The notes under the pieces: model-generated | What the model was told of the DNA's origin: nothing | Seen by the model: the letters and a program-made list of their open reading frames with translations, nothing else | Databases searched by the model: none | In this document: one piece after another, positions 1-64,000 of the stretch | Numbering within the stretch: position 1 is the first letter of the stretch | Layout of the letters: each line of letters starts with the position of its first letter | DNA from: Bifidobacterium pluvialisilvae | Lineage (GTDB): Bacteria; Actinomycetota; Actinomycetes; Actinomycetales; Bifidobacteriaceae | Direction: 5' to 3' | DNA: 64,000 bases | NCBI RefSeq assembly: GCF_019331695.1 | Contig: NZ_JAHBBI010000006.1 | Coordinates: 62,001 to 126,000, forward strand | Program-made: the position numbers and the translations under genes

Positions 1-1
1 C

Positions 2-1186
2 TACCGAGACGAGGAGCTGGAGGCGCGCTGGTACCAGCTGGGCACGTTCAGCCCCATCAACCGCCTGCATTCCACCGATTCGCCGTTCAACGGCAAGGAG
101 CCGTGGAACTTCCACACCGAGGTGCGCGACGCCATGGACGCCACGCTGCGGCTGCGTCATGCGCTGATCCCGTACCTGTATACGATGAACTGGCGTGCGG
201 CCCGCGAGGCGGAGCCGCTGGTGCAGCCGTTGTATTGGGATTACCCGGAGATCCGCGACGCCTACAAGCTCACCGACGAGTTCCTCTTCGGCACCGAGCT
301 GCTGGTCTCGCCGATCGTCACGCCGATTGACCGCGACGTGCAGATGGCGAAGGCCGATGCGTGGCTGCCGCAGGGCGCATGGTTCGACTTCTTCGACGGA
401 CGGCATTACGTGTCGAAGCCCGTTGATGGACGGCGCATCGAGGCGTGGCGCGGGCTCGATCGCATGCCCGTGTTCGCCAAGGCCGGTGCGATCGTGCCGC
501 TGCAGGAGCTGCCGGAGGCCGGTGGCGCGGATGGCGGGCGTGCCGGACTGAATTCGGTGGCCAATCCGGAGGCGCTGCGCGTGCTGGTGTTCCCCGGTGC
601 CGACGGCGAGTTCACCATGGTCGAGGACGACGGCGCCGCGGAATCCGCCGTGCGCACGGCGACCACGCGTTTCACGTGGAACATCGCCGGCGGCACCGGC
701 GCGGGCAGTGCGTCGTTCGTCATCGGCGCGGCCTCGGGTGAGGCGGCCGGCGACCCGTCGGCCATCCCCGCCGAACGCTCGTGGACCGTGGTGTTCCGCG
801 GTATGAAGGAGTCCGCCGTCACGGTGTCGGCAAACGGCAGCGCGGCGGTCGAGGCTGAAACCGTCTATGACGAGGAGACGCTGAGTCTCATCGTCGAGAT
901 CCCACCGACCCCGACCGACGAGACCGTCACGCTCACACTGACCGACGGTGCGTCGGTCGCCGAGAACCCGACGTCCGCCGACGTGTTCCAAGTGCTCAAG
1001 GACGCGCAGATGTACTACCTGACCAAGGAGAAGGCCAAGGCGATGGTCGACGACCTCGGTGTCGCCGCCCTGCCGGGGCTGGCCACCCTCGAGGACCTGC
1101 ATGGCGTGGACGAGAGCCGCTACAACGACTCGCACATGCCCCAGTCCGTAATCCAGGCCCTCACCGAGGTGCTCACGCGGGAATAG
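2..1186 (+). CDS. Glycoside hydrolase family 31, C-terminal part (alpha-xylosidase/alpha-glucosidase type)
   Basis: The reading frame is open from the window edge and stops at 1184-1186, giving 394 residues; the start lies outside. The segment begins at the end of the GH31 barrel (RWYQLGTFSPI, then HS and EPW), followed by the helix LRLRHALIPYLYT and the proximal beta-sandwich motif FLFGTELLVSPI. A distal beta-rich domain and a helical tail of about 80 residues follow (TSADVFQVLKDAQMYYLTKEKAK), which is longer than in many relatives. The catalytic aspartates would be upstream of the window. GH31 enzymes release alpha-linked glucose or xylose from oligosaccharides. Substrate cannot be decided from this half. 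No signal peptide can be judged. Confidence 0.85.
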   Translation, partial: YRDEELEARWYQLGTFSPINRLHSTDSPFNGKEPWNFHTEVRDAMDATLRLRHALIPYLYTMNWRAAREAEPLVQPLYWDYPEIRDAYKLTDEFLFGTELLVSPIVTPIDRDVQMAKADAWLPQGAWFDFFDGRHYVSKPVDGRRIEAWRGLDRMPVFAKAGAIVPLQELPEAGGADGGRAGLNSVANPEALRVLVFPGADGEFTMVEDDGAAESAVRTATTRFTWNIAGGTGAGSASFVIGAASGEAAGDPSAIPAERSWTVVFRGMKESAVTVSANGSAAVEAETVYDEETLSLIVEIPPTPTDETVTLTLTDGASVAENPTSADVFQVLKDAQMYYLTKEKAKAMVDDLGVAALPGLATLEDLHGVDESRYNDSHMPQSVIQALTEVLTRE

Positions 1187-1200
1187 CGGAACACATACGT

Positions 1201-1319
1201 CACTCGGCACGAGAGGCGTGACCGGGTACACCCACGCCGAGTGACGACACGTCGAAATCGTTGGAATTGCAACGTTTTATAAACAATGTGACCGGGCATA
1301 CCCGTGCCCGGTCACATTG
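1201..1319. repeat. Intergenic palindrome cluster: 16-bp core plus 28-bp GTGACCGGG element
   Basis: Three parts lie between the GH31 gene and the HAD gene. Positions 1201-1243 are bounded by CACTCGGC and GCCGAGTG with GTGACCGGGTACACCC inside. Positions 1259-1274 are the 16-bp palindrome-like CGTTGGAATTGCAACG. Positions 1284-1319 are a perfect hairpin with 15-bp arms (CAATGTGACCGGGCA and its complement) and a 6-nt loop. A further CGGTCAC half-copy sits just after it. The hairpin could end transcription of the two convergent genes, but the same parts recur at 6.7 kb. Confidence 0.8.
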
Positions 1320-1347
1320 CACGACCCCGGTCACACGGCATGCACAC

Positions 1348-2076
1348 CTACTGCGCGGACTCCCCGGCCAAACGCCGCTTCACGAAATCGCCGAGCAGCT
1401 GCGGGGTCACGCCGTCCCAGGTCTCGATGCACGCGAACTGCGGGCCGTTCTTCGACGGCGGGTTGTCGGAACGGATGTAGCCGGTCAATGCGATGGTGGT
1501 CGCGCCGGCCGCGGCCGCCGACTGCAGCCCGACCAGGGAATCCTCCAACGCCACGCATTGCTCGATCTCACCGGGCACGGCGATGCCGAGCTTGGCGGCC
1601 GCGGCCAGATACGGCGCGGGATTCGGCTTCTTCTCCTTCACGTCGTCGCCGCACACATACGTGGTGAACACGCCTTCGGGCGCCTGTGCGATGGCCGACT
1701 CCGCCATGGCGCGCGGCGACGCCGTGACCAGCACGTTCGGCACGCCGGCCGCATGCAACGCCGACACCACGTCGAGGGCGCCGGGAATCCACGGCATATG
1801 CTCCATCTCACGCTTGGCGACATACGCGATGATGCCTTCGGTGAGCTCCTCCACACCGAGCTTCGTGCCGCGCTCGATCATCTTGCGCGCCACGTTCGGC
1901 ACCGGCGTGCCGGTGACCGCCCAGCCCATCTCCTCGCTCCAGTCGCCGCCATACTGCTCGGCATACCACAGCTCGGCCTCATGCCAGATCGGCTCCGAAT
2001 CGATGAGCGTGCCGTCCATATCCCAAAACACGGCGCGAGGCAGCACGCCGTCATACGTCGTCGTCAGAATCGTCAT
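1348..2076 (-). CDS. HAD-superfamily phosphatase (beta-phosphoglucomutase-like subfamily IA)
   Basis: 242 residues. Motif I is FWDMDGTLIDSEP near residue 18, with the two aspartates of the HAD nucleophile/acid pair. Motif II is VTASPRA. The metal-binding motif IV is LEDSLVGLQSAAAAGA. A helical cap lies between motifs I and II. This architecture is typical of small-molecule phosphatases and beta-phosphoglucomutases; the physiological substrate is not evident. The start is fixed by a -10 box TAGAGT ending 6 nt before the ATG, which implies a leaderless transcript. It converges with the GH31 gene and is divergent from the DUF5067 gene. Confidence 0.85.
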   Translation of the reverse strand: MTILTTTYDGVLPRAVFWDMDGTLIDSEPIWHEAELWYAEQYGGDWSEEMGWAVTGTPVPNVARKMIERGTKLGVEELTEGIIAYVAKREMEHMPWIPGALDVVSALHAAGVPNVLVTASPRAMAESAIAQAPEGVFTTYVCGDDVKEKKPNPAPYLAAAAKLGIAVPGEIEQCVALEDSLVGLQSAAAAGATTIALTGYIRSDNPPSKNGPQFACIETWDGVTPQLLGDFVKRRLAGESAQ

Positions 2077-2082
2077 AATCCA

Positions 2083-2088
2083 ACTCTA
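2083..2088 (-). promoter_or_regulatory. -10 box of leaderless promoter for HAD gene
   Basis: TAGAGT read on the minus strand, 6 nt from the ATG, with no Shine-Dalgarno sequence between. Confidence 0.5.
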
Positions 2089-2221
2089 AAAAACAGCCCC
2101 AACAAACCCCGGATGAAATCCCGACACACCCCGACGAACGCCGACGCCGGACCGGCCGGCACGGTATGCCACGCCGCACCCGTGCCGTACACTGGAATCA
2201 CAGTGAGCGAAGGGGGTCATC

Positions 2222-3688
2222 ATGGGATTGTTCGGCAACGGCAAGGGCAATGACGGCGACCACGACGCCAACGGCGGTTCGGACGGCTACGTCTCCCCGT
2301 TCGACGACCAGTCGGATTACGTCAATATCAACAACTCCTCATATACGAGCACGCATGACGACGGCAACGCCACCATCAACGCCAACAGCCATGGTTACGG
2401 CAACGTCAATATCAACGCCGGGAAACGCGGCAACGCCACCAAACGGCCCCCGTCGAGTGCCGATGCGGCACTGCGCGGCAACGCCCGGTACCGCTCCAAC
2501 GCAGGCGGCACCGGCACCGGCATCAACGCCAACGCCGAAGGCCACGGCGGCAACATCAGCACCCCCATGCAACGCGCCTCGGCCCCGACCGCAGCGAAGC
2601 GCAAGCACCCCATCCGCATCATCCGCAATCTCATCATCGTCATCGTCGTACTGTATCTGTTCACCGACGTGTTCTCCGGCATCGGACGGCTGCTCGGCAT
2701 CGGCGGCGGCAGCAGCCGTTCCGGCACCTCGTCATCCACATCGTCGTATATGCCGCCGAAGACGACGAAACCCATCACGTACAAAATCCTCGACCGCACC
2801 GGCAACCTCACGTATCTCGAACAGTCCGACAAGACGCTCAGCGCCGATTTCACCATCGTCTCCGCCCAGCGCGGCCCGAAGAGCTGCAACGGGCAGAACA
2901 CCGTGCTCGTGAAATACGAGGCGAAGAACACGTCGAAAACCGACATCGACATGCAGTCGTACCTGTCGTTCGACGTCTACGATTCCGGCATCGGACTGCG
3001 GCATATCGGCTGCTTCGCGGGAGGCGACCCGGACGGCTACGACTTCTCCGACACGATGCGGAAGATCGCCCCCGGCTCCTCGCTGGGGTTCATGCAGGCG
3101 TACGAGCTGCGCAATAACACCGACACGTTGTTCGACGTACGCATCGCCAACCACGCGCGCAACACGCCGACGTCGATCGGCGCCTCGTTCACGCTGCCCA
3201 AGGATTCCAAGGCCACCGACGTGACCAAGCCCGGCAGTGTCGTCAAACCCGACATGCCGCAGGGCTTTACGTTGGGTATGACGCGGCTGACCGGCGCATC
3301 GTACCGGTCCGATGACATTCTCGGCGCCGGACGGCAGGTGGATATCAAGGCGGTGCGGGCCGTCAAGGGGCCAAAGACCTACAAGGGCGTCGACACGGTG
3401 ATCGTGACGTACCAGTGGGTCAACCGCACGCCGATACCGTTGGAATTCACCGACGCCGTGACATCGACGGCCTATCAGGACGGCGTGGAACTCAAGCCGA
3501 CCGTGTTCTCGGACCCGTTCGCCGGCTATTCGGTGGCGACGCGCGACGCGCCGGTGATGGAGGACGTGCCGATGACCACGACGATGGCGTACGAGCTGCG
3601 CAACGGCTCGCAGCCGGTGACGACGTCCGTCAAAGGGTACGCCGGTCTCGACGGCAAGACGCTGAAGAAGGAGTTTTCGCTGGAGTAG
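2222..3688 (+). CDS. Membrane-anchored protein with two DUF5067-like domains
   Basis: 488 residues. Residues 1-120 are Asn/Gly/Asp-rich and low in complexity. One hydrophobic segment around 140-160 (RIIRNLIIVIVVLYLFTDVF) is the only membrane span, so the rest is probably exported as a type II membrane protein. Two related beta-sandwich modules follow, each starting with a (V/I)xAxRGPKxxxGxxTVxVxY pattern (near 215 and 380), resembling DUF5067/DUF4352 domains found on Gram-positive surface proteins. AGGGGG lies before the ATG and a -10-like TACACT lies at 2188-2193. Function unknown; a signal- or metabolite-sensing surface role is only a guess. Confidence 0.8.
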   Translation: MGLFGNGKGNDGDHDANGGSDGYVSPFDDQSDYVNINNSSYTSTHDDGNATINANSHGYGNVNINAGKRGNATKRPPSSADAALRGNARYRSNAGGTGTGINANAEGHGGNISTPMQRASAPTAAKRKHPIRIIRNLIIVIVVLYLFTDVFSGIGRLLGIGGGSSRSGTSSSTSSYMPPKTTKPITYKILDRTGNLTYLEQSDKTLSADFTIVSAQRGPKSCNGQNTVLVKYEAKNTSKTDIDMQSYLSFDVYDSGIGLRHIGCFAGGDPDGYDFSDTMRKIAPGSSLGFMQAYELRNNTDTLFDVRIANHARNTPTSIGASFTLPKDSKATDVTKPGSVVKPDMPQGFTLGMTRLTGASYRSDDILGAGRQVDIKAVRAVKGPKTYKGVDTVIVTYQWVNRTPIPLEFTDAVTSTAYQDGVELKPTVFSDPFAGYSVATRDAPVMEDVPMTTTMAYELRNGSQPVTTSVKGYAGLDGKTLKKEFSLE

Positions 3689-3744
3689 GGCGGAATGGGG
3701 CGGTAGGGCGGAATGGGGCGGAGCGTCCAAGAGGAGATCGACTA

Positions 3745-4051
3745 CCCCTCAGTCCGCCTTCGGCGGCCAGCTCCCCTGACAAGGGGAGCCCCTGCGGGAG
3801 CCCCGCCCACGCCATCACTCCCCTCCGCACACTAGGAGCCCCTGCGGGAGCCGCCCCATACTGTCATCCTGAGGAACGTCCCGTATTGTCATCCTGAGCG
3901 AACGCCCCTTACTGTCATCCTGAGCGAGGCGCAGCCGAGCCGAAGGATCTCCCCTCCGTCCAAACCGCCTCGACAGATTCTTCGGCTACGGCCTACGGCC
4001 TCCGCTCAGAATGACATGGGAAACCCCAATCAGTCTCCGCTCAGAATGACA
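3745..4051. repeat. Composite of two widespread hairpin-forming intergenic repeats
   Basis: Positions 3745-3852 hold a CCCCTCAGTCCGCC...CTCCCCTGACAAGGGGAG type unit and a second partial copy (AGGAGCCCCTGCGGGAGCC occurs near both 3786 and 3834). Positions 3862-4051 hold three TGTCATCCTGAG starts on the left and two CGCTCAGAATGACATG ends on the right, enclosing GAAGGATC...GATTCTTCGG, so the whole can fold into a long stem. It fills the gap between the convergent DUF5067 and UbiB-like genes and may act as a bidirectional terminator. Confidence 0.8.
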
Positions 4052-4062
4052 TGAGGAGCTCG

Positions 4063-5910
4063 CTAGCCCCGCTTTTTCGGGCGGTTCTTGCGGAGGATGT
4101 CGATGACGATCCACACCGACAGTAGGAACGCCACCACATACCCCATGAATCCGATGACGGGGATGCCAAAGATCACCGGCTTCATGCCGGCGTAGTACAC
4201 GATGGACGATCCGACGAACAGGCCGACGACGATCAGCGCCATCGTCAGCCTGTCGACCATATAGCTCAGCTGACGTATCGGCTCCTCGGAACCGACCATC
4301 TCCACGTTGGCCTTGAGCTGACCGCGGGTCAGCATCCGTGCGGCGGTGCGGGCCTCGGCGAGCGCGCCCAACGTGCCGTGCAGCGCCTTCTGCCCTTCGA
4401 TGGCCAGCGTCTTCGTCTCCTCCTTGGCGGCGGAGCGCAGTCCGCGTGTGTTGGCGATATGCGCGGTGATGATGGCGATCATGTCGGTGTCGGGGAGGAA
4501 TTCGTCGAGCACGCCTTCGAGGGTGACGAGGCCGCGCGCCACGGTCGTGACGATGCCGGGCAGTTCCACGTGGTGCTTGCGCGAGAGCTGCACGAGCGCG
4601 GTGACGAACGCGCCGATGTCGAGGTCCTGGAGGCTGACGGTGCCGAAGTCCTGCACGATGGCGTCGAGGTCGGACAGCAGGCCGGGATAGTTGACCTCGG
4701 TGGTGTCGGATGGGCCGGCGAAGCGGAGGAACGCCTCGGCGAGGGCGGGCGAGTCCTGCTTGCCGACGGCGAAGATGATGTCCTGGAGGATGGACCGTGT
4801 GCGTGCGGAGAGACGGCCGGTCATGCCGAGGTCGATCATGACGATCTGCCCGTCGCGGATGATGATGTTGCCGGGGTGGGGGTCGGCGTGGAAGAAGCCT
4901 TCGTCGAGCACCTGGGCGGCGTAGTTGTCGACGAGCTTGTTGCCGATCTCCTCCAGCGAGTATCCGGCGGCGACGAGCTGGTCGGGGTGCGCGACGGATA
5001 TGCCTTCGACGTAGTCCATGACGACCACGTGTTCGGTGCACAGGTTGATGTAGGGCTTGGGGCAGTCCATGTACTTGTAGTCCTTGGCGAATTCGCGGAA
5101 GTCCACGAGGTTGCGGGCCTCGATGAGGAAGTTCGTTTCGGACTGGAAGCTTTCCCAAAGCTCCTCGATCACGCCGTTGAGGTCGATGATCTGGGCGGAT
5201 TTGATGTATTTCGTGGCGCGGCGGGAGACGGACCGCATGATGTCGATGTCCTGCGCCATGGTCTCGCGCACGCCGGGACGCTGCACCTTGACGGCCACGT
5301 CCTCGCCGGTGACGAGCCTGGCGCGATGCACCTGCGCGAGCGACGCCGATCCGAGCGGCGTGCGGTCGATGGATTCGAAGACCTGGTCGACGGGGCGGTG
5401 GTATTCGTGGGCCAGCGTGTCGAGCACGGTCTCGTAGGGGATGGGGTCGGCGTCGGCGCGGAGTTTGGCGAGTTCGTCGCAGAATTCCTGGGGGAGGATC
5501 TCGCTGCGCATGGAGAGGTTCTGGCCGACCTTGACGAAGGTGGGGCCGAGCGCCTCGAACATGAGGCGCATTTTCACGGGCGTCACGCCGTGGAAGATGT
5601 CGAACTGCCGGGCGATGCCGAAGATTTCGGCGAGGCGGTGGAGGCGGCCCTTGCGCGTGAGATGGTATTGTTCGGCGAACGTGGGCCGTTTGGGACCGAA
5701 CAGGCCGATGGTGTGTTCGGCGGCGGCCTCGTCGTGTTCCTCGCTGACGGGCGTGCCGGAGATGGCGTCGAGCACCTGGTCGTCGGTGAGCAACGGGTCG
5801 TTGGGGGCGTCGGTGACGGGCGGCGTGACCGGCGTGGCGTTGTCGTTATCGGACGGTGCGCCGCCCGTCGTCGAGGTCACCGTATGCGTCTCCTTCGTCT
5901 CCAATGCCAT
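4063..5910 (-). CDS. ABC1/AarF/UbiB-family atypical kinase
   Basis: 615 residues. Kinase-like features are the ATP-binding Lys in AVKVQRPGV (about 210), the catalytic loop FFHADPHPGNIII (about 315) and the metal-binding MIDLGMTG. A KxGQ-type motif (FVKVGQNLSMR) precedes the kinase core, as in all UbiB relatives. Two hydrophobic helices close the C-terminus (LIVVGLFVGSSIVYYAG and VIGFMGYVVAFLLSVWIVI). UbiB supports ubiquinone synthesis in aerobes, but an anaerobic bifidobacterium would not make ubiquinone, so the role is probably in lipid or isoprenoid handling. It lies 77 bp downstream of the phasin-like gene on the same strand and is probably cotranscribed with it. Confidence 0.85.
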   Translation of the reverse strand: MALETKETHTVTSTTGGAPSDNDNATPVTPPVTDAPNDPLLTDDQVLDAISGTPVSEEHDEAAAEHTIGLFGPKRPTFAEQYHLTRKGRLHRLAEIFGIARQFDIFHGVTPVKMRLMFEALGPTFVKVGQNLSMRSEILPQEFCDELAKLRADADPIPYETVLDTLAHEYHRPVDQVFESIDRTPLGSASLAQVHRARLVTGEDVAVKVQRPGVRETMAQDIDIMRSVSRRATKYIKSAQIIDLNGVIEELWESFQSETNFLIEARNLVDFREFAKDYKYMDCPKPYINLCTEHVVVMDYVEGISVAHPDQLVAAGYSLEEIGNKLVDNYAAQVLDEGFFHADPHPGNIIIRDGQIVMIDLGMTGRLSARTRSILQDIIFAVGKQDSPALAEAFLRFAGPSDTTEVNYPGLLSDLDAIVQDFGTVSLQDLDIGAFVTALVQLSRKHHVELPGIVTTVARGLVTLEGVLDEFLPDTDMIAIITAHIANTRGLRSAAKEETKTLAIEGQKALHGTLGALAEARTAARMLTRGQLKANVEMVGSEEPIRQLSYMVDRLTMALIVVGLFVGSSIVYYAGMKPVIFGIPVIGFMGYVVAFLLSVWIVIDILRKNRPKKRG

Positions 5911-5987
5911 AGTTCACCCATGATAGTCGGCTGTGTATCCCGAGCGGAGCCGCACACCCGCCCGGCTTGACATACGTATCGCCGGGT

Positions 5988-6479
5988 TTATTCGGCCTGC
6001 TTGTCGTCGTCGGCGCCGGCGGATTCGGCCGGCGCATCGGTCGGGGCGGCCGCGTCGGGCGTGGCCTCGCCGTCGCCCGTGGCCGTCTCCGAAGCGGCCG
6101 CGGCGGCCTCCTTCGCGGCCTTTTCGGCCTTGATGGTCTCGGCGAGCGCGGCGACCCTGGCCACGTAGGCGGCGCGCTCCTCGTCGCTCATCACGGTGAG
6201 CCGGGCCTTGAGCGCGGCCTCCTTCACATCGTCCACGGTCTCGCGGGCCTTCGCGGCGGCGTCCTGCGCGCCGGAGAGCGCGTCCTTGGCGGCGCCCTGG
6301 GCCTTGCGGCTGAGTTCGGAGTTCAGCACCTTGCCCTGGTCGACGGTCAGTTCGCCCTTTTTCACGAGGTCGTCGACGATCTGCTGGCCCTTTTCGGCAC
6401 CGGTGGCCACGGCGCCCACGCCGGCCAGGAAGATCGTACGCAGTCCCTCACCCAGATCGTTGAAGTTGAAATCAGCCAT
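5988..6479 (-). CDS. Phasin-like helical protein
   Basis: 163 residues. The N-terminus (MADFNFNDLGEGLRTIFLAG) is followed by long amphipathic helices with heptad-like patterning to about residue 120. An Ala/Glu/Thr/Asp-rich disordered tail ends the protein. The composition and the EKGQQIVDDLVKKGE segment resemble phasin and PhaF-like granule-associated families, but no polyhydroxybutyrate genes are seen here. AAGGAG sits 7 nt before the ATG. Its position directly upstream of the UbiB-like gene suggests the two act together, perhaps at the membrane. Function is inferred from resemblance only. Confidence 0.65.
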   Translation of the reverse strand: MADFNFNDLGEGLRTIFLAGVGAVATGAEKGQQIVDDLVKKGELTVDQGKVLNSELSRKAQGAAKDALSGAQDAAAKARETVDDVKEAALKARLTVMSDEERAAYVARVAALAETIKAEKAAKEAAAAASETATGDGEATPDAAAPTDAPAESAGADDDKQAE

Positions 6480-6671
6480 GATGTCGCTCCTTCACGTCGT
6501 TTTCGGCGGCGTCCGCAGGCGTTGCGGCCTGCGACCGGCGGCGGTAGGGCCGGAGGATGACGCCGTCGCCATCGTCTCCAACTTTACCGCAGCGAAACGG
6601 TGCGTTTGCGGACACTCGGGCCGGTTTTGTCGAATCTGACCGGATACGTATGCGTGACCGGGCACAGTTAC

Positions 6672-6769
6672 GTGACCGGGCACGGCTGCACCCGGTCACA
6701 CGTTCAACAAAACGTTGCAATTGCAAGGGTTTGACGACACCGTGACCGGGCACGGGTATACCCGGTCAC
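6672..6769. repeat. Intergenic palindrome cluster: two 28-bp GTGACCGGG elements around a 16-bp core
   Basis: Two 28-bp palindromes (6672-6699 and 6742-6769) begin GTGACCGGGCAC and end ACCCGGTCAC. They flank CGTTGCAATTGCAAGG at 6713-6728. Extra half-copies sit at about 6658 (GTGACCGGGCAC) and 6782 (CCCAGTCACG). This fills the 6480-6804 gap upstream of the phasin-like gene and downstream of gatD. Apart from the phasin Shine-Dalgarno no other element is recognised there. Confidence 0.8.
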
Positions 6770-6804
6770 ACGATGCCGCACCCAGTCACGCCGCGCATGC
6801 GCCC

Positions 6805-7578
6805 TTACCGCGGTCGGCTGGCGGCCACGCGCCGCGCCTCCTCGGCGAACCGCCCCAACCGGTCGAGCTCCTCCCGCGCCGCATCGTCCACATGCGGCTC
6901 GAACGCGCCGTAGCGTCGTTCGGCCGCCTTGGCGATCAGGAAGTCCGCGATCTTCGGGTTCTTCGGCAGCAGCGAACCGTGCATGTACGTGCCGATGACG
7001 TTGTGCACGCGCGCGCCCTCGGTGTGGTCCTCGCCGTTGTTGCCGCGCCCCTCGGCGTTCACGTGCCCGAGCGGCGCCACGCCCTCGCGCAGGAACGTCT
7101 GCCCGGAGTGGTTCTCGTATCCGATGACGTCGCCGAAGTCGCTGGAGTGCTCCACGAGGTTGCCTATCATGCGCACGCCCTGGCCGACCGTGTACGCGCC
7201 GATCACGCCGATGCCGTCGAGCCGCTTGCCGTCGGACGTCTCGAAGTATTCGCCGAACAGCTGGTACATGCCGCAGATCATGAGCATCGGCACGCCGTCC
7301 TCGGCGAGCGAGCGCAGCAGGTCGGCGCGGGTGAAGAAGTCGTCGATGATCTTGCCCTGGCCGCTGTCCTGCCCGCCGCCGCCGAGGATCATGTCGACGC
7401 GTTCGGGCCATGCGTCGCCCTGGTTGTAGTAGTGCATCACCGGCTCGTATCCGTACAACGCGAGCCGCCTACGGATGACGAGCACGTTGCCCGAGTCGCC
7501 GTAGATGTTCATGTCGTTCGGATACAGGCTCATCACGTCGATGGGACGACGTTCCGTTGCCGTCGTTTCGTTCGTCAT
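6805..7578 (-). CDS. gatD: Lipid II isoglutaminyl synthase, glutaminase subunit GatD
   Basis: 257 residues of class I glutamine amidotransferase fold (CobB/CobQ type). The nucleophile Cys lies in LMICGMYQLFGEYF and the His in GYENHSGQTF. GatD supplies ammonia to MurT, which converts the D-Glu of lipid II stem peptides to D-isoglutamine. The start is taken at the second of two adjacent ATGs (7578), because AAGGAG is then 6 nt away; 7581 is the alternative. It lies 20 bp after murT, and the MurT-GatD pairing makes the assignment firm. Confidence 0.9.
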   Translation of the reverse strand: MTNETTATERRPIDVMSLYPNDMNIYGDSGNVLVIRRRLALYGYEPVMHYYNQGDAWPERVDMILGGGGQDSGQGKIIDDFFTRADLLRSLAEDGVPMLMICGMYQLFGEYFETSDGKRLDGIGVIGAYTVGQGVRMIGNLVEHSSDFGDVIGYENHSGQTFLREGVAPLGHVNAEGRGNNGEDHTEGARVHNVIGTYMHGSLLPKNPKIADFLIAKAAERRYGAFEPHVDDAAREELDRLGRFAEEARRVAASRPR

Positions 7579-7598
7579 CATCAGCTCCTTCGTTCCCG

Positions 7599-9029
7599 CT
7601 ATTCGCGTCCCACGCCGGCGTCGGCGACCGTGGTCAGATGGCCGAGGTGCGCGCGGACCTTCAGCATGGACGTGTACGTGCAGTAGATGCGCTTGGGGCG
7701 GCCGGCGTCCCTGGCGAGGAACGCGTCCACGGCGGCGTCGATGTCGGGGTTCACGTCGCCGACCGCGACCTCGTCGTAGCCGAGGCGCAGCGCCATGTCC
7801 CATGCGCGCACGCCGGAGACCATGCCGACGCCGGTGCCGCGCAGGCCGGTGAAGTCGACGTCCCACAGCCAGCTCATGTCGCGGCCGTCGGCGTATTCGT
7901 CGTTGATGACGATCATCGTGTCGTGGCCGGCCGGGTCGAACGACGTGAGCGACAGTCGGAAGCCCATCGGGTTCTTGACGAGGAGGAGTTCGACGTCCGT
8001 GCCGTTGACGTCGATGGATTCGCCGCGGCCGAACGCGGGCGTGACCTCGGCGACGGCGGCGATGAGGTCGTCGTCGGTCGGATGGATGTCCTTCGCGATG
8101 ACGCCGGACGCGTCGATGGCGTCGGCCGCGACCGCGCGGACGACGGCGAGCGCCGCGGCCGCGTTGAACAGGTTGTAGACGCCTTCGAGGCGCACGTTGG
8201 TGGAGTAGACGCGGCCGTCCATGAGGAAGTCGGCGTGATGGTCGCCGACCTTGGTGAGCGTCACGTCGGCGGGCAGGGCGTCGTTGGCAGGTCGGCCGGC
8301 GTCAGCGCCACCATCGCCGACGTCCGTCTTGTGCATGTCGTCGTCGGTGGGGAAGAACGAACGCAGGTCGTCGGAGAGTCCGAAATAATAGACGCCGGTA
8401 TGGTCGGGCACGACGTCGGCGAGGCGTGCGATGCGCGGGTCCTCGCGGTTGAGCACGACGGTGCCGGTCGTGGTCTCCGCCACGTGGCTGAGCAGGCGGG
8501 CGGTGTTGTCGATTTCGCCGAAGCGGTCGAGCTGGTCGCGCATCACGTTGAGCAGCAGCGCATAGCGCGGCCTGACCTGGCGGACGAAATGCACGGCGTA
8601 GGCCTCGTCGAGTTCGAGCACGGCGATGTCGGCGTCGAGCCGGCCGCCCATGGAGACCTCGGTGAGCAGCGCGGAGACGACGCCGCGCGTGAAGTTCGAT
8701 CCGGTGGGGTTGGTGAACACCCTGAGTCCGAGGCTGCGCAGCATGGAGGCGACCATGCGCGTGGTGGTGGTCTTGCCGTTGGTGCCGGAGACCAATACCA
8801 CGCCGAGCGGCAGCTGCGCGAGCGTGCGCGCGAGGAAGCCCGGATCCACCTGTTCCACGACCTTGCCGGGGAACGCGCTGCCGCCGTGCTTGAGCAGTCG
8901 CGACAGCGCGCGCACGCCCTTGCCTATGGCGGGCGTGGCGAACGCGTTCCACGGTTTGCGCGGGGCCGCGGTGCGCTTCACATCGACGTCGTCGGCCGCG
9001 AGTCCGGCCTGACCATTGCTTTTCACCAT
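7599..9029 (-). CDS. murT: Lipid II isoglutaminyl synthase, Mur-ligase subunit MurT
   Basis: 476 residues from the ATG at 9029, chosen because GGAAAGG lies just upstream; a 15-residue longer form is less likely. The ATP-binding GTNGKTTTTR lies at 82-91, the Mur ligase middle domain has LELDEA and NVMRDQLDRFGE, and a C-terminal MurT domain (DUF1727) follows. The middle region, where studied homologues carry a four-Cys zinc ribbon, has only an Asp/Gly/Ala-rich insert. The whole protein has a single Cys (RIYCTY). It sits between dnaB and gatD in a tight operon. Confidence 0.9.
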   Translation of the reverse strand: MVKSNGQAGLAADDVDVKRTAAPRKPWNAFATPAIGKGVRALSRLLKHGGSAFPGKVVEQVDPGFLARTLAQLPLGVVLVSGTNGKTTTTRMVASMLRSLGLRVFTNPTGSNFTRGVVSALLTEVSMGGRLDADIAVLELDEAYAVHFVRQVRPRYALLLNVMRDQLDRFGEIDNTARLLSHVAETTTGTVVLNREDPRIARLADVVPDHTGVYYFGLSDDLRSFFPTDDDMHKTDVGDGGADAGRPANDALPADVTLTKVGDHHADFLMDGRVYSTNVRLEGVYNLFNAAAALAVVRAVAADAIDASGVIAKDIHPTDDDLIAAVAEVTPAFGRGESIDVNGTDVELLLVKNPMGFRLSLTSFDPAGHDTMIVINDEYADGRDMSWLWDVDFTGLRGTGVGMVSGVRAWDMALRLGYDEVAVGDVNPDIDAAVDAFLARDAGRPKRIYCTYTSMLKVRAHLGHLTTVADAGVGRE

Positions 9030-9070
9030 CTCATGCCTTTCCGATTCGCCACCACCATAGCAAGCCGAGG

Positions 9071-10474
9071 TCACACGCCCTGCTGCATGTCCTGCGGCAT
9101 GTCCTGGAAGCGGGAGTTCGCGCCGAGGAACGCCAGGTTGAACGTGTCGGTCGGACCGTTGCGGTGCTTCGCCATGATGATGTCGGCCTCGCCCGGACGG
9201 TCCTCCTTGTCGTAGAAGTCGGGCCTGTGCACGAGGAACACCACGTCGGCGTCCTGCTCGATGGAGCCGGATTCTCGCAGGTCGGAGAGCTGCGGCTTCT
9301 TGTCGTTGCGCATCTCGGGGCCACGGTTGAGCTGCGAGAGGGCCACGACCGGCACCTCAAGCTCCTTGGCGAGCAGTTTCAGCGCTCGCGAGAATTCGGA
9401 GACCTCCTGCTGTCGGCTTTCGACGGCCTTGCCGGAGCTCATGAGCTGCAGGTAGTCGATGACGACGAGCTTGAGGTCGTTGGTCTGCTTGAGACGGCGG
9501 CATTTCGCGCGGATCTCCATGAGACTCATGTTGGGCGAGTCGTCGATGAACAGCGGCGCGTCCTTGAGCGTGCCCCAGAAGTTGTTGAGCGTGTTCCACC
9601 GTTCCGGTGTGATTTCGTCGGCGCGGCGCAGCGCGCCCAGCGGGATGTTGGTCTCGGCGGAGATGATGCGCTGCGCGAGTTCCGTCTTGCTCATCTCCAG
9701 GGAGAACACGACGGTGGTCAGATGCTCGTGGAGCGCCGCGTGCCGTGCGAAGTCGATGCCGAGCGTGGACTTGCCCATGGCGGGTCGGCCGGCCACGACG
9801 ATCATCTGGCCGGGCTGGAGGCCCTGCGTCACGTTGTCGATGTCGCGGAATCCGGTTTTGACGCCGGTGTTGATGAGGCCGTTCTGCAGGGCGTCGAGCT
9901 GGTTGAGGGCGTCTTCGACGACGGGTCCGATGGCCTGATAATCCTGCCGTACCTTGCCGACGCTCATCTCGTAGACCTCGGCCTGGGCGAGGTTCACGAT
10001 GTCCTCGGCCTGCGAGCCTTCGGCCGAGTATCCCATCTGCGCGATCTTCGTGCCGGCGGCGATCACGTTGCGCAGGATGGCGCGCTGATGCACGATGTCG
10101 GCGTAATACGTGGCGTTGGCGGCGGTGGGCACCGAGGCGACGAGGCTGTGCAGATAGTCCGCGCCGCCGACCTTGTCGAGGTTGCCTTCCTTGAGCAGTT
10201 CGTTGGCCACGAGCACCGCGTCCACCGGCTGCGAGGCGGAGAACAGGGTGATGATGGCGTCGTAGACGGTCTGGTGCTTCGGCTGGTAGAAGTCGGTGAC
10301 GTCGATCATCTGGCTGACTTCGCCGATGGCGTCCTTGCTCATGAGCATGCCGCCGAGCACGGCCATTTCGGCGTTGTCGTCGTGCGGTGGGATGCGGTCG
10401 AAGATGGGGTCGCGGTCGGCGTGCGATCCCCCGTCGCCGCCGCGTTCGTTCCTCTCAAACGTCTGTTCTGCCAT
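9071..10474 (-). CDS. dnaB: Replicative DNA helicase DnaB
   Basis: 467 residues. The N-terminal helical domain covers roughly 30-130 (PHDDNAEMAVLGGM), followed by a linker and the RecA-like motor with Walker A GRPAMGKST at 229-237. Walker B is LVVIDYLQLM, with LRESGSIEQDAD and the terminal GPTDTFNLAF typical of DnaB. It unwinds DNA at the replication fork. The start at MAEQTFERNE is preceded on the coding strand by TACCAT ending 7 nt before the ATG. No intein is seen. It is the first gene of a dnaB-murT-gatD operon; the upstream region carries a dense set of DnaA boxes. Confidence 0.95.
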   Translation of the reverse strand: MAEQTFERNERGGDGGSHADRDPIFDRIPPHDDNAEMAVLGGMLMSKDAIGEVSQMIDVTDFYQPKHQTVYDAIITLFSASQPVDAVLVANELLKEGNLDKVGGADYLHSLVASVPTAANATYYADIVHQRAILRNVIAAGTKIAQMGYSAEGSQAEDIVNLAQAEVYEMSVGKVRQDYQAIGPVVEDALNQLDALQNGLINTGVKTGFRDIDNVTQGLQPGQMIVVAGRPAMGKSTLGIDFARHAALHEHLTTVVFSLEMSKTELAQRIISAETNIPLGALRRADEITPERWNTLNNFWGTLKDAPLFIDDSPNMSLMEIRAKCRRLKQTNDLKLVVIDYLQLMSSGKAVESRQQEVSEFSRALKLLAKELEVPVVALSQLNRGPEMRNDKKPQLSDLRESGSIEQDADVVFLVHRPDFYDKEDRPGEADIIMAKHRNGPTDTFNLAFLGANSRFQDMPQDMQQGV

Positions 10475-10481
10475 GGTCCCG

Positions 10482-10487
10482 ATGGTA
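10482..10487 (-). promoter_or_regulatory. -10 box of probable leaderless dnaB promoter
   Basis: TACCAT on the minus strand, 7 nt from the dnaB ATG. Confidence 0.4.
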
Positions 10488-10743
10488 ATGCGGCCGCGGC
10501 GGTTCCATCGGCCGCCGCCGCATACCCACAAACGAACATCACACGACGCCGGCGTGGATGCCGGCGGATATCGTTGGATACGCCGCCGGATATCGCGAAT
10601 TCCCGGCACATGCACTTTTGCGGCATGCATGATTGTTGCCATGCAACGTAGTGGATGATGGATACGGCAGACATTTCATACTGCAAACAACGGTTCGGGG
10701 AGTGAACGATGCCGATGTTGTGTTTACCCTGCCGTAACTTCGT

Positions 10744-10889
10744 TGTGGAGAAATCCCCAGTCATACCCATGGTTATCCACATGATGTGGATAAAAAAGTT
10801 GAGTTATTCACATTTTAGGCGTGTTGCCGTGGATAACACCCGAAGTTTTCCACATACTGGGGATAACCATGTGGAAAACTTGGGGATAA
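10744..10889. promoter_or_regulatory. Cluster of DnaA boxes
   Basis: Within about 146 bp there are two perfect TTATCCACA boxes (10773-10781 plus, 10785-10793 minus). Seven more match with one mismatch: 10744-10752, 10804-10812, 10828-10836, 10846-10854, 10858-10866, 10870-10878 and 10881-10889. The local sequence is much more AT-rich than its surroundings. Such clusters mark replication origins, DnaA-titration sites or DnaA-controlled promoters. dnaA and dnaN are not in this window. It lies between divergent dnaB and the MATE gene. The rest of the 10475-11066 gap has only promoter-like sequence. Confidence 0.8.
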
Positions 10890-10912
10890 TCCACTGGGGA
10901 TGATTCGCTGAG

Positions 10913-10941
10913 TTGACAACTCACTACGTACCGTATATAGG
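10913..10941 (+). promoter_or_regulatory. Sigma-70 type promoter for MATE gene
   Basis: TTGACA at 10913-10918 and TATAGG at 10936-10941 with 17-bp spacing. It would give a leader of about 120 nt before the ATG at 11067. Confidence 0.55.
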
Positions 10942-11066
10942 ACAGCTACGCCAAAACCTAACATTATTCATGTTCGTTTTGATGGTCGTTGTTGCCAACT
11001 GATAAACCGTTATGGACAGCGATGAAGGAACAGGGACGAAGCAACCAGCATGATGAAGGAGACGGC

Positions 11067-12443
11067 ATGACGACGCAAGGCGAGACGGACGACGAAACGA
11101 CCCGCGACGATACGGCGAACGAGACGCGGGGCGCCACCGCACGCCGGCTCGCGGCATTGGCGATTCCGACGTTCGGCCAGCTCATCGCCGAGCCGACGTT
11201 CATCCTCATCGACACCGCCATCGTCGGGCATATCGGCGACGCGGCGCTTGCCGGGCTTTCCATCGGATCGACCATCATCCTCACGGCCGTGGGACTGTGC
11301 ATCTTCCTCGCCTATTCGACCACCGCGCAGGTGGCCCATCTGCTCGGGGCCGGACGGCGGCGCGAAGGATTGCAGGCCGGCATCGACGGACTCTGGTTGG
11401 CGCTGCTCATCGGCGTGGTATTGGGCATCGGCCTGTTCGCGGGCGCGGAACCGTTGTGCCGGGCGCTTGGCGGGCAGGGCGCGGTGCTCGACCAGGCCGT
11501 GCGGTATACGCGGGCCGTGGTGCTCGGCGCCCCCGGCATGTTGCTCGTGTACGCGGCGAACGGCATCTTCCGAGGATTGCAGAAGGTGCGAATCACCTTG
11601 GTGGCGGCAGTATCCGGTGCGGTGGTGAACACGGTGCTGGAGCTGCTGTTCGTCATCGTGTTCGGCTGGGGCATCACCGGTTCGGGCGCGGCCACACTGA
11701 TCGCACAATGGTTCATGGGGCTGTTTCTGGTGGTGCCGGCGGTGATGTGGTCTCGCGCCGATGGGGTGAGCCTACGGCCGCAATTGGCGGGAATCATGGC
11801 GGCGGGAGGCGACGGACTGCCGCTGTTCGTCCGCACGCTGGCCATCCGCGTGGCCATGGTGATGACGGTGGCGAGCGCCGCCCGCATGGGCACGCACGTG
11901 CTCGCCGGGTTCCAGGCTGTGAACTCGTCATGGAACTTCGCGATGAACGTGCTGGATTCCGTGGGCATCGCCGGCCAGACGCTGGTGGGTGCGGCGCTCG
12001 GTGCAAGGAATCGCCGCCGGGCGCGCGAGCTCACCCGGGCGACGGGTGCCGCGGGACTGGTCGTCGGCACCGTGCTCGGCCTGGCGTTCGCGGGCGTGGG
12101 CCTGTTCGCCGGGCGTTTCTTCTCCCCCAGTCCGGCGATTCAGCTGCTCACGGCCGTCGGCATGGTGACGATGGGCCTGTTCTTCCCGCTGCAGGGTTGG
12201 ATGATGGCGCTGGACGGCATTCTCATCGGCGCACGTGATTTCCGGTATCTTGCGGCCACGTGCACGGCCACGGCGGTCGTGTATGTGGCGGCGCTGTTCG
12301 CGGTCGTGCGGTTCGTGGTGCCGGCATTGCCCGGAGATGTGGCGCGCACGGCGGTGTTGTGGCTGGCGTTCAACGTGGTGCTCATGGGCGGGCGCGGCCT
12401 GGCGAACGGCCTACGCGCCCGCGGCACCGCGTGGATGCGGTGA
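11067..12443 (+). CDS. MATE-family efflux transporter (DinF/NorM-like)
   Basis: 458 residues with about 12 hydrophobic segments. The first contains LAIPTFGQLIAEPTFILIDTAIVG, typical of the MATE entry helix. The repeat-half similarity and the GAALGARNRRRAREL loop fit the DinF branch. MATE proteins export drugs or metabolites against Na+ or H+ gradients; the substrate is unknown. GAAGGAG 6 nt upstream fixes the start at MTTQGETDD; an Asp/Thr-rich cytoplasmic head of about 30 residues precedes the first span. Confidence 0.88.
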   Translation: MTTQGETDDETTRDDTANETRGATARRLAALAIPTFGQLIAEPTFILIDTAIVGHIGDAALAGLSIGSTIILTAVGLCIFLAYSTTAQVAHLLGAGRRREGLQAGIDGLWLALLIGVVLGIGLFAGAEPLCRALGGQGAVLDQAVRYTRAVVLGAPGMLLVYAANGIFRGLQKVRITLVAAVSGAVVNTVLELLFVIVFGWGITGSGAATLIAQWFMGLFLVVPAVMWSRADGVSLRPQLAGIMAAGGDGLPLFVRTLAIRVAMVMTVASAARMGTHVLAGFQAVNSSWNFAMNVLDSVGIAGQTLVGAALGARNRRRARELTRATGAAGLVVGTVLGLAFAGVGLFAGRFFSPSPAIQLLTAVGMVTMGLFFPLQGWMMALDGILIGARDFRYLAATCTATAVVYVAALFAVVRFVVPALPGDVARTAVLWLAFNVVLMGGRGLANGLRARGTAWMR

Positions 12444-12474
12444 GAGGGCGGTGGGTTTTTGAAATGTCCGGCCT

Positions 12475-12533
12475 ACTCCCCCGCCCCCGCTGGCGGGGGC
12501 TGGCCGCCGCAGGCGGACTGGGGGTGGTTGGAC
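12475..12533. repeat. CTCAGTCCGC-type hairpin repeat
   Basis: CTCCCCCGCCCCCGCTGGCGG is followed by GCTGGCCGCC, GCAGGCGGAC and TGGGGG. Two nested inverted repeats lie between the convergent MATE and glnD genes and may serve as a terminator. Confidence 0.7.
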
Positions 12534-12564
12534 ACCAACTCAGCTTCCCGGCCTGCTCCCCCGC

Positions 12565-14415
12565 CTAGGCCTTGTCTCTGGCCCGTACCGCGTCGGCGCG
12601 GGCGGCGGAGTACATGGCGCCGACGAGGGACGCCCGCCACTTCGACCACCCGTATTTCTTGGTGATCTGCTCGCCGGCCGTGGCGCCGAGCGATGAACCG
12701 TCGGCCCGCGTGAGGTCGAACAGCATGTCGAGCATGAGCGGGTCGTTGCCCAACCGTTCGGCCAGTTCGGCCGTGGCCGCCTCGTCGTCGGGGCTTTTCG
12801 TGGTGGCGAACTCGGAAAGCGTCAGATGCTCGCGTACGAGCGTCGTCACCATGGCGATGGTCTTCTCGTCGAACATCATGCGTTTCATGATGGCCGGCAC
12901 GTGGCGCGCGCCTTCGGCCGCATGGTCGCTGATGCGCGGCCGCTTGCCGATGTCGTGCAGGATGCCGGCCATGAGCAGCACGGTGTAGTGTTCGTCGTCG
13001 TAGCGTTCGCCGGTCGGCGCGGTGCGGCCGAGTCGCGACACCACTTCGACCATGTGCCGGTCGATGGTGTACCGGTGCGCGGCCGAGGCGGACGGACGGT
13101 TGCGGATGCCCAGCCATTCGGGGATGAGCCGTCCGGGGATGTCGACGAAGTCGAGCTCCTCCCACGTGCGCAGCAGCGCCGGCCCGGTGGCGAGCAGCCG
13201 GACGAATCGGTCGCGAGATTCGGGCAGCCATGCGGTGTCGCGCAATGCGCAGCGTTTGATGTTCGTCAACGTGCCGGGGGCGATGGGCAGGTCGTTTTCG
13301 GCGGCGGCCACGGCCACGCGCAGGGCGAGCGTGCGGTCCTTCGTCGGGTCGGCGCCGGGCGCGAGCACGGCCTCGCCCTCATGCTTGGCGACGCCCTGGG
13401 CGATGATGTCGAAGCGCGGGGCCTCGCGCCGTCCGCCGCCGCGCGGCTGGAAGATCTGGAAGAACGAGAACCGCGGCTGCTCATGGGTGAGCGAATGCGC
13501 GGCACGCGAAGCCGTGGAGTCGAGGGCGAACGCGATGCGGCGGCCGTATCGGGCGAGCACGGTCTGCATGTTCTCGATGGATTCGCCGTCGCGCTGGTCC
13601 GGGTCGGGAATCGTCGGGTCGCTCAGGCCCATCATCTTCGCCACCTTGACCTGATAGGCGGGCAACAGCATGTTGGTGTCCTTGTTGGCGGCCAGGTGGA
13701 TGCAGTCACGGGCGTCGAGCAGATGTTCGACGGCATCGTCGTAGCTGCCGTGCGGCCTGTCGGCCAGCCATGAGGTCGCCAATGCGGAGACGAGCACGGT
13801 GTCGCGCAGGCCGCCGCGCGCCTCCTTGATATCGGGCTGGTTCAGATACGGCAGTTGGCCGAACCGGTCGAAGCGTTCCTTGGCGGAGTCGGTGAGTTCG
13901 GGCAGTCGCTTGCGTGCGGCCTTGCGCCATCGTTCGAGAATCGAGTCGGCGGTCGCGCGGATGAGGTCGGTGTCGCCTGCGACGGGCAGCACGTCAAGCC
14001 AGCCCATCGCGGCGGGCAGGTCGGAGTCGGTCACGGCCTCGCACTGCTGCCGCGTACGGACGGAATGGTCGAGGTCGAGTCCGGAATCCCAGAGCGGATA
14101 CCAGAGCTTGTCGGCCAGTTTGGTCACGTTGGCGTCGGATATGGCGTGGGAGTCGTAGATGATGACGAGGTCGAGGTCGGAACAGGGGCCGATCTGGCGG
14201 CGGGCCAGCGATCCGACGGCAGCGAGTCCGACGCCGTGGTCGGGAGCGTCCGCACCCATGGATTCAAGGGCGTCGGACCAGAGCTGACGTAATGATTCGA
14301 GGACGATGTCGACGCGTTTGGCGCGTTTCTCCGCGCCGTTGCGGTATACGCCGTCGTCATCCGGCTGGCTGACGGCGACCAGTTTGGCTTTGAGACCATC
14401 CACTGCAGAGGTCAT
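12565..14415 (-). CDS. glnD: PII uridylyltransferase GlnD, short form without ACT domains
   Basis: 616 residues. The nucleotidyltransferase signature GSLARRQIGPCSDLDLVII begins at 68. The GlnD helical domain carries LPYLNQPDIKEARGGLRD (about 188-204). The HD phosphohydrolase motif HDIGKR is at 487-492. Only about 125 residues follow the HD motif, so the two C-terminal ACT domains that sense glutamine in the roughly 890-residue enterobacterial enzyme are missing. GlnD adds or removes UMP on PII Tyr51 according to nitrogen status. It is last in an amtB-glnK-glnD arrangement, separated from glnK by a 238-bp gap with two hairpins. Confidence 0.88.
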   Translation of the reverse strand: MTSAVDGLKAKLVAVSQPDDDGVYRNGAEKRAKRVDIVLESLRQLWSDALESMGADAPDHGVGLAAVGSLARRQIGPCSDLDLVIIYDSHAISDANVTKLADKLWYPLWDSGLDLDHSVRTRQQCEAVTDSDLPAAMGWLDVLPVAGDTDLIRATADSILERWRKAARKRLPELTDSAKERFDRFGQLPYLNQPDIKEARGGLRDTVLVSALATSWLADRPHGSYDDAVEHLLDARDCIHLAANKDTNMLLPAYQVKVAKMMGLSDPTIPDPDQRDGESIENMQTVLARYGRRIAFALDSTASRAAHSLTHEQPRFSFFQIFQPRGGGRREAPRFDIIAQGVAKHEGEAVLAPGADPTKDRTLALRVAVAAAENDLPIAPGTLTNIKRCALRDTAWLPESRDRFVRLLATGPALLRTWEELDFVDIPGRLIPEWLGIRNRPSASAAHRYTIDRHMVEVVSRLGRTAPTGERYDDEHYTVLLMAGILHDIGKRPRISDHAAEGARHVPAIMKRMMFDEKTIAMVTTLVREHLTLSEFATTKSPDDEAATAELAERLGNDPLMLDMLFDLTRADGSSLGATAGEQITKKYGWSKWRASLVGAMYSAARADAVRARDKA

Positions 14416-14486
14416 TATGTTGTCCGTTTCTTCTAGAAAAAATTTACGACGTTGTTGTCATCATCACGCCATCGGACCATGTCATC

Positions 14487-14536
14487 CACCCCCAGTCCGT
14501 CGTTCGACGGACAGCCCCCGCCAGCGGGGGCGGAGC
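14487..14536. repeat. CTCAGTCCGC-type hairpin repeat between glnK and glnD
   Basis: ACCCCCAGTCCGTCGTTCGACGGAC followed by AGCCCCCGCCAGCGGGGGC: two adjacent inverted repeats of the same family as at 12475 and 16939. Confidence 0.7.
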
Positions 14537-14565
14537 CGTGGACGATATGGTGGTCATACGACGAA

Positions 14566-14595
14566 GTCCCCGTGACGGCGAACCGTCGCGGGGAC
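14566..14595 (-). terminator. Hairpin after glnK
   Basis: GTCCCCGTGACGG / CCGTCGCGGGGAC arms with a CGAA loop and one mismatch, about 60 nt beyond the glnK stop. No clear T-run, so it may attenuate rather than fully stop transcription into glnD. Confidence 0.5.
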
Positions 14596-14653
14596 CTTGT
14601 CATCAAATGCCATCGATCAGAACGACCGGAATGGAATCCGGACGATCCGATAA

Positions 14654-16280
<1,627 letters not shown>

Positions 16281-16650
16281 GAAACCCTCCCTCTCTCTTG
16301 TATCTATCTGTCCGTTATTCGTAAATTCGGTTCCGTCAACGGCGAAACCATCGTCTGTATGAAACGACGCTCGCATTACCCCAGCAATTACGTCGTGTTA
16401 CGGAGGTGTTAACCGACAACGGAACCGTTACATCGTTCCGTTGCGTTTTCAGGAAGTTTTTTCGGCCGAAAACGTTGGAATTCGTACGAGGGAGGATAAT
16501 GTTCGACCCCGTCGCGGCGATGACGCCGCGCACGGGGTCGCGAATTCACATTGGTTCACAATATGACATCCAAAGGATGTCCATATACCGAAATCATCCG
16601 AACGATGCCTGATTGCAGTCATCCCAGACGAAGGCCATAGGCACCGTTTT
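16281..16650. other. Upstream region of amtB, no gene
   Basis: This AT-richer stretch contains repeated GTTAC/GTTAAC words (around 16395-16435: GTTACGGAGGTGTTAACC, then GGAACCGTTAC). They loosely resemble the spaced half-sites of actinobacterial nitrogen regulators. No site can be assigned with certainty, and no reading frame with coding character was seen. Confidence 0.3.
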
Positions 16651-16871
16651 TGTCATCCTGAGCGAAGGCAACCAGCACTGTTTTTGTCATCCTGAGCGAA
16701 GGCCGCAGGCACCCTCTTGTCATCCTGAGCGAAGGCCGCGGGCACCTTCTTGTCATCCTGAGCGAAGGCCGCAGGCCGGAGTCGAAGGATCCCAAACCCG
16801 CACCAGGATTCTTCGACTCGGCTCCGCCTCGCTCAGAATGACAATCGCGGTCCGCCTCGCTCAGAATGACA
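16651..16871. repeat. TGTCATCCTGAGCG-type intergenic repeat array
   Basis: Four head copies (TGTCATCCTGAGCGAAGG) and two inverted tail copies (GCCTCGCTCAGAATGACA) surround GAAGGATCC...GGATTCTTCGACTCGGC. The inner copies can pair into a long hairpin; the outer ones are tandem duplicates of the head. Confidence 0.8.
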
Positions 16872-16879
16872 GCCGGGAA

Positions 16880-17027
16880 CTGAGGGGGTCTCCTCAGGAG
16901 CGGCGACCTCTCATCCGAGAATGCCGCTTTCCATCCCGGCTCCCCCTGCCGCCAGGGGGAGCTGTCCGCGCAGCGGACTGAGGGGGTCGCCTCAGCAGCA
17001 AAAACCTCTCATCCGAGAATGCCGTCC
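16880..17027. repeat. Tandem duplication that includes the 3' end of ftsY
   Basis: Positions 16880-16928 and 16979-17027 are near-identical: CTGAGGGGGTC, CCTCAG, then ACCTCTCATCCGAGAATGCCG. The right copy contains the true ftsY stop region. Between them (16939-16987) lies a CTCCCCCTGCCGCCAGGGGGAG / CTGTCCGC...GCGGACTGAGGGGG hairpin repeat. Confidence 0.75.
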
Positions 17028-18301
17028 ACGAAGCCTTCCGGATCGAACGGCGCGAGGTCGTCGGGGCCTTCGCCGAGGCCGATGAGCTTGACGGGCACGC
17101 CGAGCTCCTTCTGCACGCTGATGACGATGCCGCCCTTGGCGGAGCCGTCGAGCTTGGTGAGCACGATGCCGGTGATGCCGATGGCTTCGGCGAACACCTT
17201 GGCCTGCGCCATGCCGTTCTGGCCGGTGGTGGCGTCGAGGACGAGCAGCACCTCCTCGACGGGCAGGGTCTTTTCGGTGACGCGGCGGATCTTGCCGAGC
17301 TCGTCCATGAGGTTCGCCTTGTTCTGCAGCCGGCCGGCGGTGTCGATGATGAGCACGTCGGCGTTCTGCTCCTTGGCGGCCTTGGCGGCTTCGAACGCCA
17401 CGGACGCGGGATCGGCGCCGTCCTTCTCGCTGCGGATGACCGGCACGTTCACGCGACGACCCCAGGTTTCGAGCTGGTCGGCGGCTGCGGCGCGGAACGT
17501 GTCGGCCGCGCCCATGACGACTTTCTTGTCTTCGGCGACGAACAGGCGGGCGAGCTTGCCGGCGGTGGTGGTCTTGCCGGTGCCGTTGACGCCCACCATC
17601 ATGATGACCGACGGGCCGGCGTCGGCCGGACGGGGACGGCTGGCGTTGAGCGAACGGTCCGTGTCGCGGCCAACGAGGTCGAGCAGACGGTCGCGCAGGA
17701 GGCCGCGCACGGCTTCGGGCGTCTTCTCGTCGTTGATGCGGGCGTCCTTGCGCAGTTCCTCGACGAGCTGTTCGCTCGCGTCGGCGCCGACGTCGGCGAG
17801 CAGCAGCGTGTCCTCGACGTCCTCCCAGTCGGCTTCGGAGAGGTTGTCCTTGGTGAGGATGGCGAACAGGGCCTTGCCGAACGGGTTGGCGCTGTTGGCA
17901 AGGCGGGACTTGAGGCGGGTGAGGCGCGACGCGGCCGACTCGGGCTTGACGACTTCGGCCTTGGGGGCGGGTTCGGGTTCGGGCTGCGCCGGCTTCGCGG
18001 GTTCGGGCTGCGCCTTCTCCGTCTGCGCCGGCTGTGCGGGCTCTTCGGCTTCCGGCTCGGCCGCCTCGTTTTCGGCCTCTGCGGCCTCCGGCCCGGCCGT
18101 CTCGGTCTTGGCTTCAGCGGACTCCGGTTCAACTGCAGCGGTTTCCGGTTCGGCTTCGACGGCCTGCGCGGATTCCGCCGCTTCCGGCTCCGGAGCGCCC
18201 ACGGCACCACTCTTGCGCGACTTGTTCACGGCCACGGCGATTATCGCGGCGATGACCACCACGGCGACAATGCCGATAATCAATAACGTCATGCTATCCA
18301 T
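17009..18301 (-). CDS. ftsY: Signal recognition particle receptor FtsY
   Basis: 430 residues. An N-terminal membrane span (LLIIGIVAVVVIAAIIAVAV) leads into an acidic Glu/Ala/Pro-rich linker to about 120. The N domain (SRLTRLKSRL) and the GTPase G domain follow, with GVNGTGKTTT at 237-246, DTAGR and TKLDGSAKGG. FtsY docks ribosome-SRP complexes at the membrane. The true transmembrane anchor is a trait of actinobacterial FtsY, unlike the amphipathic E. coli form. TAGGGT lies 7 nt before the ATG, so the transcript may be leaderless. Confidence 0.95.
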   Translation of the reverse strand: MDSMTLLIIGIVAVVVIAAIIAVAVNKSRKSGAVGAPEPEAAESAQAVEAEPETAAVEPESAEAKTETAGPEAAEAENEAAEPEAEEPAQPAQTEKAQPEPAKPAQPEPEPAPKAEVVKPESAASRLTRLKSRLANSANPFGKALFAILTKDNLSEADWEDVEDTLLLADVGADASEQLVEELRKDARINDEKTPEAVRGLLRDRLLDLVGRDTDRSLNASRPRPADAGPSVIMMVGVNGTGKTTTAGKLARLFVAEDKKVVMGAADTFRAAAADQLETWGRRVNVPVIRSEKDGADPASVAFEAAKAAKEQNADVLIIDTAGRLQNKANLMDELGKIRRVTEKTLPVEEVLLVLDATTGQNGMAQAKVFAEAIGITGIVLTKLDGSAKGGIVISVQKELGVPVKLIGLGEGPDDLAPFDPEGFVDGILG

Positions 18302-18308
18302 ATCCCCA

Positions 18309-18314
18309 ACCCTA
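18309..18314 (-). promoter_or_regulatory. -10 box of leaderless ftsY promoter
   Basis: TAGGGT on the minus strand, 7 nt from the ATG. The remaining gap to 18591 shows no gene or clear site. Confidence 0.45.
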
Positions 18315-18591
18315 TGTGTCGGAGGGGATAATCACCCAACACTCGCCTGCACGCAACCCAGCTCATGCGCCCAACCCCATCCGGCCCATGCTTCCCAAAC
18401 CCCTCAGCCATGGGTCATAACGCACGGTTACGAAAAAAAAACTACGGATGGCGATTCCCCGCGTAGGCTTTGCCACAAGGATGCGTTACACCCTACGCGA
18501 GCCGTGTAATCATCCCGAGAGACACACCCCACCGTCATCCCACGTAAGGCGTAACGTTGCCCATTATCCCGAGCGAGGCACCCACCCTCAT

Positions 18592-18717
18592 TGTCATTCT
18601 GAGCGAGGCACCCCACCCATACTTTGTCATTCTGAGCGGAGGCCGTCGGCCGTAGTCGAAGAATCTTGACGCAAACAGAAGATTCTTCGACTCGGCTTCG
18701 CCTCGCTCAGAATGACA
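18592..18717. repeat. TGTCATTCTGAGCG-type hairpin repeat
   Basis: Two TGTCATTCTGAGCG heads (18592 and about 18625) and one inverted tail CGCTCAGAATGACATG enclose GTCGAAGAATCTT...AGATTCTTCGACTCGGC. The arms pair over about 40 bp. Confidence 0.8.
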
Positions 18718-18875
18718 TGAAGAGAGTTAACGGTCCCCTCCCAGAATGGCATAAAGAGAACCCAACGGCCCCGGCCCCACCCAGCGCGGCGGAAAAACCC
18801 AACGCATCCGACTGAAACGACGAAGGCACCACCCGTATCCGTACGATGACGGAACGGGACTCGCGAGACTACGCC

Positions 18876-19265
18876 TTACTTGGCGGGCTTGGCGTCCTTT
18901 GCCCCGGCCGTCCCGGCCTCGTCACCGTCCTGCTGCTCCGCGTCGCTCGCATCGTCCGCATCACCGGCGTCACGCAGGGTGCGCACCTCCAGCACGGTGG
19001 AATCGTTCACATACACCGGCGTCTCCGATGTCGAATCTTCCCCGGCACCGGCCGCGGAATCCCCGCGCTTGCCGGACGGCGTGAACGCGATATGCGTGCC
19101 CACCACACGCGGCTTGCGATTGCCGTTCACGTTCTCGTTCTCCATGGTGTACAGAAAATCACTGCTGTGGGAATCACGACGCGCCTGGCGCAGAATGAAC
19201 ACAATGAGCACCGCAAGCACGCAAACCCACGCAAGAATCACCAGAAGCATCGACATACCAAACAT
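18876..19265 (-). CDS. Small single-span membrane protein, unknown
   Basis: 129 residues. One hydrophobic segment at about 4-25 (MSMLLVILAWVCVLAVLIVFIL) is followed by Arg residues, which suggests a cytoplasmic tail. The tail contains a short ordered patch (RKPRVVGTHIAFTPSGKRG) and ends in an Asp/Ala/Glu-rich disordered stretch. No recognised domain. It stands alone between ftsY and the tetR gene; the reading frame has the high third-position GC of neighbouring genes. Confidence 0.65.
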   Translation of the reverse strand: MFGMSMLLVILAWVCVLAVLIVFILRQARRDSHSSDFLYTMENENVNGNRKPRVVGTHIAFTPSGKRGDSAAGAGEDSTSETPVYVNDSTVLEVRTLRDAGDADDASDAEQQDGDEAGTAGAKDAKPAK

Positions 19266-19392
19266 TGTGGCACTTCATCCGGAGATTACCCAAAAACTAC
19301 ACGTAATCATCGCCGCTTGTTTACATCACCGTTGCGCCCCCGTTATCAAGGCCGGTCCGCCACCGCATCATCACCGCCGCGCCGCACGTCAC

Positions 19393-19398
19393 TACAAT
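19393..19398 (+). promoter_or_regulatory. -10 box of leaderless tetR promoter
   Basis: TACAAT, 8 nt before the ATG. Confidence 0.5.
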
Positions 19399-19406
19399 AC
19401 GAAAGT

Positions 19407-20162
19407 ATGGCTACCACTTCGAGAATGACGGCATGGCAGCGGCGCGAGCAACTCATCGCCGTAGGGCGGTCGCTCTTCGCGGCGAAGGGCTTCGAGGCGG
19501 TGAGTGTGGAGGAAATCGCCGCCACGGCGAAGGTGAGCAAACCCATCGTGTACGAGCATTTCGGCGGCAAGGAGGGCCTGTACGCCGTCGTCGTCGACCG
19601 TGAGATGCAGACGCTCACCGAATCGGTGATGGAGACGCTCTCCCGTCCTGCGCAGGGCTCACGCCAGATCGTGGAGAACGCGGCCATGGCGTTCCTCACG
19701 TATATAGAGGAGCACACCGACGGATTCCAGGTGCTGGTGCGCGACCGCCCGACCACCGACCCGTCCGGCTCGTTCAATTCCCTGCTTGGCGACGTGAGCA
19801 TCCGCGTGGAGGACCTGCTCGTCACCGCGTTCAAACGTCATAAGATCCCAGCGAAGGGCGTGCCGTACTATGCGCAGATGCTCGTCGGCATGATGGTGTT
19901 CACCGGCCAGTATTGGGCCACGCATCGCAAACTCGGCAAGGACCAGCTCGCCGCATACATCGTGAACCTCGCGTGGAACGGCCTCTCCAGCATCGAGGCC
20001 AAGCCGACCCTGCGTTACGTCGGCAGCAACATCGACAGGAAGGCCGCCAACGCGACGGATTCCGCCTCCGCCAGTGTCGATTCCAACGTCACGTCCACCG
20101 CATCCGATGGACGACGTGCTGACGACGACGAAATCACGCCCACATCCATCTCAACGGATTGA
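19407..20162 (+). CDS. TetR-family transcriptional regulator
   Basis: 251 residues. The N-terminal helix-turn-helix is clear: REQLIAVGRSLFAAKGFEAVSVEEIAATAKVSKPIVYEHFGGKEGLYAVVVDRE (within residues 10-60). An all-helical ligand domain follows to about 205, then a Ser/Ala/Asp/Thr-rich tail of some 45 residues not usual for the family. It is probably a repressor; targets are unknown, the nearest candidates being the hydrolase genes downstream. TACAAT ends 8 nt before the ATG, so the start rests on a leaderless promoter. Confidence 0.88.
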   Translation: MATTSRMTAWQRREQLIAVGRSLFAAKGFEAVSVEEIAATAKVSKPIVYEHFGGKEGLYAVVVDREMQTLTESVMETLSRPAQGSRQIVENAAMAFLTYIEEHTDGFQVLVRDRPTTDPSGSFNSLLGDVSIRVEDLLVTAFKRHKIPAKGVPYYAQMLVGMMVFTGQYWATHRKLGKDQLAAYIVNLAWNGLSSIEAKPTLRYVGSNIDRKAANATDSASASVDSNVTSTASDGRRADDDEITPTSISTD

Positions 20163-20166
20163 CGGC

Positions 20167-20386
20167 GATGGATTGCGTCGCAATTCTTGGCATATTGCAG
20201 CGTAATCCATCAGAATCCGCCCTTTCTCCATGGATTACGATGCATTTTGTCGAAAAAACGTCGTCGTCCATCACGATTTCCGTTCTCTAATTCCAGAATC
20301 GTTGAAATTGCAACGTTGTAAAAAATCCGATACGTCGATTTTGATGGACCGCAACGCATTTCGTCGAAAATGCAACGGATTCCATC
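20167..20386. repeat. Cluster of three 44-bp palindromes with one 16-bp core
   Basis: Palindromes at 20167-20211 (45 bp), 20229-20272 and 20343-20386 have the pattern GATGGAnnnCG...TGCATTT... and end in TCCATC. The 16-bp CGTTGAAATTGCAACG lies at 20300-20315. The first unit starts 4 bp after the tetR stop; the last ends about 70 bp before the hydrolase start. The unit at 20343 is preceded by TTTT, as in copies at 27741 and 35859. Confidence 0.85.
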
Positions 20387-20443
20387 GAACACCGGCAATC
20401 AGACCCCAACGAACGGATTCCTTCGCGTGACAGCCTCCTGCGC

Positions 20444-20449
20444 TAGGCT
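20444..20449 (+). promoter_or_regulatory. -10 box of leaderless hydrolase promoter
   Basis: TAGGCT, 7 nt before the ATG at 20457. Confidence 0.45.
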
Positions 20450-20456
20450 CGGTCGT

Positions 20457-21764
20457 ATGGAGTTGCAGTTGATTGACGAGCACGATTACGCCAGGACGAT
20501 GACCGAGACCGTGCTGCCGGCGTTGGCGGCCTGCCGCAGCGAGGGATGGATGGAGCCTTCGCATGACGCCGACCTCGCGCCGTTGGATTCGCTGCGAACG
20601 GCCCCGACTCCGAGGCAACCGAAGCGCGGCACGCCCGGCAGCCCGATCTTCGGCGAGCACGGGGAGCTGGCCGAGGTCATCAACAACGCCAAGGAGGATA
20701 TCAAGGCCGACGCCAGCGCCAAGGCCGACGCCATCCGCATCCGTAACGTCAACGTCAACGACAGCCCGACCAACGCACGCTTCGCCGAGGACGCCAACGT
20801 CGGCGCCGGCAACGCCGACCGTGCCGCGGCGAAGGCCGTCGACCATACCGGCCAGCTGCATTACGTCTGCTACGACGCCGCCAAGTTCGACGCCGTCCGC
20901 GAGCACGGGGCCACGGCCACGTTCCGCGGCGCCGTCGTGATCTCGCATGGCTTCACCGAGTTCGCCGAAAGGTTCGCCGAACTGGCATGGTATCTGCTGC
21001 TCGACGGCTTCAGCGTCTGCATCCTCGAACACCGTGGCCACGGGTATTCGCCGCGCGACGTCGAGGATGAAAGCCTCGTATGGATCGACGACTGGCATCG
21101 CTACGTCGACGATCTTGCGAAGTTCTGTTCGACAATCGGCCAGGATTATGCGCTTGGCTCGCCGCTGTACCTGTATGGTCATTCGATGGGCGGCGGCATC
21201 GCGGCGGCGATGCTGGAACGCTACCCCACGATCATCGACAAGGCGGTGCTCTCCGCGCCGATGATCGCCCCGAAGACCGGCATGCCGCTGTGGCTTTCGC
21301 CGTGGATCGTGGAACTGGCGTGCGCCGTCGGGTTGAGCAAGCATATCGCGCCCACGCAGCAGTATTTCAGCGAGGATTTCGACGAGCAGTTCTATCGCGG
21401 TCTGAGCCTGCCGCGTGCCCGCTGGGTGCATGACCTGCGCGTGAAGCATCCCGAATACCATACGAATGCGGCCACGTTCGGCTGGGTGCGCGAGGGACTG
21501 CGCATGTACCGGTCGGTGCTGCGGCCGTCGGCGTGCGCCGAGGTGGAGGCGCCGCTGCTGGTGTTCCAGGCCGACAACGACTCGTATGTGCTGCCGCAGC
21601 CGCAGAACCGCTTCGTCTCGCTCGTTCGTGCCGGCGGATGCCCGGCGCAGCTGGTGCATCTCAGGGGCTCGCGCCACGAGATGACGACCGAACGCAACGA
21701 GATCATGCGGCAGTACGTCGGCCGGATTCTCAAGTTCCTGCACACCCCGCTGGCCGAGGAGTAG
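20457..21764 (+). CDS. Alpha/beta hydrolase, monoacylglycerol lipase-like
   Basis: 435 residues. The fold starts with FRGAVVISHGFTEFAERFAELAWYLL and CILEHRGHGYS. The nucleophile elbow is LYGHSMGGGIA; the acid is in FQADNDSYVLPQ and the base in LRGSRHEM. This is the lysophospholipase/monoglyceride lipase branch, with no signal peptide, so it acts in the cytoplasm. A low-complexity insert of about 70 residues rich in Ala, Asp and Asn (around 60-130) separates a short N-terminal segment from the core and is unusual. It converges with the carboxylesterase gene, two bases apart. Confidence 0.85.
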   Translation: MELQLIDEHDYARTMTETVLPALAACRSEGWMEPSHDADLAPLDSLRTAPTPRQPKRGTPGSPIFGEHGELAEVINNAKEDIKADASAKADAIRIRNVNVNDSPTNARFAEDANVGAGNADRAAAKAVDHTGQLHYVCYDAAKFDAVREHGATATFRGAVVISHGFTEFAERFAELAWYLLLDGFSVCILEHRGHGYSPRDVEDESLVWIDDWHRYVDDLAKFCSTIGQDYALGSPLYLYGHSMGGGIAAAMLERYPTIIDKAVLSAPMIAPKTGMPLWLSPWIVELACAVGLSKHIAPTQQYFSEDFDEQFYRGLSLPRARWVHDLRVKHPEYHTNAATFGWVREGLRMYRSVLRPSACAEVEAPLLVFQADNDSYVLPQPQNRFVSLVRAGGCPAQLVHLRGSRHEMTTERNEIMRQYVGRILKFLHTPLAEE

Positions 21765-21766
21765 GG

Positions 21767-22516
21767 CTACATGATCCCGCTGGTGATGTTGTTGTCGAGC
21801 AGCCACTGGCGGGTGTCGTCGAACTCGCTCAGGCTCACGGCGTGGTCGAGCTTCGGATATTCCTTGAGCTTGAGGTACGTGTTCTCCTCCAGCCATGCGC
21901 TCAACGCGTTGTGCTGGTTGCGCGGCACGACCTGGTCCTTGTCGCCGAACGCGAAGAACACCGGGATCTCAAGCGCCGCAAGCGCATTGTCGTAGGGCGC
22001 GGTGCCGGCGACGATGCCCGGCGCCATGAAGCCGGAAAGGCATACGACCGCGCGGTATCGCCTGGGGTTCGTGCGCAGCAGGTGCACGGCCACGAGCCCG
22101 CCCTGCGAGAATCCGAGCGGCACGATTTCGCGGTCGGCCGGAACGTTCTCCGCCACCCAGTCGTTCACGGCCTTCGCGGCGGCGTAGGCGTCGTAGTCGA
22201 GGTCCTCGCCGGTGGGCACGGAATCATGCAGCCAGGTGTAGCCTTCGGGGGCGTATTCGGCGAACTGCGGCGGCATCGGCATGGGCGCGCGCAGCGACAC
22301 GTAGTCGTTGTAGGGCGCAATGTAGCCCATGAGGTCGGCGATCTCCTGCTCGTTCGACCCCCAGCCGTGCATGATGAGGAACATCGGCTTGGCGGGGTTG
22401 GCCTTGCCGTCGCCGCGCGACCATTGCGCGTGCGTCACCGTAAGCGGGTCTCCGAAATGGCCGGGCACTACGTCGGACTCGCGTCCAATCAGATTCGTCT
22501 TCTCGTCGTTAGTCAT
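21767..22516 (-). CDS. Phospholipase/carboxylesterase family serine hydrolase
   Basis: 249 residues. HGWGSNEQEIADLMGYIA forms the oxyanion region, GFSQGG the nucleophile elbow, FGDKDQVVPR the acid and YPKLDHAVS the base. This layout matches the YpfH/acyl-protein thioesterase-like group, which cleaves short esters. The start is taken at MTNDEKTN, where TATAGT ends 6 nt upstream. Tail-to-tail with the preceding hydrolase, so the two may form a functional pair but not an operon. Confidence 0.85.
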   Translation of the reverse strand: MTNDEKTNLIGRESDVVPGHFGDPLTVTHAQWSRGDGKANPAKPMFLIMHGWGSNEQEIADLMGYIAPYNDYVSLRAPMPMPPQFAEYAPEGYTWLHDSVPTGEDLDYDAYAAAKAVNDWVAENVPADREIVPLGFSQGGLVAVHLLRTNPRRYRAVVCLSGFMAPGIVAGTAPYDNALAALEIPVFFAFGDKDQVVPRNQHNALSAWLEENTYLKLKEYPKLDHAVSLSEFDDTRQWLLDNNITSGIM

Positions 22517-22522
22517 ACAACC

Positions 22523-22528
22523 ACTATA
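22523..22528 (-). promoter_or_regulatory. -10 box of leaderless carboxylesterase promoter
   Basis: TATAGT on the minus strand, 6 nt from the ATG. Confidence 0.5.
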
Positions 22529-22638
22529 TGTGCCGGCAATCGCGACGACATTCCACAATATGTGCCGTTGGTCACAGTTGCGGCGGCGCATGGACCGAGG
22601 CGCGCCGCATGGGCCGCACGGCCTGCGTGACGTACGTC

Positions 22639-24885
22639 CTACATCAGCTTGGTGCTTTCAAGGTTGCGGATGATCCAATCGTTCAGCCGGATCACCGGCT
22701 TGCGCAGCACGAGGCCGAGCAGCAGCGACGGGATGATGAACAACGCCAGCATGACCAGCTCACGCCAGTATTCCGTGCCGTACGACCCGGCCATCGCCGC
22801 ATGCATGGCGGCGATGCCGTGGGGGAACGGCAGGAACGGATACAGCGCCTGGAAGAACGGCGGCAGCGTCTCTATCGGGAACGTGCCGCCCGAGCCTGCC
22901 ACCTGCATGACGAGCAGCACCACGGCGATGGCCTTGCCGATGTCGCCGAACGACAGCGCCAACGTATAGGTGATGTTCGAGAACACGATGCCCGAAACAA
23001 GGCACACCAGCAGGTACTTCATCGGATCGATGGCCTGCACGCGCAGATAGTACAGGTCTCCGCACGCCACCAGCGCGCTCTGCAACGCCGCCATCACCGC
23101 GAACGTCAGGTATCGGCCGAAATACTCCTCGTGCAGCCGCAGCGGAGGCAGGCCGTGATGCGCACGGCAGCGGACCAGGCGGTCGTCCATCATCGCCCGG
23201 ATGTCATCGCGGCCGCGGTCCGACATCGCCACCTTCATCATGGCGACGAGGATGATGGACCCGACCCAGATGGACAGGATCGTGTAGAACGGCGCCATCG
23301 CCGAACCGTAGTTCGCGATGTGGTAGACGGCCACTCGGTCGAGCTTCACCGGCGACGACAGCAGCGTGGCAAGAGTGTCGGCGTCGACGTTGGTCAGACT
23401 GCCGAGTTTCGCGGGGTCGCCGTTGTTGTAGAACGCCACGAGCTGGTTGCTCAGGGTCTGCAGACGGTCGGACGCGGCGGCGAGGCGCTTCGACGAACGG
23501 TCGAGCAGCGTGCGAATGGAGGCGATGGAGGTCGAGGCGTCGCCGGATACGCCCTGCAATCCGTCGACCGTCGTGGCGAGATCGTCGGCCACGGCGCGCG
23601 TCTGCGTGTTGAGGTCGCCGATCGACGACGCCAATGCGTCGAGCTTCGGCTTCAGGTCGGCCTCGTATGAATCCTTCACCGTCGTGATGGATTTCTTCGC
23701 CGACGCCACCTGCTGCTTGAGCGTCTTGCGCTGCGCGGCCGCGTCGTCGACGCCGGACGCCAGCGAAGCCTTGGCCTTGCGCAGGCCCGCGGCGAGGTCC
23801 TTCTGCGACTGCCGTGCGTTCTTCGCGGCGTCGAGTACGGCGGCCAGCGCCTTGCCGGCGGCCGCGTCGGCGCCGACACCGTCGTTCTTCTGCAGGTCCT
23901 CGAGCGCGGCGATCAGATCGTCGTATCCGCCGGCCGACGTGTCGACGCGTTTGGCGAGCGCCTCCAACTGCGTCTGCGCGGCGTCGGAATGCTTGCCGAT
24001 GGCGTCGAACGACGCGTCGAGTTGTTTGTCGACGGCGTCGTAGCCGGCTGCACTCTGCTTCAGCGACGTGTTGAGCACGTCGGCCGTGCCGCCGAGCGCA
24101 TCGTCCAGTGATTCGACGCCCTGCACGGCCTGGTTCAGGCCCTTCTTCGCGCCGTCGACCGACGAGCCGGACGATGCGATCAGACTGTTCGTGGAGGCGA
24201 TGATGTCTTCCGACGCCTTGAGCAGCTTCGAATACGACGCCACCTGCGCCGATGCGCCGCTGAGCTGGCGTCCCATCGTGTTGATGTGGCCGGTGGCCGT
24301 GCTCACATAGTTCTTCATCTCGTCGCTGTTCGAATATCTGAGCAGCGTCGACATGAGGTCGATGCCGACCTCGCCGATGGTCTTCGAGAACGTGCTGTCG
24401 ATCTGGCTGACGATGGTGGTCGCGCCCTGGTCGGTGATATGCGGCGCGATGGCGTTCGCCTTCTCGTTGAGATAGTACTTGAGCTGCGTATGCCTGACCT
24501 CGGGCGAGAACAGCGTCATCATGTCGGCGCTGAAGCTTTTCGGAATCACGATCGCCGCGTAGTAGTCGCCGGAACGCACGCCGTCGACGGCCGACGACGA
24601 GTCGGTGAACACCCAGTCGAGCTGCCTGTTGGCGCGCAGTGTCGATATGACCGTCTCCCCCACGTTGATCTTCACGGGGATGAGGTCGGATTTGTATCCG
24701 GCGTCGTCGCTGGCGACGGCCACCTTGAGGTCCTTCGTATTGCCGTACGGGTCCCAACTGGCCGCGATGTTGAACCATGCGTACAGCGACGGCACGATGA
24801 CCAGTCCCATCGTCACGATGATGCCGATGACGTTGCCCGTGGCGTTGCGCACGTCACGCAGGAAGATATGCCAGATGTTGCGCAT
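22639..24885 (-). CDS. YhgE/Pip-domain membrane protein (downstream copy)
   Basis: 748 residues. An N-terminal span (IIVTMGLVIVPSLYAWFNIAASWDPYGNT) carries the family signature. A large extracytoplasmic domain follows, with long coiled-coil stretches at about 200-480. The C-terminal block of about five spans ends in VIRLNDWIIRNLESTKLM. YhgE/Pip proteins resemble ABC-2 permeases without an ATPase; relatives are phage receptors or parts of type VII-like export systems. The ATG overlaps the stop of the larger paralogue by one base (TGATG), so translation is coupled. Confidence 0.88.
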   Translation of the reverse strand: MRNIWHIFLRDVRNATGNVIGIIVTMGLVIVPSLYAWFNIAASWDPYGNTKDLKVAVASDDAGYKSDLIPVKINVGETVISTLRANRQLDWVFTDSSSAVDGVRSGDYYAAIVIPKSFSADMMTLFSPEVRHTQLKYYLNEKANAIAPHITDQGATTIVSQIDSTFSKTIGEVGIDLMSTLLRYSNSDEMKNYVSTATGHINTMGRQLSGASAQVASYSKLLKASEDIIASTNSLIASSGSSVDGAKKGLNQAVQGVESLDDALGGTADVLNTSLKQSAAGYDAVDKQLDASFDAIGKHSDAAQTQLEALAKRVDTSAGGYDDLIAALEDLQKNDGVGADAAAGKALAAVLDAAKNARQSQKDLAAGLRKAKASLASGVDDAAAQRKTLKQQVASAKKSITTVKDSYEADLKPKLDALASSIGDLNTQTRAVADDLATTVDGLQGVSGDASTSIASIRTLLDRSSKRLAAASDRLQTLSNQLVAFYNNGDPAKLGSLTNVDADTLATLLSSPVKLDRVAVYHIANYGSAMAPFYTILSIWVGSIILVAMMKVAMSDRGRDDIRAMMDDRLVRCRAHHGLPPLRLHEEYFGRYLTFAVMAALQSALVACGDLYYLRVQAIDPMKYLLVCLVSGIVFSNITYTLALSFGDIGKAIAVVLLVMQVAGSGGTFPIETLPPFFQALYPFLPFPHGIAAMHAAMAGSYGTEYWRELVMLALFIIPSLLLGLVLRKPVIRLNDWIIRNLESTKLM

Positions 24886-27641
24886 CAGTCGTCATCGTCC
24901 TTTCGTGCGGCCTGGTCGGTCGGCTTCATTCGTTCGGTCAGCTCACCGTCGGCATCGGCGGCGACCTGGCCTTCCACGGCCCGGCTTCCGGCACGTCTCT
25001 CCCCCTCCGCGCCGTGCCGCGCGTATGCGTGCGAATGCGGGTTGAGGCGGCGGATGACGGTACGGCGGAACTCGTCTCCCTCCATCACGCTCATGTCGAT
25101 CTGGCGGGCGAAGCTCTCGTACATGTATTCGACCACGATGAGGTAGATGTCGATGAGGATGATGGACGTGATCCACGCCACGAGCATCATGATCTTCGAC
25201 TCCACGCTGAACATGAGCACGAGGAACACGAGCGGAAGCACGCAGATCATGATCAGGCCGGCGCGGATGAGGTACGGATAGATCTTGAAGAACTGGTGGG
25301 CACGGCGGCGAATCTGGTCGCGATACTCCGTGACGCCCATAAGCAGCTTGATGACGGCGACGAGGCGGAATCGGTCGTTGGTCATGGTGTTCCTCTCGGC
25401 GACCATGAGGTCGGTGGCCCACAGGCGGCGGTCGAACAGCGCGTTGAGGTTGAGCATGTACGGGCGGCCGACGACGCCGAGGAGCAACGCGGCGGCGAGG
25501 AACCACACGAGCGAGCCGAGATCATGCCAGTAGTTGCCGCCGTAGGCGCCGCCGATGGTCTCGCGCATGGCGTTGATGCCATAGGTGAACGGCAGGAACG
25601 GATTGAGCCGCCGGAAGAAGTCGGGCATCATCTCTATCGGATACATGCCCGACGAGCCCGGGATCTGCACGATGACGAGAATCACCGCCACGGCCTTGCC
25701 GATGTGTTTGAGCGAGACGGCCAGCGCATAGATGATGTTGATGTAGACGAACGAGATGACGACGCCGGCGAACACGAACGCGGCCGGATTCGTGCATTGG
25801 ATGCCGATGATGAGGTCGCCGACGGTCACGATGAGCGCCTGCAGTACGCCGACGGTGACAAGCAGCAGCCAACGGCCGAAATATGCCTGGGATGCGTGGA
25901 ACTTGCCAAGCCCCTCTCTGTCGACCTCAAGCTTGTAGATGGCGATGAGCACGAAGCCGCCGACCCACAGCGCGAGGTTCGTGTAGAACGGCGTGACGGC
26001 CGAACCGTAGTTGGCCACCGGGTAGAGCGTCTGCGTGACGAGTTTGACCGGCGACCCCATGAAATCGCCGATCTCGTTGCCGTCGAGGTCGAAGTGCTTG
26101 GCGATGGACTGCCATGTGGCGGAGCTGGTGAGCGCGTTGACGTCGGTGCGCGTGGTGTTGAGCCCCTCGGTCACGGAGTCGAGCGATTTCGAGGTGTCGG
26201 CGAGCGTGCTCTTGGTTTCGTCGAGCGTGGATTGCAGCTGTTTGACCAGCGCCTGCGTCTGACCGACGGTGGAGTTCAGGCCGGCGAGCGTGCCGGAGAA
26301 CGTGCCGGTCATGGCGGAGAACGAATCCATGCCGGCAAGCAGCGACGGCGTGACCGTGGTGTTCAATCCGTTGCGGGCGGTGTTCAGCCCGTTGATGCCG
26401 TTGGTGGCGGCGGTGCCGACCGCGGAGGCCAGCCCCTTCGTGGCGTCGATGCCGGAACCGGTGATCGTGGCGCTGCCGGACGAAATGGAGTCAAGCAGCG
26501 TCTGCTGGTCGTCGAGCTTGGCGTCGACGGCGTCGAGTTGGTCAAGCAGCTTGGTTTTCTGCGCTTCGGTAAGTATGGCGGAATCCTGTATCTGCTTGCG
26601 TATGGCAGCGACCGTGGTCTTGCCGCCGGCGATGGCGGCATTCGGACCGGCGACGGCCTTGTCGATGTCGTTCTGCGTGGCGGTGAAGCCGTTGACGAGG
26701 CCGCCGGCAGCCGTGTTCGCGGAGACCTGGATGCCGCCGAGGTCGCCGGTGCCCTTGAGCATGGCGGCGTCGAGCGTGTTCGAGAACTGCAGCGACTGCT
26801 TGCGGGTTTCGCCGAGCGCATCGTTCGCGTTCTTCAACGCGGTGTTCGCGGTGGAGATCTGCCGCTTCAGGGATGCCAGCGACGTGTTGGCCGAGTCGAG
26901 GGCGTCGCCGGTCCTGCCGAGCGTGCCGGTCAGGGAGTCCATGGCGTCCTGCGCGGCGGCGACGTCGTCGATGCCCTGGCCGAGCTGCCTGTCGATGTCG
27001 GCCGTGCCCTTGTCGACCTTGGACTGCAGGTCGCCTCCGGCCTGACGAATCATGGAGACGACCGCCGATGTGACGGTGGAGATGAACGTCTGGTTGATCT
27101 GCCGGTCGATGGTGTTCGCTCCCGTGTCGGTGATCTTCGGCGCGGTGGCGTTCTTCTTCTCGTTGACGTAGTAGGTGATGGTCGGGCGGGCGGATTGCGT
27201 TGCCGTGGTTGACGTTGCCGACGTGGATTTTGTCGACGTGGAGTTCGAGGAGGCGCCCTTCACGTCGACCGTGCCCAGCAGGTCCTTGCTGAAATCCTGC
27301 GGGATGACGATCGCCGCATAGTATTTTCCTGACGCGACGCCGTCCCGCGCCTCGTTTTCGCCGACGAACCGCCATCCGAGCTGATGATTGTCTTTCAGCT
27401 GTTCGACGACCTGCTCGCCGGCGTTGAGACTGCCGGCGAAATCGCTGCTGGCGCCTGCATCATTGTTTGCCACGGCCACCTGGATGTTGCCGGTGTTCGA
27501 GTATGGATCCCAGTTCGCGATGATGTTGAACCACGCGTACAGCGAGGGGATGAGCGCGACGCCGAGCGTGATGACCACGGCGACCGGATTTCTCAGCAGA
27601 CGAAGAAGATCGCGCCGAAAAATCCGCAAAATCATCCGCAT
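24885..27641 (-). CDS. YhgE/Pip-domain membrane protein (upstream, larger copy)
   Basis: 918 residues from the ATG at 27641, which has GGAGG 8 nt upstream; a longer frame to 27722 lacks such a site. The signature ALIPSLYAWFNIIANWDPYSNTG and the Pip-type extracellular region are followed by coiled-coil segments and a multi-span C-terminus. Compared with the partner it has an extra C-terminal part: two more spans (LIRAGLIMICVLPLVFLVLMF and MMLVAWITSIILIDIYLIVV) and a charged cytoplasmic tail. The two probably form one complex. No regulator or ATPase gene is adjacent. Confidence 0.88.
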   Translation of the reverse strand: MRMILRIFRRDLLRLLRNPVAVVITLGVALIPSLYAWFNIIANWDPYSNTGNIQVAVANNDAGASSDFAGSLNAGEQVVEQLKDNHQLGWRFVGENEARDGVASGKYYAAIVIPQDFSKDLLGTVDVKGASSNSTSTKSTSATSTTATQSARPTITYYVNEKKNATAPKITDTGANTIDRQINQTFISTVTSAVVSMIRQAGGDLQSKVDKGTADIDRQLGQGIDDVAAAQDAMDSLTGTLGRTGDALDSANTSLASLKRQISTANTALKNANDALGETRKQSLQFSNTLDAAMLKGTGDLGGIQVSANTAAGGLVNGFTATQNDIDKAVAGPNAAIAGGKTTVAAIRKQIQDSAILTEAQKTKLLDQLDAVDAKLDDQQTLLDSISSGSATITGSGIDATKGLASAVGTAATNGINGLNTARNGLNTTVTPSLLAGMDSFSAMTGTFSGTLAGLNSTVGQTQALVKQLQSTLDETKSTLADTSKSLDSVTEGLNTTRTDVNALTSSATWQSIAKHFDLDGNEIGDFMGSPVKLVTQTLYPVANYGSAVTPFYTNLALWVGGFVLIAIYKLEVDREGLGKFHASQAYFGRWLLLVTVGVLQALIVTVGDLIIGIQCTNPAAFVFAGVVISFVYINIIYALAVSLKHIGKAVAVILVIVQIPGSSGMYPIEMMPDFFRRLNPFLPFTYGINAMRETIGGAYGGNYWHDLGSLVWFLAAALLLGVVGRPYMLNLNALFDRRLWATDLMVAERNTMTNDRFRLVAVIKLLMGVTEYRDQIRRRAHQFFKIYPYLIRAGLIMICVLPLVFLVLMFSVESKIMMLVAWITSIILIDIYLIVVEYMYESFARQIDMSVMEGDEFRRTVIRRLNPHSHAYARHGAEGERRAGSRAVEGQVAADADGELTERMKPTDQAARKDDDD

Positions 27642-27740
27642 GTCATCCGCCTCCGCCACGTATTCCTCCGCACAGTATAGGCAATCCTCCGGTCGTCGCG
27701 GACCGAATGCGCTGCCGGCCATCGGAATCGCACGGATTTT

Positions 27741-27959
27741 GATGGACTATGACGCATTTCGCGCGAAATACAACGCAGTCCATCACGAATCATGGATCAC
27801 CGAATCAGAAACGTTGCAATTTCAACGATTCTCGATTGCAATCATCCGATTGCCGATGGACTGCGTTGCATATTCGAGAAAATGCAGCGTAATCCATCGA
27901 AATGTCCACGATTCTGATGGACCGCGTTGCATTTTCGCTCAAACGCAACGTCGTCCATC
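27741..27959. repeat. Cluster of three 44-bp palindromes with one 16-bp core; left copy of 124-bp direct repeat
   Basis: Palindromes lie at 27741-27784, 27855-27898 and 27916-27959, each beginning GATGGAC and ending TCCATC. CGTTGCAATTTCAACG is at 27812-27827. The stretch 27741-27864 matches 35859-35982 at about 116 of 124 positions with no gap. The third palindrome overlaps the 3' end of nagA. Confidence 0.88.
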
Positions 27960-29273
27960 GCACCAGACGGACTGCACCTGCCACGTGGCGGGATCAAGCA
28001 GCAGCACATCGGCCGCGAAGCCGGGGGCGAGCAGGCCGACGGGTGCGCCGGTGACATCGTTGGGACGGTCGAATCCGAACGCCTTGGCGGGAGTCAATGT
28101 GGCGGCCTCCACCGCGTCGACCGGAGAGATGCCCAGTTCAAGTACGGCGCGGCTGACCGCACGCTCCAAAACCAGCGTGGATCCGGCGATGGCGTTGTTC
28201 GATACGAGTCGCGCGTGACCGCCGACCACATTGACGTCGAGCGCACCGAGCCGATAATGTCCGTCCGGGCAGTCGGTGGCGGCCATGGCGTCGGTGACGA
28301 ACGCCGTGCGATGCGGCGCGAACCCGAAGGCCAGCGAGACCATGGGATTCTGCACGTGGAATCCGTCGTTGATGAGTTCGATGGTGACGCGCGGGTCTTC
28401 GACGGCGGCGGGAATCGGACCGGGCTCACGATGATGCAGGCCATTCATGGCGTTGAACATATGGGTCATGATGCTCGCGCCGGCGTTGAACGCACGGACG
28501 GCGGTCTCGTAGTCAGCGCTGCAATGACCGACTGCAGGAACGACGCCGGCGGCGGCGAACCGCCGTATGGCGTCGATGCCATGGTCGAGTTCCGGGGCGA
28601 TGGTGATCTGCCGCAGACAACCGTCGGCGGCGGAGAGCAGACGGTCGACCAGTTCGGGAACGGGGTCACGCAGACAATCGGGATCGTGCGCGCCCTTGCG
28701 CGCGAGCGCGAGGAACGGCCCTTCGAGATGCGCACCGAGAATATCCGGCCTGTTCGGCATGAGTCGGCGGACGGTCTCGAGGTTGGCGCACATCGTATCG
28801 ATAGGGTTGGTGATGAGGCTGAGCACCTGTCGCGTGGTGCCATGGGTCATGTGTCCGGCTCGGGCGAGCGCGATGGCGTCAGGGCCGTCGTCGAAGGCCG
28901 TGCCCCATGCACCATGGGCATGGATGTCGATGTAGCCGGGGGTCATGATGCGGCCGGCGGCGTCGATGACCGGCAGACTCGAGAAGGCAGCGGGAATGCC
29001 GTCGGATTCGGGAGTGGGGGCGGCGTCATCAGTGTCGATGGCGACGATGACGCCGTCTCGCACCGCAATCCAGCAATGGTCCTGCACGCCGCGCGCGTCG
29101 ATCTTACGCGCGTCGCGAATCACGAACGATTCCGGAGGTCGACTCAACGCCTCGCCGATGGCGTTTGCACGACGGCGACGCGACAGCCCCGCCTCACATT
29201 CCGGCTGTGTCTGTTCCGCCTGCATCCGTTCCGATTGTGTTTGCTCCGATTGTGTTTCACAATCCATTCCCAT
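27939..29273 (-). CDS. nagA: N-acetylglucosamine-6-phosphate deacetylase
   Basis: 444 residues from 29273 (GAGG upstream); an earlier start at 29315 lacks a ribosome site. Amidohydrolase motifs are PGYIDIHAHGAWG (metal His pair), HLEGPFL (metal Glu), VGHCSADY and THMFNAMNGLHHREPG, and the catalytic Asp in FVTDAMAATDCPDG. It removes acetate from GlcNAc-6-P to give GlcN-6-P for NagB. The last residues (CDGRRCV) and the stop codon lie inside a 44-bp intergenic palindrome, so the native C-terminus has been replaced or extended by a repeat. Confidence 0.93.
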   Translation of the reverse strand: MGMDCETQSEQTQSERMQAEQTQPECEAGLSRRRRANAIGEALSRPPESFVIRDARKIDARGVQDHCWIAVRDGVIVAIDTDDAAPTPESDGIPAAFSSLPVIDAAGRIMTPGYIDIHAHGAWGTAFDDGPDAIALARAGHMTHGTTRQVLSLITNPIDTMCANLETVRRLMPNRPDILGAHLEGPFLALARKGAHDPDCLRDPVPELVDRLLSAADGCLRQITIAPELDHGIDAIRRFAAAGVVPAVGHCSADYETAVRAFNAGASIMTHMFNAMNGLHHREPGPIPAAVEDPRVTIELINDGFHVQNPMVSLAFGFAPHRTAFVTDAMAATDCPDGHYRLGALDVNVVGGHARLVSNNAIAGSTLVLERAVSRAVLELGISPVDAVEAATLTPAKAFGFDRPNDVTGAPVGLLAPGFAADVLLLDPATWQVQSVWCDGRRCV

Positions 29274-29330
29274 ACGACCTCGCGCTCCTTGCATTCGGTA
29301 TATCGACGTCATCAAATCGGAGGATTCGAC

Positions 29331-30119
29331 TCAGATGCCCTGCCAGGCCGGCTTGTGCGCGTAGGCCCAGCGGTAATAATCCTTGTTGCGCAGGCGCGAG
29401 GCGGCGGCCTCGTCCACGATGACCGTGGCATGCGGGTGCAGCTGCAGGGCCGACGCGGGGCAGAGCGCGGAGACGCCGCCTTCGACGGTCTCGGCCACGG
29501 CTTCGGCCTTGCCGTCGCCGAACGCCATAAGCACCAGATGACGTGCCTTCATGATGGTGCCGATGCCCTGCGTGATGCAATGCGTGGGCACCTGATCGAT
29601 GTCCCCGTCGAAGAACCGGGCGTTATCGATGCGGGTCTGCTCGGTGAGCGTCTTGATGCGGGTGCCCGAGGCGAGCGAGGAACCCGGCTCGTTGAAGCCG
29701 ATATGGCCGTCGGTGCCGATGCCGAGAATCTGCAGGTCGACGCCGCCTGCAGCGGCGATGGCCTCATCGTATTCATGGCCCGCTTCCCGAATGGTGTCGA
29801 GGTTGCCGTTCGGCACATGGACCTGATCGGGATTGAGGCCGAGCGGCTCCACCACGGTACGGGTGATGACGCTGCGATACGATTCGGGATGGTTCGGGTC
29901 AAGACCGGCGTATTCATCGAGCGCGAAGCCCCGCACTCCCGACACGTCGATGCCCTCGTCCTTGATGAGCTGCGCCAGATGCCGGTATCCGGCCAACGGG
30001 CTGGAACCCGTGGCCAGTCCGAGCACGCAGTCCGGCTTGGCCTTGATGAGATCGGCCACGCATCGCGCATAGATCTCGCCGGCCTCGTCCTCGTTCTTCA
30101 CGATGATGACTTCCGCCAT
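29331..30119 (-). CDS. nagB: Glucosamine-6-phosphate deaminase
   Basis: 262 residues, close to the usual length. Motifs are LGLATGSSPLAGYRHL, FALDEYAGLDPNHPESYR and LGIGTDGHIGFNEPGSS with the catalytic Asp/His/Glu set. It converts GlcN-6-P to fructose-6-P and ammonia; in bifidobacteria this feeds the F6P phosphoketolase pathway. GAAGGA lies before the ATG. nagA follows after a short gap, so the pair is one transcript, probably together with the esterase and transporter upstream. Confidence 0.95.
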   Translation of the reverse strand: MAEVIIVKNEDEAGEIYARCVADLIKAKPDCVLGLATGSSPLAGYRHLAQLIKDEGIDVSGVRGFALDEYAGLDPNHPESYRSVITRTVVEPLGLNPDQVHVPNGNLDTIREAGHEYDEAIAAAGGVDLQILGIGTDGHIGFNEPGSSLASGTRIKTLTEQTRIDNARFFDGDIDQVPTHCITQGIGTIMKARHLVLMAFGDGKAEAVAETVEGGVSALCPASALQLHPHATVIVDEAAASRLRNKDYYRWAYAHKPAWQGI

Positions 30120-30203
30120 GATTCCTTCTTTCTGTTGGAGTGGTGTTGAGAACGCCGCCGCAGTCGCAGCCATCGGCTTTCACGACTGCGGCGGCAGCGT
30201 CAT

Positions 30204-31346
30204 CTACACACTCGCCGTGAGCGACGTGCGCGGTGACAGATGCTCGTGGAAGAACGCCATCATTGCGTCATTGAGTTCTCCACTGCCGGAGTCCCACGTC
30301 ATCAGGGGATAATCATGAGGGATACGCTTGCCGTTGACGGCCCGCAAATCATGCAGTTCATGATCGCAATTCATCGAACGCAGCAGCATCGTTGCATACA
30401 ACGAGTCGTTTTCCAGAAAATCATCGGTACTGGTGGAAAGCCATACCGGCGGATATGCAATCTTCCGCATCAACGCTTCCGTACGCTCATATGGGGTTCC
30501 TTTCAACCGCGATATCAGCGTCCGGAACACCGGTCGCAGCTTTTCGAACAATTCACCGGAATCCGGATAGGACGAATCGAACAGATGGTCATACACCAGC
30601 ATGCCGGATGTGAAGCCAACCGACTGGAACCGGACATGATGCCCGTCAATTCCCAGAAGAGCAGCAAGCTCTTCATTGGTCTCGCACGCCAGCAGGAACG
30701 TTCCCAGTAACGCACCGGCGGAATCACTGACCAAGAACACCTGTTCCGCCGACAGCTGCCAGCCACCGCCGTTATCCAACAACCACTGCAAGGCCGATGA
30801 CACGTCAGCCAACATGTCAAGGAAATCACCGCCAGGAGCCAGCGTGTAATTGGGGCACACTACGGCGAAGCCTCGGCTGGCGAGCTGAGCCGCGTATACA
30901 TTCTGAATTTCCTTGAACGAATAGAAGAATGCACCACCGTGAATATTGAAAATGACTGGAATGTCACCATCGCCGCGCAAATAAGCGTCTTTCGGAAGGA
31001 AAATGTCCAGCTTATGAGCGCGTTCTCCATCGACCATATAGTCGATATCCGTGAATTTCATCACGGTATCAGGTAACGCGCTGCGGAAATCCAGCCGACG
31101 TACATCACTGAACGCGTAGCTTGCTCGATGCTGCCGCACATACTCAACGAAAACACGATATTCGTCGTCATCATCCGGGATGTCGGCGGTGTCGGGGAGA
31201 TCTTCGTCGAGATAGGTCCATGTCCGAGCCAGCCGCTCCTGCAGTGAAGTCAGAACACGAGTTCCGTTCGTGGCATGGATGTCTTCCAACGTAAAGGGGA
31301 TCCCATTGACAGAGAACGTCGTTGTCTCATCATCGCGATAATTCAT
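30204..31346 (-). CDS. Alpha/beta hydrolase of the acetyl-esterase/lipase (BD-FAE/HSL-like) group
   Basis: 380 residues, no signal peptide. The oxyanion motif is IHGGAFF and the nucleophile elbow SDSAGA (Ser in place of the usual first Gly). A likely acid lies in STSTDDFLEN and the base in RIPHDYPLM. An N-terminal extension of about 90 acidic residues precedes the fold. Between an amino-sugar transporter and nagB it could remove O-acetyl groups from imported sugars, but this is inference from position. GC content is lower than in nagB. Confidence 0.75.
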   Translation of the reverse strand: MNYRDDETTTFSVNGIPFTLEDIHATNGTRVLTSLQERLARTWTYLDEDLPDTADIPDDDDEYRVFVEYVRQHRASYAFSDVRRLDFRSALPDTVMKFTDIDYMVDGERAHKLDIFLPKDAYLRGDGDIPVIFNIHGGAFFYSFKEIQNVYAAQLASRGFAVVCPNYTLAPGGDFLDMLADVSSALQWLLDNGGGWQLSAEQVFLVSDSAGALLGTFLLACETNEELAALLGIDGHHVRFQSVGFTSGMLVYDHLFDSSYPDSGELFEKLRPVFRTLISRLKGTPYERTEALMRKIAYPPVWLSTSTDDFLENDSLYATMLLRSMNCDHELHDLRAVNGKRIPHDYPLMTWDSGSGELNDAMMAFFHEHLSPRTSLTASV

Positions 31347-31356
31347 CGTTTCGACC

Positions 31357-32799
31357 TCACTTCAGCTCGGCCTTCATATCCTCAAGCTCTACACCGTTGG
31401 TTTCCGGCAGGAACTTGACGACGAAGAAGAAGCCCAGCAGCGCCATCAACGTGTAGAAACCATATGTCCATCCAAGACCGATGCCGTCGCGCATGGGTGG
31501 ATAGATTGTGGTGATAAGGAAGTTGAACATCCAGTTCGCCGCAGTAGCGACGGCTTCGCCCTTGGCACGAATACGATTCGGGAAAATCTCGCTGATGATG
31601 ACCCAGACGGCGACGTTCGTGGTGGCGCAGCAGACCAGGAAGAACGCGTAGGTGCAGATAATGGAAATCCACGTCCACGTAATCGACAGGCTCAACGTGC
31701 CATCGGCATTAAGCTGTCCCTGGCCGAAGCCGATAGCCGTAATGCCAAGGAACACCGTCATCAGCAATGTGCCGTATTTCATAAGGTTGCGACGACCGAC
31801 CCGATCGATAAGCACCATGCCTACCACTGTGGCAACGGCGGCGAGGGTCGCACGCACAACAGCGATGGTCAGTGAGGCCTGCTCACTGAATCCCAGCATA
31901 TTCCACAAGCTGGAGTCGTACAGCATGATGATGTTCTGGCCATTGGCCTGAGCCAGCAGGACGAAGATGATGGAAATCCAGACCACGCCTTTGAGACCGA
32001 ACGTCTTGCCACGCAGTTCCTTGAAGGAAACCTTCTTTTCGTTCTCTTCGCTCTGGAACGACTTCTGAATCTTGGAAATGGTCACATCGGCGTTCTCGTC
32101 TCCGATGACATCGACCAAAATCTCCCTAGCCTTGGCAATTTCACCCTTCATGACCAGATAACGGGGAGTCTCCGGCAAAGCGAAGCACAGGAAGAACATG
32201 ATGACGCCAGGCAGAGCCGTGGTCACCAGCATCCAACGCCATGCATCTATTCCCATCCAGAATGGCATTTCAGCGCCGCCGGATGCCACGACATAGATAT
32301 CATTGACGACCAGCGACGCAATAATGCCCAGAGCAATGGCCATCTGCTGGAAGCTGGTGAAGAAACCGCGCCTTGCCGCAGGGGAAATCTCCGATATATA
32401 GGCGGGACCGATTGCCGAAGTGAAACCAACGCCAAGACCTCCGACAATGCGGAAGATGATGAACATGGTAAAGTTCGTCGTCAAGCCTGTCACCAAAGAA
32501 GCTGCCACAAACAATATGGCGGCAAGTTCCAATACGCGAATTCGTCCCATGCGATCGGCGACCACGCCGGCGAACCAGGCACCGAACACACATCCCAGCA
32601 ATGCGCTGGAAACCGAGAATCCGCTCATGGTACTGCTGAGTGCAAAACCGGAATCCGGACTGGCGATTGCGGTCACGGCACCGTTGATGACTGAAGTATC
32701 GTATCCGAACAGGAAGCCTCCCACGGCTCCGATCGTGCAGACAGCAATTAGCTTGCCTTTAAGCTTTCCATCGATTTGAGGCTGAGCCTGTTGACTCAT
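31357..32799 (-). CDS. Sugar-porter family MFS transporter
   Basis: 480 residues, 12 spans. Sugar-porter signatures: GGFLFGYDTSVINGA in helix 1, DRMGR and DRVGRR in the 2-3 and 8-9 loops, PETPRYLV after helix 6 and LPETNGVE at the end. These are proton-coupled or facilitative importers of monosaccharides. The context (ROK kinase, nanE, nagA, nagB) points to N-acetylmannosamine or another N-acetyl-hexosamine. AGGAG 7 nt before the ATG supports the start; a longer frame is not credible. It lies 10 bp upstream of the esterase and is divergent from the ROK gene. Confidence 0.88.
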   Translation of the reverse strand: MSQQAQPQIDGKLKGKLIAVCTIGAVGGFLFGYDTSVINGAVTAIASPDSGFALSSTMSGFSVSSALLGCVFGAWFAGVVADRMGRIRVLELAAILFVAASLVTGLTTNFTMFIIFRIVGGLGVGFTSAIGPAYISEISPAARRGFFTSFQQMAIALGIIASLVVNDIYVVASGGAEMPFWMGIDAWRWMLVTTALPGVIMFFLCFALPETPRYLVMKGEIAKAREILVDVIGDENADVTISKIQKSFQSEENEKKVSFKELRGKTFGLKGVVWISIIFVLLAQANGQNIIMLYDSSLWNMLGFSEQASLTIAVVRATLAAVATVVGMVLIDRVGRRNLMKYGTLLMTVFLGITAIGFGQGQLNADGTLSLSITWTWISIICTYAFFLVCCATTNVAVWVIISEIFPNRIRAKGEAVATAANWMFNFLITTIYPPMRDGIGLGWTYGFYTLMALLGFFFVVKFLPETNGVELEDMKAELK

Positions 32800-32899
32800 G
32801 GTATTCTCCTTTGCCTGATGATGAACCTCGTCGTTCATCAGTAAGCCCCAATCGTATTGAGCGGGCATTCTCCGGTCATCGGCGACAGGGCTATGGGCG

Positions 32900-32935
32900 T
32901 GACGCAAATGAATGATTTTGTGACTTATGACGCAA
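32900..32935. promoter_or_regulatory. Direct repeat in the divergent MFS/ROK promoter region
   Basis: TGACGCAA occurs at 32900-32907 and again at 32928-32935, 28 bp apart start to start. Directly repeated half-sites suit an AraC-family protein such as the one encoded at 34788. Tentative. Confidence 0.35.
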
Positions 32936-33039
32936 GGCTCTGTTGTCGCGCCTGAGGGAAGCCTGATAACAATAAGAGTGGAGGCGAACTGACATAGCGC
33001 AGCCGCCGATATCGCATAATCGCGCCAATGGAGGTGCTC

Positions 33040-34056
33040 ATGAGTTTTGCAGGCATAAGCCATCAGCATACGGTAATGTCCGTGGACATCGGTGGAACCA
33101 AAATCGCCGCCGGTCTTATGCAAACCAATCTTGATGAACAAGCAAAGATACAGAATGCACCGACACTTATTCGACGGTGTGTTCTGCCGACGGAAGCGCA
33201 TCTTGGCGGCGCCTTCGTATTGCAACGAGTTGCACAAGCCATCCGGCAATGTCTAGACGCCGGCGAAATTCCCTTTCCGCTACTGGGAATCGGCGTAGCA
33301 AGTGCAGGAGTCATTGATGGCAACGGATCGGTACTGTCGGCTACATCGCTAATCCCCGGATGGGCCGGCATCCGGCTGCAAGCCGAATTATCCACAGCGT
33401 TTGATTTGCCCGTAGCTGTTATCGGAGACGTACAAGCGCATGCTCTAGGCGAGGCACGCTGGGGATGCGGGCGGCAATACCAATCGATGCTGGTCGCCGC
33501 CATCGGTACAGGCATCGGAGGAGCGATAATCGTCGACGGGAAATTGATACGAGGCGTTCATGGCGCCTGTGGCCATATTGGTCATCTTCCACATCCCGAT
33601 GCCAGCGGGATACCCTGCTCGTGCGGACATGAAGGTCATGTGGAATCAATCGCTTCCGGCACAGGTATCGCCGATAATTATCGACGCATCATGCAACAGC
33701 GTGGACAAGGCACGTTCCCATCCGATATCAACGGACGTACTGTCGCCGAACTGGCCACCCATGGTAATGCAGAAGCTGCGCGCAGCATCGCTACAGCCGG
33801 CACAAGTCTTGGCGATGTCCTTGGCGGACTCATCAATGTTTTTGACCCCGACGCCGTAATTCTTTCCGGTTCCGTGGTTCAATCCGGGGAACGTTGGATG
33901 AAGTACGTGGAATATGGCATCCAACGGCAAGCTCTGGGTCTTCTTTCCAAAACACCTGTCTTGGCGGGGACACTCGGTGGGCAAGCCCCCCTAATCGGAG
34001 CTGCAGAAGCTTTGTGCGACAAAATCTCGAATATCAAGCAAGGAGCGGAAATATGA
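33040..34056 (+). CDS. ROK-family sugar kinase, probable N-acetylmannosamine kinase
   Basis: 338 residues. The phosphate-binding motif is SVDIGGTKIAAG. The ROK core includes VAAIGTGIGGAIIVDG and a zinc-site region GACGHIGHLPHP...CSCGHEGHVES, in which the last Cys of the canonical C-x-C-G-x2-G-C motif is replaced by His. GGAGG is 5 nt before the ATG. It overlaps nanE by ATGA, so it most likely phosphorylates ManNAc, the nanE substrate precursor. GlcNAc or glucose kinase activity cannot be excluded. Confidence 0.85.
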   Translation: MSFAGISHQHTVMSVDIGGTKIAAGLMQTNLDEQAKIQNAPTLIRRCVLPTEAHLGGAFVLQRVAQAIRQCLDAGEIPFPLLGIGVASAGVIDGNGSVLSATSLIPGWAGIRLQAELSTAFDLPVAVIGDVQAHALGEARWGCGRQYQSMLVAAIGTGIGGAIIVDGKLIRGVHGACGHIGHLPHPDASGIPCSCGHEGHVESIASGTGIADNYRRIMQQRGQGTFPSDINGRTVAELATHGNAEAARSIATAGTSLGDVLGGLINVFDPDAVILSGSVVQSGERWMKYVEYGIQRQALGLLSKTPVLAGTLGGQAPLIGAAEALCDKISNIKQGAEI

Positions 34057-34748
34057 ACATCAGCGACACCTATTCCAAACGTCTCATTGATTCGCTTCAT
34101 GGGAAACTGATAGTCAGCTGTCAAGCGTATCCAGGTGAGCCGATGCGGCATCCCGAAACCATGGCCCAGATTGCCCGATCAGCGGAAATCGGCGGCGCCG
34201 CCGCGATTCGATGCCAAGGGCTGGCCGACATCAGCGCCATTAAGGGTCAAGTGAAGGTACCAGTCATTGGTATCTGGAAAGAGGGCGATGACGGCGTATA
34301 CATAACACCGACACTGCGTCATGCCAGGGCTTGCATCATGGCTGGAGCCGATATCGTGGCGCTTGATGCCACGAATCGCCCACGCCCGGACGGCCTGACA
34401 CTGCAACAAACCGTGCAGCAGCTCAAGAGCGAAGGCGCAATATTGATGGCAGACTGCGGCTGTATTGAAGACGCTGATGCTGCCGTGGACGCTGGGGTCG
34501 ATATCATCTCCACCACACTGGCGGGATATACGGGCTCACGCGTCAAGACAGAAGGACCGGATTATGAACTGCTTGCTCAAATGCTGGAGCGGCACCCCCA
34601 TATACCGGTGATATGCGAGGGGAGAATACATACCCCTGCCGATGCAGCAAAAGTCATAGGCATGGGCGCCTGGGCAGCAGTCGTCGGCACTGCCATCACC
34701 CACCCCATGACGATAACCTCATGGTTCGCCGATGCAGTAAGGTCTTGA
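34053..34748 (+). CDS. nanE: N-acetylmannosamine-6-phosphate 2-epimerase
   Basis: 231 residues, TIM-barrel. Characteristic segments: LIVSCQAYPGEPMRHPE, GAAAIRCQGLADI, GIWKEG (catalytic Lys), ALDATNRPRPDG, ADCGCIEDADAAVDAGVDIISTTLAGYT in pieces, and VICEGRIHTP (catalytic Glu). It converts ManNAc-6-P to GlcNAc-6-P, the nagA substrate. Its start overlaps the kinase stop. No nanA lyase gene is present in the window. Confidence 0.93.
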   Translation: MNISDTYSKRLIDSLHGKLIVSCQAYPGEPMRHPETMAQIARSAEIGGAAAIRCQGLADISAIKGQVKVPVIGIWKEGDDGVYITPTLRHARACIMAGADIVALDATNRPRPDGLTLQQTVQQLKSEGAILMADCGCIEDADAAVDAGVDIISTTLAGYTGSRVKTEGPDYELLAQMLERHPHIPVICEGRIHTPADAAKVIGMGAWAAVVGTAITHPMTITSWFADAVRS

Positions 34749-34787
34749 CGGCACGTACATAAACCAGTGGCCTAGGCAGGGAGCGAT

Positions 34788-35663
34788 ATGCAATACGTTG
34801 AGGGTACTAATCAGGAGCTATTGACAGCATCGCCGCAATTCCCTGCCTTGGTCATCGCGCATCAGGGGTTCGACAAGGCACGACTTCACTGGCATGAAGG
34901 ATTTGAAGTAGTGTACGTTCGGCGGTGTCGGGCCACAGTGGTGAAAGGCACCCGACGCTCAATGCATCATTCCGGCGATGTAGTGCTGGTTCCCCCACGC
35001 TGCCTGCATAGCATCGAACTTATCCAGGATCCCCAGCAGCCATCTGCTATACCACAGGCACTTTCCGTAACAATCTCCCCCACCGAGCTGCTTCCGTCAT
35101 ACCCGTATATTTCTCAAATCCAGCAACAGCTGGATTATGAACACATTGGAGAGGACAACCATAAGCGGCTGATGGAATACTGCGAACAAATATTCGTGGC
35201 GTTGGCCAGCGGCAAACAGACACGATTCCTCGAAGCAAATTCATGGTTTTACTCCATGCTTACCAGCATCTTCAACTATGCCAAGCCATTGAATGCATCA
35301 ACCCAGGAAAACATCGAAGACGAAACCATACTTCAGGATGGGCGAGTCATTAAACGAATACGCCACTACGTGCAGCGTCATTATCGTGAATCATTATCCA
35401 CCGCACAGGTATCTCAAAAATTCGGATATTCAAGAGAGCATTTCTCAAGAATATTCCGCAGATACTCCGGAGTAACGTTCAAAGATTACGTAACGCGAGT
35501 GCGCTTACTGGTAGCCTGCGATCTGCTCACCAATACGGACATGCCAATTAATCAAATAGTGCGTGAATCCGGATTTCCAAGTTCTCAGACCATGCGAGGC
35601 GCGTTCGATCGCGAATTTGCATGTACGCCCAGCGAATACCGTGCCCGTTCAATCGAAAAGTGA
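34788..35663 (+). CDS. AraC-family regulator, probable activator of the amino-sugar locus
   Basis: 291 residues. An N-terminal cupin carries ARLHWHEGFEVVYVRRC and HSGDVVLVPPRCLHSI. The C-terminal double helix-turn-helix is AQVSQKFGYSREHFSRIFRRY followed by INQIVRESGFPSSQTMRGAF. GGGAGCG before the ATG. It follows nanE by 39 bp and is likely cotranscribed. Its codons are clearly richer in A and T than the housekeeping genes, in line with acquisition of the 30.2-35.7 kb segment. Confidence 0.88.
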   Translation: MQYVEGTNQELLTASPQFPALVIAHQGFDKARLHWHEGFEVVYVRRCRATVVKGTRRSMHHSGDVVLVPPRCLHSIELIQDPQQPSAIPQALSVTISPTELLPSYPYISQIQQQLDYEHIGEDNHKRLMEYCEQIFVALASGKQTRFLEANSWFYSMLTSIFNYAKPLNASTQENIEDETILQDGRVIKRIRHYVQRHYRESLSTAQVSQKFGYSREHFSRIFRRYSGVTFKDYVTRVRLLVACDLLTNTDMPINQIVRESGFPSSQTMRGAFDREFACTPSEYRARSIEK

Positions 35664-35797
35664 GAAGAAACGATCAATGCGAATCAAAGGAGTAACGAGC
35701 CATCAGTTCTCGCAAACGTTATAACGCTGATATGGCATGAGCTCTTAATTAATTGAAAACACAGCCAATTCATCGGCCATCAGCGCCCAGACATACC

Positions 35798-36148
35798 GAT
35801 GGATTGCGACGATTTTCGGCCTATATGCAACGTAGTCCATCGAAATCAAGGGAATTTTGATGGACTATGACGCATTTCGCGCGAAATACAACGCAGTCCA
35901 TCACGAATCATGAACCGGAAAATCAGAAACGTTGCAATTTCAATGATTCCCGATTGCAATCATCCGATTGCCGATGGACTGCACCGCAATATCGACGAAT
36001 CGCAGTCCAATCCATCAGAATCACGCAGGTTTCGATGGACTACATTGCATATTCAAGAAATCGCAACACGATCCATCAAAGCCGGCATGCTTCCCACGAA
36101 TTCCGATGGGCCTCAACGGAATCGAACTCAAACGCAGCGTCGTCCACC
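35798..36148. repeat. Cluster of five 44-bp palindromes with one 16-bp core; right copy of 124-bp direct repeat
   Basis: Palindromes lie at 35798-35841, 35859-35902, 35973-36016, 36034-36077 and 36105-36148 (the last is degenerate, ending CCACC). CGTTGCAATTTCAATG is at 35930-35945. The units at 35859 and 35973 with the core between them make the copy of 27741-27864. The cluster fills most of the 35664-36289 gap; 35664-35797 is AT-rich with no feature recognised. Confidence 0.88.
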
Positions 36149-36277
36149 GCGCCTTGATGCGCCTTGACACGCCTTGACACGCCATAACCCACCCTGTTGC
36201 CCTGCTGACTTGCCGCCCAGCCGCCCTGGCCGACCACCGCCGGCCACCGCCGGCACCGCTTCTCACCCCGCCGAAGC

Positions 36278-36283
36278 TATACT
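36278..36283 (+). promoter_or_regulatory. -10 box of leaderless mutarotase promoter
   Basis: TATACT, 6 nt before the ATG at 36290. Confidence 0.55.
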
Positions 36284-36289
36284 GGCTTC

Positions 36290-37171
36290 ATGAACGATTG
36301 CTTTATCACTCGCGATTTCGTCAATGACGACGCATCCGCAACCATCACCGACTACGGCGCCCACGTGCTCGACTGGACTCCCAACGGCCAGCCGAAGGTC
36401 CTCTGGCACCCCCGTGCCATCACGCTGTCGAACGGGGTCGCCATCCGCGGCGGCATCCCGCTTGTGTTCCCGTGGTTCAATTCCGGCTTCGAGAACGGCC
36501 ATGTGGCCGACAAGCAGCCCAAGCACGGGTTCGCCCGCATCTCGTTCTGGCATTTCGACGAGGCGTCGTCGTCGAACGCCGTCGCACGATACACGTTGAC
36601 GTCGGACGACGTTCCCGACGACCTGCTGCGCACGATGGGCGGCGGCGAAAAGGCCTCGTTCCACGCGACGTACGAGGTCCGTTGCGGCAAGGAGTTCCAG
36701 GCATCGTTCACCGTGACCAACGACGGCGAGCATCCGTTCTCCTATGACGAGGCGCTGCACACGTACCTGCATGTGGGCGATGTGCGCCGCATCAGCGTCA
36801 CGGGCCTGGAAGGCGCGACGTATTTCGATACGACGATCGAAGGGCATCCGACACGCGTGCAGCCGGACGAGCCCATCACGTTCGACGGCACGATGACCGA
36901 CAGCATCTATCAGGCCGCCAGCGACGGAGAGAACGCCGTCGTGCGTGTGCATGACGAGACGCTCGGCCGCACGATCGTGGTGGAGAAGAGCGGTTCGCAC
37001 AACACCGTGGTGTGGAACCCGGGCGAGCAGGGAGCCGCCGGCATCGGCGACATCGCGAACGACGAATGGCCCGGATTCGTCTGCGTGGAGGCGGCCAACA
37101 ACCACGGCACGCCAGTCACACTCGCGCCGGGCGAATCCCATACGCTGTCGCAGACGCTGCGCGTGGAGTGA
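36290..37171 (+). CDS. D-hexose-6-phosphate mutarotase (YeaD-like aldose epimerase)
   Basis: 293 residues of galactose-mutarotase fold. YeaD-type motifs: IRGGIPLVFPWF, KHGFAR, EALHTYLHVGDV (His base), VVWNPG and CVEAAN with the catalytic Glu. It interconverts the anomers of glucose-6-phosphate and similar sugar phosphates. It is a single-gene unit, with a strong hairpin downstream shared with the convergent nucleotidase gene. Confidence 0.88.
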   Translation: MNDCFITRDFVNDDASATITDYGAHVLDWTPNGQPKVLWHPRAITLSNGVAIRGGIPLVFPWFNSGFENGHVADKQPKHGFARISFWHFDEASSSNAVARYTLTSDDVPDDLLRTMGGGEKASFHATYEVRCGKEFQASFTVTNDGEHPFSYDEALHTYLHVGDVRRISVTGLEGATYFDTTIEGHPTRVQPDEPITFDGTMTDSIYQAASDGENAVVRVHDETLGRTIVVEKSGSHNTVVWNPGEQGAAGIGDIANDEWPGFVCVEAANNHGTPVTLAPGESHTLSQTLRVE

Positions 37172-37277
37172 CGACGGAGTAGGCGGAAGTGACCGTGGAA
37201 TAGGAACGGCGCACCATAGGAGATGATGCCCGATCACCGTCCCGTATGGAATGCCGTAAAGACCATATGACATAGCT

Positions 37278-37311
37278 GGGCCGGTGCCGCACAGGATGGC
37301 GGCACCGGCCC
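37278..37311. terminator. Strong hairpin between mutarotase and 5'-nucleotidase genes
   Basis: Perfect 12-bp arms GGGCCGGTGCCG / CGGCACCGGCCC with a 10-nt loop; the plus strand continues GGCTTGTTGGTTTTCC. Probable terminator for the mutarotase gene, possibly bidirectional. Confidence 0.75.
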
Positions 37312-37364
37312 GGCTTGTTGGTTTTCCTGTCCAGCCTCGGCGATGGACGCCGGGGCATCGGATA

Positions 37365-40259
37365 TCAGTACCTCCGCAGGCGGGAGATGTGGATGGCACC
37401 GCCGGCCACGCCGAGGACGATCAGCGCGACGACGATCAGCATCGTCGGGTCGGAGCCGGTCCTGGCCAGTCCGTTGTTGCCGGACTGCGCGGCGGAGGCC
37501 GAAGCCGGGCTCGAAACCGGAGCGGCCGCGGTCTCGCCGACCGTCACCGGCAGTTCGGCCTTGAGGGCCTTGCCGTCGATGGTGGCGGTGATGGTGATGG
37601 TGGCCTTGCCGTCCTTGTGGGCGAGCAGGGTCTGCTCGTTGAACGCCACGGCGTTGGCGGCGGCGCTCTTCGGCTTGTTCTGCGCGGACTTCGGGGCGAA
37701 GCTCACGGTCTGCGGGTCGGAGGACTTCCAGTACACCGGCTTGCCTTCGACGCTCTTGCCTTCGGCCACGGCCCACAGCTTCTGGGACGCGCCCTTCTTG
37801 AGCTTGAGCGACGTGATCTTCTTGCCGTTGGTGTCGGTGAAGTAGAGCGCGGGCTTGACCACCTTGCCGTCACGGACGGCGACCGGCAGTTCGGCCTTCA
37901 GCTCCTTGCCGTTGACGGCGGCGGTAACGGCGATGACCACGTTGCCGTCCTTGTGGGCGAGCAGGGTCTGCTCGTCGTAGCCGACGGAGGCGGCACGGCT
38001 CTTGCCGTTCTGCGCGGACCGGTCGCCGGCCTTCGGCTTGAAGCTCACGACGCTGGGGTCGGAGGACTTCCAGTAGACCGGCGCGCCTTCGACGTTCTCG
38101 CCCTTGACGTAGGCGCGCACGACCTTCTCGTCGTTCGGCTTCAGGGTGAGGGACTTCAGGGCGTTGCCGTCCTTGTCTGCGAGCGCGATGGCCGGCTCGG
38201 TCGGCTGCGGCTGGTCGGCTGCGGCCACGGTGAGCGGCAGGGTCACGGTGGTTCCGTCGGTGGCACCGGTGACGATGAGGGTGGCGGCGCCGGCCTGGGC
38301 GTCGGCGGGCACGGTCACGGTCAGGGCTGCGGTGTCGCCGTCCTTGACGTCGGCGGAACCGACCTCGGCGTCGCCGATCTTCGCGGTGAGCTTGGTCTCG
38401 GCGGGCACGCCCAGCGAGGTGAGCGTGAGCTTGGAGAAGTTCAGCGTGAAGGATTCGCCGGCCTTCACCTTGCCGTCGGTCGGCAGTCCGGTGACGGCCA
38501 CGGCGCGGCGGTCGTAGCGGGGCTTGAGCGGCGAGTTCTTGGAGATGTAGTCGATCCAGGCGTCACGGTCGACGAGGCCCGTGTCCTTGGTGTTCGTGCC
38601 CTGGGCGAAGGCGCGGAAGTTGTCGCCGCCCTGCAGGAGGAACGAGAACGAGCCGATGCGGTATTCGGCCTTCGGGTCGAGCGGCTTGCCGTTGATGGTC
38701 ACGGACGTGATGTGCTCACCCTGTTTGGCGTTCGGATCGTAGGTGTAGGAGACGTTGTGGGAGAGGCCGAGCTGCAGGTACGGGCGCGAGGGCGTGGTGC
38801 CGTCGGTCGTGGTCTGCCACTGCTGCTCGAGGGCCTCCTTGAACTGGGCGCCGGTAAGCGTGGTGGTCCACAGGTTGTTGAGGAACGGCAGTACGGCGTT
38901 GGCCTGGGCGTAGGTCACGGACCCGTCGGCGGCGAGCGCGCAGGAGGCGTTGTCGCCGGTCTTGCACAGTTCGGCGCGCAGTCCGCCGGGGTTGACGACG
39001 CCGATCTGGGCGCCGCCGCGGTCGGCGGAGGAGAGCGAGTCGAGCAGGGAGTCGGCCACGAGATTGCCGAGCGTGGACTCGGAGCCGCGGTCGTCACGCT
39101 TGCCGTCGGCGAAGGCGGTGGTGATGTCGGCGTCCACGGAGCCGACCTTCTTGTTGCCTTCCTCGGTGCCCTTGGCCACGGCGGCATCCACGATGCCCTT
39201 GACCTTGGCGGTCACGCCGGTCTTGTCGGCGTCGGCGAGCTGCTGGTCGAAGTCGGCCTTGCTCGTGCCGCTCGGCACGCTCGGGGCGGCCACGTTGCCG
39301 AACTTCTCGTAGCTCACGGCACCGCTCTGCTTGTGGTAGTCGAGCACGACCTGGCCGACGTTCGCGGCGTAGTTGCCGGTCTGGATGACCGGACGGTTGT
39401 TGTGCGCGGTGTCGGTGTAGGAGTAGGCCATGTGCGTGTGGCCGTTGAAGATGGCGTCGACGGACGGGTCGGTGTCGCCGACGATGTGCTTGAACACGGG
39501 GCTTGCGGTCTTCTGCTCGTCGATCGTGGGCTTGCCGGTCTCGACGTTCTCGGACTCGGGGGCTCCTTCGTGGTATTCGGCCACGAGCACGTCGGCCTCG
39601 CCGTTGGATTCGTCGCCGTCGGTGAGCTGCTCGGCCACGCGGTTCACGGCCTCGACCGGGTCGCCGAAGTCAAGGTCCTTCACGCCGCCGGGAGAGACGA
39701 GCGTCGGGGTCTCCTGCGTCACGGCGCCGATCACGCCGACCTTCACACCGTCGACGTCCTGGATGCTGTATTCCTTGAGTGCCGGGGTCGTGGTGCCCTT
39801 CTTGTACACGTTGGCGCCGAGGTAGTCCCACTTGGCGTTGCGTGCGCCGTCGGCGCCGATCACGCGGTTGGCGAGGTCGTCGTAACCCTGGTCGAATTCA
39901 TGGTTGCCGACCGACGAGGCCTTGAGGCCCAGGGCGTTGAGCACGTTGATGGTCGGCTGGTCCTTCTGGACCGACGAGTTGAACAGCGAGGCGCCGATGA
40001 GGTCGCCGGCGCCGAGGAACAGCGACGAATCCGGGTATTCGGCCTTGAGCTGCTGCACGGTCGATGCGAACGGCACGGTCAGGCCGGTGTCGATGCGGCC
40101 GTGGAAATCGTTGACGTTCAGCAGATTGATGGTGGCGGTGTCGCCGTCCGCGGCCGGCTTGGCCTCGGCGGCCGACGCGGCCTGCGCGGGGACGACCACT
40201 GCGGCGAACAGCATCGCGGTCGCCAGCAGCCCTCCCTGCAAACGTTTCATAATCCTCAT
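37365..40259 (-). CDS. Cell-wall-anchored 5'-nucleotidase (UshA-like)
   Basis: 964 residues. A signal peptide MRIMKRLQGGLLATAMLFAA ends near AQAASA. The metallophosphatase domain has NVNDFHGRI, LGAGDLIGAS, GNHEFD and GHTHM. The 5'-nucleotidase C-terminal substrate domain holds VNPGGLRAEL. Two tandem Ig-like repeats of about 100 residues each carry VYWKSSDP and EQTLLAHKDG. The tail is LARTG at 931, a hydrophobic span and RLRRY, a sortase signal with Ala in place of Pro. It strips phosphate from extracellular nucleotides. GGGGAA before the ATG. It follows the nuclease gene on the same strand. Confidence 0.9.
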   Translation of the reverse strand: MRIMKRLQGGLLATAMLFAAVVVPAQAASAAEAKPAADGDTATINLLNVNDFHGRIDTGLTVPFASTVQQLKAEYPDSSLFLGAGDLIGASLFNSSVQKDQPTINVLNALGLKASSVGNHEFDQGYDDLANRVIGADGARNAKWDYLGANVYKKGTTTPALKEYSIQDVDGVKVGVIGAVTQETPTLVSPGGVKDLDFGDPVEAVNRVAEQLTDGDESNGEADVLVAEYHEGAPESENVETGKPTIDEQKTASPVFKHIVGDTDPSVDAIFNGHTHMAYSYTDTAHNNRPVIQTGNYAANVGQVVLDYHKQSGAVSYEKFGNVAAPSVPSGTSKADFDQQLADADKTGVTAKVKGIVDAAVAKGTEEGNKKVGSVDADITTAFADGKRDDRGSESTLGNLVADSLLDSLSSADRGGAQIGVVNPGGLRAELCKTGDNASCALAADGSVTYAQANAVLPFLNNLWTTTLTGAQFKEALEQQWQTTTDGTTPSRPYLQLGLSHNVSYTYDPNAKQGEHITSVTINGKPLDPKAEYRIGSFSFLLQGGDNFRAFAQGTNTKDTGLVDRDAWIDYISKNSPLKPRYDRRAVAVTGLPTDGKVKAGESFTLNFSKLTLTSLGVPAETKLTAKIGDAEVGSADVKDGDTAALTVTVPADAQAGAATLIVTGATDGTTVTLPLTVAAADQPQPTEPAIALADKDGNALKSLTLKPNDEKVVRAYVKGENVEGAPVYWKSSDPSVVSFKPKAGDRSAQNGKSRAASVGYDEQTLLAHKDGNVVIAVTAAVNGKELKAELPVAVRDGKVVKPALYFTDTNGKKITSLKLKKGASQKLWAVAEGKSVEGKPVYWKSSDPQTVSFAPKSAQNKPKSAAANAVAFNEQTLLAHKDGKATITITATIDGKALKAELPVTVGETAAAPVSSPASASAAQSGNNGLARTGSDPTMLIVVALIVLGVAGGAIHISRLRRY

Positions 40260-40399
40260 TGTTCTTCCCCTGTCTGTAGTCCCGCCATGAATCGAATAAC
40301 CCACGCGAACGTACACATAGACATGATTCACGCTAGGACCGCTACGACAACGCGATACGGCGGGAAGGCAACGGACGGGGCAACACCATATGAACAACA

Positions 40400-40429
40400 G
40401 AAGCCGACTACGTAGTCGCAGTCGGCTTC
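40400..40429 (-). terminator. Hairpin downstream of nuclease gene
   Basis: Arms GAAGCCGACT / AGTCGGCTTC with a 10-nt loop; the minus strand continues TGTTGTTCAT. The loop region includes the perfect palindrome GACTACGTAGTC (40406-40417). A related sequence, GATTACGTAGTC, lies at 43559-43570 after the HTH gene. Confidence 0.6.
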
Positions 40430-40433
40430 CATC

Positions 40434-40467
40434 ACGTATGCCGCCGCTTGTCGGCGACGGCATACGT
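40434..40467 (-). terminator. Second hairpin downstream of nuclease gene
   Basis: Arms ACGTATGCCG / CGGCATACGT (10 bp) about 30 nt beyond the nuclease stop, with an inner GCCG/CGGC pairing. No T-run. Confidence 0.5.
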
Positions 40468-40495
40468 TGTTGCGTTTAGCGCAGCACGTCGTACA

Positions 40496-43435
40496 TCAGT
40501 GACGGCGACGATGAGCCATACGCATGGATGCGAATCCGATGCCGAGGATGACAACCACGGCGAGCACGATGCCGCCGATCGCCGCGCCGGTCTTCGACAG
40601 CGCGCCGCTCGATGCGGCCGGGCCGTTGGCACCGGACTGTCCGTTGGCACCGGCGTTCACATTCGTGCCGGCGTTGGAACCGGCGTTGCCGTTGTCATTG
40701 CCGGGAACACTGCCCTGACCGGGCTTGTTCGGCTTGTTCGGCTGCTGTCCGCCGGGCTGTTCACCGCCGTTGCCTCCGGGCTGCTGCGAGGCCTCGGTCT
40801 TGAGGCCGACGACGACCGGATCGTGGTCGGAGGCGCGGAACTGGTCGGCGACATACAGGTTCTTCGCGTTGTAGTTGTAGCGCGAGTACTCCAGGGCCAC
40901 GGATTCCACGGAGTTGATGTTCCAGATGTCGGCGCCGGTGACGTCCTTGAGCGCGGCCGCGTTGGCGAAGATGTGGTCGAGCGAGCCGACGCCTCCGTTC
41001 GTGTTGCCCTTGTCGTCGGTGACGGTGTAGGCGTACGTGTACTTGCCGGTCTTCTCGCTCACCTGTTCGCTCAGGTCGGTGTATCCGGCGCCCACGATCT
41101 TCTGGATGGGCTTCTCGGCGTAGTAGGCGTTGAAGTCGCCCACGAGGAACACCTTCTCAAGACCGAGCTCGGACCTGACCGAATCGGTGAACTTGAGCAG
41201 CGCGTCGGCCTGGGCCTGACGCGTGTAGTCGGCGTTGCCGGAACCGTCGCCCGGGTCCTGGTTCTGCTCGTTGCTGGCCGAGCCCTTCGACTTGAAGTGG
41301 TTGGCCACGACGAGGAACGCGTTCGAGTCCGCGGCGCCCGCGGCCTTGAACGCCTGCGCGTCGGGCTGGCGGCCGTGTTCGTAGCCGTTCTTGCCGTTGA
41401 AGGCGTCGGAGTCGGTGAGGATGTGCGTCTCGCCCACGGTCGCGACCTTGGCGGGCTTGTAGATGAACGCGGTGCGGATCACGTCCTCGGTGTCGAGGGC
41501 GGGCAGTGTCTTCGGGCTGGGCACGTAGGCCCACGTGCCGGCGCCGGCCTCGGCGTTCAGCGCGTCGACCAGCGTGGAGAGCGCGTAGTCGCGGCGGTTG
41601 CCCTTGAACGAGTCCGGCACCACGCTGGCGGCCTTGGCGGAGTTCTCGATCTCCTCAAGCGAGACGACGTCCGCGCCGAGCTTGTTGATGGCCTTGACGA
41701 TCTTCGCGCGCTGACGTTCCATGTTCGTCTTGTCCCAGGCGCCGCGCACGTCGCAGTTCTTCGCGGTCACGGGGTTGCCGGCGCGGTCCACGTAGGCGTT
41801 CTTCGTGGAGCAGCCGGTCTCGTCGGCCGTGGTGGAGAAGTAGTTGAGCACGTTGAACGTGCCGAGCTTCACGTCACCGCCGACGGTCTTGAGGTCCGGG
41901 GTGTCGGTGCGGGTGTTCGAGAACGTCACCGGCTGCACGTCCTTCGCGTTGTCGCCGGTCAGGCGCGTAGTCGGCTGGAAACGCCACGAGTTGTTGCGGT
42001 AGTCGAACACGACCGGCTTGTCGAACGTCACCTTTTCGCCCACGCGCACGGGCCGGTCGTTGCTCAGGTACGGCAGCGGCGTATTGGCGTTGTCCGGGTA
42101 CTTCGTGTCGAGGAAGTTGCGGCTGGAGCCGTCGTCGAGAGTGACGCTTTCGGATTCCAGACGGTCGACTTCGGCCTGGTATGCGGCGCCGGTCTTGGCG
42201 TCGCCCTTGAGTCCCTTGACGGTCGGGTTGAGGAACGGCGTCTTGGCGGCGGCCAGTCCGACCTCGCCGTACTTGTTCGTGTTGTACACGTCGGAGACGG
42301 TGTAGTCGCCCTGCGGGGCCACGAGCATGCTTTCGAGGCTCTCACGCTGGGTGTCGTTGGCCGGGAACGCGACCTTCGCCGGCGTGGGGTCGGCGACCTT
42401 GTCATTGAGCTTGGTGGCCTTCGTGGCGTTGAGCTCGGTCAGGCCGTAGTATTCGCTGACCTTGCCGCTCACCTCCACGTAGTCGCCGGCCTTGAGGTTC
42501 CTCGTGTTCGTGCCGTCGTAGACGAACAGCCCGTCGGACGCCTTGTGCGTGGCGAGGTTCACGTCGCCGCCGGTCGCCGGCGTCTGGATGGTGTAGCCGT
42601 TGAAGCCGCCGTCCGGGTAGGTGGCGGTGACCACGCCCTTGGTGGTCACGGTCTTGTCGACATACGGGCTGGTGTCACCATCGCCCTGGATTTCGGCGAT
42701 GGTCTTGTCTTCAGAGGGCTGGGTGCCGGGGTCGGGGTTCGGCTGCGAGCCGCCATCGGTGACGTTGGCCTTGCCCGGCGTGATCGTGGCGCTGAGCGTG
42801 AAGTCCTTGCTGTTGTCGTTCGTGTCGACGCCGTTCGTGCGGTCAAGCGACTTGACGTCGGTGTTGGACGTCGGCGCCGTGGCCGCGGCCTTCTCGAACG
42901 TGTTCGTCGCGCCGTATCCGAGCGCGTCGACGATCTGCGCGTTCGCCGTGGTGTCGCCGGTCGCGGGGCTGAGCTTGTCGGTGGTGGCGGCGAACAGCAG
43001 CGTGCCCTTGGTGCCGCTGGCGTTCAGGCCGGTAGCGTCGACGTCGGCCGCCGGCAGATCGGCGCCGTTGTCGCCGTTCGACCCAGCCTTGACGAGGTAG
43101 TATCCCTTGGATTTGATGGTGCCGGCGAGGTCGGCGCTGGAGTTCGCCGCGCCCGTGCCCGCCGACGAACGGTACTGCAGCGACGAACCGGTCAAATCGA
43201 TGTCCTTGTCGGTCGTGTTGTACAGTTCGACGAACTTGTTCTTGTATGCGGCGCCCTTGCTGCCGCCCGAAAGATACGCCTCGTTGATGACGACGCCGGC
43301 GTACGACGACGCGCCGGCGGACGGCTGCGAGCCGCCCTCATCGGCGGCCGCCGTCTGCACGGGGATGACCGCCACGGCGAGCAGCATCGACGCCGCCAGC
43401 AGCCCTCCCTGAATACGTTTGATGAATCGGTCCAT
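40496..43435 (-). CDS. Cell-surface extracellular nuclease (ExeM/NucH-type endonuclease/exonuclease/phosphatase)
   Basis: 979 residues. A signal peptide MDRFIKRIQGGLLAASMLLAV precedes a lamin-tail-like domain (VVINEAYLSGG...FVELYN) and an OB-fold module (TTKGVVTATYP...YTIQTP). The catalytic EEP domain has GTFNVLNY, SLEEIEN, GDFNAYY, GSLDHIF and ASDHDPVVVG. A Pro/Gly/Asn-rich wall linker leads to LSKTG (946), a span and RMAHRRRH. Probably degrades extracellular DNA or RNA, feeding the 5'-nucleotidase next door. The two genes share similar leaders and signal peptides. Confidence 0.88.
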   Translation of the reverse strand: MDRFIKRIQGGLLAASMLLAVAVIPVQTAAADEGGSQPSAGASSYAGVVINEAYLSGGSKGAAYKNKFVELYNTTDKDIDLTGSSLQYRSSAGTGAANSSADLAGTIKSKGYYLVKAGSNGDNGADLPAADVDATGLNASGTKGTLLFAATTDKLSPATGDTTANAQIVDALGYGATNTFEKAAATAPTSNTDVKSLDRTNGVDTNDNSKDFTLSATITPGKANVTDGGSQPNPDPGTQPSEDKTIAEIQGDGDTSPYVDKTVTTKGVVTATYPDGGFNGYTIQTPATGGDVNLATHKASDGLFVYDGTNTRNLKAGDYVEVSGKVSEYYGLTELNATKATKLNDKVADPTPAKVAFPANDTQRESLESMLVAPQGDYTVSDVYNTNKYGEVGLAAAKTPFLNPTVKGLKGDAKTGAAYQAEVDRLESESVTLDDGSSRNFLDTKYPDNANTPLPYLSNDRPVRVGEKVTFDKPVVFDYRNNSWRFQPTTRLTGDNAKDVQPVTFSNTRTDTPDLKTVGGDVKLGTFNVLNYFSTTADETGCSTKNAYVDRAGNPVTAKNCDVRGAWDKTNMERQRAKIVKAINKLGADVVSLEEIENSAKAASVVPDSFKGNRRDYALSTLVDALNAEAGAGTWAYVPSPKTLPALDTEDVIRTAFIYKPAKVATVGETHILTDSDAFNGKNGYEHGRQPDAQAFKAAGAADSNAFLVVANHFKSKGSASNEQNQDPGDGSGNADYTRQAQADALLKFTDSVRSELGLEKVFLVGDFNAYYAEKPIQKIVGAGYTDLSEQVSEKTGKYTYAYTVTDDKGNTNGGVGSLDHIFANAAALKDVTGADIWNINSVESVALEYSRYNYNAKNLYVADQFRASDHDPVVVGLKTEASQQPGGNGGEQPGGQQPNKPNKPGQGSVPGNDNGNAGSNAGTNVNAGANGQSGANGPAASSGALSKTGAAIGGIVLAVVVILGIGFASMRMAHRRRH

Positions 43436-43568
43436 GTTCTTCCCCTATTGATTCCGTAGACGGATATCCGCCATACGAATCCACGCTATCGTCGCAACGG
43501 CAACGGAACGCGGAGGGAAGATGAATCACGCAACGCCTTTGGATGAACAGCGAAAGTCGATTACGTAG

Positions 43569-44093
43569 TCAGACGACAGGATTGGAAACATCGGTGCCGA
43601 CGGCGGCACCGATGTCGCGACGGGCATCGTTGCAGCCATGGGCTTCGAGGGTGTTGAGACGATGCTCCACCGAACGCAGGCTGCGGCGAATCTTTTCGAG
43701 CAGGAGCACCTGCTGCCTCATCAGCATTTCGATTTCGGCGAGGTGACGGCCGTCGTCGGTGTTTTCGGCCGAAAGATCGGCCTCCACCGGGGAGATGGCG
43801 GCGAAGTCGGACGGCTTGGCGACGGGTTCGGCGTTCGCACTGATGTCGACGCCGAGTTCGGCAGCGCGGTCGTGCCAGCGGGCGATGCAGCGTTCGATGC
43901 GCTTGCGTATGATCGAGGGGCCGAGGCCCGCTTCCCGGAAGATGCGCGTAGGCGAGTCGCCGGCGGCGTACCGCTGCACTACGTAGCGCTTGAACGTGTC
44001 GCTGTAGTAGATTCTGTCGCTCATCACCGATTCGACCGCGGGCAGCGATTCCAGATAGGATTTCATCTCCGAATCGATTTCCTTGTTGGCCAT
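43569..44093 (-). CDS. Helix-turn-helix domain protein, unknown
   Basis: 174 residues from the ATG at 44093 (AAGGAG upstream). The conserved part, DRIYYSDTFKRYVVQRYAAGDSPTRIFREAGLGPSIIRKRIERC (about 25-70), resembles transposase-type helix-turn-helix modules. A C-terminal helix ending LMRQQVLLLEKIRRSLRSVEHRLNTLE is probably a coiled coil. It stands where a pilus-specific sortase might be expected downstream of the pilin genes. It may be a local regulator or a stand-alone remnant of a mobile element; no catalytic domain is present. Confidence 0.65.
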   Translation of the reverse strand: MANKEIDSEMKSYLESLPAVESVMSDRIYYSDTFKRYVVQRYAAGDSPTRIFREAGLGPSIIRKRIERCIARWHDRAAELGVDISANAEPVAKPSDFAAISPVEADLSAENTDDGRHLAEIEMLMRQQVLLLEKIRRSLRSVEHRLNTLEAHGCNDARRDIGAAVGTDVSNPVV

Positions 44094-44211
44094 GGCGACG
44101 CTCCTTTGCATGGAAAATATAGGCGGGATTACACGGATGGGATGAGGCGCCATCGATGGGATGGCGCTAATGGCACGGCACGAAGGCAGCGCACAGACGC
44201 CAGTGGCCAGG

Positions 44212-44278
44212 AATCCATCGGACTCCCGGCCACTGATGATTCATGATTCGCGGCCGATCAGGCCGGCTGCGGAATCAT
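44212..44278 (-). terminator. Tandem hairpins after the pilin gene
   Basis: 44243-44278 pairs ATGATTCGCGGCCG with its near complement ending GGAATCAT; 44212-44234 pairs AGTGGCC with GGCCACT. Both lie immediately downstream of the pilin stop and before the HTH gene. Confidence 0.6.
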
Positions 44279-44282
44279 GCGA

Positions 44283-45902
44283 TCAGGCGTTCAGCATGCG
44301 GCTGGCCTTGCGGGACTTGGCGAACACGGCGGCCGCGGCGCCGGCGAGCAGCACGCCGAGGGCTGCGAACAGGGCGATGCCGGCGGCACCGGTCTTCGGC
44401 AGCTCGGTGATGTTGCGCACGTTCTTCACGGCGTAGGTGTCATCGTCGGTCTTGCCGCTCAGGCTCGGGGCGAGGCCCCAGGCGTCGGCGCCCTCGAAGT
44501 CCGTGGCCTCTCCGCCGGAGATGGTCACGTAGAACTTGGCCATGAAGTTGGCGAAGCCTTTCGGAGCCTGGGTTTCGGTGACGAGGTAGCGGCCGTCGGC
44601 GAGGCCCTTGAACTCCACCTTGCCGTTCGCGTCGGCTTCGGCCTCGGCGTTGGTCGGGGTCACGGGCACGACGTCGTCGGTGTCATCGTCATCGGCGGCT
44701 TCGATCTTGAACCTGGCGCCGTCGAGGGCGTTGCCCTGGGCGTCGGTCTTGACGAAGTCGAACTTGCCGAGGGTGAGGTTGGTGTGGTCCTTGACCTCGG
44801 TGCCGTTGTTGTTCACCGAGACGTCGTTGGTGACGGGGTCGGTGTCGGCAGTCACCTTGGCGGAGTAGGTCACGACGACGGTCTTGCCGTAGTAGGGCTT
44901 GGTGTTGTATTCGGCGTTGGCGAGCAGCTTGGCGAAGTCGATGGTGAAGGACTTGGCGCCATCGGCGGTGAACTTGGCGGCATCGGTCGTGTCGTCGTAG
45001 GTCAGGTCGTAGTCGGTGCCTTCGGTGACCTCGGTGCCGTCGACGGTGACCTTGACGTCCTTGTTCACGTCCTGGCCGGCGCCGGGCGTATCGACGATCT
45101 TGAAGGTGTAGTCGGCGAAACCGGTGGTGATGGGCAGCTGGGTGGTGACGGTATAGTGCACGGTCTGGCCGGTGGAGACGGTGTTGTCCTTGTCATCGGC
45201 GGTCTTGGCCACGGTGGTGATGTGGTTCTTGAGGTTCACCTCGGCGGCGGTCGTCGGGTCGGTGATGACCTTGTTGGTCTTGTCGAGCGTGCCGGAGGAG
45301 ACGACCATGGCGGCGGACTGCGCGGTCAGGACCTTGGCATCGTTGTCCGTCGAGGAGGCGGCGGTGTCGAGGAACAGGTACACGCCGGCCGGCAGGCTGA
45401 CGGTCTTGGTGTTGTCGGCGTCATCGGTCAGCGTGGCCTCGGTCAGGTCGGTGGCGGCCAGGGCGTTCTTCAGCGCGTCGGCGAACTTGCGGGTGGTGCC
45501 CTCGTTCCACGGCTTGGCGGCGGACTGGTTGAGGCCGCCGGTTTCGAGGCCCATGGCGTAGGCCATTGGATCGACGCCGGTCGGAACGGTGATGCCGGCG
45601 GTCTTCAGCGCGGCCTCGATGGCGGCACTGTGGCCGTTCACCGTCTGCACGCCATAGGCGGAGGCGGTGGCATCGGCGGTGTTGGCGTCGTACTGCACGT
45701 AGTCGGCGAGCTTGTAGTAGCTCAGCGAGCGGTTGCTCCACTGGGCGGCGTTCTCCACCGTGAACTTGAACGTGGCGTTGCTGGTCACCACGCCGGTGTT
45801 GGCGTCGGCGTCGACCGCGTTCGCGGTGGCGCCGCCGAGGGCAAGACCGCCGAGCAGCGTGGCTGCAGCGGCGATTCCTGCGAAGAGCTTCCTCATCTTC
45901 AT
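44283..45902 (-). CDS. Sortase-polymerised pilin (FimA/SpaA-type major subunit)
   Basis: 539 residues. A signal peptide MKMRKLFAGIAAAATLLGGL ends near ATANA. Isopeptide-forming pilin domains follow: an N-terminal module, a DUF-type D2 domain around 210-380, and a SpaA-like domain with GKFDFVKTDAQGNALDGARF and the E-box YLVTETQAPKGF. The wall signal is LPKTG at 501, then a span and KSRKASRMLNA. It forms the shaft of a covalent pilus for adhesion. It lies downstream of the tip-protein gene on the same strand. Confidence 0.9.
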   Translation of the reverse strand: MKMRKLFAGIAAAATLLGGLALGGATANAVDADANTGVVTSNATFKFTVENAAQWSNRSLSYYKLADYVQYDANTADATASAYGVQTVNGHSAAIEAALKTAGITVPTGVDPMAYAMGLETGGLNQSAAKPWNEGTTRKFADALKNALAATDLTEATLTDDADNTKTVSLPAGVYLFLDTAASSTDNDAKVLTAQSAAMVVSSGTLDKTNKVITDPTTAAEVNLKNHITTVAKTADDKDNTVSTGQTVHYTVTTQLPITTGFADYTFKIVDTPGAGQDVNKDVKVTVDGTEVTEGTDYDLTYDDTTDAAKFTADGAKSFTIDFAKLLANAEYNTKPYYGKTVVVTYSAKVTADTDPVTNDVSVNNNGTEVKDHTNLTLGKFDFVKTDAQGNALDGARFKIEAADDDDTDDVVPVTPTNAEAEADANGKVEFKGLADGRYLVTETQAPKGFANFMAKFYVTISGGEATDFEGADAWGLAPSLSGKTDDDTYAVKNVRNITELPKTGAAGIALFAALGVLLAGAAAAVFAKSRKASRMLNA

Positions 45903-46011
45903 GAGTTCTCCCTTTCTGTCTTCCTGTTTGGTTGTTGCTGTTCTGCAATCGCGGAGGGCTCCGGCCCGTTCAGGAGCCTTCCCCGATCCGCAAATCCTGT
46001 TTGGTTATGAC

Positions 46012-46029
46012 GAGCGGCTGTGACCGCTC
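46012..46029 (-). terminator. Small hairpin between tip-protein and pilin genes
   Basis: GAGCGG / CCGCTC with a 6-nt loop. Too weak to be sure; it may act as a partial terminator setting the ratio of shaft to tip protein. Confidence 0.3.
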
Positions 46030-46085
46030 ACGCACCCACCCTTTTATTCTAGGAGCCTTAACCCCCCGAAGGGCGTTCAACCCCC

Positions 46086-49000
46086 TTAGAGGCTGATGGT
46101 CTGGTGGCGTCGCCTCCACTCGCGGTAGATGCCGCCGGACAGCAGGCCCATCACTGCGAGCGCCGCGCCAAGCAGCAGCCAGTTCATGGCGGTGGTGCCA
46201 CCGGTGAACGGCAGCGCTGCGGTCTCGGCGTTCGTGTTCACGAACATCGGCGGCACATCGTCGCCGGCCAGTGCGGTGCCGTCGGCGGCCGTGTATGCCA
46301 CGGCGGCCTTCAGCGAGCCGTCGTCCTGCAGCGTCACGGTCACCTTGGCCTTGTACTGGCTGGAGTCATAGAAGAGCTTGTTCGTGGCGTTGTAGTGCCG
46401 GCCGTTCACGCAGTCGCTGGCGGCGTCGCCGGTCAGCTCGCACAGCGTGTAGGTGAACGTCCTGGATTCGGCGCCCTCGAGGTCGGTGGTCGTGTATGTG
46501 ATGTCGCCGAAGTCGGAGGTCACGTGCCGGTACGAGTCGGAGCCTTCGAGCCCGTCGCCGGTCGTCTTGTCGACGGTCACGGCGGCGTTCTTCGGGGCGG
46601 GGACGTTCGCATCCTGCGAGGCCTTGATGGTGAAGCTGTCGCCATCGGCGGCGCTCTTCCAATCGCGGCCCTTGATGGCCTTGCGGAACTCGAACTTCGC
46701 GACCGTCTTGTTCGGCTGGTCGGCGATGCGGGCCATCACGGAACCGGTGACGAGGGCATTGAGACGCTTCTCGCCCAGATCGACGCGGCCGACGCCGGGC
46801 TTGCCTTCGGCATCATCCTGCGTGGTGGTCGGCATGAGGTAATCGGTGTCGGTCACGTACACGAGGTTGCCGCCGTCGGTGCGCGGCTCGTACTGGAGCA
46901 CGGTGTTGGGCGAGCTGCCGTACTTCACGCGAATCGTGGTGTCGGCGTCGGCCTCGGCATTGTCCACGACCTTGCCGTTCACCACCTTCGCTGTCTTCAC
47001 GCTCTTGCCGGTGGTGCCGCCGAACGCAATCGAGGAGTTCTCGTCCTCCGCGCTGGAGTACAGGCCGGCCTTCAGCTTCAGCCAGGTGAGCGTGCCGTCC
47101 ACGGAGCCGGAGGCGCCGTAGGTCGCCATGGTCTTCACGAGGTTGCCCACGCCGCGGACCACGGTCACGCCGTCGTCCTTCTGGCCGGCGTCGGCGAACA
47201 CGCCGTAGTCGTTGATGACGACCTTCACGGGCCTGGTGTTGAGCTGGTAGCCCTTCGGCTGTTTCGTTTCCACGATGTAGTAGGTGGAGTCGTTGCTCAG
47301 CATCACGCCGTCGTGGTTCGGGAACGTGCCGTTGCCGTTGAATCTCGGCACCACGAGGCCGGCTCCGTTGGTGCTTGTCGACCTGTGGTCGGCCGTGGTC
47401 AGCGTGTCGACCGGCTGGCCGCAGGTCCGCTGCACCGTCTCGGCGGACGTGGCGTCGCAGTCGGCGTTGCCGGTGGCCTTGTACAGCGCGAACCCGGCGC
47501 CGTTGAGCGGGTTGCCCTTCTCGTCGGTCTTCTGCACGGAGACGGCGTTGCGGATGTTCGTCACGTAGAGCTTCACGGCGAAGGTGCGGGTGAACGACGC
47601 CTTGCCCTCGTCGGCCAGCAGATGCGTGTTCTCGGCGGTGACGCTCTTGGAGTCACCGGCCGAGGACCAGTAGAAGCCCACGGAATACTTGGCGGCGTCG
47701 CCGTCGCCGCTCCAGTAGTAGTAGTCGCGGATGTCGCCCGGCAGGTCGCTGAGCAGCACGTCGTAGGATCCGCTGGACGACATGCTGAACGTGTGCGGGC
47801 TCTTCCTGAACGCCTGCATCACGGCGGGCATGTCCGCCTCGCCGCCCTGGTTCTCCGAATCGGTGACGTTCCAGCCATCGATCTGGTTGCCGTAGATGCC
47901 GCGCCACTTGCCGTCGTTGTCCTTCTGGAACACCACGGCGAACAGCGTGCCGTTCTTGAGATCGTCTTCGTCAAGCGAATGACTGGTGCCATTCTCGGTG
48001 TAGTACATGTTCTCCGCGTCGGGAGCGGACACCTGCACCTGGGCCATGGCCAGGGAGCCGGTGTCCCATGCGTTGCCGTCCGCACTGGATGTGCTCGGAT
48101 CGCTGACGAGCACGCCGGTGTCGATGCTCGTTCCGGCGCCGGTGGATTTGTTCTTCTCGTATTTGAGATGCATGTCGCCCGACTGCCGGTAGCCGTCCGG
48201 AACCTTCGTCTCCCGGAGGATGAAGTGGTCGGTGCCGTAGTCCTTGACGACCTCGTCCATGAAGATCGGGGCGCCGGTGGTCTGGTCGACGAGGTCCAGA
48301 TCACCGTTCTCGTCGGTCTTGCCCGAGGCGACGGCGGCCCTCGTGTCGCGATACGAGGCGTCGGTGGTGTACAGGGTGAATTCGGCGCCCGGCACGGCCT
48401 TGCCGGCCTGGTCCACCTTGACGATGTTGCTCTCCGGAGCGGTGACGAGGTTGAACTTCAGGGCCATGTCGGAATCGAGGTGGCCACGCTCCATGTAGAA
48501 GAACTTCAGCGTGTGGTACGTGTCGTCGGCGAAGGTGTCGCCGCGCCAGTTGGCGGCGTTGCCCGTCTTGCCCGCGGCGGCGTACAGCTTCTTGAGCGTC
48601 GTGGTCTCGGTGGAGCCCACCACCTGGTTGTTCTTGTTCAGGGTGGCGCGGGTTACCGTGCCGTCGTGGAAGTTGATGTTCAGCGAGGAACGGTCGTGGA
48701 CTCCGCCGAGGTCGCCCACGAGCACGTCGTCGATGTACACCCAGACGTCGTCGTCGCCGGAGAATTCGTAGGTGACGTCCTTGTTGGTGCCGTCGACGGT
48801 GCGTCCGTCGTTCTTCTGCACGAATCGGCTGTTCATGCTCAGGCCCATGTAGTGGTTGAGCGCGGGACCGGCCGACTTGACGCTGTCGTTCATCACCAGG
48901 TTGCCGGAGGAGTCCGTCACCGGCCTGCCTTTGGACGTCTTGAACACGTCGGCGGCCGTATTGAACGGGAAGAACTGGCCGGGGGCGGTGTTGGAGCTCG

Positions 49001-50174
49001 TGTTCACGGCCTTGCCCTTGTACAGGCGGAACGAGTTCGAGGACTTGTCGTAGGAGGCGAAGTTCTTCTGGCTGTCGTACGTGTAGTAGCCGTCCTGCAG
49101 CTGGAACAGGCCCTTCACGTTCGTGTACGAGCGCTTGCCGTTCTGCGCCGACGTGTTGAACAGGTACGCCAGCGACTCGTCGCGCAGAAGGCCCGTGGTG
49201 GTCGCGCCGGCCTTGAGCTTCGGGAAGCCGTCGTCCAGTGTGTTGTAGACCATGCCGGAAAGGTAGTGACCGTTCGCCAGAGGGGCCTTGTTCCTGGTGG
49301 AGTTGTACTTCTTGTACATGTCCATGTCGCCGCTGTAGTCCGGATTGGTCTTGTCCCAATCGGCCTTCGACCAGCCGGCCGCATCGCGGTTGAACTGGAG
49401 CTGGTGGCCCTTGTTGATGCCGGTCTTCCAGTACATGCGCGGGTAGTACTGCGCATCTGCGGCGTTCTCCGAATACCACCAGTAGCCGAACAGGTTCGTG
49501 GTGGTGCCGGCCGGGTTGCGCACGTCGTCGGTCTCGATGTAGTCATCGAAGATGCTGTTGTCCACGCCGGTCGTCGGGCGCTTGCAGTTCGGCTTCGAGT
49601 TGAATTCCGTGTTGGGATTGAAGTCGTCGCCCGTGTATGCCTTGCAGTCGACCAGTTCGGAGTCGGAATGCTCGGCATCGTCGGCGGCCGCAACCTCGGT
49701 GTCCTTGGATTCCTTGGACGACTTGGACTCCTTGGACGACGCCTTGGTGCCGGCTGCGTCGGAATTCCCGGCATCGTTCGTCGTCGTGTCGGCTGACTTC
49801 GTATCGTCCGGCTTCGCGGCGGCCTTGTCATCCGTCTTGGCGGAGTCGCCGGTCTTCGTGTCGGACGGCGTCGCGGCTTCCGTAGGAGTCGCGGAGGCGT
49901 CGGACTTCGTGGAATTCGTGGCATCATCGGTGGCCGACGACGTCGCGCCCTGCTGGGCGTCCGCCGTCTGACGGCCCGTCGCCTGCCCGGACACCGTCTG
50001 CTGCGATTCGGATGCGTACGTACTCGCCGCGGCCACGCCGGTGATCGCCATGGAACCCAGCGTGCAGACGGCTACCGTCGAGGCGACCAGCGAACGCCAC
50101 GAGCTTTTGGGCTTCAGCGAACGCCAGAAACGCATACCCTCCCCCCGAGAGGATGTACTCTTCGGAAACTTCAT
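46086..50174 (-). CDS. Large pilus ancillary/tip adhesin (FimB-like) with fibro-slime domain
   Basis: 1362 residues. After the signal region (WRSLVASTVAVCTLGSMAITGVAAAS) comes a Ser/Thr/Asp/Lys-rich linker to about 165. A fibro-slime/PA14-like domain then contains YEFSGDDDVWVYIDDVLVGD and GGVHDRSSLNINFHDG. Several SpaA-type isopeptide domains follow (PGAEFTLYTT, NGAGFALYKA, YIVETKQPKGY), then a pilin-type domain with FTYTLCEL. LPFTG at 1321, a span and REWRRRH close it. Start 50174 has GAAGAGG upstream; an internal ATG at 50135 also has a G-rich ribosome site and still keeps the signal peptide. Confidence 0.88.
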   Translation of the reverse strand: MKFPKSTSSRGEGMRFWRSLKPKSSWRSLVASTVAVCTLGSMAITGVAAASTYASESQQTVSGQATGRQTADAQQGATSSATDDATNSTKSDASATPTEAATPSDTKTGDSAKTDDKAAAKPDDTKSADTTTNDAGNSDAAGTKASSKESKSSKESKDTEVAAADDAEHSDSELVDCKAYTGDDFNPNTEFNSKPNCKRPTTGVDNSIFDDYIETDDVRNPAGTTTNLFGYWWYSENAADAQYYPRMYWKTGINKGHQLQFNRDAAGWSKADWDKTNPDYSGDMDMYKKYNSTRNKAPLANGHYLSGMVYNTLDDGFPKLKAGATTTGLLRDESLAYLFNTSAQNGKRSYTNVKGLFQLQDGYYTYDSQKNFASYDKSSNSFRLYKGKAVNTSSNTAPGQFFPFNTAADVFKTSKGRPVTDSSGNLVMNDSVKSAGPALNHYMGLSMNSRFVQKNDGRTVDGTNKDVTYEFSGDDDVWVYIDDVLVGDLGGVHDRSSLNINFHDGTVTRATLNKNNQVVGSTETTTLKKLYAAAGKTGNAANWRGDTFADDTYHTLKFFYMERGHLDSDMALKFNLVTAPESNIVKVDQAGKAVPGAEFTLYTTDASYRDTRAAVASGKTDENGDLDLVDQTTGAPIFMDEVVKDYGTDHFILRETKVPDGYRQSGDMHLKYEKNKSTGAGTSIDTGVLVSDPSTSSADGNAWDTGSLAMAQVQVSAPDAENMYYTENGTSHSLDEDDLKNGTLFAVVFQKDNDGKWRGIYGNQIDGWNVTDSENQGGEADMPAVMQAFRKSPHTFSMSSSGSYDVLLSDLPGDIRDYYYWSGDGDAAKYSVGFYWSSAGDSKSVTAENTHLLADEGKASFTRTFAVKLYVTNIRNAVSVQKTDEKGNPLNGAGFALYKATGNADCDATSAETVQRTCGQPVDTLTTADHRSTSTNGAGLVVPRFNGNGTFPNHDGVMLSNDSTYYIVETKQPKGYQLNTRPVKVVINDYGVFADAGQKDDGVTVVRGVGNLVKTMATYGASGSVDGTLTWLKLKAGLYSSAEDENSSIAFGGTTGKSVKTAKVVNGKVVDNAEADADTTIRVKYGSSPNTVLQYEPRTDGGNLVYVTDTDYLMPTTTQDDAEGKPGVGRVDLGEKRLNALVTGSVMARIADQPNKTVAKFEFRKAIKGRDWKSAADGDSFTIKASQDANVPAPKNAAVTVDKTTGDGLEGSDSYRHVTSDFGDITYTTTDLEGAESRTFTYTLCELTGDAASDCVNGRHYNATNKLFYDSSQYKAKVTVTLQDDGSLKAAVAYTAADGTALAGDDVPPMFVNTNAETAALPFTGGTTAMNWLLLGAALAVMGLLSGGIYREWRRRHQTISL

Positions 50175-50732
50175 ACCGACCTCTTCCGTCTTCTCTCTGC
50201 GAAAACCTCAAAAACCTACTGCGAGTATGACTTCGTCGGCATTGATACCCACGGACCGCGAAATCCCCTCGCACAAAGACCGAGTATACCCACCCCACCC
50301 GATTGTCGGGAGGAAATCTCATTCCACGAAGTCCGTATTGTCTTACATAACATTGACGTCCCCCGACATATGAAATTCTCCCACCACCCCCCATTGCGAA
50401 ATCGACCACACGTCATTCCCCCTGATTCATCAAGGCGGCGAAGATGGCCATCACGGCACACCGAACGAATATCGTTGCATTTGCTGGGAAATCCATCGTC
50501 ATTGATGAATCTTCATCGAATCACGGCCGCAATACGCACTACCCCACATCCACCCTTGGAGGGAATACGTCATGAAACCATATGCACGACACGCCCGCAT
50601 TACGGACGCCGGATACGAATCGTGCCCGAACCGCAGAACGGTTCGGGCACGCGACGACGTTTATATCATCGTTTTTCTTTACATCATCGTTTCAATCCCC
50701 GATACATCAGCCGATGTATCGGTACACGACGA
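50175..50732. other. Gap upstream of the pilus genes
   Basis: 558 bp without a gene. 50175-50400 is AT-rich and should carry the leftward pilus promoter. 50622-50650 is the ilvA-side hairpin. The rest shows no coding character and no repeat family member that could be assigned with confidence. Confidence 0.5.
50622..50650 (-). terminator. Hairpin downstream of ilvA
   Basis: Perfect 11-bp arms GTGCCCGAACC / GGTTCGGGCAC with a 7-nt loop, about 80 nt past the ilvA stop; no T-run on the minus strand. Confidence 0.55.
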
Positions 50733-51998
50733 TCAGTACACACGACGCGGCTGGAAGCCGGCGTCGCGCAGGGCGGCGAGGATCTCGTCGATATGATCGG
50801 GGCCGTTGGTCTCCACGGTCACGCCGAGCGCCACGGCGTTCGTGTAGTGGTTCGACGCCTTGAACTGGTCGTGGTCCAGCGCGATGACGTTCGCGCGATG
50901 CTCGGCGAGGAGCGTGGCCACCTTCACCAGCTGACCCGGCGTATCGGGCAGGTCGACCTCGAAGTTCATGATGCGGCCGCGGGCGATCATGCCCTTCTGG
51001 ATGACGGCGCCCATGGTGACGGTGTCGATGTTGCCGCCGGAGACGATCGGCACGACCACATGCGGGCCGGGGGCCGCGGCGAACTTGCGCGAGCGCAGGT
51101 TCAGGTGCTCGAGCGCGGCGAGCGAGACGGCGCCGGCGCCCTCCACCACGAGCTTGTGCTTCTCGAGCATGAGCAGGATCATCTCGTTGATGTCACGCTC
51201 GGTCACGGTGACGAGGTCGTCGAGGAACTCGTTGAGCAGGGCGAACGTCAGGTCGCCCGGATGCTTCACGGCCACGCCTTCGGCGGAGGTCATCACCTGG
51301 TCGGCCTCGACCACGCGGCCGGCGCGGAACGAATTGAGGAACGCGGGGCTGCCCTCGGGGATGGCGCCGATCACGCGCACCTCGGGACGGAACGTCTTGA
51401 TGGCGAGCGCCACGCCGGCGCCGAGACCGCCGCCGCCGAGCGGCACGACCACGTCGGTCACGTCCGGCACGTCGTCGAGGATCTCCAGGCCGATGGTTCC
51501 CTGGCCGCACAGCACCTCGTAGTCGTCGAACGGCGGCACGTAGATCATGCCCTCCTGCTCGCTCAGTTCACGGGCCTTGGCGGCGGCCTCGTCGAACACG
51601 TCGCCGTAGAGCACCACGTCGGCGCCGTACGCCTTGGTGGCGTCGACCTTGAGCGGCGGGGTGATCTGCGGCATGCAGATGGTGGCCTTGGCGCCGCGTT
51701 CACGGGCGGCGTAGGCGACGCCCTGCGCGTGGTTGCCGGCGGACGCGGTCACGATGCCGCGGGCCAGTTCCTCTTCGGAAAGCGATGCGATCTTGTTGTA
51801 GGCGCCACGGATCTTGAACGAGCCGGTGACCTGCAGGTTCTCCGGCTTGAGCAGAATCTTATGGCCGGTCATGGCCGACAGCGCGGGGGATTCGATGATG
51901 CGGGTGTGCCGCGCGGTGCCCTTGAGTCGCTTCGCTGCGAGCTTGAGCTCCTCGGCGTGGTCGCGCTGCAGATTCTTGAGTACGTCTTTCTGATCCAT
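50733..51998 (-). CDS. ilvA: Threonine ammonia-lyase (biosynthetic/catabolic threonine deaminase)
   Basis: 421 residues. The PLP lysine is in GSFKIRGAYN, with TASAGNHAQGVAYAA and the glycine-rich VPLGGGGLGAGVALA phosphate-binding loop. A single C-terminal ACT domain (EVDLPDTPGQLVKVATLLAEH) makes it the short, one-ACT type. It deaminates threonine to 2-oxobutyrate, the first step of isoleucine synthesis. The start MDQKDVL follows TAAGAT by 7 nt, favouring a leaderless transcript over an ATG three codons upstream that lies in the -10 box. Confidence 0.93.
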   Translation of the reverse strand: MDQKDVLKNLQRDHAEELKLAAKRLKGTARHTRIIESPALSAMTGHKILLKPENLQVTGSFKIRGAYNKIASLSEEELARGIVTASAGNHAQGVAYAARERGAKATICMPQITPPLKVDATKAYGADVVLYGDVFDEAAAKARELSEQEGMIYVPPFDDYEVLCGQGTIGLEILDDVPDVTDVVVPLGGGGLGAGVALAIKTFRPEVRVIGAIPEGSPAFLNSFRAGRVVEADQVMTSAEGVAVKHPGDLTFALLNEFLDDLVTVTERDINEMILLMLEKHKLVVEGAGAVSLAALEHLNLRSRKFAAAPGPHVVVPIVSGGNIDTVTMGAVIQKGMIARGRIMNFEVDLPDTPGQLVKVATLLAEHRANVIALDHDQFKASNHYTNAVALGVTVETNGPDHIDEILAALRDAGFQPRRVY

Positions 51999-52005
51999 GG
52001 GGTTC

Positions 52006-52011
52006 ATCTTA
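52006..52011 (-). promoter_or_regulatory. -10 box of leaderless ilvA promoter
   Basis: TAAGAT on the minus strand, 7 nt from the ATG at 51998. Confidence 0.5.
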
Positions 52012-52184
52012 GGGCGCCGCATCAACAACGAGAGCGGTTTTCGCGGGGGTCGTCCCGCAATTCGGGCAGCGGGCGCGAAGCCGCGCCGCGTCGACCGCGC
52101 ACTAATGCAACGAAGGATGCCGCCCCCTGGCGAACTCGTGCAGCGAACGCCAAAGAACGGCAAGAATCAATATGGTCATCGCGA

Positions 52185-52394
52185 TCACTTCACCACGGAA
52201 TCGGCATCCGATGCGGATTCCCCGGTCACATCGTCGACCGGCATGGTGACGGTGACGTGAATCGTCCGCGGCGAAGAGGCCTGCGAGGAAGCCATGGCTC
52301 TCGTCGGTCTCGCAGGCACGGCGGCGAAGAACCTGTCCGCCACGAACCGGAAGATATCGATCCGGCTGACCATCATCTCGTCCATCGCGCTCAT
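52185..52394 (-). CDS. Possible small protein, unknown
   Basis: 69 residues starting MSAMDEMMVSRIDIFRFVADRFFAA, with a hydrophobic/amphipathic N-terminal helix and a Ser/Asp-rich end. GGGGAG stands directly before the first ATG and 9 nt before an in-frame second ATG (52385), a workable ribosome site. No homologue is recognised and the codon pattern is not decisive. The rest of the 52008-52622 gap between ilvA and tadA has nothing else recognisable. Confidence 0.3.
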   Translation of the reverse strand: MSAMDEMMVSRIDIFRFVADRFFAAVPARPTRAMASSQASSPRTIHVTVTMPVDDVTGESASDADSVVK

Positions 52395-52622
52395 CTCCCC
52401 TCATATTTGAGTCGCGCAACGTCGGCCAGCGAATCCCCGACCACGAATCACAACAACCACGAATCGAATCGCCAGTTCACGAATATTCACGAATCGTGAA
52501 TCACAGCCCATCGTCGGATTCATGTCCGCCGTTGTGATTCACAACCTACGAGGGAAAACCACAGTTCCCGTTGCCCCTCGGTTTCGCCGGTGTTACCGAT
52601 ATCGGGCCGTTCAGCGGAGCAT

Positions 52623-53093
52623 TCACCGCTTCCCGGCGAAGAAATCGGCGAGCAGCGCACGGCATTCGGGTTCGCGCACATCGCCCACCACCTCGGGCAT
52701 CGAACCCACATGCGGGTCGCGCGGCACATCCCACACCGAGCCGCATGCCCCCAGCTTCGCATCCCACGCGCCGAACACCACACGACCCACATGCGCCGTC
52801 AGCACCGCGCCGGCACACATCGGGCACGGCTCCAACGTCACCACCAGCGTGCAATCGCTCAGATTCCAACTCCCCCGCGCCAACGCGGCCTCACGCATCG
52901 CCTCCACCTCGGCATGCGCCAGTGGATCGCCGCCCTCCTCGCGGCGGTTCCGCCCACGGCCGATGACCGCGCCGGACGCATCCACCACCACGGCGCCCAC
53001 CGGCACATCGCCGTGTTCGGCCGCCTCGGCCGCCAACGCCAGCGCCTCGTCCATCATCCGCCGATCCCTGATTCGCCGATATTCGCCACACAT
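52623..53093 (-). CDS. tadA: tRNA-specific adenosine deaminase
   Basis: 156 residues. The zinc/catalytic motif is HAEVEAM and the second zinc pair is in PCPMCAGA, with VPVGAVVVD and VVFGAWDAKLGACGS of the TadA fold. It converts A34 to inosine in tRNA-Arg(ACG). The start at MCGEYRR follows TAGAGT by 7 nt. It is divergent from upp. Confidence 0.92.
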   Translation of the reverse strand: MCGEYRRIRDRRMMDEALALAAEAAEHGDVPVGAVVVDASGAVIGRGRNRREEGGDPLAHAEVEAMREAALARGSWNLSDCTLVVTLEPCPMCAGAVLTAHVGRVVFGAWDAKLGACGSVWDVPRDPHVGSMPEVVGDVREPECRALLADFFAGKR

Positions 53094-53100
53094 GCGCCCA

Positions 53101-53106
53101 ACTCTA
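53101..53106 (-). promoter_or_regulatory. -10 box of leaderless tadA promoter
   Basis: TAGAGT on the minus strand, 7 nt from the ATG. Confidence 0.5.
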
Positions 53107-53312
53107 CCCAACACGGCTCACCCGGCCCGCCAGGTCTCCCCCAATCGGCTTCCCGATACGGCGGTTCCGATACGGCGGTTTTACGGTCCGCAAACGGCCC
53201 CACCGTCGATTTCAGCCCCAAACCGGCTCCATCACGACGAATATCGGCGGACAAAACCGCAAAACTCGCATCCCGACCGCGCAAGGCAGCGTGTACGCAC
53301 CATCCCACCCAC

Positions 53313-53318
53313 TAAGCT
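53313..53318 (+). promoter_or_regulatory. -10 box of leaderless upp promoter
   Basis: TAAGCT, 7 nt before the ATG at 53326. Confidence 0.5.
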
Positions 53319-53325
53319 GAACAGT

Positions 53326-53970
53326 ATGACTATGGAACTGCATGTTGTCTCCCACCCGCTGGTGGATCATAAGCTCACCGTGCTGCGCGACAAGAACACG
53401 CCGTCCAGCACCTTCCGCGAACTCGTCACCGAGATCGTCATGCTCGAAGCCTACGAGGCCACGCGTGACATTCTCGTCGAGGACAAGCCCATCGAAACCC
53501 CGGTCGCCCCCATGGTCGGCAAGCAGCTCGCCAACCCGCGCCCCATCATCGTCCCGATCCTGCGCGCCGGACTCGGCATGCTCGACGGCATGGCCAAGAT
53601 GATCCCCACCGCCGAAGTCGGCTTCCTCGGCATGAAGCGCGATGAGGAAACCCTCCAGATCATCACCTACGCCAACCGTCTGCCCGACGACCTCACCGGC
53701 CGCCACGTCTTCCTCGTCGACCCCATGCTCGCCACCGGCGGCACCATGATAGACGCCATCCACTACCTCGCCGAGCGCGGCGCCCGCGAAATCACCTGCA
53801 TCGACGTGCTCGCCGCCCCCGAAGGCCTCAAGCGCCTCGAGCAGGAAGTCGACCCCGCCATCAACTTCAAGGTCGTCGTCGCCGCAGTCGACGATCACCT
53901 CAACGACAAGGCGTATATCGTGCCGGGTCTCGGCGACGCCGGCGACCGCCTTTATGGCGTCGTCGATTAA
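53326..53970 (+). CDS. upp: Uracil phosphoribosyltransferase
   Basis: 214 residues, standard length. The PRPP loop is VDPMLATGGTMIDAI; the uracil-binding end reads YIVPGLGDAGDRLYG. RNIxxPxxRAGLGMLDGM-type sequence (ILRAGLGMLDGM) is also present. It salvages uracil to UMP. The stop codon is the start of a 240-bp inverted-repeat element. Confidence 0.95.
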   Translation: MTMELHVVSHPLVDHKLTVLRDKNTPSSTFRELVTEIVMLEAYEATRDILVEDKPIETPVAPMVGKQLANPRPIIVPILRAGLGMLDGMAKMIPTAEVGFLGMKRDEETLQIITYANRLPDDLTGRHVFLVDPMLATGGTMIDAIHYLAERGAREITCIDVLAAPEGLKRLEQEVDPAINFKVVVAAVDDHLNDKAYIVPGLGDAGDRLYGVVD

Positions 53971-54205
53971 TGGAGCGTCTTCCGCGTTGCAGAGGGTTCG
54001 ACATACCTTATGTACGCCTTCACCCTCTGCACCTTGAAGACACACACATTAATCGACGTCGCCCCCAGTAGGTGGCACGCCTTCAGCCGGGTGGGTGGCG
54101 GCTGCGCCGTCGCAGCGGATTAATGCGTGTGGCCTCTAGGCGCGGACGGTGAAGGCGTACAAGAGTACGTCGAACCTTCCGCAACGACGAGGACGCTCCA
54201 TTAAT
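53966..54205. repeat. 240-bp inverted-repeat element between upp and rlmH
   Basis: The left arm is 53966-54054, the loop 54055-54117 and the right arm 54118-54205. The outer ends are exact 14-bp inverted repeats (ATTAATGGAGCGTC). Inside the arms, further blocks pair in order: CGTTGC, GGTTCGAC, GTACGCCTTCACC and ATTAATC, separated by diverged spacers of matching length. It has no open frame. It overlaps the upp stop codon and ends 5 bp before the rlmH -10 box. It resembles a miniature inverted-repeat element or a long structured RNA. Confidence 0.85.
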
Positions 54206-54209
54206 CCAC

Positions 54210-54215
54210 TACACT
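54210..54215 (+). promoter_or_regulatory. -10 box of leaderless rlmH promoter
   Basis: TACACT, 8 nt before the ATG at 54224 and 5 bp after the inverted-repeat element. Confidence 0.5.
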
Positions 54216-54223
54216 TGGGCCCT

Positions 54224-54703
54224 ATGCGAATCGACATCATCGGCGTGGGCAAGATCAAGGAACGTTATCTGCGCGACGGCATCGCGGAATATGCCAAGCG
54301 TCTCGGCCGCTACTGCAAATTCAACATCATCGAGGTGGCCGACGAGAAAACACCCGAACACGCCAGCGACGGCGTCGAACGGCTCATCAAATCCAAGGAA
54401 GGCGAACGCATCGCCAGGCACCTGCGCGACGACGCCTACGTCATCGCCCTCGCCATCAACGGCAAACAGCTCTCATCCGAACGGTTCGCAGCACACATCA
54501 ACGACCTCGGCCTGCATGGCACCAGTCATATCCAGTTCGTCATCGGCGGCTCCATCGGCCTCGACGACGCGATTCTCAAACGCGCGGACTATCTGCTCAG
54601 CTTCTCGAAGATGACGTTCCCGCATCAGCTCATGCGCATGGTCCTGGCGGAGCAGATCTACCGCGCCTACAAAATCAACGCCGGCGAACCCTACCACAAG
54701 TAG
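54224..54703 (+). CDS. rlmH: 23S rRNA (pseudouridine-1915-N3)-methyltransferase
   Basis: 159 residues, the usual RlmH length. SPOUT-fold motifs: [12 protein letters not shown] at the start, [13 protein letters not shown] (SAM-binding knot) and [20 protein letters not shown], ending in the invariant EPYHK. It methylates helix 69 of assembled 70S ribosomes. Faces the glycerophosphodiesterase gene tail-to-tail. Confidence 0.95.
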
Positions 54704-54723
54704 GTTCGCCGGCGACGGACCGG

Positions 54724-55773
54724 CTACACCCCCGGGACGAAGGCCTCGAAGATCATATAGTCGAAATACTCATCGGAACGTTGGAATTCCAACGAACTAC
54801 GCACGGTCCACGACACGGTCTTCGCGCCAAGCTTGCGGGCGAAGCGCACCTGCGGCAGGTCGCCGCCGTGCCAGTCGTACGCCACGAAGTCGGGACGCCC
54901 AAGCCAGTTGAACGCCAGCAGACCACACAGCCATTCACGCCAGTCGCCCTTGCCGAACGCGACGTTCTCGGCAAGCTGGCCGCGGTTCACCGACGGCCGA
55001 TGCTTGCGATACCAGTTCACCGCGCCCGGGTGGAACGATTCGACCACGTATGCGCCGGGATACGCCTGCAGCAGTTCGTCGCCCTTCTCCATCAGCTCCT
55101 CGGCGGCGTCATCCCAGCCGTAGTCGTCGAACTTGTATTCCACGATCAGCGGCACACGGCCGCCGACGACGTCCAGCACGTCGGAGAACAGCGGCACATG
55201 CTGGTAGTAGCCTTCCGGCCGCTCGTCCCACCTGCCGTCGCCGCGCGCCACGGCCGTCGCGTCGCCCGACTTCGCCGGCGCGGGGAACAGCGGGATGTTC
55301 TTCAGCTCCTCATACGTCAGGTCCTTGATCCTCCGCGGATCGCCGGCCACACGCTTCAGGTCGGCGTCGTGCACGACCACGACCTGTCCGTCGCGGGTCA
55401 ACTGCAGATCGAGTTCGATGCCGTAACCGGCCACGCATGCCGCCGCGAACGACGCGAGCGAATTCTCCGGCGCCACCGGCCCCTCGAACGATTCGTCGGC
55501 GTACCCGGCCTTGATGGCGCAGCGGCGCGCCAGGTCGACGTAGGCGCAACGCTCGTTCACGGTGCCGACGTCGAGCCCCGAACCGGCGTCGTGCAGACCT
55601 CGGTGCGCGTACTTCACATGCGGGATGGCCGGCACCTTGTTCTGCCGGGAGTCGATGAGCGAACGCGGCGCCAGTGCCCACGCGCCGATGCCGGCCGCCA
55701 CGCCGCCGGTGATCGCCACGCCGGTGATCGCGGTTCCGATTCCACGCCTTCTGACCAGTCGTTTTCCAGCCAC
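54724..55773 (-). CDS. Glycerophosphodiester phosphodiesterase, membrane-anchored
   Basis: 349 residues from a GTG at 55773, chosen because AAGGAG lies 6 nt upstream; no ATG fits. A basic N-terminus (KRLVRRRG) and one span (IGTAITGVAITGGVAAGIGAW) anchor it outside the membrane. GDPD motifs: YAHRGLHD, PENSLASF, GIELDLQLTRDG and VVHD. It releases glycerol-3-phosphate from phospholipid head groups or teichoic-type polymers. The 16-bp palindrome CGTTGGAATTCCAACG occurs inside its 3' end, encoding SLEFQR. Confidence 0.88.
   Translation of the reverse strand: MAGKRLVRRRGIGTAITGVAITGGVAAGIGAWALAPRSLIDSRQNKVPAIPHVKYAHRGLHDAGSGLDVGTVNERCAYVDLARRCAIKAGYADESFEGPVAPENSLASFAAACVAGYGIELDLQLTRDGQVVVVHDADLKRVAGDPRRIKDLTYEELKNIPLFPAPAKSGDATAVARGDGRWDERPEGYYQHVPLFSDVLDVVGGRVPLIVEYKFDDYGWDDAAEELMEKGDELLQAYPGAYVVESFHPGAVNWYRKHRPSVNRGQLAENVAFGKGDWREWLCGLLAFNWLGRPDFVAYDWHGGDLPQVRFARKLGAKTVSWTVRSSLEFQRSDEYFDYMIFEAFVPGV
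54779..54794. repeat. 16-bp palindrome inside the glycerophosphodiesterase gene
   Basis: Perfect palindrome CGTTGGAATTCCAACG, matching CGTTGnAATTnCAACG found in five intergenic clusters. No flanking 28-bp or 44-bp unit is present here. Confidence 0.7.
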
Positions 55774-56039
55774 TGCGTTCTCCTTTGCACCTCGTGTTTC
55801 ACGCCTTGTCTTGCGCCATGCGTCGCACTGCCGCAATGCCGTACGCCGATTCGGCACCGACGCCGTCGCCTCACGGCATGCGTCGTAACCCAACCGAACG
55901 GTTTTCCCGATACAGTGTGCGGCTAGAACTCAGTCTAGTTCGGATTCCGGTGGTTTCGTCGGCACCGAATCAGACAAAACAGGCGCATATGACGATTGCA
56001 GGAATATTGCAGGAATGCCGTTGGGCAAGGGAGGCGTTG

Positions 56040-57500
56040 ATGCTCAGCACATTGGATATGTTCTCCGTCGGTATCGGACCGTCGTCGTCGCATACCGTCG
56101 GCCCGATGCGGGCCGCCTGCGCCTTCGTCTCGTCGCTCGTCGAGCGCGACCTGCTGGCGAAAACCGCCCGCGTGCATGTGACGCTGTACGGCTCGCTCGC
56201 GCAGACCGGCCTTGGGCACGGCACCGACCGCGCCGCCCTCGCCGGTCTCGAGGGCAAGCAGCCCGAGACCGTCGACCCCGACGACGTGCTCCACGATCTG
56301 GACCGCTGCTCGGATTCCGGCCGTTTGCTGCTCGCCGGCACGAAGGAGATTCCGTTCGACCGTTCCGACATCGAATTCGACACCTGGCATGCGCCGCGCC
56401 TGCATCCGAACCGCATGCTGTTCCGCGCGCTCGACGCCGACGGCCATCTGATCGTCGAGGACGTCATCTATTCGATCGGCGGCGGATTCATCGCCTATGA
56501 GGACGAGCTGCAGAGCAAGGTCCGGGGCAAGGGACGCGGCGGCAGCGGCAATGCCGGAGCCGGGCACAACGACGACAACGCCGATGACAACGGCGTGACC
56601 GTGCCGTTCCCCTTCTCCTCCGCCGCCGAGCTCATCGCCATCTGCGAGCGCGAACGGCTGTCGATCGCCGACGTGGTGTGGCGCAACGAGGCCGCGTTCC
56701 GCCCGGAGGAGGAGACACGCGTGAGGCTGTATTCCGTGTGGAAGACGATGCGCGACTGCGTGCGCAACGGCTGCACGAGCACGGAGCGCACGCTGCCGGG
56801 CGGGCTGCATGTGCCGCGGCGCGCGGCGACGGTGTATCAGCGGCTGAAGCCGCGCAGCGCCGATATCTTCGACGGCCACACCGACCGCAATATGCTGCTG
56901 TCGCGCGCGTCGGACGCCGAATGGGTCGATCTGTTCGCGTTGGCCGTGAGCGAGGAGAACGCCGGCGGCGGCCGTATCGTCACGGCGCCGACGAATGGGT
57001 CGGCGGGCATCATTCCGGCGGTGCTGCATTATTACTGGTGGCTGGTCGACGGCGCGAATCCCACGGGGGTCGTCGATTTCCTGCTTACGGCGGCCGCGGT
57101 CGGGTATCTGTTCAAGCGCAATGCGTCGATTTCCGGCGCCGAGGTGGGGTGCCAGGGCGAGGTGGGGTCGGCCTGTTCGATGGCGGCGGCCGGATTGTGC
57201 GCCGTATTGGGCGGCACGCCGAAGCAGGTGGAGAACGCGGCCGAGATCGGCATCGAACATAACCTCGGCCTGACGTGCGACCCCATCGGCGGCCTGGTGC
57301 AGATTCCGTGCATCGAACGCAATGCGATGGCGAGCAACACGGCCATCAATGCGGCCCGTATGGCGTTGCTGGGCAACGGCTCGCATATCGTGTCGCTGGA
57401 TTCCGCGATTCGTACGATGAAGGAGACCGGCCTCGATATGAAGAGCAAGTACAAGGAGACGTCGCGCGGCGGCCTTGCCGTCAACGTCACCGAATGCTGA
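56040..57500 (+). CDS. sdaA: L-serine ammonia-lyase, single-chain iron-sulfur type
   Basis: 486 residues. The beta domain begins [25 protein letters not shown]. The alpha domain holds [14 protein letters not shown] and the cluster cysteines in [12 protein letters not shown] and [14 protein letters not shown]. An oxygen-labile [4Fe-4S] enzyme deaminating serine to pyruvate. A Gly/Asn/Asp-rich loop (about 165-190) is inserted between the domains. GGGAGG lies before the ATG; longer in-frame starts lack support. Confidence 0.93.
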
Positions 57501-57686
57501 ATGTCATACGGCCGGGTCGCGAAAACCATTTTCCGTCAGAGGGGCATCACGGCCCCGGCACACCGCACGCGTCGTCGCCGCACGGACACCCCCTCCCTCG
57601 TCGATTTCCGCCCACGCCGGCGGAAAACAAGGGAAAATCAAGGAAAAGCTGTAAGGAACGGACACCGCCGAAGAGAAAACAACCCC

Positions 57687-57713
57687 TTTCGTTTACAATG
57701 ACGATGAACGAAA
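57687..57713. promoter_or_regulatory. Inverted repeat over the lacI-type gene promoter
   Basis: TTTCGTT and AACGAAA are separated by 13 bp and enclose TACAAT (57694-57699, overlapping the left arm by one... base region), a -10-like box. Could be an autoregulatory operator of the LacI-family protein encoded just downstream. Confidence 0.4.
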
Positions 57714-57724
57714 CTTGAGAAAGC

Positions 57725-58792
57725 ATGGGAATGACTGCAGTAGAACCACCTCATTCTGGCACGCGCAAGACCACTTTGGCCGAAGTTGCGGCTGCGGCCG
57801 GGGTTTCGCTGGCCACGGCCTCGAAGGCTCTGAACAATCAGCCGCGCGTAAGCGATGCCACACGACGACGGGTTCAGGAAGCTGCGGAAAAGCTGTCATA
57901 CATTCCCAATGCGCAGGCGCAGTCGTTGATTTCCGGACGTACGAATTCGATTGGCGTCATCACATCCGATCTGACCGGCCGCTTCTGCACGCCGATCCTG
58001 CTGGGCGCCGAGGACGAGTTCGGCGTCACCTCGAACACGGTGCTGCTGTGCAATGCGCGCGGCGATGCGCTGCTCGAACGCAATCATCTGTCGTTCCTGC
58101 TGTCCCGCAACGTCGATGGCCTGCTGATCGTGGGCGACGAAACCGACCCGCGTCCGCATCTCGACGTGCCGGACAACGTGCCGGTGGTCTACGTGTACGC
58201 GCCGTCGGACAACGCGGACGATTGCTCCGTCGTATGCGACAACGTCGAGGCCGGCGAGATGGCGGTGAATCATCTGCTGTCGTGCGGCAAGCGCAAGATC
58301 GCCATCATCGGCGGCAGCGATACGACGCCGAACGCGCATAATCTGCTGCTGGGATCGCCGAGTTCGGCGCAGGCCCGTCTCAACGGCTCGCTGAAGGCGT
58401 TGCATGAGGCCGGATTGGAGCCGGCGGGCCCGGTTCGTTTCTCGCAGTGGACGGAATCGTGGGGTCGCGCGGCCACACGACTGCTGCTGGACCAGAACGT
58501 GGATTTCGACGCCGTGGTCTGCCAGTGCGACGGCATCGCCCGCGGCTGCATGGACGTGCTCAAGGAACGCGGCATCAGCATCCCCTCGCAGGTGGCGGTC
58601 ATCGGCCACGACAACCGCGATATGCTGGCGCCGGACGCCGACCCGCCGCTCACGAGCATCGACAACTGCCCGGAGGAACTGGGGCATGTGGCGGCGCGTG
58701 CGCTGATCGACGCCATCAACGGGCGGCCCCATCACGGCGTGGAAAGCATTTCGTGCCGTCTGGTCCAGCGCGAATCCACCCTGCCGATGTAA
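57725..58792 (+). CDS. LacI-family transcriptional regulator
   Basis: 355 residues. The DNA-binding head has TTLAEVAAAAGVSLATASKAL with the hinge-helix region NAQAQSLISGRT. A periplasmic-binding-protein-like sensor follows (SIGVITSDLTGRFCTPILLG ... VAVIGHDNRDMLAPDADPPLTSID). It is probably a repressor of the arabinoside genes that lie tail-to-tail downstream; the ligand is unknown. An ATG two codons later (57731) is an alternative start. Confidence 0.88.
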   Translation: MGMTAVEPPHSGTRKTTLAEVAAAAGVSLATASKALNNQPRVSDATRRRVQEAAEKLSYIPNAQAQSLISGRTNSIGVITSDLTGRFCTPILLGAEDEFGVTSNTVLLCNARGDALLERNHLSFLLSRNVDGLLIVGDETDPRPHLDVPDNVPVVYVYAPSDNADDCSVVCDNVEAGEMAVNHLLSCGKRKIAIIGGSDTTPNAHNLLLGSPSSAQARLNGSLKALHEAGLEPAGPVRFSQWTESWGRAATRLLLDQNVDFDAVVCQCDGIARGCMDVLKERGISIPSQVAVIGHDNRDMLAPDADPPLTSIDNCPEELGHVAARALIDAINGRPHHGVESISCRLVQRESTLPM

Positions 58793-58830
58793 AAATCACG
58801 CTCCAACCGCATTCGGGTTAGAGAAGCAGA

Positions 58831-58922
58831 GGGCCGGATATATGATTGCCGACCGTAAGCTTGGGAGGCGAAGCCTCCCGGCCGAACGGCCTTGAGTGTG
58901 TCGGTAATCATATATCCGGCCC
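58831..58922. other. Predicted three-way-junction hairpin element between convergent genes
   Basis: A 23-bp outer stem pairs GGGCCGGATATATGATTGCC (58831 on) with 58900-58922. The single mismatch is a G-T, which stays paired as G-U in RNA. Inside are two adjacent hairpins: GGGAGGC/GCCTCCC with loop GAA (58863-58879) and GGCC/GGCC with loop GAAC (58880-58891). It lies between the lacI-type gene and the GH127 gene and could end transcription from both sides, though there is no T-run. Confidence 0.75.
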
Positions 58923-58939
58923 GACCTATCCGACGAAAA

Positions 58940-60898
58940 TCAGATGGTCCTCTGCCATACGCGCATCTGGCCCTCGCCGCGGTTGGCCCATGCGTAGTAC
59001 GGGATGAACTTCACCGTCGCGGCCTCGGTCTTCTGGGAGCCGGCGGGCAGGTAGAGGTCGTCGGATTCGTCCTGGATCTCGCGCACGCCCTGTTCGGTGA
59101 TGGTGCCGACGCCACCGAGGAGTTCGGGCTTGAATTCGTAGGTGCCGGAGCCGGGCTTGATGGCGTAGAGCCACAGGTCGCCGTCGTTGTCGGCGGATTC
59201 GGCGGTGTAGACGAGCGGGCCGCGGGTGACGGCCACGCGGCCGGCATCCTCTGCCACGCGGGTGTTGGCACGCAGCTCCTTGACGGTCATGTCGAGATCG
59301 AGGGCGATGTCGGTCTTCTCGCTGGCGATGGGCAAGTACACGAAGCCGTCTTCGGGCTCCACGCTGGTCTCCTCGCCGTTGACCGCGAGCGTGAATGCGC
59401 CCTTGGACCATGCGGGGATGCGGATGCCGAAGCGGAATTCGGCGCCTTCGGGGTTGTCGATGGTGAATTCGACGTGGCCCTCCCACGGGAAGTTGCTGCG
59501 CTGCTCGATCACCACGCCGCCCTGGAACGTGGCCTTGTTGGCGATGAACTGGTCGGCGAGGATGGTGCCGTCGTCCTGCACCGCGTAGATGTAGCGATCC
59601 ACGGAGGCGATGAGTCGCGAGAGGTTGGCCGGGCAGCAGGCGCAGGCGAACCAGCCGGCGCGTTCGGCGAGCACGTGGCGGAAGTCGGGGTTGCCCTTGA
59701 GCTTGCGCGGGTCCACCTCGAGCGGGTTGACGTAGTAGAAGTGGCGGCCGTCGAGCGCCATGCCGGCGATGGAGCCGTTAAACAGCTCCTTTTCGAGCAC
59801 GTCGCCATATTCGCCCTTGGGCTCGAGCTCGAGCATGCGGCGGGCGAAGAAGCTCATGCCCACGGAGGCGCAGGTCTCGCCATATTCGGCGTCGTTCGGC
59901 AGGTCGTAGTCGTAGGTGAACGACTCGCCTTCCTTGGTGGTGCCGATCTGGCCGGTGACGAACATGCGCTTGTGCACGACGCTCTCCCAGAACGTGTGGC
60001 AGGCCTTGAGCAGGCTGTCGTCGCCGGTGAGGCGGGCGATGTGCGCCATGCCGGTGCACAGGTACATCACGCGCACGGCGTGGCCCTCGGCGTCCTGCTG
60101 CTTGGTCACGGGCTCGGCGGCCTGGTAGTAGGTGCGGGGCAGGTACTTGATCTGTTCGAAGAAGTCGCGGTCCCAGCCGTCGGCCTTGTTCTGCTTGTCG
60201 TAGAACTCCGGGTCCTTGCCGCGCACATGGAGGAACCAGCGGCCGAGTTCGGCGTACTTGCTTTCGCCGGTGACCTCGGCGAGGCGGGCGAGCGCGAGCT
60301 CGATCTCGGGGTGGCCGTCGGCTCCGTGCACCTTGCCGGCCTCGTCGCCGAAGTGCTCGCCGATGCAGGCGGCGATCTTCCTGGCGATGTCGAGGGCCTT
60401 TTCGTTGCCGGTGGCCTCGTAGTAGGCGACGCCGGCCTCGATGTAGTGGCCCATGGTGTAGAGCTCGTGGGACTGCTGGATGCGGGCGAACTTGCGGTCG
60501 GGCCACTTGATCTGGAAGAAGGTGTCGATGTAGCCGTCGGGCTGCTGGGCGGCGGCGATGAGATCCACCACGCCGTCGGCGATCTCCTTGAGGTCGGCGT
60601 CGTCGTGGTCCTGCAGCGCGTAGGCGGCGGATTCGAGCCACTTGTAGACGTCGGAATCCTGGAACGGCATGCCGTGGAACTTGCCTTCGGCCTGGTCGGC
60701 GGCGATCCTGAGGTTTTCGACGGCGTAGCTGAGGGTGTCGCCGGTGGTGGGGTTGCCGCCGGGGTCGAGCGGGAGGTCGACCTCGATCTGGTTGGTGATG
60801 ACCTGCCACTGGTAGGGCAGGACCTTCTTGGCGACGAGGTCGCGGTAGTTCTTCCAGAATGCGGAGGTGACCTCGACCTTGGGTGCTGAATACGTCAT
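58940..60898 (-). CDS. hypBA1: GH127 beta-L-arabinofuranosidase
   Basis: 652 residues, very close to the B. longum HypBA1 enzyme. Catalytic and zinc residues fit the known set: Glu325 (in TKEGESF), Glu341 and Cys343 in YGETCASVG, and Cys421-Cys422 in WFACACCPAN, where the first Cys of the pair is the expected nucleophile. No signal peptide, so it acts on imported arabino-oligosaccharides, releasing L-arabinose from beta-linked units. It follows the GPH symporter gene by 22 bp in one operon. Confidence 0.93.
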   Translation of the reverse strand: MTYSAPKVEVTSAFWKNYRDLVAKKVLPYQWQVITNQIEVDLPLDPGGNPTTGDTLSYAVENLRIAADQAEGKFHGMPFQDSDVYKWLESAAYALQDHDDADLKEIADGVVDLIAAAQQPDGYIDTFFQIKWPDRKFARIQQSHELYTMGHYIEAGVAYYEATGNEKALDIARKIAACIGEHFGDEAGKVHGADGHPEIELALARLAEVTGESKYAELGRWFLHVRGKDPEFYDKQNKADGWDRDFFEQIKYLPRTYYQAAEPVTKQQDAEGHAVRVMYLCTGMAHIARLTGDDSLLKACHTFWESVVHKRMFVTGQIGTTKEGESFTYDYDLPNDAEYGETCASVGMSFFARRMLELEPKGEYGDVLEKELFNGSIAGMALDGRHFYYVNPLEVDPRKLKGNPDFRHVLAERAGWFACACCPANLSRLIASVDRYIYAVQDDGTILADQFIANKATFQGGVVIEQRSNFPWEGHVEFTIDNPEGAEFRFGIRIPAWSKGAFTLAVNGEETSVEPEDGFVYLPIASEKTDIALDLDMTVKELRANTRVAEDAGRVAVTRGPLVYTAESADNDGDLWLYAIKPGSGTYEFKPELLGGVGTITEQGVREIQDESDDLYLPAGSQKTEAATVKFIPYYAWANRGEGQMRVWQRTI

Positions 60899-60920
60899 GG
60901 ATGTTCCTTAAATATCTGCC

Positions 60921-62327
60921 TTACTTGGCGGCGGCTTCGGCCTTGGCGTGACGCTCGGCGAGCTCGGCCTTGATCTGCGGCTCCATCTTCTCGAACTTGC
61001 GGTAGAAGCACATGATCACGCCGACGATGATGTACACGATCACCGGCAGCCAGATGAAGCAGAAGCTGATGGCGGACTGCGCACTGGCGGACTGCACTTC
61101 GAGATTGGCGTCGTAGCCGGCGGCGCCCATGATCTCGAGCGGGAGGAAGGCGCCGAAGCCGGAGCCGACCTGGATGCAGAAGGCGGAGCCGACGGCGGTC
61201 AGGAAGCCTGCGGCGTGGACGCCGGTCTTCCATTCGCCGTAGTCGACGGTGTCGGCGAGCATGCCGAACGGCATGCCGATGGCGATGGCGGCGCCGAGCA
61301 CGCCGACGGTCCAGAAGATGACCAGCAGCGGCACGTTGTGGCCGGCGAGCGGCATGAGGGCCTGGCCGAGTCCGCCGATGATGAGGCCGATCTGCATGGT
61401 GAGGGTCTTGTTCTTCAGCTTGTTGGCGAGGATCGGCATGGCGATGGTGCCGACGAGGCCGAGCACCTGCACGCCGTTGAAGATGGAGGTCAGGTCGCGG
61501 TTGTTGAGCACGTACTGGGCGTAGTAGGTGGAGACGCCGTTACGGGTGGACTGGGCGACCCAGTAGATGACGAAGGCGACGACGAGGATGATCCACGGCC
61601 AGTTGCCCTTGGCGGCCTTGAGGGAGTCCTTGAGCGGAATCGGCTTGTTGAGTTCCGGACGGTAGTTGTGCTCGGTGAGGTTCTTGAAGGAGAAGAGCAG
61701 CAGGATGATGGCGACGATGCCCCAGATCGCGGTGACGATCATGAAGCCGGTCTTGTCGCCGCCGCCGAACTTCACGCCGAAGAAGCCGACAAGCGGGATG
61801 GTGAAGGACGAGGTGATGAAGGAGCCGATCTGACCACCGGCCATACGGAAGGAGTTGGCGTTGTTGCGCTCAACCGGGTCGTCGGTGAGGTTCGGCAGGA
61901 TGGCGGTGATGGGCGTCTGGATGCCGGTGTACACGGCGCCGGCGGCGAGGATGTACGTGATCAGCGCGTACCAGAACTTCGGGGCGCCTTCCGGCAGGCT
62001 CGGGGCGGTGAAGGCGATGAACACGGTGACGGCGAACGGAATGCACAGCCACAGGAACCACGGACGGCTCTGGCCCCACTTGGTGTTGGTGTGGTCCACG
62101 ATCGATCCCCAGACGACCGCGGAGATGGCGTCGGCGAAGCGCGCCACCAGCAGGATGGTGCCCGCACCCAGGGCGCCTGCGGCCGGGATGTGGAACACGT
62201 TGGTGTAGAAGTACATGATGTACGACGAGATCGTCACGTACAGCAGGTTGCCTGCCATATCAGTGAAGGAGTATGCGATTTTCTCCCTCACAGAATGTTT
62301 CACTGAGGAGCTAACGTTGCTGCTCAT
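60921..62327 (-). CDS. GPH-family glycoside/pentoside:cation symporter
   Basis: 468 residues, about 12 spans. The MelB-type N-terminus (KIAYSFTDMAGNLLYVTISSYIMYFYT) and the DHTNTKWGQSRPWFLW loop between helices 2 and 3 are diagnostic. It probably imports arabinose-containing oligosaccharides for the GH127 enzyme encoded next. The upstream region holds a palindrome and the divergent AraC gene. The C-terminal tail is Ala/Glu/Lys-rich. Confidence 0.9.
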   Translation of the reverse strand: MSSNVSSSVKHSVREKIAYSFTDMAGNLLYVTISSYIMYFYTNVFHIPAAGALGAGTILLVARFADAISAVVWGSIVDHTNTKWGQSRPWFLWLCIPFAVTVFIAFTAPSLPEGAPKFWYALITYILAAGAVYTGIQTPITAILPNLTDDPVERNNANSFRMAGGQIGSFITSSFTIPLVGFFGVKFGGGDKTGFMIVTAIWGIVAIILLLFSFKNLTEHNYRPELNKPIPLKDSLKAAKGNWPWIILVVAFVIYWVAQSTRNGVSTYYAQYVLNNRDLTSIFNGVQVLGLVGTIAMPILANKLKNKTLTMQIGLIIGGLGQALMPLAGHNVPLLVIFWTVGVLGAAIAIGMPFGMLADTVDYGEWKTGVHAAGFLTAVGSAFCIQVGSGFGAFLPLEIMGAAGYDANLEVQSASAQSAISFCFIWLPVIVYIIVGVIMCFYRKFEKMEPQIKAELAERHAKAEAAAK

Positions 62328-62375
62328 AGTTTTCTCGCTTTCGTTGCGAACGTTTGTCGAAAATCATATTAATTA

Positions 62376-62393
62376 TTTTCGCGTTTGCGAAAA
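62376..62393. promoter_or_regulatory. Palindromic operator candidate upstream of the symporter gene
   Basis: TTTTCGC-GTTT-GCGAAAA has perfect 7-bp arms. A second, less regular site (GCGAACGTTTGTCGAAAA) lies at about 62346-62363. Both fall in the AT-rich gap between the divergent symporter and AraC genes. The size and inner CG half-sites resemble LacI-family operators. A TATGAT box near 62464 may serve the araC gene. Confidence 0.5.
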
Positions 62394-62634
62394 GCCTTTT
62401 CCTTTTGCTATCATGACAAAGTCTTTTGAGATATGACACTGCCCGACGCCGCGCATCACGCCTTATGATAGACCGCGCATGCACCGGCGGACAACGCGGA
62501 AACCGCCGGAACCTTGCCGCTCAGGTGCGCAACCGCGTGCGCAACGGTGGATTCGACGGAATCATCCGACGATGCGGCACCGACCGGCGGCAGCGTCATC
62601 TCCGGCAGCGACCCGACCGTTCGAAGGAGCACCT

Positions 62635-63531
62635 ATGAACAGCGAATTCATATCGATATCGTGCATTCCGTCGCCGACCTTCATCGAAGGCGACTACGCG
62701 GTGTTCCAGCCGGGCGACCGGCACCCCGACCGCAGCACGCTGCCGTATTTCATCTTCATCGTCGTCACGCACGGCCGGCTGTTCATCGCCGAGGACGGCA
62801 ACAACATGACCGTCGACGCCGGCGAAAGCGTCGTTCTGCTGCCGAATCATCATCATTATTCATGGAAGTCGACCGCGGAGACCACGGAATACTACTGGCT
62901 GCACTTCGCCGCCACCAGCGCATGGGACGTCGGGCCGCAACCGACGCCCATGCGCTCGTCGATCGACGTGCCGATCCTGCATTATCACACGCCGCAGCCG
63001 ACGATGTATCTGCTCAGACAGCGGCGAATCGAGGAGCCGCAGCCGTTGTATTCGCTGTTCAACCGCCTGTTCTCCGCCAGCACGAGCGCGATGCGGAACA
63101 ATTTCTGGCCGACGCAGCAGCTGTTTCTCGACGTATTGCAGACCGTGCAGATCATGGGCGAGGAGGAGTCGACCACGTTCCAGCTGGCCGAAAAGGTACG
63201 TCGCCATCTCGATGACCATTTCAGCGAGAACGTGACCTCGGCCACGCTTTCCGAGGCGTTCCATCTGCACTCGAGCTACATCATCCGGTCGTTCAAGGCC
63301 GCGATGGGCATGACGCCGAACGAATACCTCATCGCCTACCGCATGGAGCACGCGTACAAGGCGCTGTCGAACACCGACATCCCCGTGCAACGCGTGGCCG
63401 AAATGATCGGCTATCCGAACGCCAGCTACTTCTCCACGCTGTTCCGCAAGCACTACGGCATGCCACCCAGCACGGTGCGGTCGCTCAACCTCGTCCACAC
63501 CGGCGCCCAGCCGCACCCGGTGGACGTCTGA
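62635..63531 (+). CDS. AraC-family regulator of the arabinoside locus
   Basis: 298 residues. An N-terminal cupin arm (YFIFIVVTHGRLFIAEDG, VVLLPNHHHYSW) precedes the C-terminal double helix-turn-helix (ATLSEAFHLHSSYIIRSFKAAMG, VQRVAEMIGYPNASYFSTLFRKHYG). GAAGGAG before the ATG. Divergent from the symporter-GH127 operon, so a local activator is likely; the inducer may be arabinose or an arabinoside. Confidence 0.88.
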   Translation: MNSEFISISCIPSPTFIEGDYAVFQPGDRHPDRSTLPYFIFIVVTHGRLFIAEDGNNMTVDAGESVVLLPNHHHYSWKSTAETTEYYWLHFAATSAWDVGPQPTPMRSSIDVPILHYHTPQPTMYLLRQRRIEEPQPLYSLFNRLFSASTSAMRNNFWPTQQLFLDVLQTVQIMGEEESTTFQLAEKVRRHLDDHFSENVTSATLSEAFHLHSSYIIRSFKAAMGMTPNEYLIAYRMEHAYKALSNTDIPVQRVAEMIGYPNASYFSTLFRKHYGMPPSTVRSLNLVHTGAQPHPVDV

Positions 63532-63560
63532 TCACGTCGCGCCCTGCCGCACAATGAAAA

Positions 63561-63590
63561 AACGCCGGTCGTCGCGGAACGACCGGCGTT
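63561..63590 (-). terminator. Rho-independent terminator of hspR
   Basis: 12-bp arms AACGCCGGTCGT / ACGACCGGCGTT-type pairing around CGCGGA, followed on the minus strand by TTTTTCATTG. About 65 nt past the hspR stop. Confidence 0.8.
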
Positions 63591-63654
63591 GAGAACCACG
63601 CGAAAACGCGCGCGGACAAGCAGATAGGAGCGTATGCCGATAATCGGCGGCGGA

Positions 63655-64000
63655 TCATCGTGCGGTGATCTGCAGGATGGTGCGTCGGTACGGCGACGGC
63701 TCGCGCACGCGGCGCACGCGCTGCACCTCGATGACCTCGCCGTCGGCACCCGCCTCGAACACGACGTTGCCCTCCATACGGCGACGCAGCTGGCGGTTCT
63801 GCCGTTTGAGCTGGCGGTTCTCCTCCATCAGCTGGAGAATCCTCGTGATGCCGGCGAGATTGATGGACTCCTCCTGGCTCATGCGCTGAGCCTGGGAAAG
63901 CCTGTCGATGTCACGCAGCGAATAACGTCGGGCCCCGCCCGGCGTACGCTGCGGCACGATCAGCCCAAGACGGTCGTACTGCCGCAGCGTCTGCGGATGG
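63655..64000 (-). CDS. hspR: Heat-shock repressor HspR (MerR family), partial
   Basis: The frame is open to the right edge, giving 114 residues in the window. The recognition part of the MerR-type domain reads HPQTLRQYDRLGLIVPQRTPGGARRYS. A helical dimerisation region (ITRILQLMEENRQLKRQNRQLRRRM) and a short tail with ITAR at the end follow. HspR binds HAIR sites and represses the dnaK operon, whose genes would lie beyond the right edge. A strong terminator follows, so hspR is the operon end. Confidence 0.9.
   Translation of the reverse strand, partial: HPQTLRQYDRLGLIVPQRTPGGARRYSLRDIDRLSQAQRMSQEESINLAGITRILQLMEENRQLKRQNRQLRRRMEGNVVFEAGADGEVIEVQRVRRVREPSPYRRTILQITAR

Follow-up and report, generated by a model that had tools for sequence, protein, structure and literature searches.

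The near-perfect 124-bp direct repeat that brackets an amino-sugar locus of Bifidobacterium pluvialisilvae is a portion of a larger palindromic array rather than a stand-alone repeat, and most of the genes it encloses are, on comparative grounds, a recent foreign acquisition. The close match between the two copies is best read as a patch of gene conversion that would have formed later, in this genome, rather than as the mark of the block's arrival. We regard it as probable, if well short of certain, that the following hold jointly: a dispersed array element, an imported cassette carrying the right-hand array, a later conversion patch, and boxes that serve as sites for DNA-binding proteins. Coordinates (Table 1) refer to the window, the whole 64,000-nucleotide stretch that was analysed.

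A rigid array of boxes around a shared core

Positions 27741-27864 and 35859-35982 are identical at 116/124 places, ungapped and in the same orientation, and a recount thus bears out the figure of the first-pass annotation. In a repeat search the two copies lengthen to 241 nt with 79% identity (27719-27959 and 35837-36077). Each 124-bp copy comprises one box and the core spacer and runs 10 bases into the following box. In the complete array the boxes, 44-bp palindromes (GATGGA...TCCATC), stand at intervals of 61 and 114 bp about a 16-bp core and follow the pattern box-17-box-[27-core-27]-box-17-box; the core is exactly central and itself built of two inverted half-sites. Across 62 arrays and 203 boxes, the 141 intervals between neighbouring boxes include 73 of exactly 61 bp and 47 of exactly 114 bp. 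The window's own genome holds 37 matches to the box pattern, a few of which look unrelated, against 0 in the reversed control; 20 array places are found among its loci, and neighbouring arrays run in direct orientation. Because aligned array units reach a median identity of only 57% over 158 bases among all 1,081 pairs, the 116/124 match is not a product of chance.

Table 1. Features of the locus and its arrays, in window positions
Feature	Position	Strand	Basis or remark
Third array of the window	20106..20386	.	Boxes at 20106, 20167, 20229, 20343; core 20300-20315
Left array, box B2, 44-bp palindrome	27741..27784	.	44/44 identical to right B2; 34/44 against B. saimiriisciurei left B2
Putative gene-conversion tract	27747..27853	.	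Differs from B. saimiriisciurei amid matching sequence; resembles right array
Left array, core CGTTGCAATTTCAACG	27812..27827	.	Centred (27+16+27) in 70-bp B2-B3 spacer
Left array, box B3	27855..27898	.	44/44 identical to B. saimiriisciurei left B3; 31/44 against right B3
Left array, box B4	27916..27959	.	Overlaps last nagA codons
nagA-type amidohydrolase, resident	27939..29315	-	Pfam Amidohydro_1
nagB-type glucosamine-6-phosphate isomerase, resident	29331..30173	-	Pfam Glucosamine_iso
Stretch without difference to B. saimiriisciurei SMA1	29839..36262	.	6,424 bp
BD-FAE/abhydrolase esterase, first gene of block	30204..31346	-	Pfam, GC
Sugar_tr MFS transporter (listed ORF)	31357..33249	-	Pfam; true start probably near 32.8 kb
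ROK-family protein, probably sugar kinase (putatively NanK-like)	33028..34056	+	Pfam
NanE ManNAc-6-P epimerase	33894..34748	+	Pfam; listed ORF runs into ROK, actual start lies further inside
AraC-family regulator, last gene of block	34788..35663	+	Pfam
Right array, box B1	35798..35841	.	
Right array, box B2	35859..35902	.	
Right array, core CGTTGCAATTTCAATG	35930..35945	.	One base away from strict palindrome
Right array, box B3	35973..36016	.	
Right array, box B4	36034..36077	.	
Right array, degenerate fifth box	36105..36148	.	Second half like left B4 (by eye)

The element is widespread. The same core lies within other inverted box families in 64 of 151 family genomes, and core elements are also present in another family of the same order; many array places are common to three related species, and the sequence of the boxes changes fast. 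The third array of the window has a counterpart at the same place in genome G011 (L226), where the two genes beside it match with 76% and 82% identity. A second pattern, with GAAGGA boxes, has 8 matches in the window's own genome against 1 in the control; the idea that it stands in for the main family throughout the genome of G011 was rejected, with only 6 matches there, some of them unrelated. In 12 hand-picked elements of the GGCTTATTTGTGGCA type the arms agree at 0.764 of positions against 0.714 when shuffled (P 0.0036). A title-level literature search found no description of such an element, which is apparently undescribed.

A foreign block beside resident genes

Pfam agrees with the names given earlier to the genes inside the repeats (nagA, nagB, esterase, MFS, ROK, nanE and AraC), and the protein families suggest that the cassette's substrate is probably acetylated amino sugars. 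The description of the locus as low in GC holds for the part from esterase to AraC (esterase 0.533, MFS 0.536, ROK 0.547, nanE 0.557, AraC 0.493) and fails for nagA and nagB, which share the 0.63-0.67 of four measured outside genes. GC3 follows suit, at 0.50-0.66 in the block genes against 0.74-0.91 in nagA, nagB and the genes outside. Although they lie inside the repeats, nagA and nagB are resident genes, and they adjoin each other in B. primatium and B. catulorum as well.

In those two species the neighbours of nagB are two ROK, DHDPS-type, amidohydrolase, RbsD/FucU and SDR genes. B. saimiriisciurei has 0 differences over 6,424 bp and differs in both flanks, a result weakened because that genome (G014) is listed with 9% contamination. 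Matches to the AraC protein at E <= 1e-50 occur in 4/189 family genomes. The low GC and GC3, the identity with B. saimiriisciurei, the other genes in B. primatium and the rarity of the AraC gene together identify the esterase-MFS-ROK-nanE-AraC block, by comparison of sequences, as foreign and recently acquired, so that the earlier view of the block as an arrival stands. G011, a distant relative, carries all five genes in an unchanged order (75% nucleotide identity over 5.4 kb) and its cassette likewise ends in a core element, which argues for the right array as part of the cassette. On the other side, the foreign DNA begins at the end of nagB, at about 30.15-30.2 kb and away from the left array. 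That this left edge does not coincide with an array counts against the reading proposed here. Unlike a composite transposon or ICE, the block has no transposase or integrase among the nine Pfam-searched proteins of block and edges; a tRNA-linked island was rejected, the 64-kb window being without a tRNA.

The left array and a proposed conversion patch

In B. primatium the left array stands upstream of the same gene as in the window, without the block, which places the left array before the block in time. Core elements with other boxes lie upstream of that gene in B. callimiconis, B. vansinderenii and B. tissieri; the core was seen there in 0 of 15 further Bifidobacterium loci and in neither of the stretches compared for B. 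catulorum and B. simiarum, a point against the proposed reading.

The first-pass annotation had taken the repeats as a possible mark of how the block arrived and as a means of its loss or amplification. Direct orientation and the 116/124 match speak for flanking repeats by which the block entered whole or could be deleted or amplified, as does the contrast elsewhere between an array-bracketed cassette and a single-array state in a sister species. We nevertheless think this unlikely. The left array was there before the block, and the border of the foreign DNA lies past nagB rather than at that array. In B. saimiriisciurei, which carries the identical block, the left and right arrays are only 103/124 alike; the high-identity patch at 27747-27853 is peculiar to the present genome. 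As an arrival mark the 124-bp match therefore finds no support. The idea of loss or amplification survives in part, through cassettes between arrays that are present or absent between sister species, but no precise deletion leaving one hybrid array was seen at this locus among the relatives compared. B. vansinderenii, with a single core element and no block, is not the deletion product because its boxes are different and it is without nagB.

The history we propose runs as follows. On comparative grounds the AT-rich genes and the right array form a recently exchanged cassette, which occupies the interval from nagB to the epimerase gene that in related species contains ROK and RbsD/FucU-type genes; the right array, kin of the array at the left locus, is at its AraC end. 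Once both arrays were present, about 107 bp of the left one, most of box B2 plus the core spacer, would have been overwritten by right-array-like sequence, presumably through gene conversion, and the 124-bp match would be the consequence. Between the patch and the right array 8/124 places remain different, though the block has 0 differences to B. saimiriisciurei, so the patch may have been donated by an earlier version of the right array or by some third source. A cassette bordered at each end by directly oriented arrays would offer a substrate for homologous recombination, by which cassettes might be gained, lost or converted.

Other loci make such gain and loss realistic, because array-bracketed cassettes are missing from the same place in a sister species. 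B. primatium has a KAP-NTPase cassette between arrays where B. saimiriisciurei has one array and no cassette, and the window's own genome has an MFS-rhamnosidase-LacI cassette whose 245-bp direct repeat reaches 86% identity, and neither sister species has the cassette there. The KAP cassette, the one case examined, has its changeover near the end of the array and not at the core, and a simple swap at the core is not supported.

What the boxes might do

Watson-Crick pairing inside the boxes is 0.550 against 0.514 (sd 0.008) after column shuffles, a small excess that lies above all 200 shuffles (z 3.4-4.8 per box); pairing between B2 and B3 is no better than shuffled (z about -1). Since the two halves of a box show hardly any covariation of paired bases, we read the array as most likely a multi-site DNA-binding element with the boxes as putative protein sites. 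The small pairing excess between box halves counts against the protein-site reading. Hairpins that are transcribed, as terminators or as RNA made from the arrays, would fit palindromes lying mostly at the 3' sides of genes, four cores in the window's own genome no more than 50 bp from the 3' end of a tRNA and the long inverted repeats of other box families, yet they appear about as improbable as entry by flanking repeats, given no compensatory B2-B3 pairing, a weak excess only within boxes and no match in 20000-42000 that reaches the gathering score of an Rfam family. The weak microRNA matches, seven in 3/7 relative loci, fall far below gathering scores and are taken as chance.

Known systems share some of these features. 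Like REP/BIME repeats with their RAYT transposases, the arrays are short palindromic units, intergenic, several per locus and rarely between divergent genes (for the 58 of 62 arrays classable with a heuristic ORF caller, the setting is tandem in 36, convergent in 18 and divergent in 4). They differ in their 44-bp boxes, fixed 61/114-bp geometry and shared core, and spread by a Y1 transposase is very improbable: PF01797 is unmatched in the box-rich genomes (the window's own, G013, G014 and G015) and matched in 1/9 genus genomes, G012, itself with a single unrelated-looking match to the box pattern, so that a RAYT origin is largely refuted. An integron-like system, with a cassette of genes plus a 3'-end array and the core as the recombinase's crossover point, is somewhat less improbable, and still quite unlikely. 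Arrays stand at one or both cassette ends (the window, G011, KAP and rhamnosidase), and three cassettes, of which one occurs in two genomes, would fit a site at the 3' end; as with chromosomal attC arrays, the palindromic sites are directly oriented and the cassettes are present or absent, and the core has two inverted half-sites. The sites, however, are about 280 bp long and scattered, each cassette holds several genes on both strands, and the single changeover examined is not at the core. The exact core consensus occurs in only 13 viral-contig stretches, near chance for a 16-mer in such a collection by our own estimate, and right-array DNA matches no phage or plasmid record, so a phage or plasmid source was set aside. 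MITEs are likewise dispersed non-coding inverted repeats, whereas these arrays occupy many places common to three related species and their boxes change fast. Catabolic islands exchanged by homologous recombination also replace a segment between conserved neighbours with low-GC sugar genes; here one or both borders carry a shared repeat element.

A bolder proposal, which we hold to be doubtful, is that the core CGTTGnAATTnCAACG, combined at set distances with inverted boxes that are lineage-specific and interchangeable, forms a cassette-border system in at least two families of this actinobacterial order, in which a putative core-binding factor and box-binding partners would mark gene ends and make sugar-use and phage-defence cassettes exchangeable between related species.

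Significance

If our reading is correct, it cautions that an island may be framed by an extended, almost perfect direct repeat that arose afterwards as a conversion patch and does not mark its entry. A geometrically rigid DNA element, common to bifidobacteria and some of their relatives, would be able to border exchanged sugar and defence genes, and its shared core with swappable boxes would be a clear bait for a binding protein. It would thereby give a concrete handle on how gut bifidobacteria swap catabolic blocks.

Architecture of the box arrays

The first-pass annotation had described direct repeats on either side of an amino-sugar locus, and 27741-27864 and 35859-35982 do agree at 116 of 124 positions, ungapped and in the same orientation, within a weaker 241-nt match at 79% identity. 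Both lie in arrays of palindromic boxes. The pattern GATGGAN{30,40}TCCATC matches the B. pluvialisilvae genome (G000; 2.66 Mb, 21 contigs) 37 times, a few matches appearing unrelated, and its reversed control not once. A weight matrix built from these own-genome boxes returned 203 boxes in 62 arrays at the examined loci: 20 arrays in B. pluvialisilvae (one a single box), 23 in B. saimiriisciurei, 18 in B. primatium and 1 in B. simiarum. Neighbouring boxes are spaced by exactly 61 bp in 73 of 141 intervals and by exactly 114 bp in 47, while most of the other 21 can be explained if one box is lacking or the distance is altered by a single base. A complete array, with boxes B1 to B4, has the layout box-17-box-[70]-box-17-box; in the four arrays measured a core element lies centrally in the 70-bp spacer, 27 bp from each box, and is mostly the palindrome CGTTGnAATTnCAACG, or the variant CGTTGnAATCATGCGG. 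With a heuristic ORF caller 58 of the 62 arrays could be classed, as 36 tandem, 18 convergent and 4 divergent settings, orthologous arrays being counted more than once. At locus L027 (~3600-3720) a short tandem repeat with a unit like CAAATCAGCGACGT adjoins an array, and on one B. saimiriisciurei contig an array and its surroundings, aligning over 3.6 kb, are present twice in inverted orientation (L183/L184, G001 C1:28000 and C1:300000).

Array and core features; positions are those of the window unless a locus (L) is named
Feature	Position	Remark
Left-array boxes, 44-bp palindromes GATGGA...TCCATC	starts 27741, 27855, 27916	
Right-array boxes, 44-bp palindromes	starts 35798, 35859, 35973, 36034; 36105	36105 degenerate
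Third array	20106-20386	
Further core sites	1259, 6713, 54779	first two with GTGACCGGGTGC-type boxes
tRNA-side cores	L030:2853, L167:3203, L177:1186, L180:353	
Core upstream of YhgE-type gene, B. callimiconis and B. vansinderenii		beside nagA
Core upstream of YhgE-type gene, B. tissieri		contig end; nagA not in view
KAP-family P-loop NTPase, B. primatium	L207 2154-4469	PADLOC best match PifA

Watson-Crick pairing within boxes reached 0.550, against 0.514 (sd 0.008) in shuffled boxes, with 0 of 200 shuffles as high, and pairing between B2 and B3 did not rise above shuffles. Because the within-box excess is small and B2-B3 pairing adds nothing to it, the palindromes look mainly like paired half-sites for a protein rather than RNA stems, and the arrays would be places of protein binding. 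Box-rich genomes contained no Y1 transposase, the right array had no match in phage or plasmid records, and a literature search at title level returned no description of such an element.

A shared core with varied boxes

A relaxed core pattern gave 34 matches on one strand of the own genome and 37 on the other, palindromic sites scoring on both, and none in the control; the strict palindrome matched 21 times. Inverted repeats scoring at least 10 were centred on 26 of the 49 own core sites viewed, against 8 of 400 control places, and grouping by eye gave the box families GATGGAC, GTGACCGGGTGC, GTGCTGGACT, GCGAGTTGTGGGTGTT and CAACTTCTGGGG. Four own cores lie 6 to 50 bp past the 3' ends of tRNA-Gly, Arg, Ala and Leu; by eye, the one at L180 sits within a terminator-like hairpin. 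Two bare cores 87 bp apart (L178, G000 C18:182595 and 182682) fall between genes of nitrite/sulfite-reductase and pyridine-nucleotide-disulphide-oxidoreductase type (Pfam), and a pair at the same distance occurs at L227 (G010 C3:83057 and 83144); acting as an ordinary operator is thus another possible role for the core.

The strict palindrome is present in 64 of 151 family genomes and 5 of 16 genera; loci viewed in other genomes are a selection from the matches listed. For another genus (20 loci in six genomes, picked among the matches listed), 11 of 23 cores scored at least 10, ten of these with GGCTTATTTGTGGCA-type boxes by eye. Across the order, core matches occurred in 19 of 297 genomes, of which 10 belong to this family, 5 to a single other family (f3) and 4, with one match each, to neither. 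Three f3 genomes of a single genus held 12, 23 and 46 matches, and in a selection of 20 stretches, taken from four f3 genomes, all 26 cores scored at least 10. At the 23 of these cores that come from that genus, 32 or 33 nt separate the core from the end of the box in either arm, and box type is alike in both arms at 20 of 23 (shuffle mean 11.3), an agreement that shared descent of subfamilies would also lead one to expect.

A foreign block between two arrays

The arrays enclose nagA, nagB, a BD-FAE esterase, a Sugar_tr MFS transporter, ROK, NanE and AraC genes, in that order. The esterase-to-AraC block is foreign and, as first noted, AT-rich, its genes having a GC content of 0.49-0.56 against 0.63-0.67 in the others measured. 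Of 189 family genomes, 4 have a match to the AraC protein (E <= 1e-50). One of these, G011, carries the same five genes in the same order (75% nucleotide identity over 30208-35650), adjoining a relative (46% amino-acid identity) of the window's 5'-nucleotidase gene, its AraC gene being followed by a core with a GAAGGACGACG box. Over 16 kb the window and B. saimiriisciurei SMA1 share 98.8% identity, with zero differences in 29839-36262; the SMA1 genome (G014; array coordinates as G001) is classed in the collection as another species of the genus and listed with 9% contamination. At the other loci compared, every one of them selected for an array or a core, aligned segments were 72-97% identical.

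In B. primatium the left array, nagA and nagB are present; after nagB come, by Pfam, two ROK genes and DHDPS-type, amidohydrolase, RbsD/FucU, SDR and MR/MLE-enolase genes, with the epimerase gene ~18 kb on and no further GATGGA box from the left array to that gene. From nagB through the SDR gene, this order is shared by B. catulorum. A YhgE-type gene adjoins the left array, and upstream of its counterparts in three species lie cores with other boxes; the B. catulorum and B. simiarum stretches viewed and 15 further loci had none. Elsewhere in the own genome, an array-associated locus (L250, G000 C4:51443-52742) contains sequence that matches part of the nag-side segment of B. primatium (C5) at 91-92% and another locus of that species (C2) at 85%.

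Probable conversion and cassette exchange

The two arrays of the window are closer to each other than those of B. saimiriisciurei (116 against 103 identities over the 124 bp). Left and right B2 are identical (44/44, ungapped), and the left B2 of B. saimiriisciurei and of B. primatium match the window's B2 at 34/44 and 35/44; the window's left B3 matches the left B3 of B. saimiriisciurei at 44/44 and the right B3 at 31/44. The patch differing from B. saimiriisciurei spans 27747-27853, with matching sequence on either side, and is best read, on these alignments, as left array converted by right-array-like DNA. Eight differences remaining between the arrays over 124 bp count against this reading, and the donor was therefore perhaps a right array of earlier date, or some other sequence. 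Besides its own B. saimiriisciurei copy, the arrays most like the right array are those of the left locus, which agree with it at 137, 124 and 123 of 158 positions; no other array exceeds 99.

It had also been proposed that such repeats could allow loss of the block by recombination; presence and absence of cassettes at other loci favour this, whereas no deletion product was seen at the sugar-block locus itself. In B. primatium a 3.4 kb KAP-NTPase cassette (GC 0.50 against 0.65) lies between arrays alike at 148 of 158 positions; B. saimiriisciurei has at that place a single array and both flanks, the cassette being absent. The own genome carries an MFS-rhamnosidase-LacI cassette, normal in GC, whose two bordering arrays have 245 bp in common at 86% identity; the cassette is absent from that place in both sister species. 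A 13-14 kb segment ends in arrays on both sides in two species, the paired arrays agreeing at 127 of 158 positions in B. primatium and at 145 in B. saimiriisciurei, and the own genome is without its right part and the right array. These three array-bracketed segments indicate that arrays can act as direct repeats bordering a cassette, and homologous recombination and conversion between them would lead to the exchange of cassettes.
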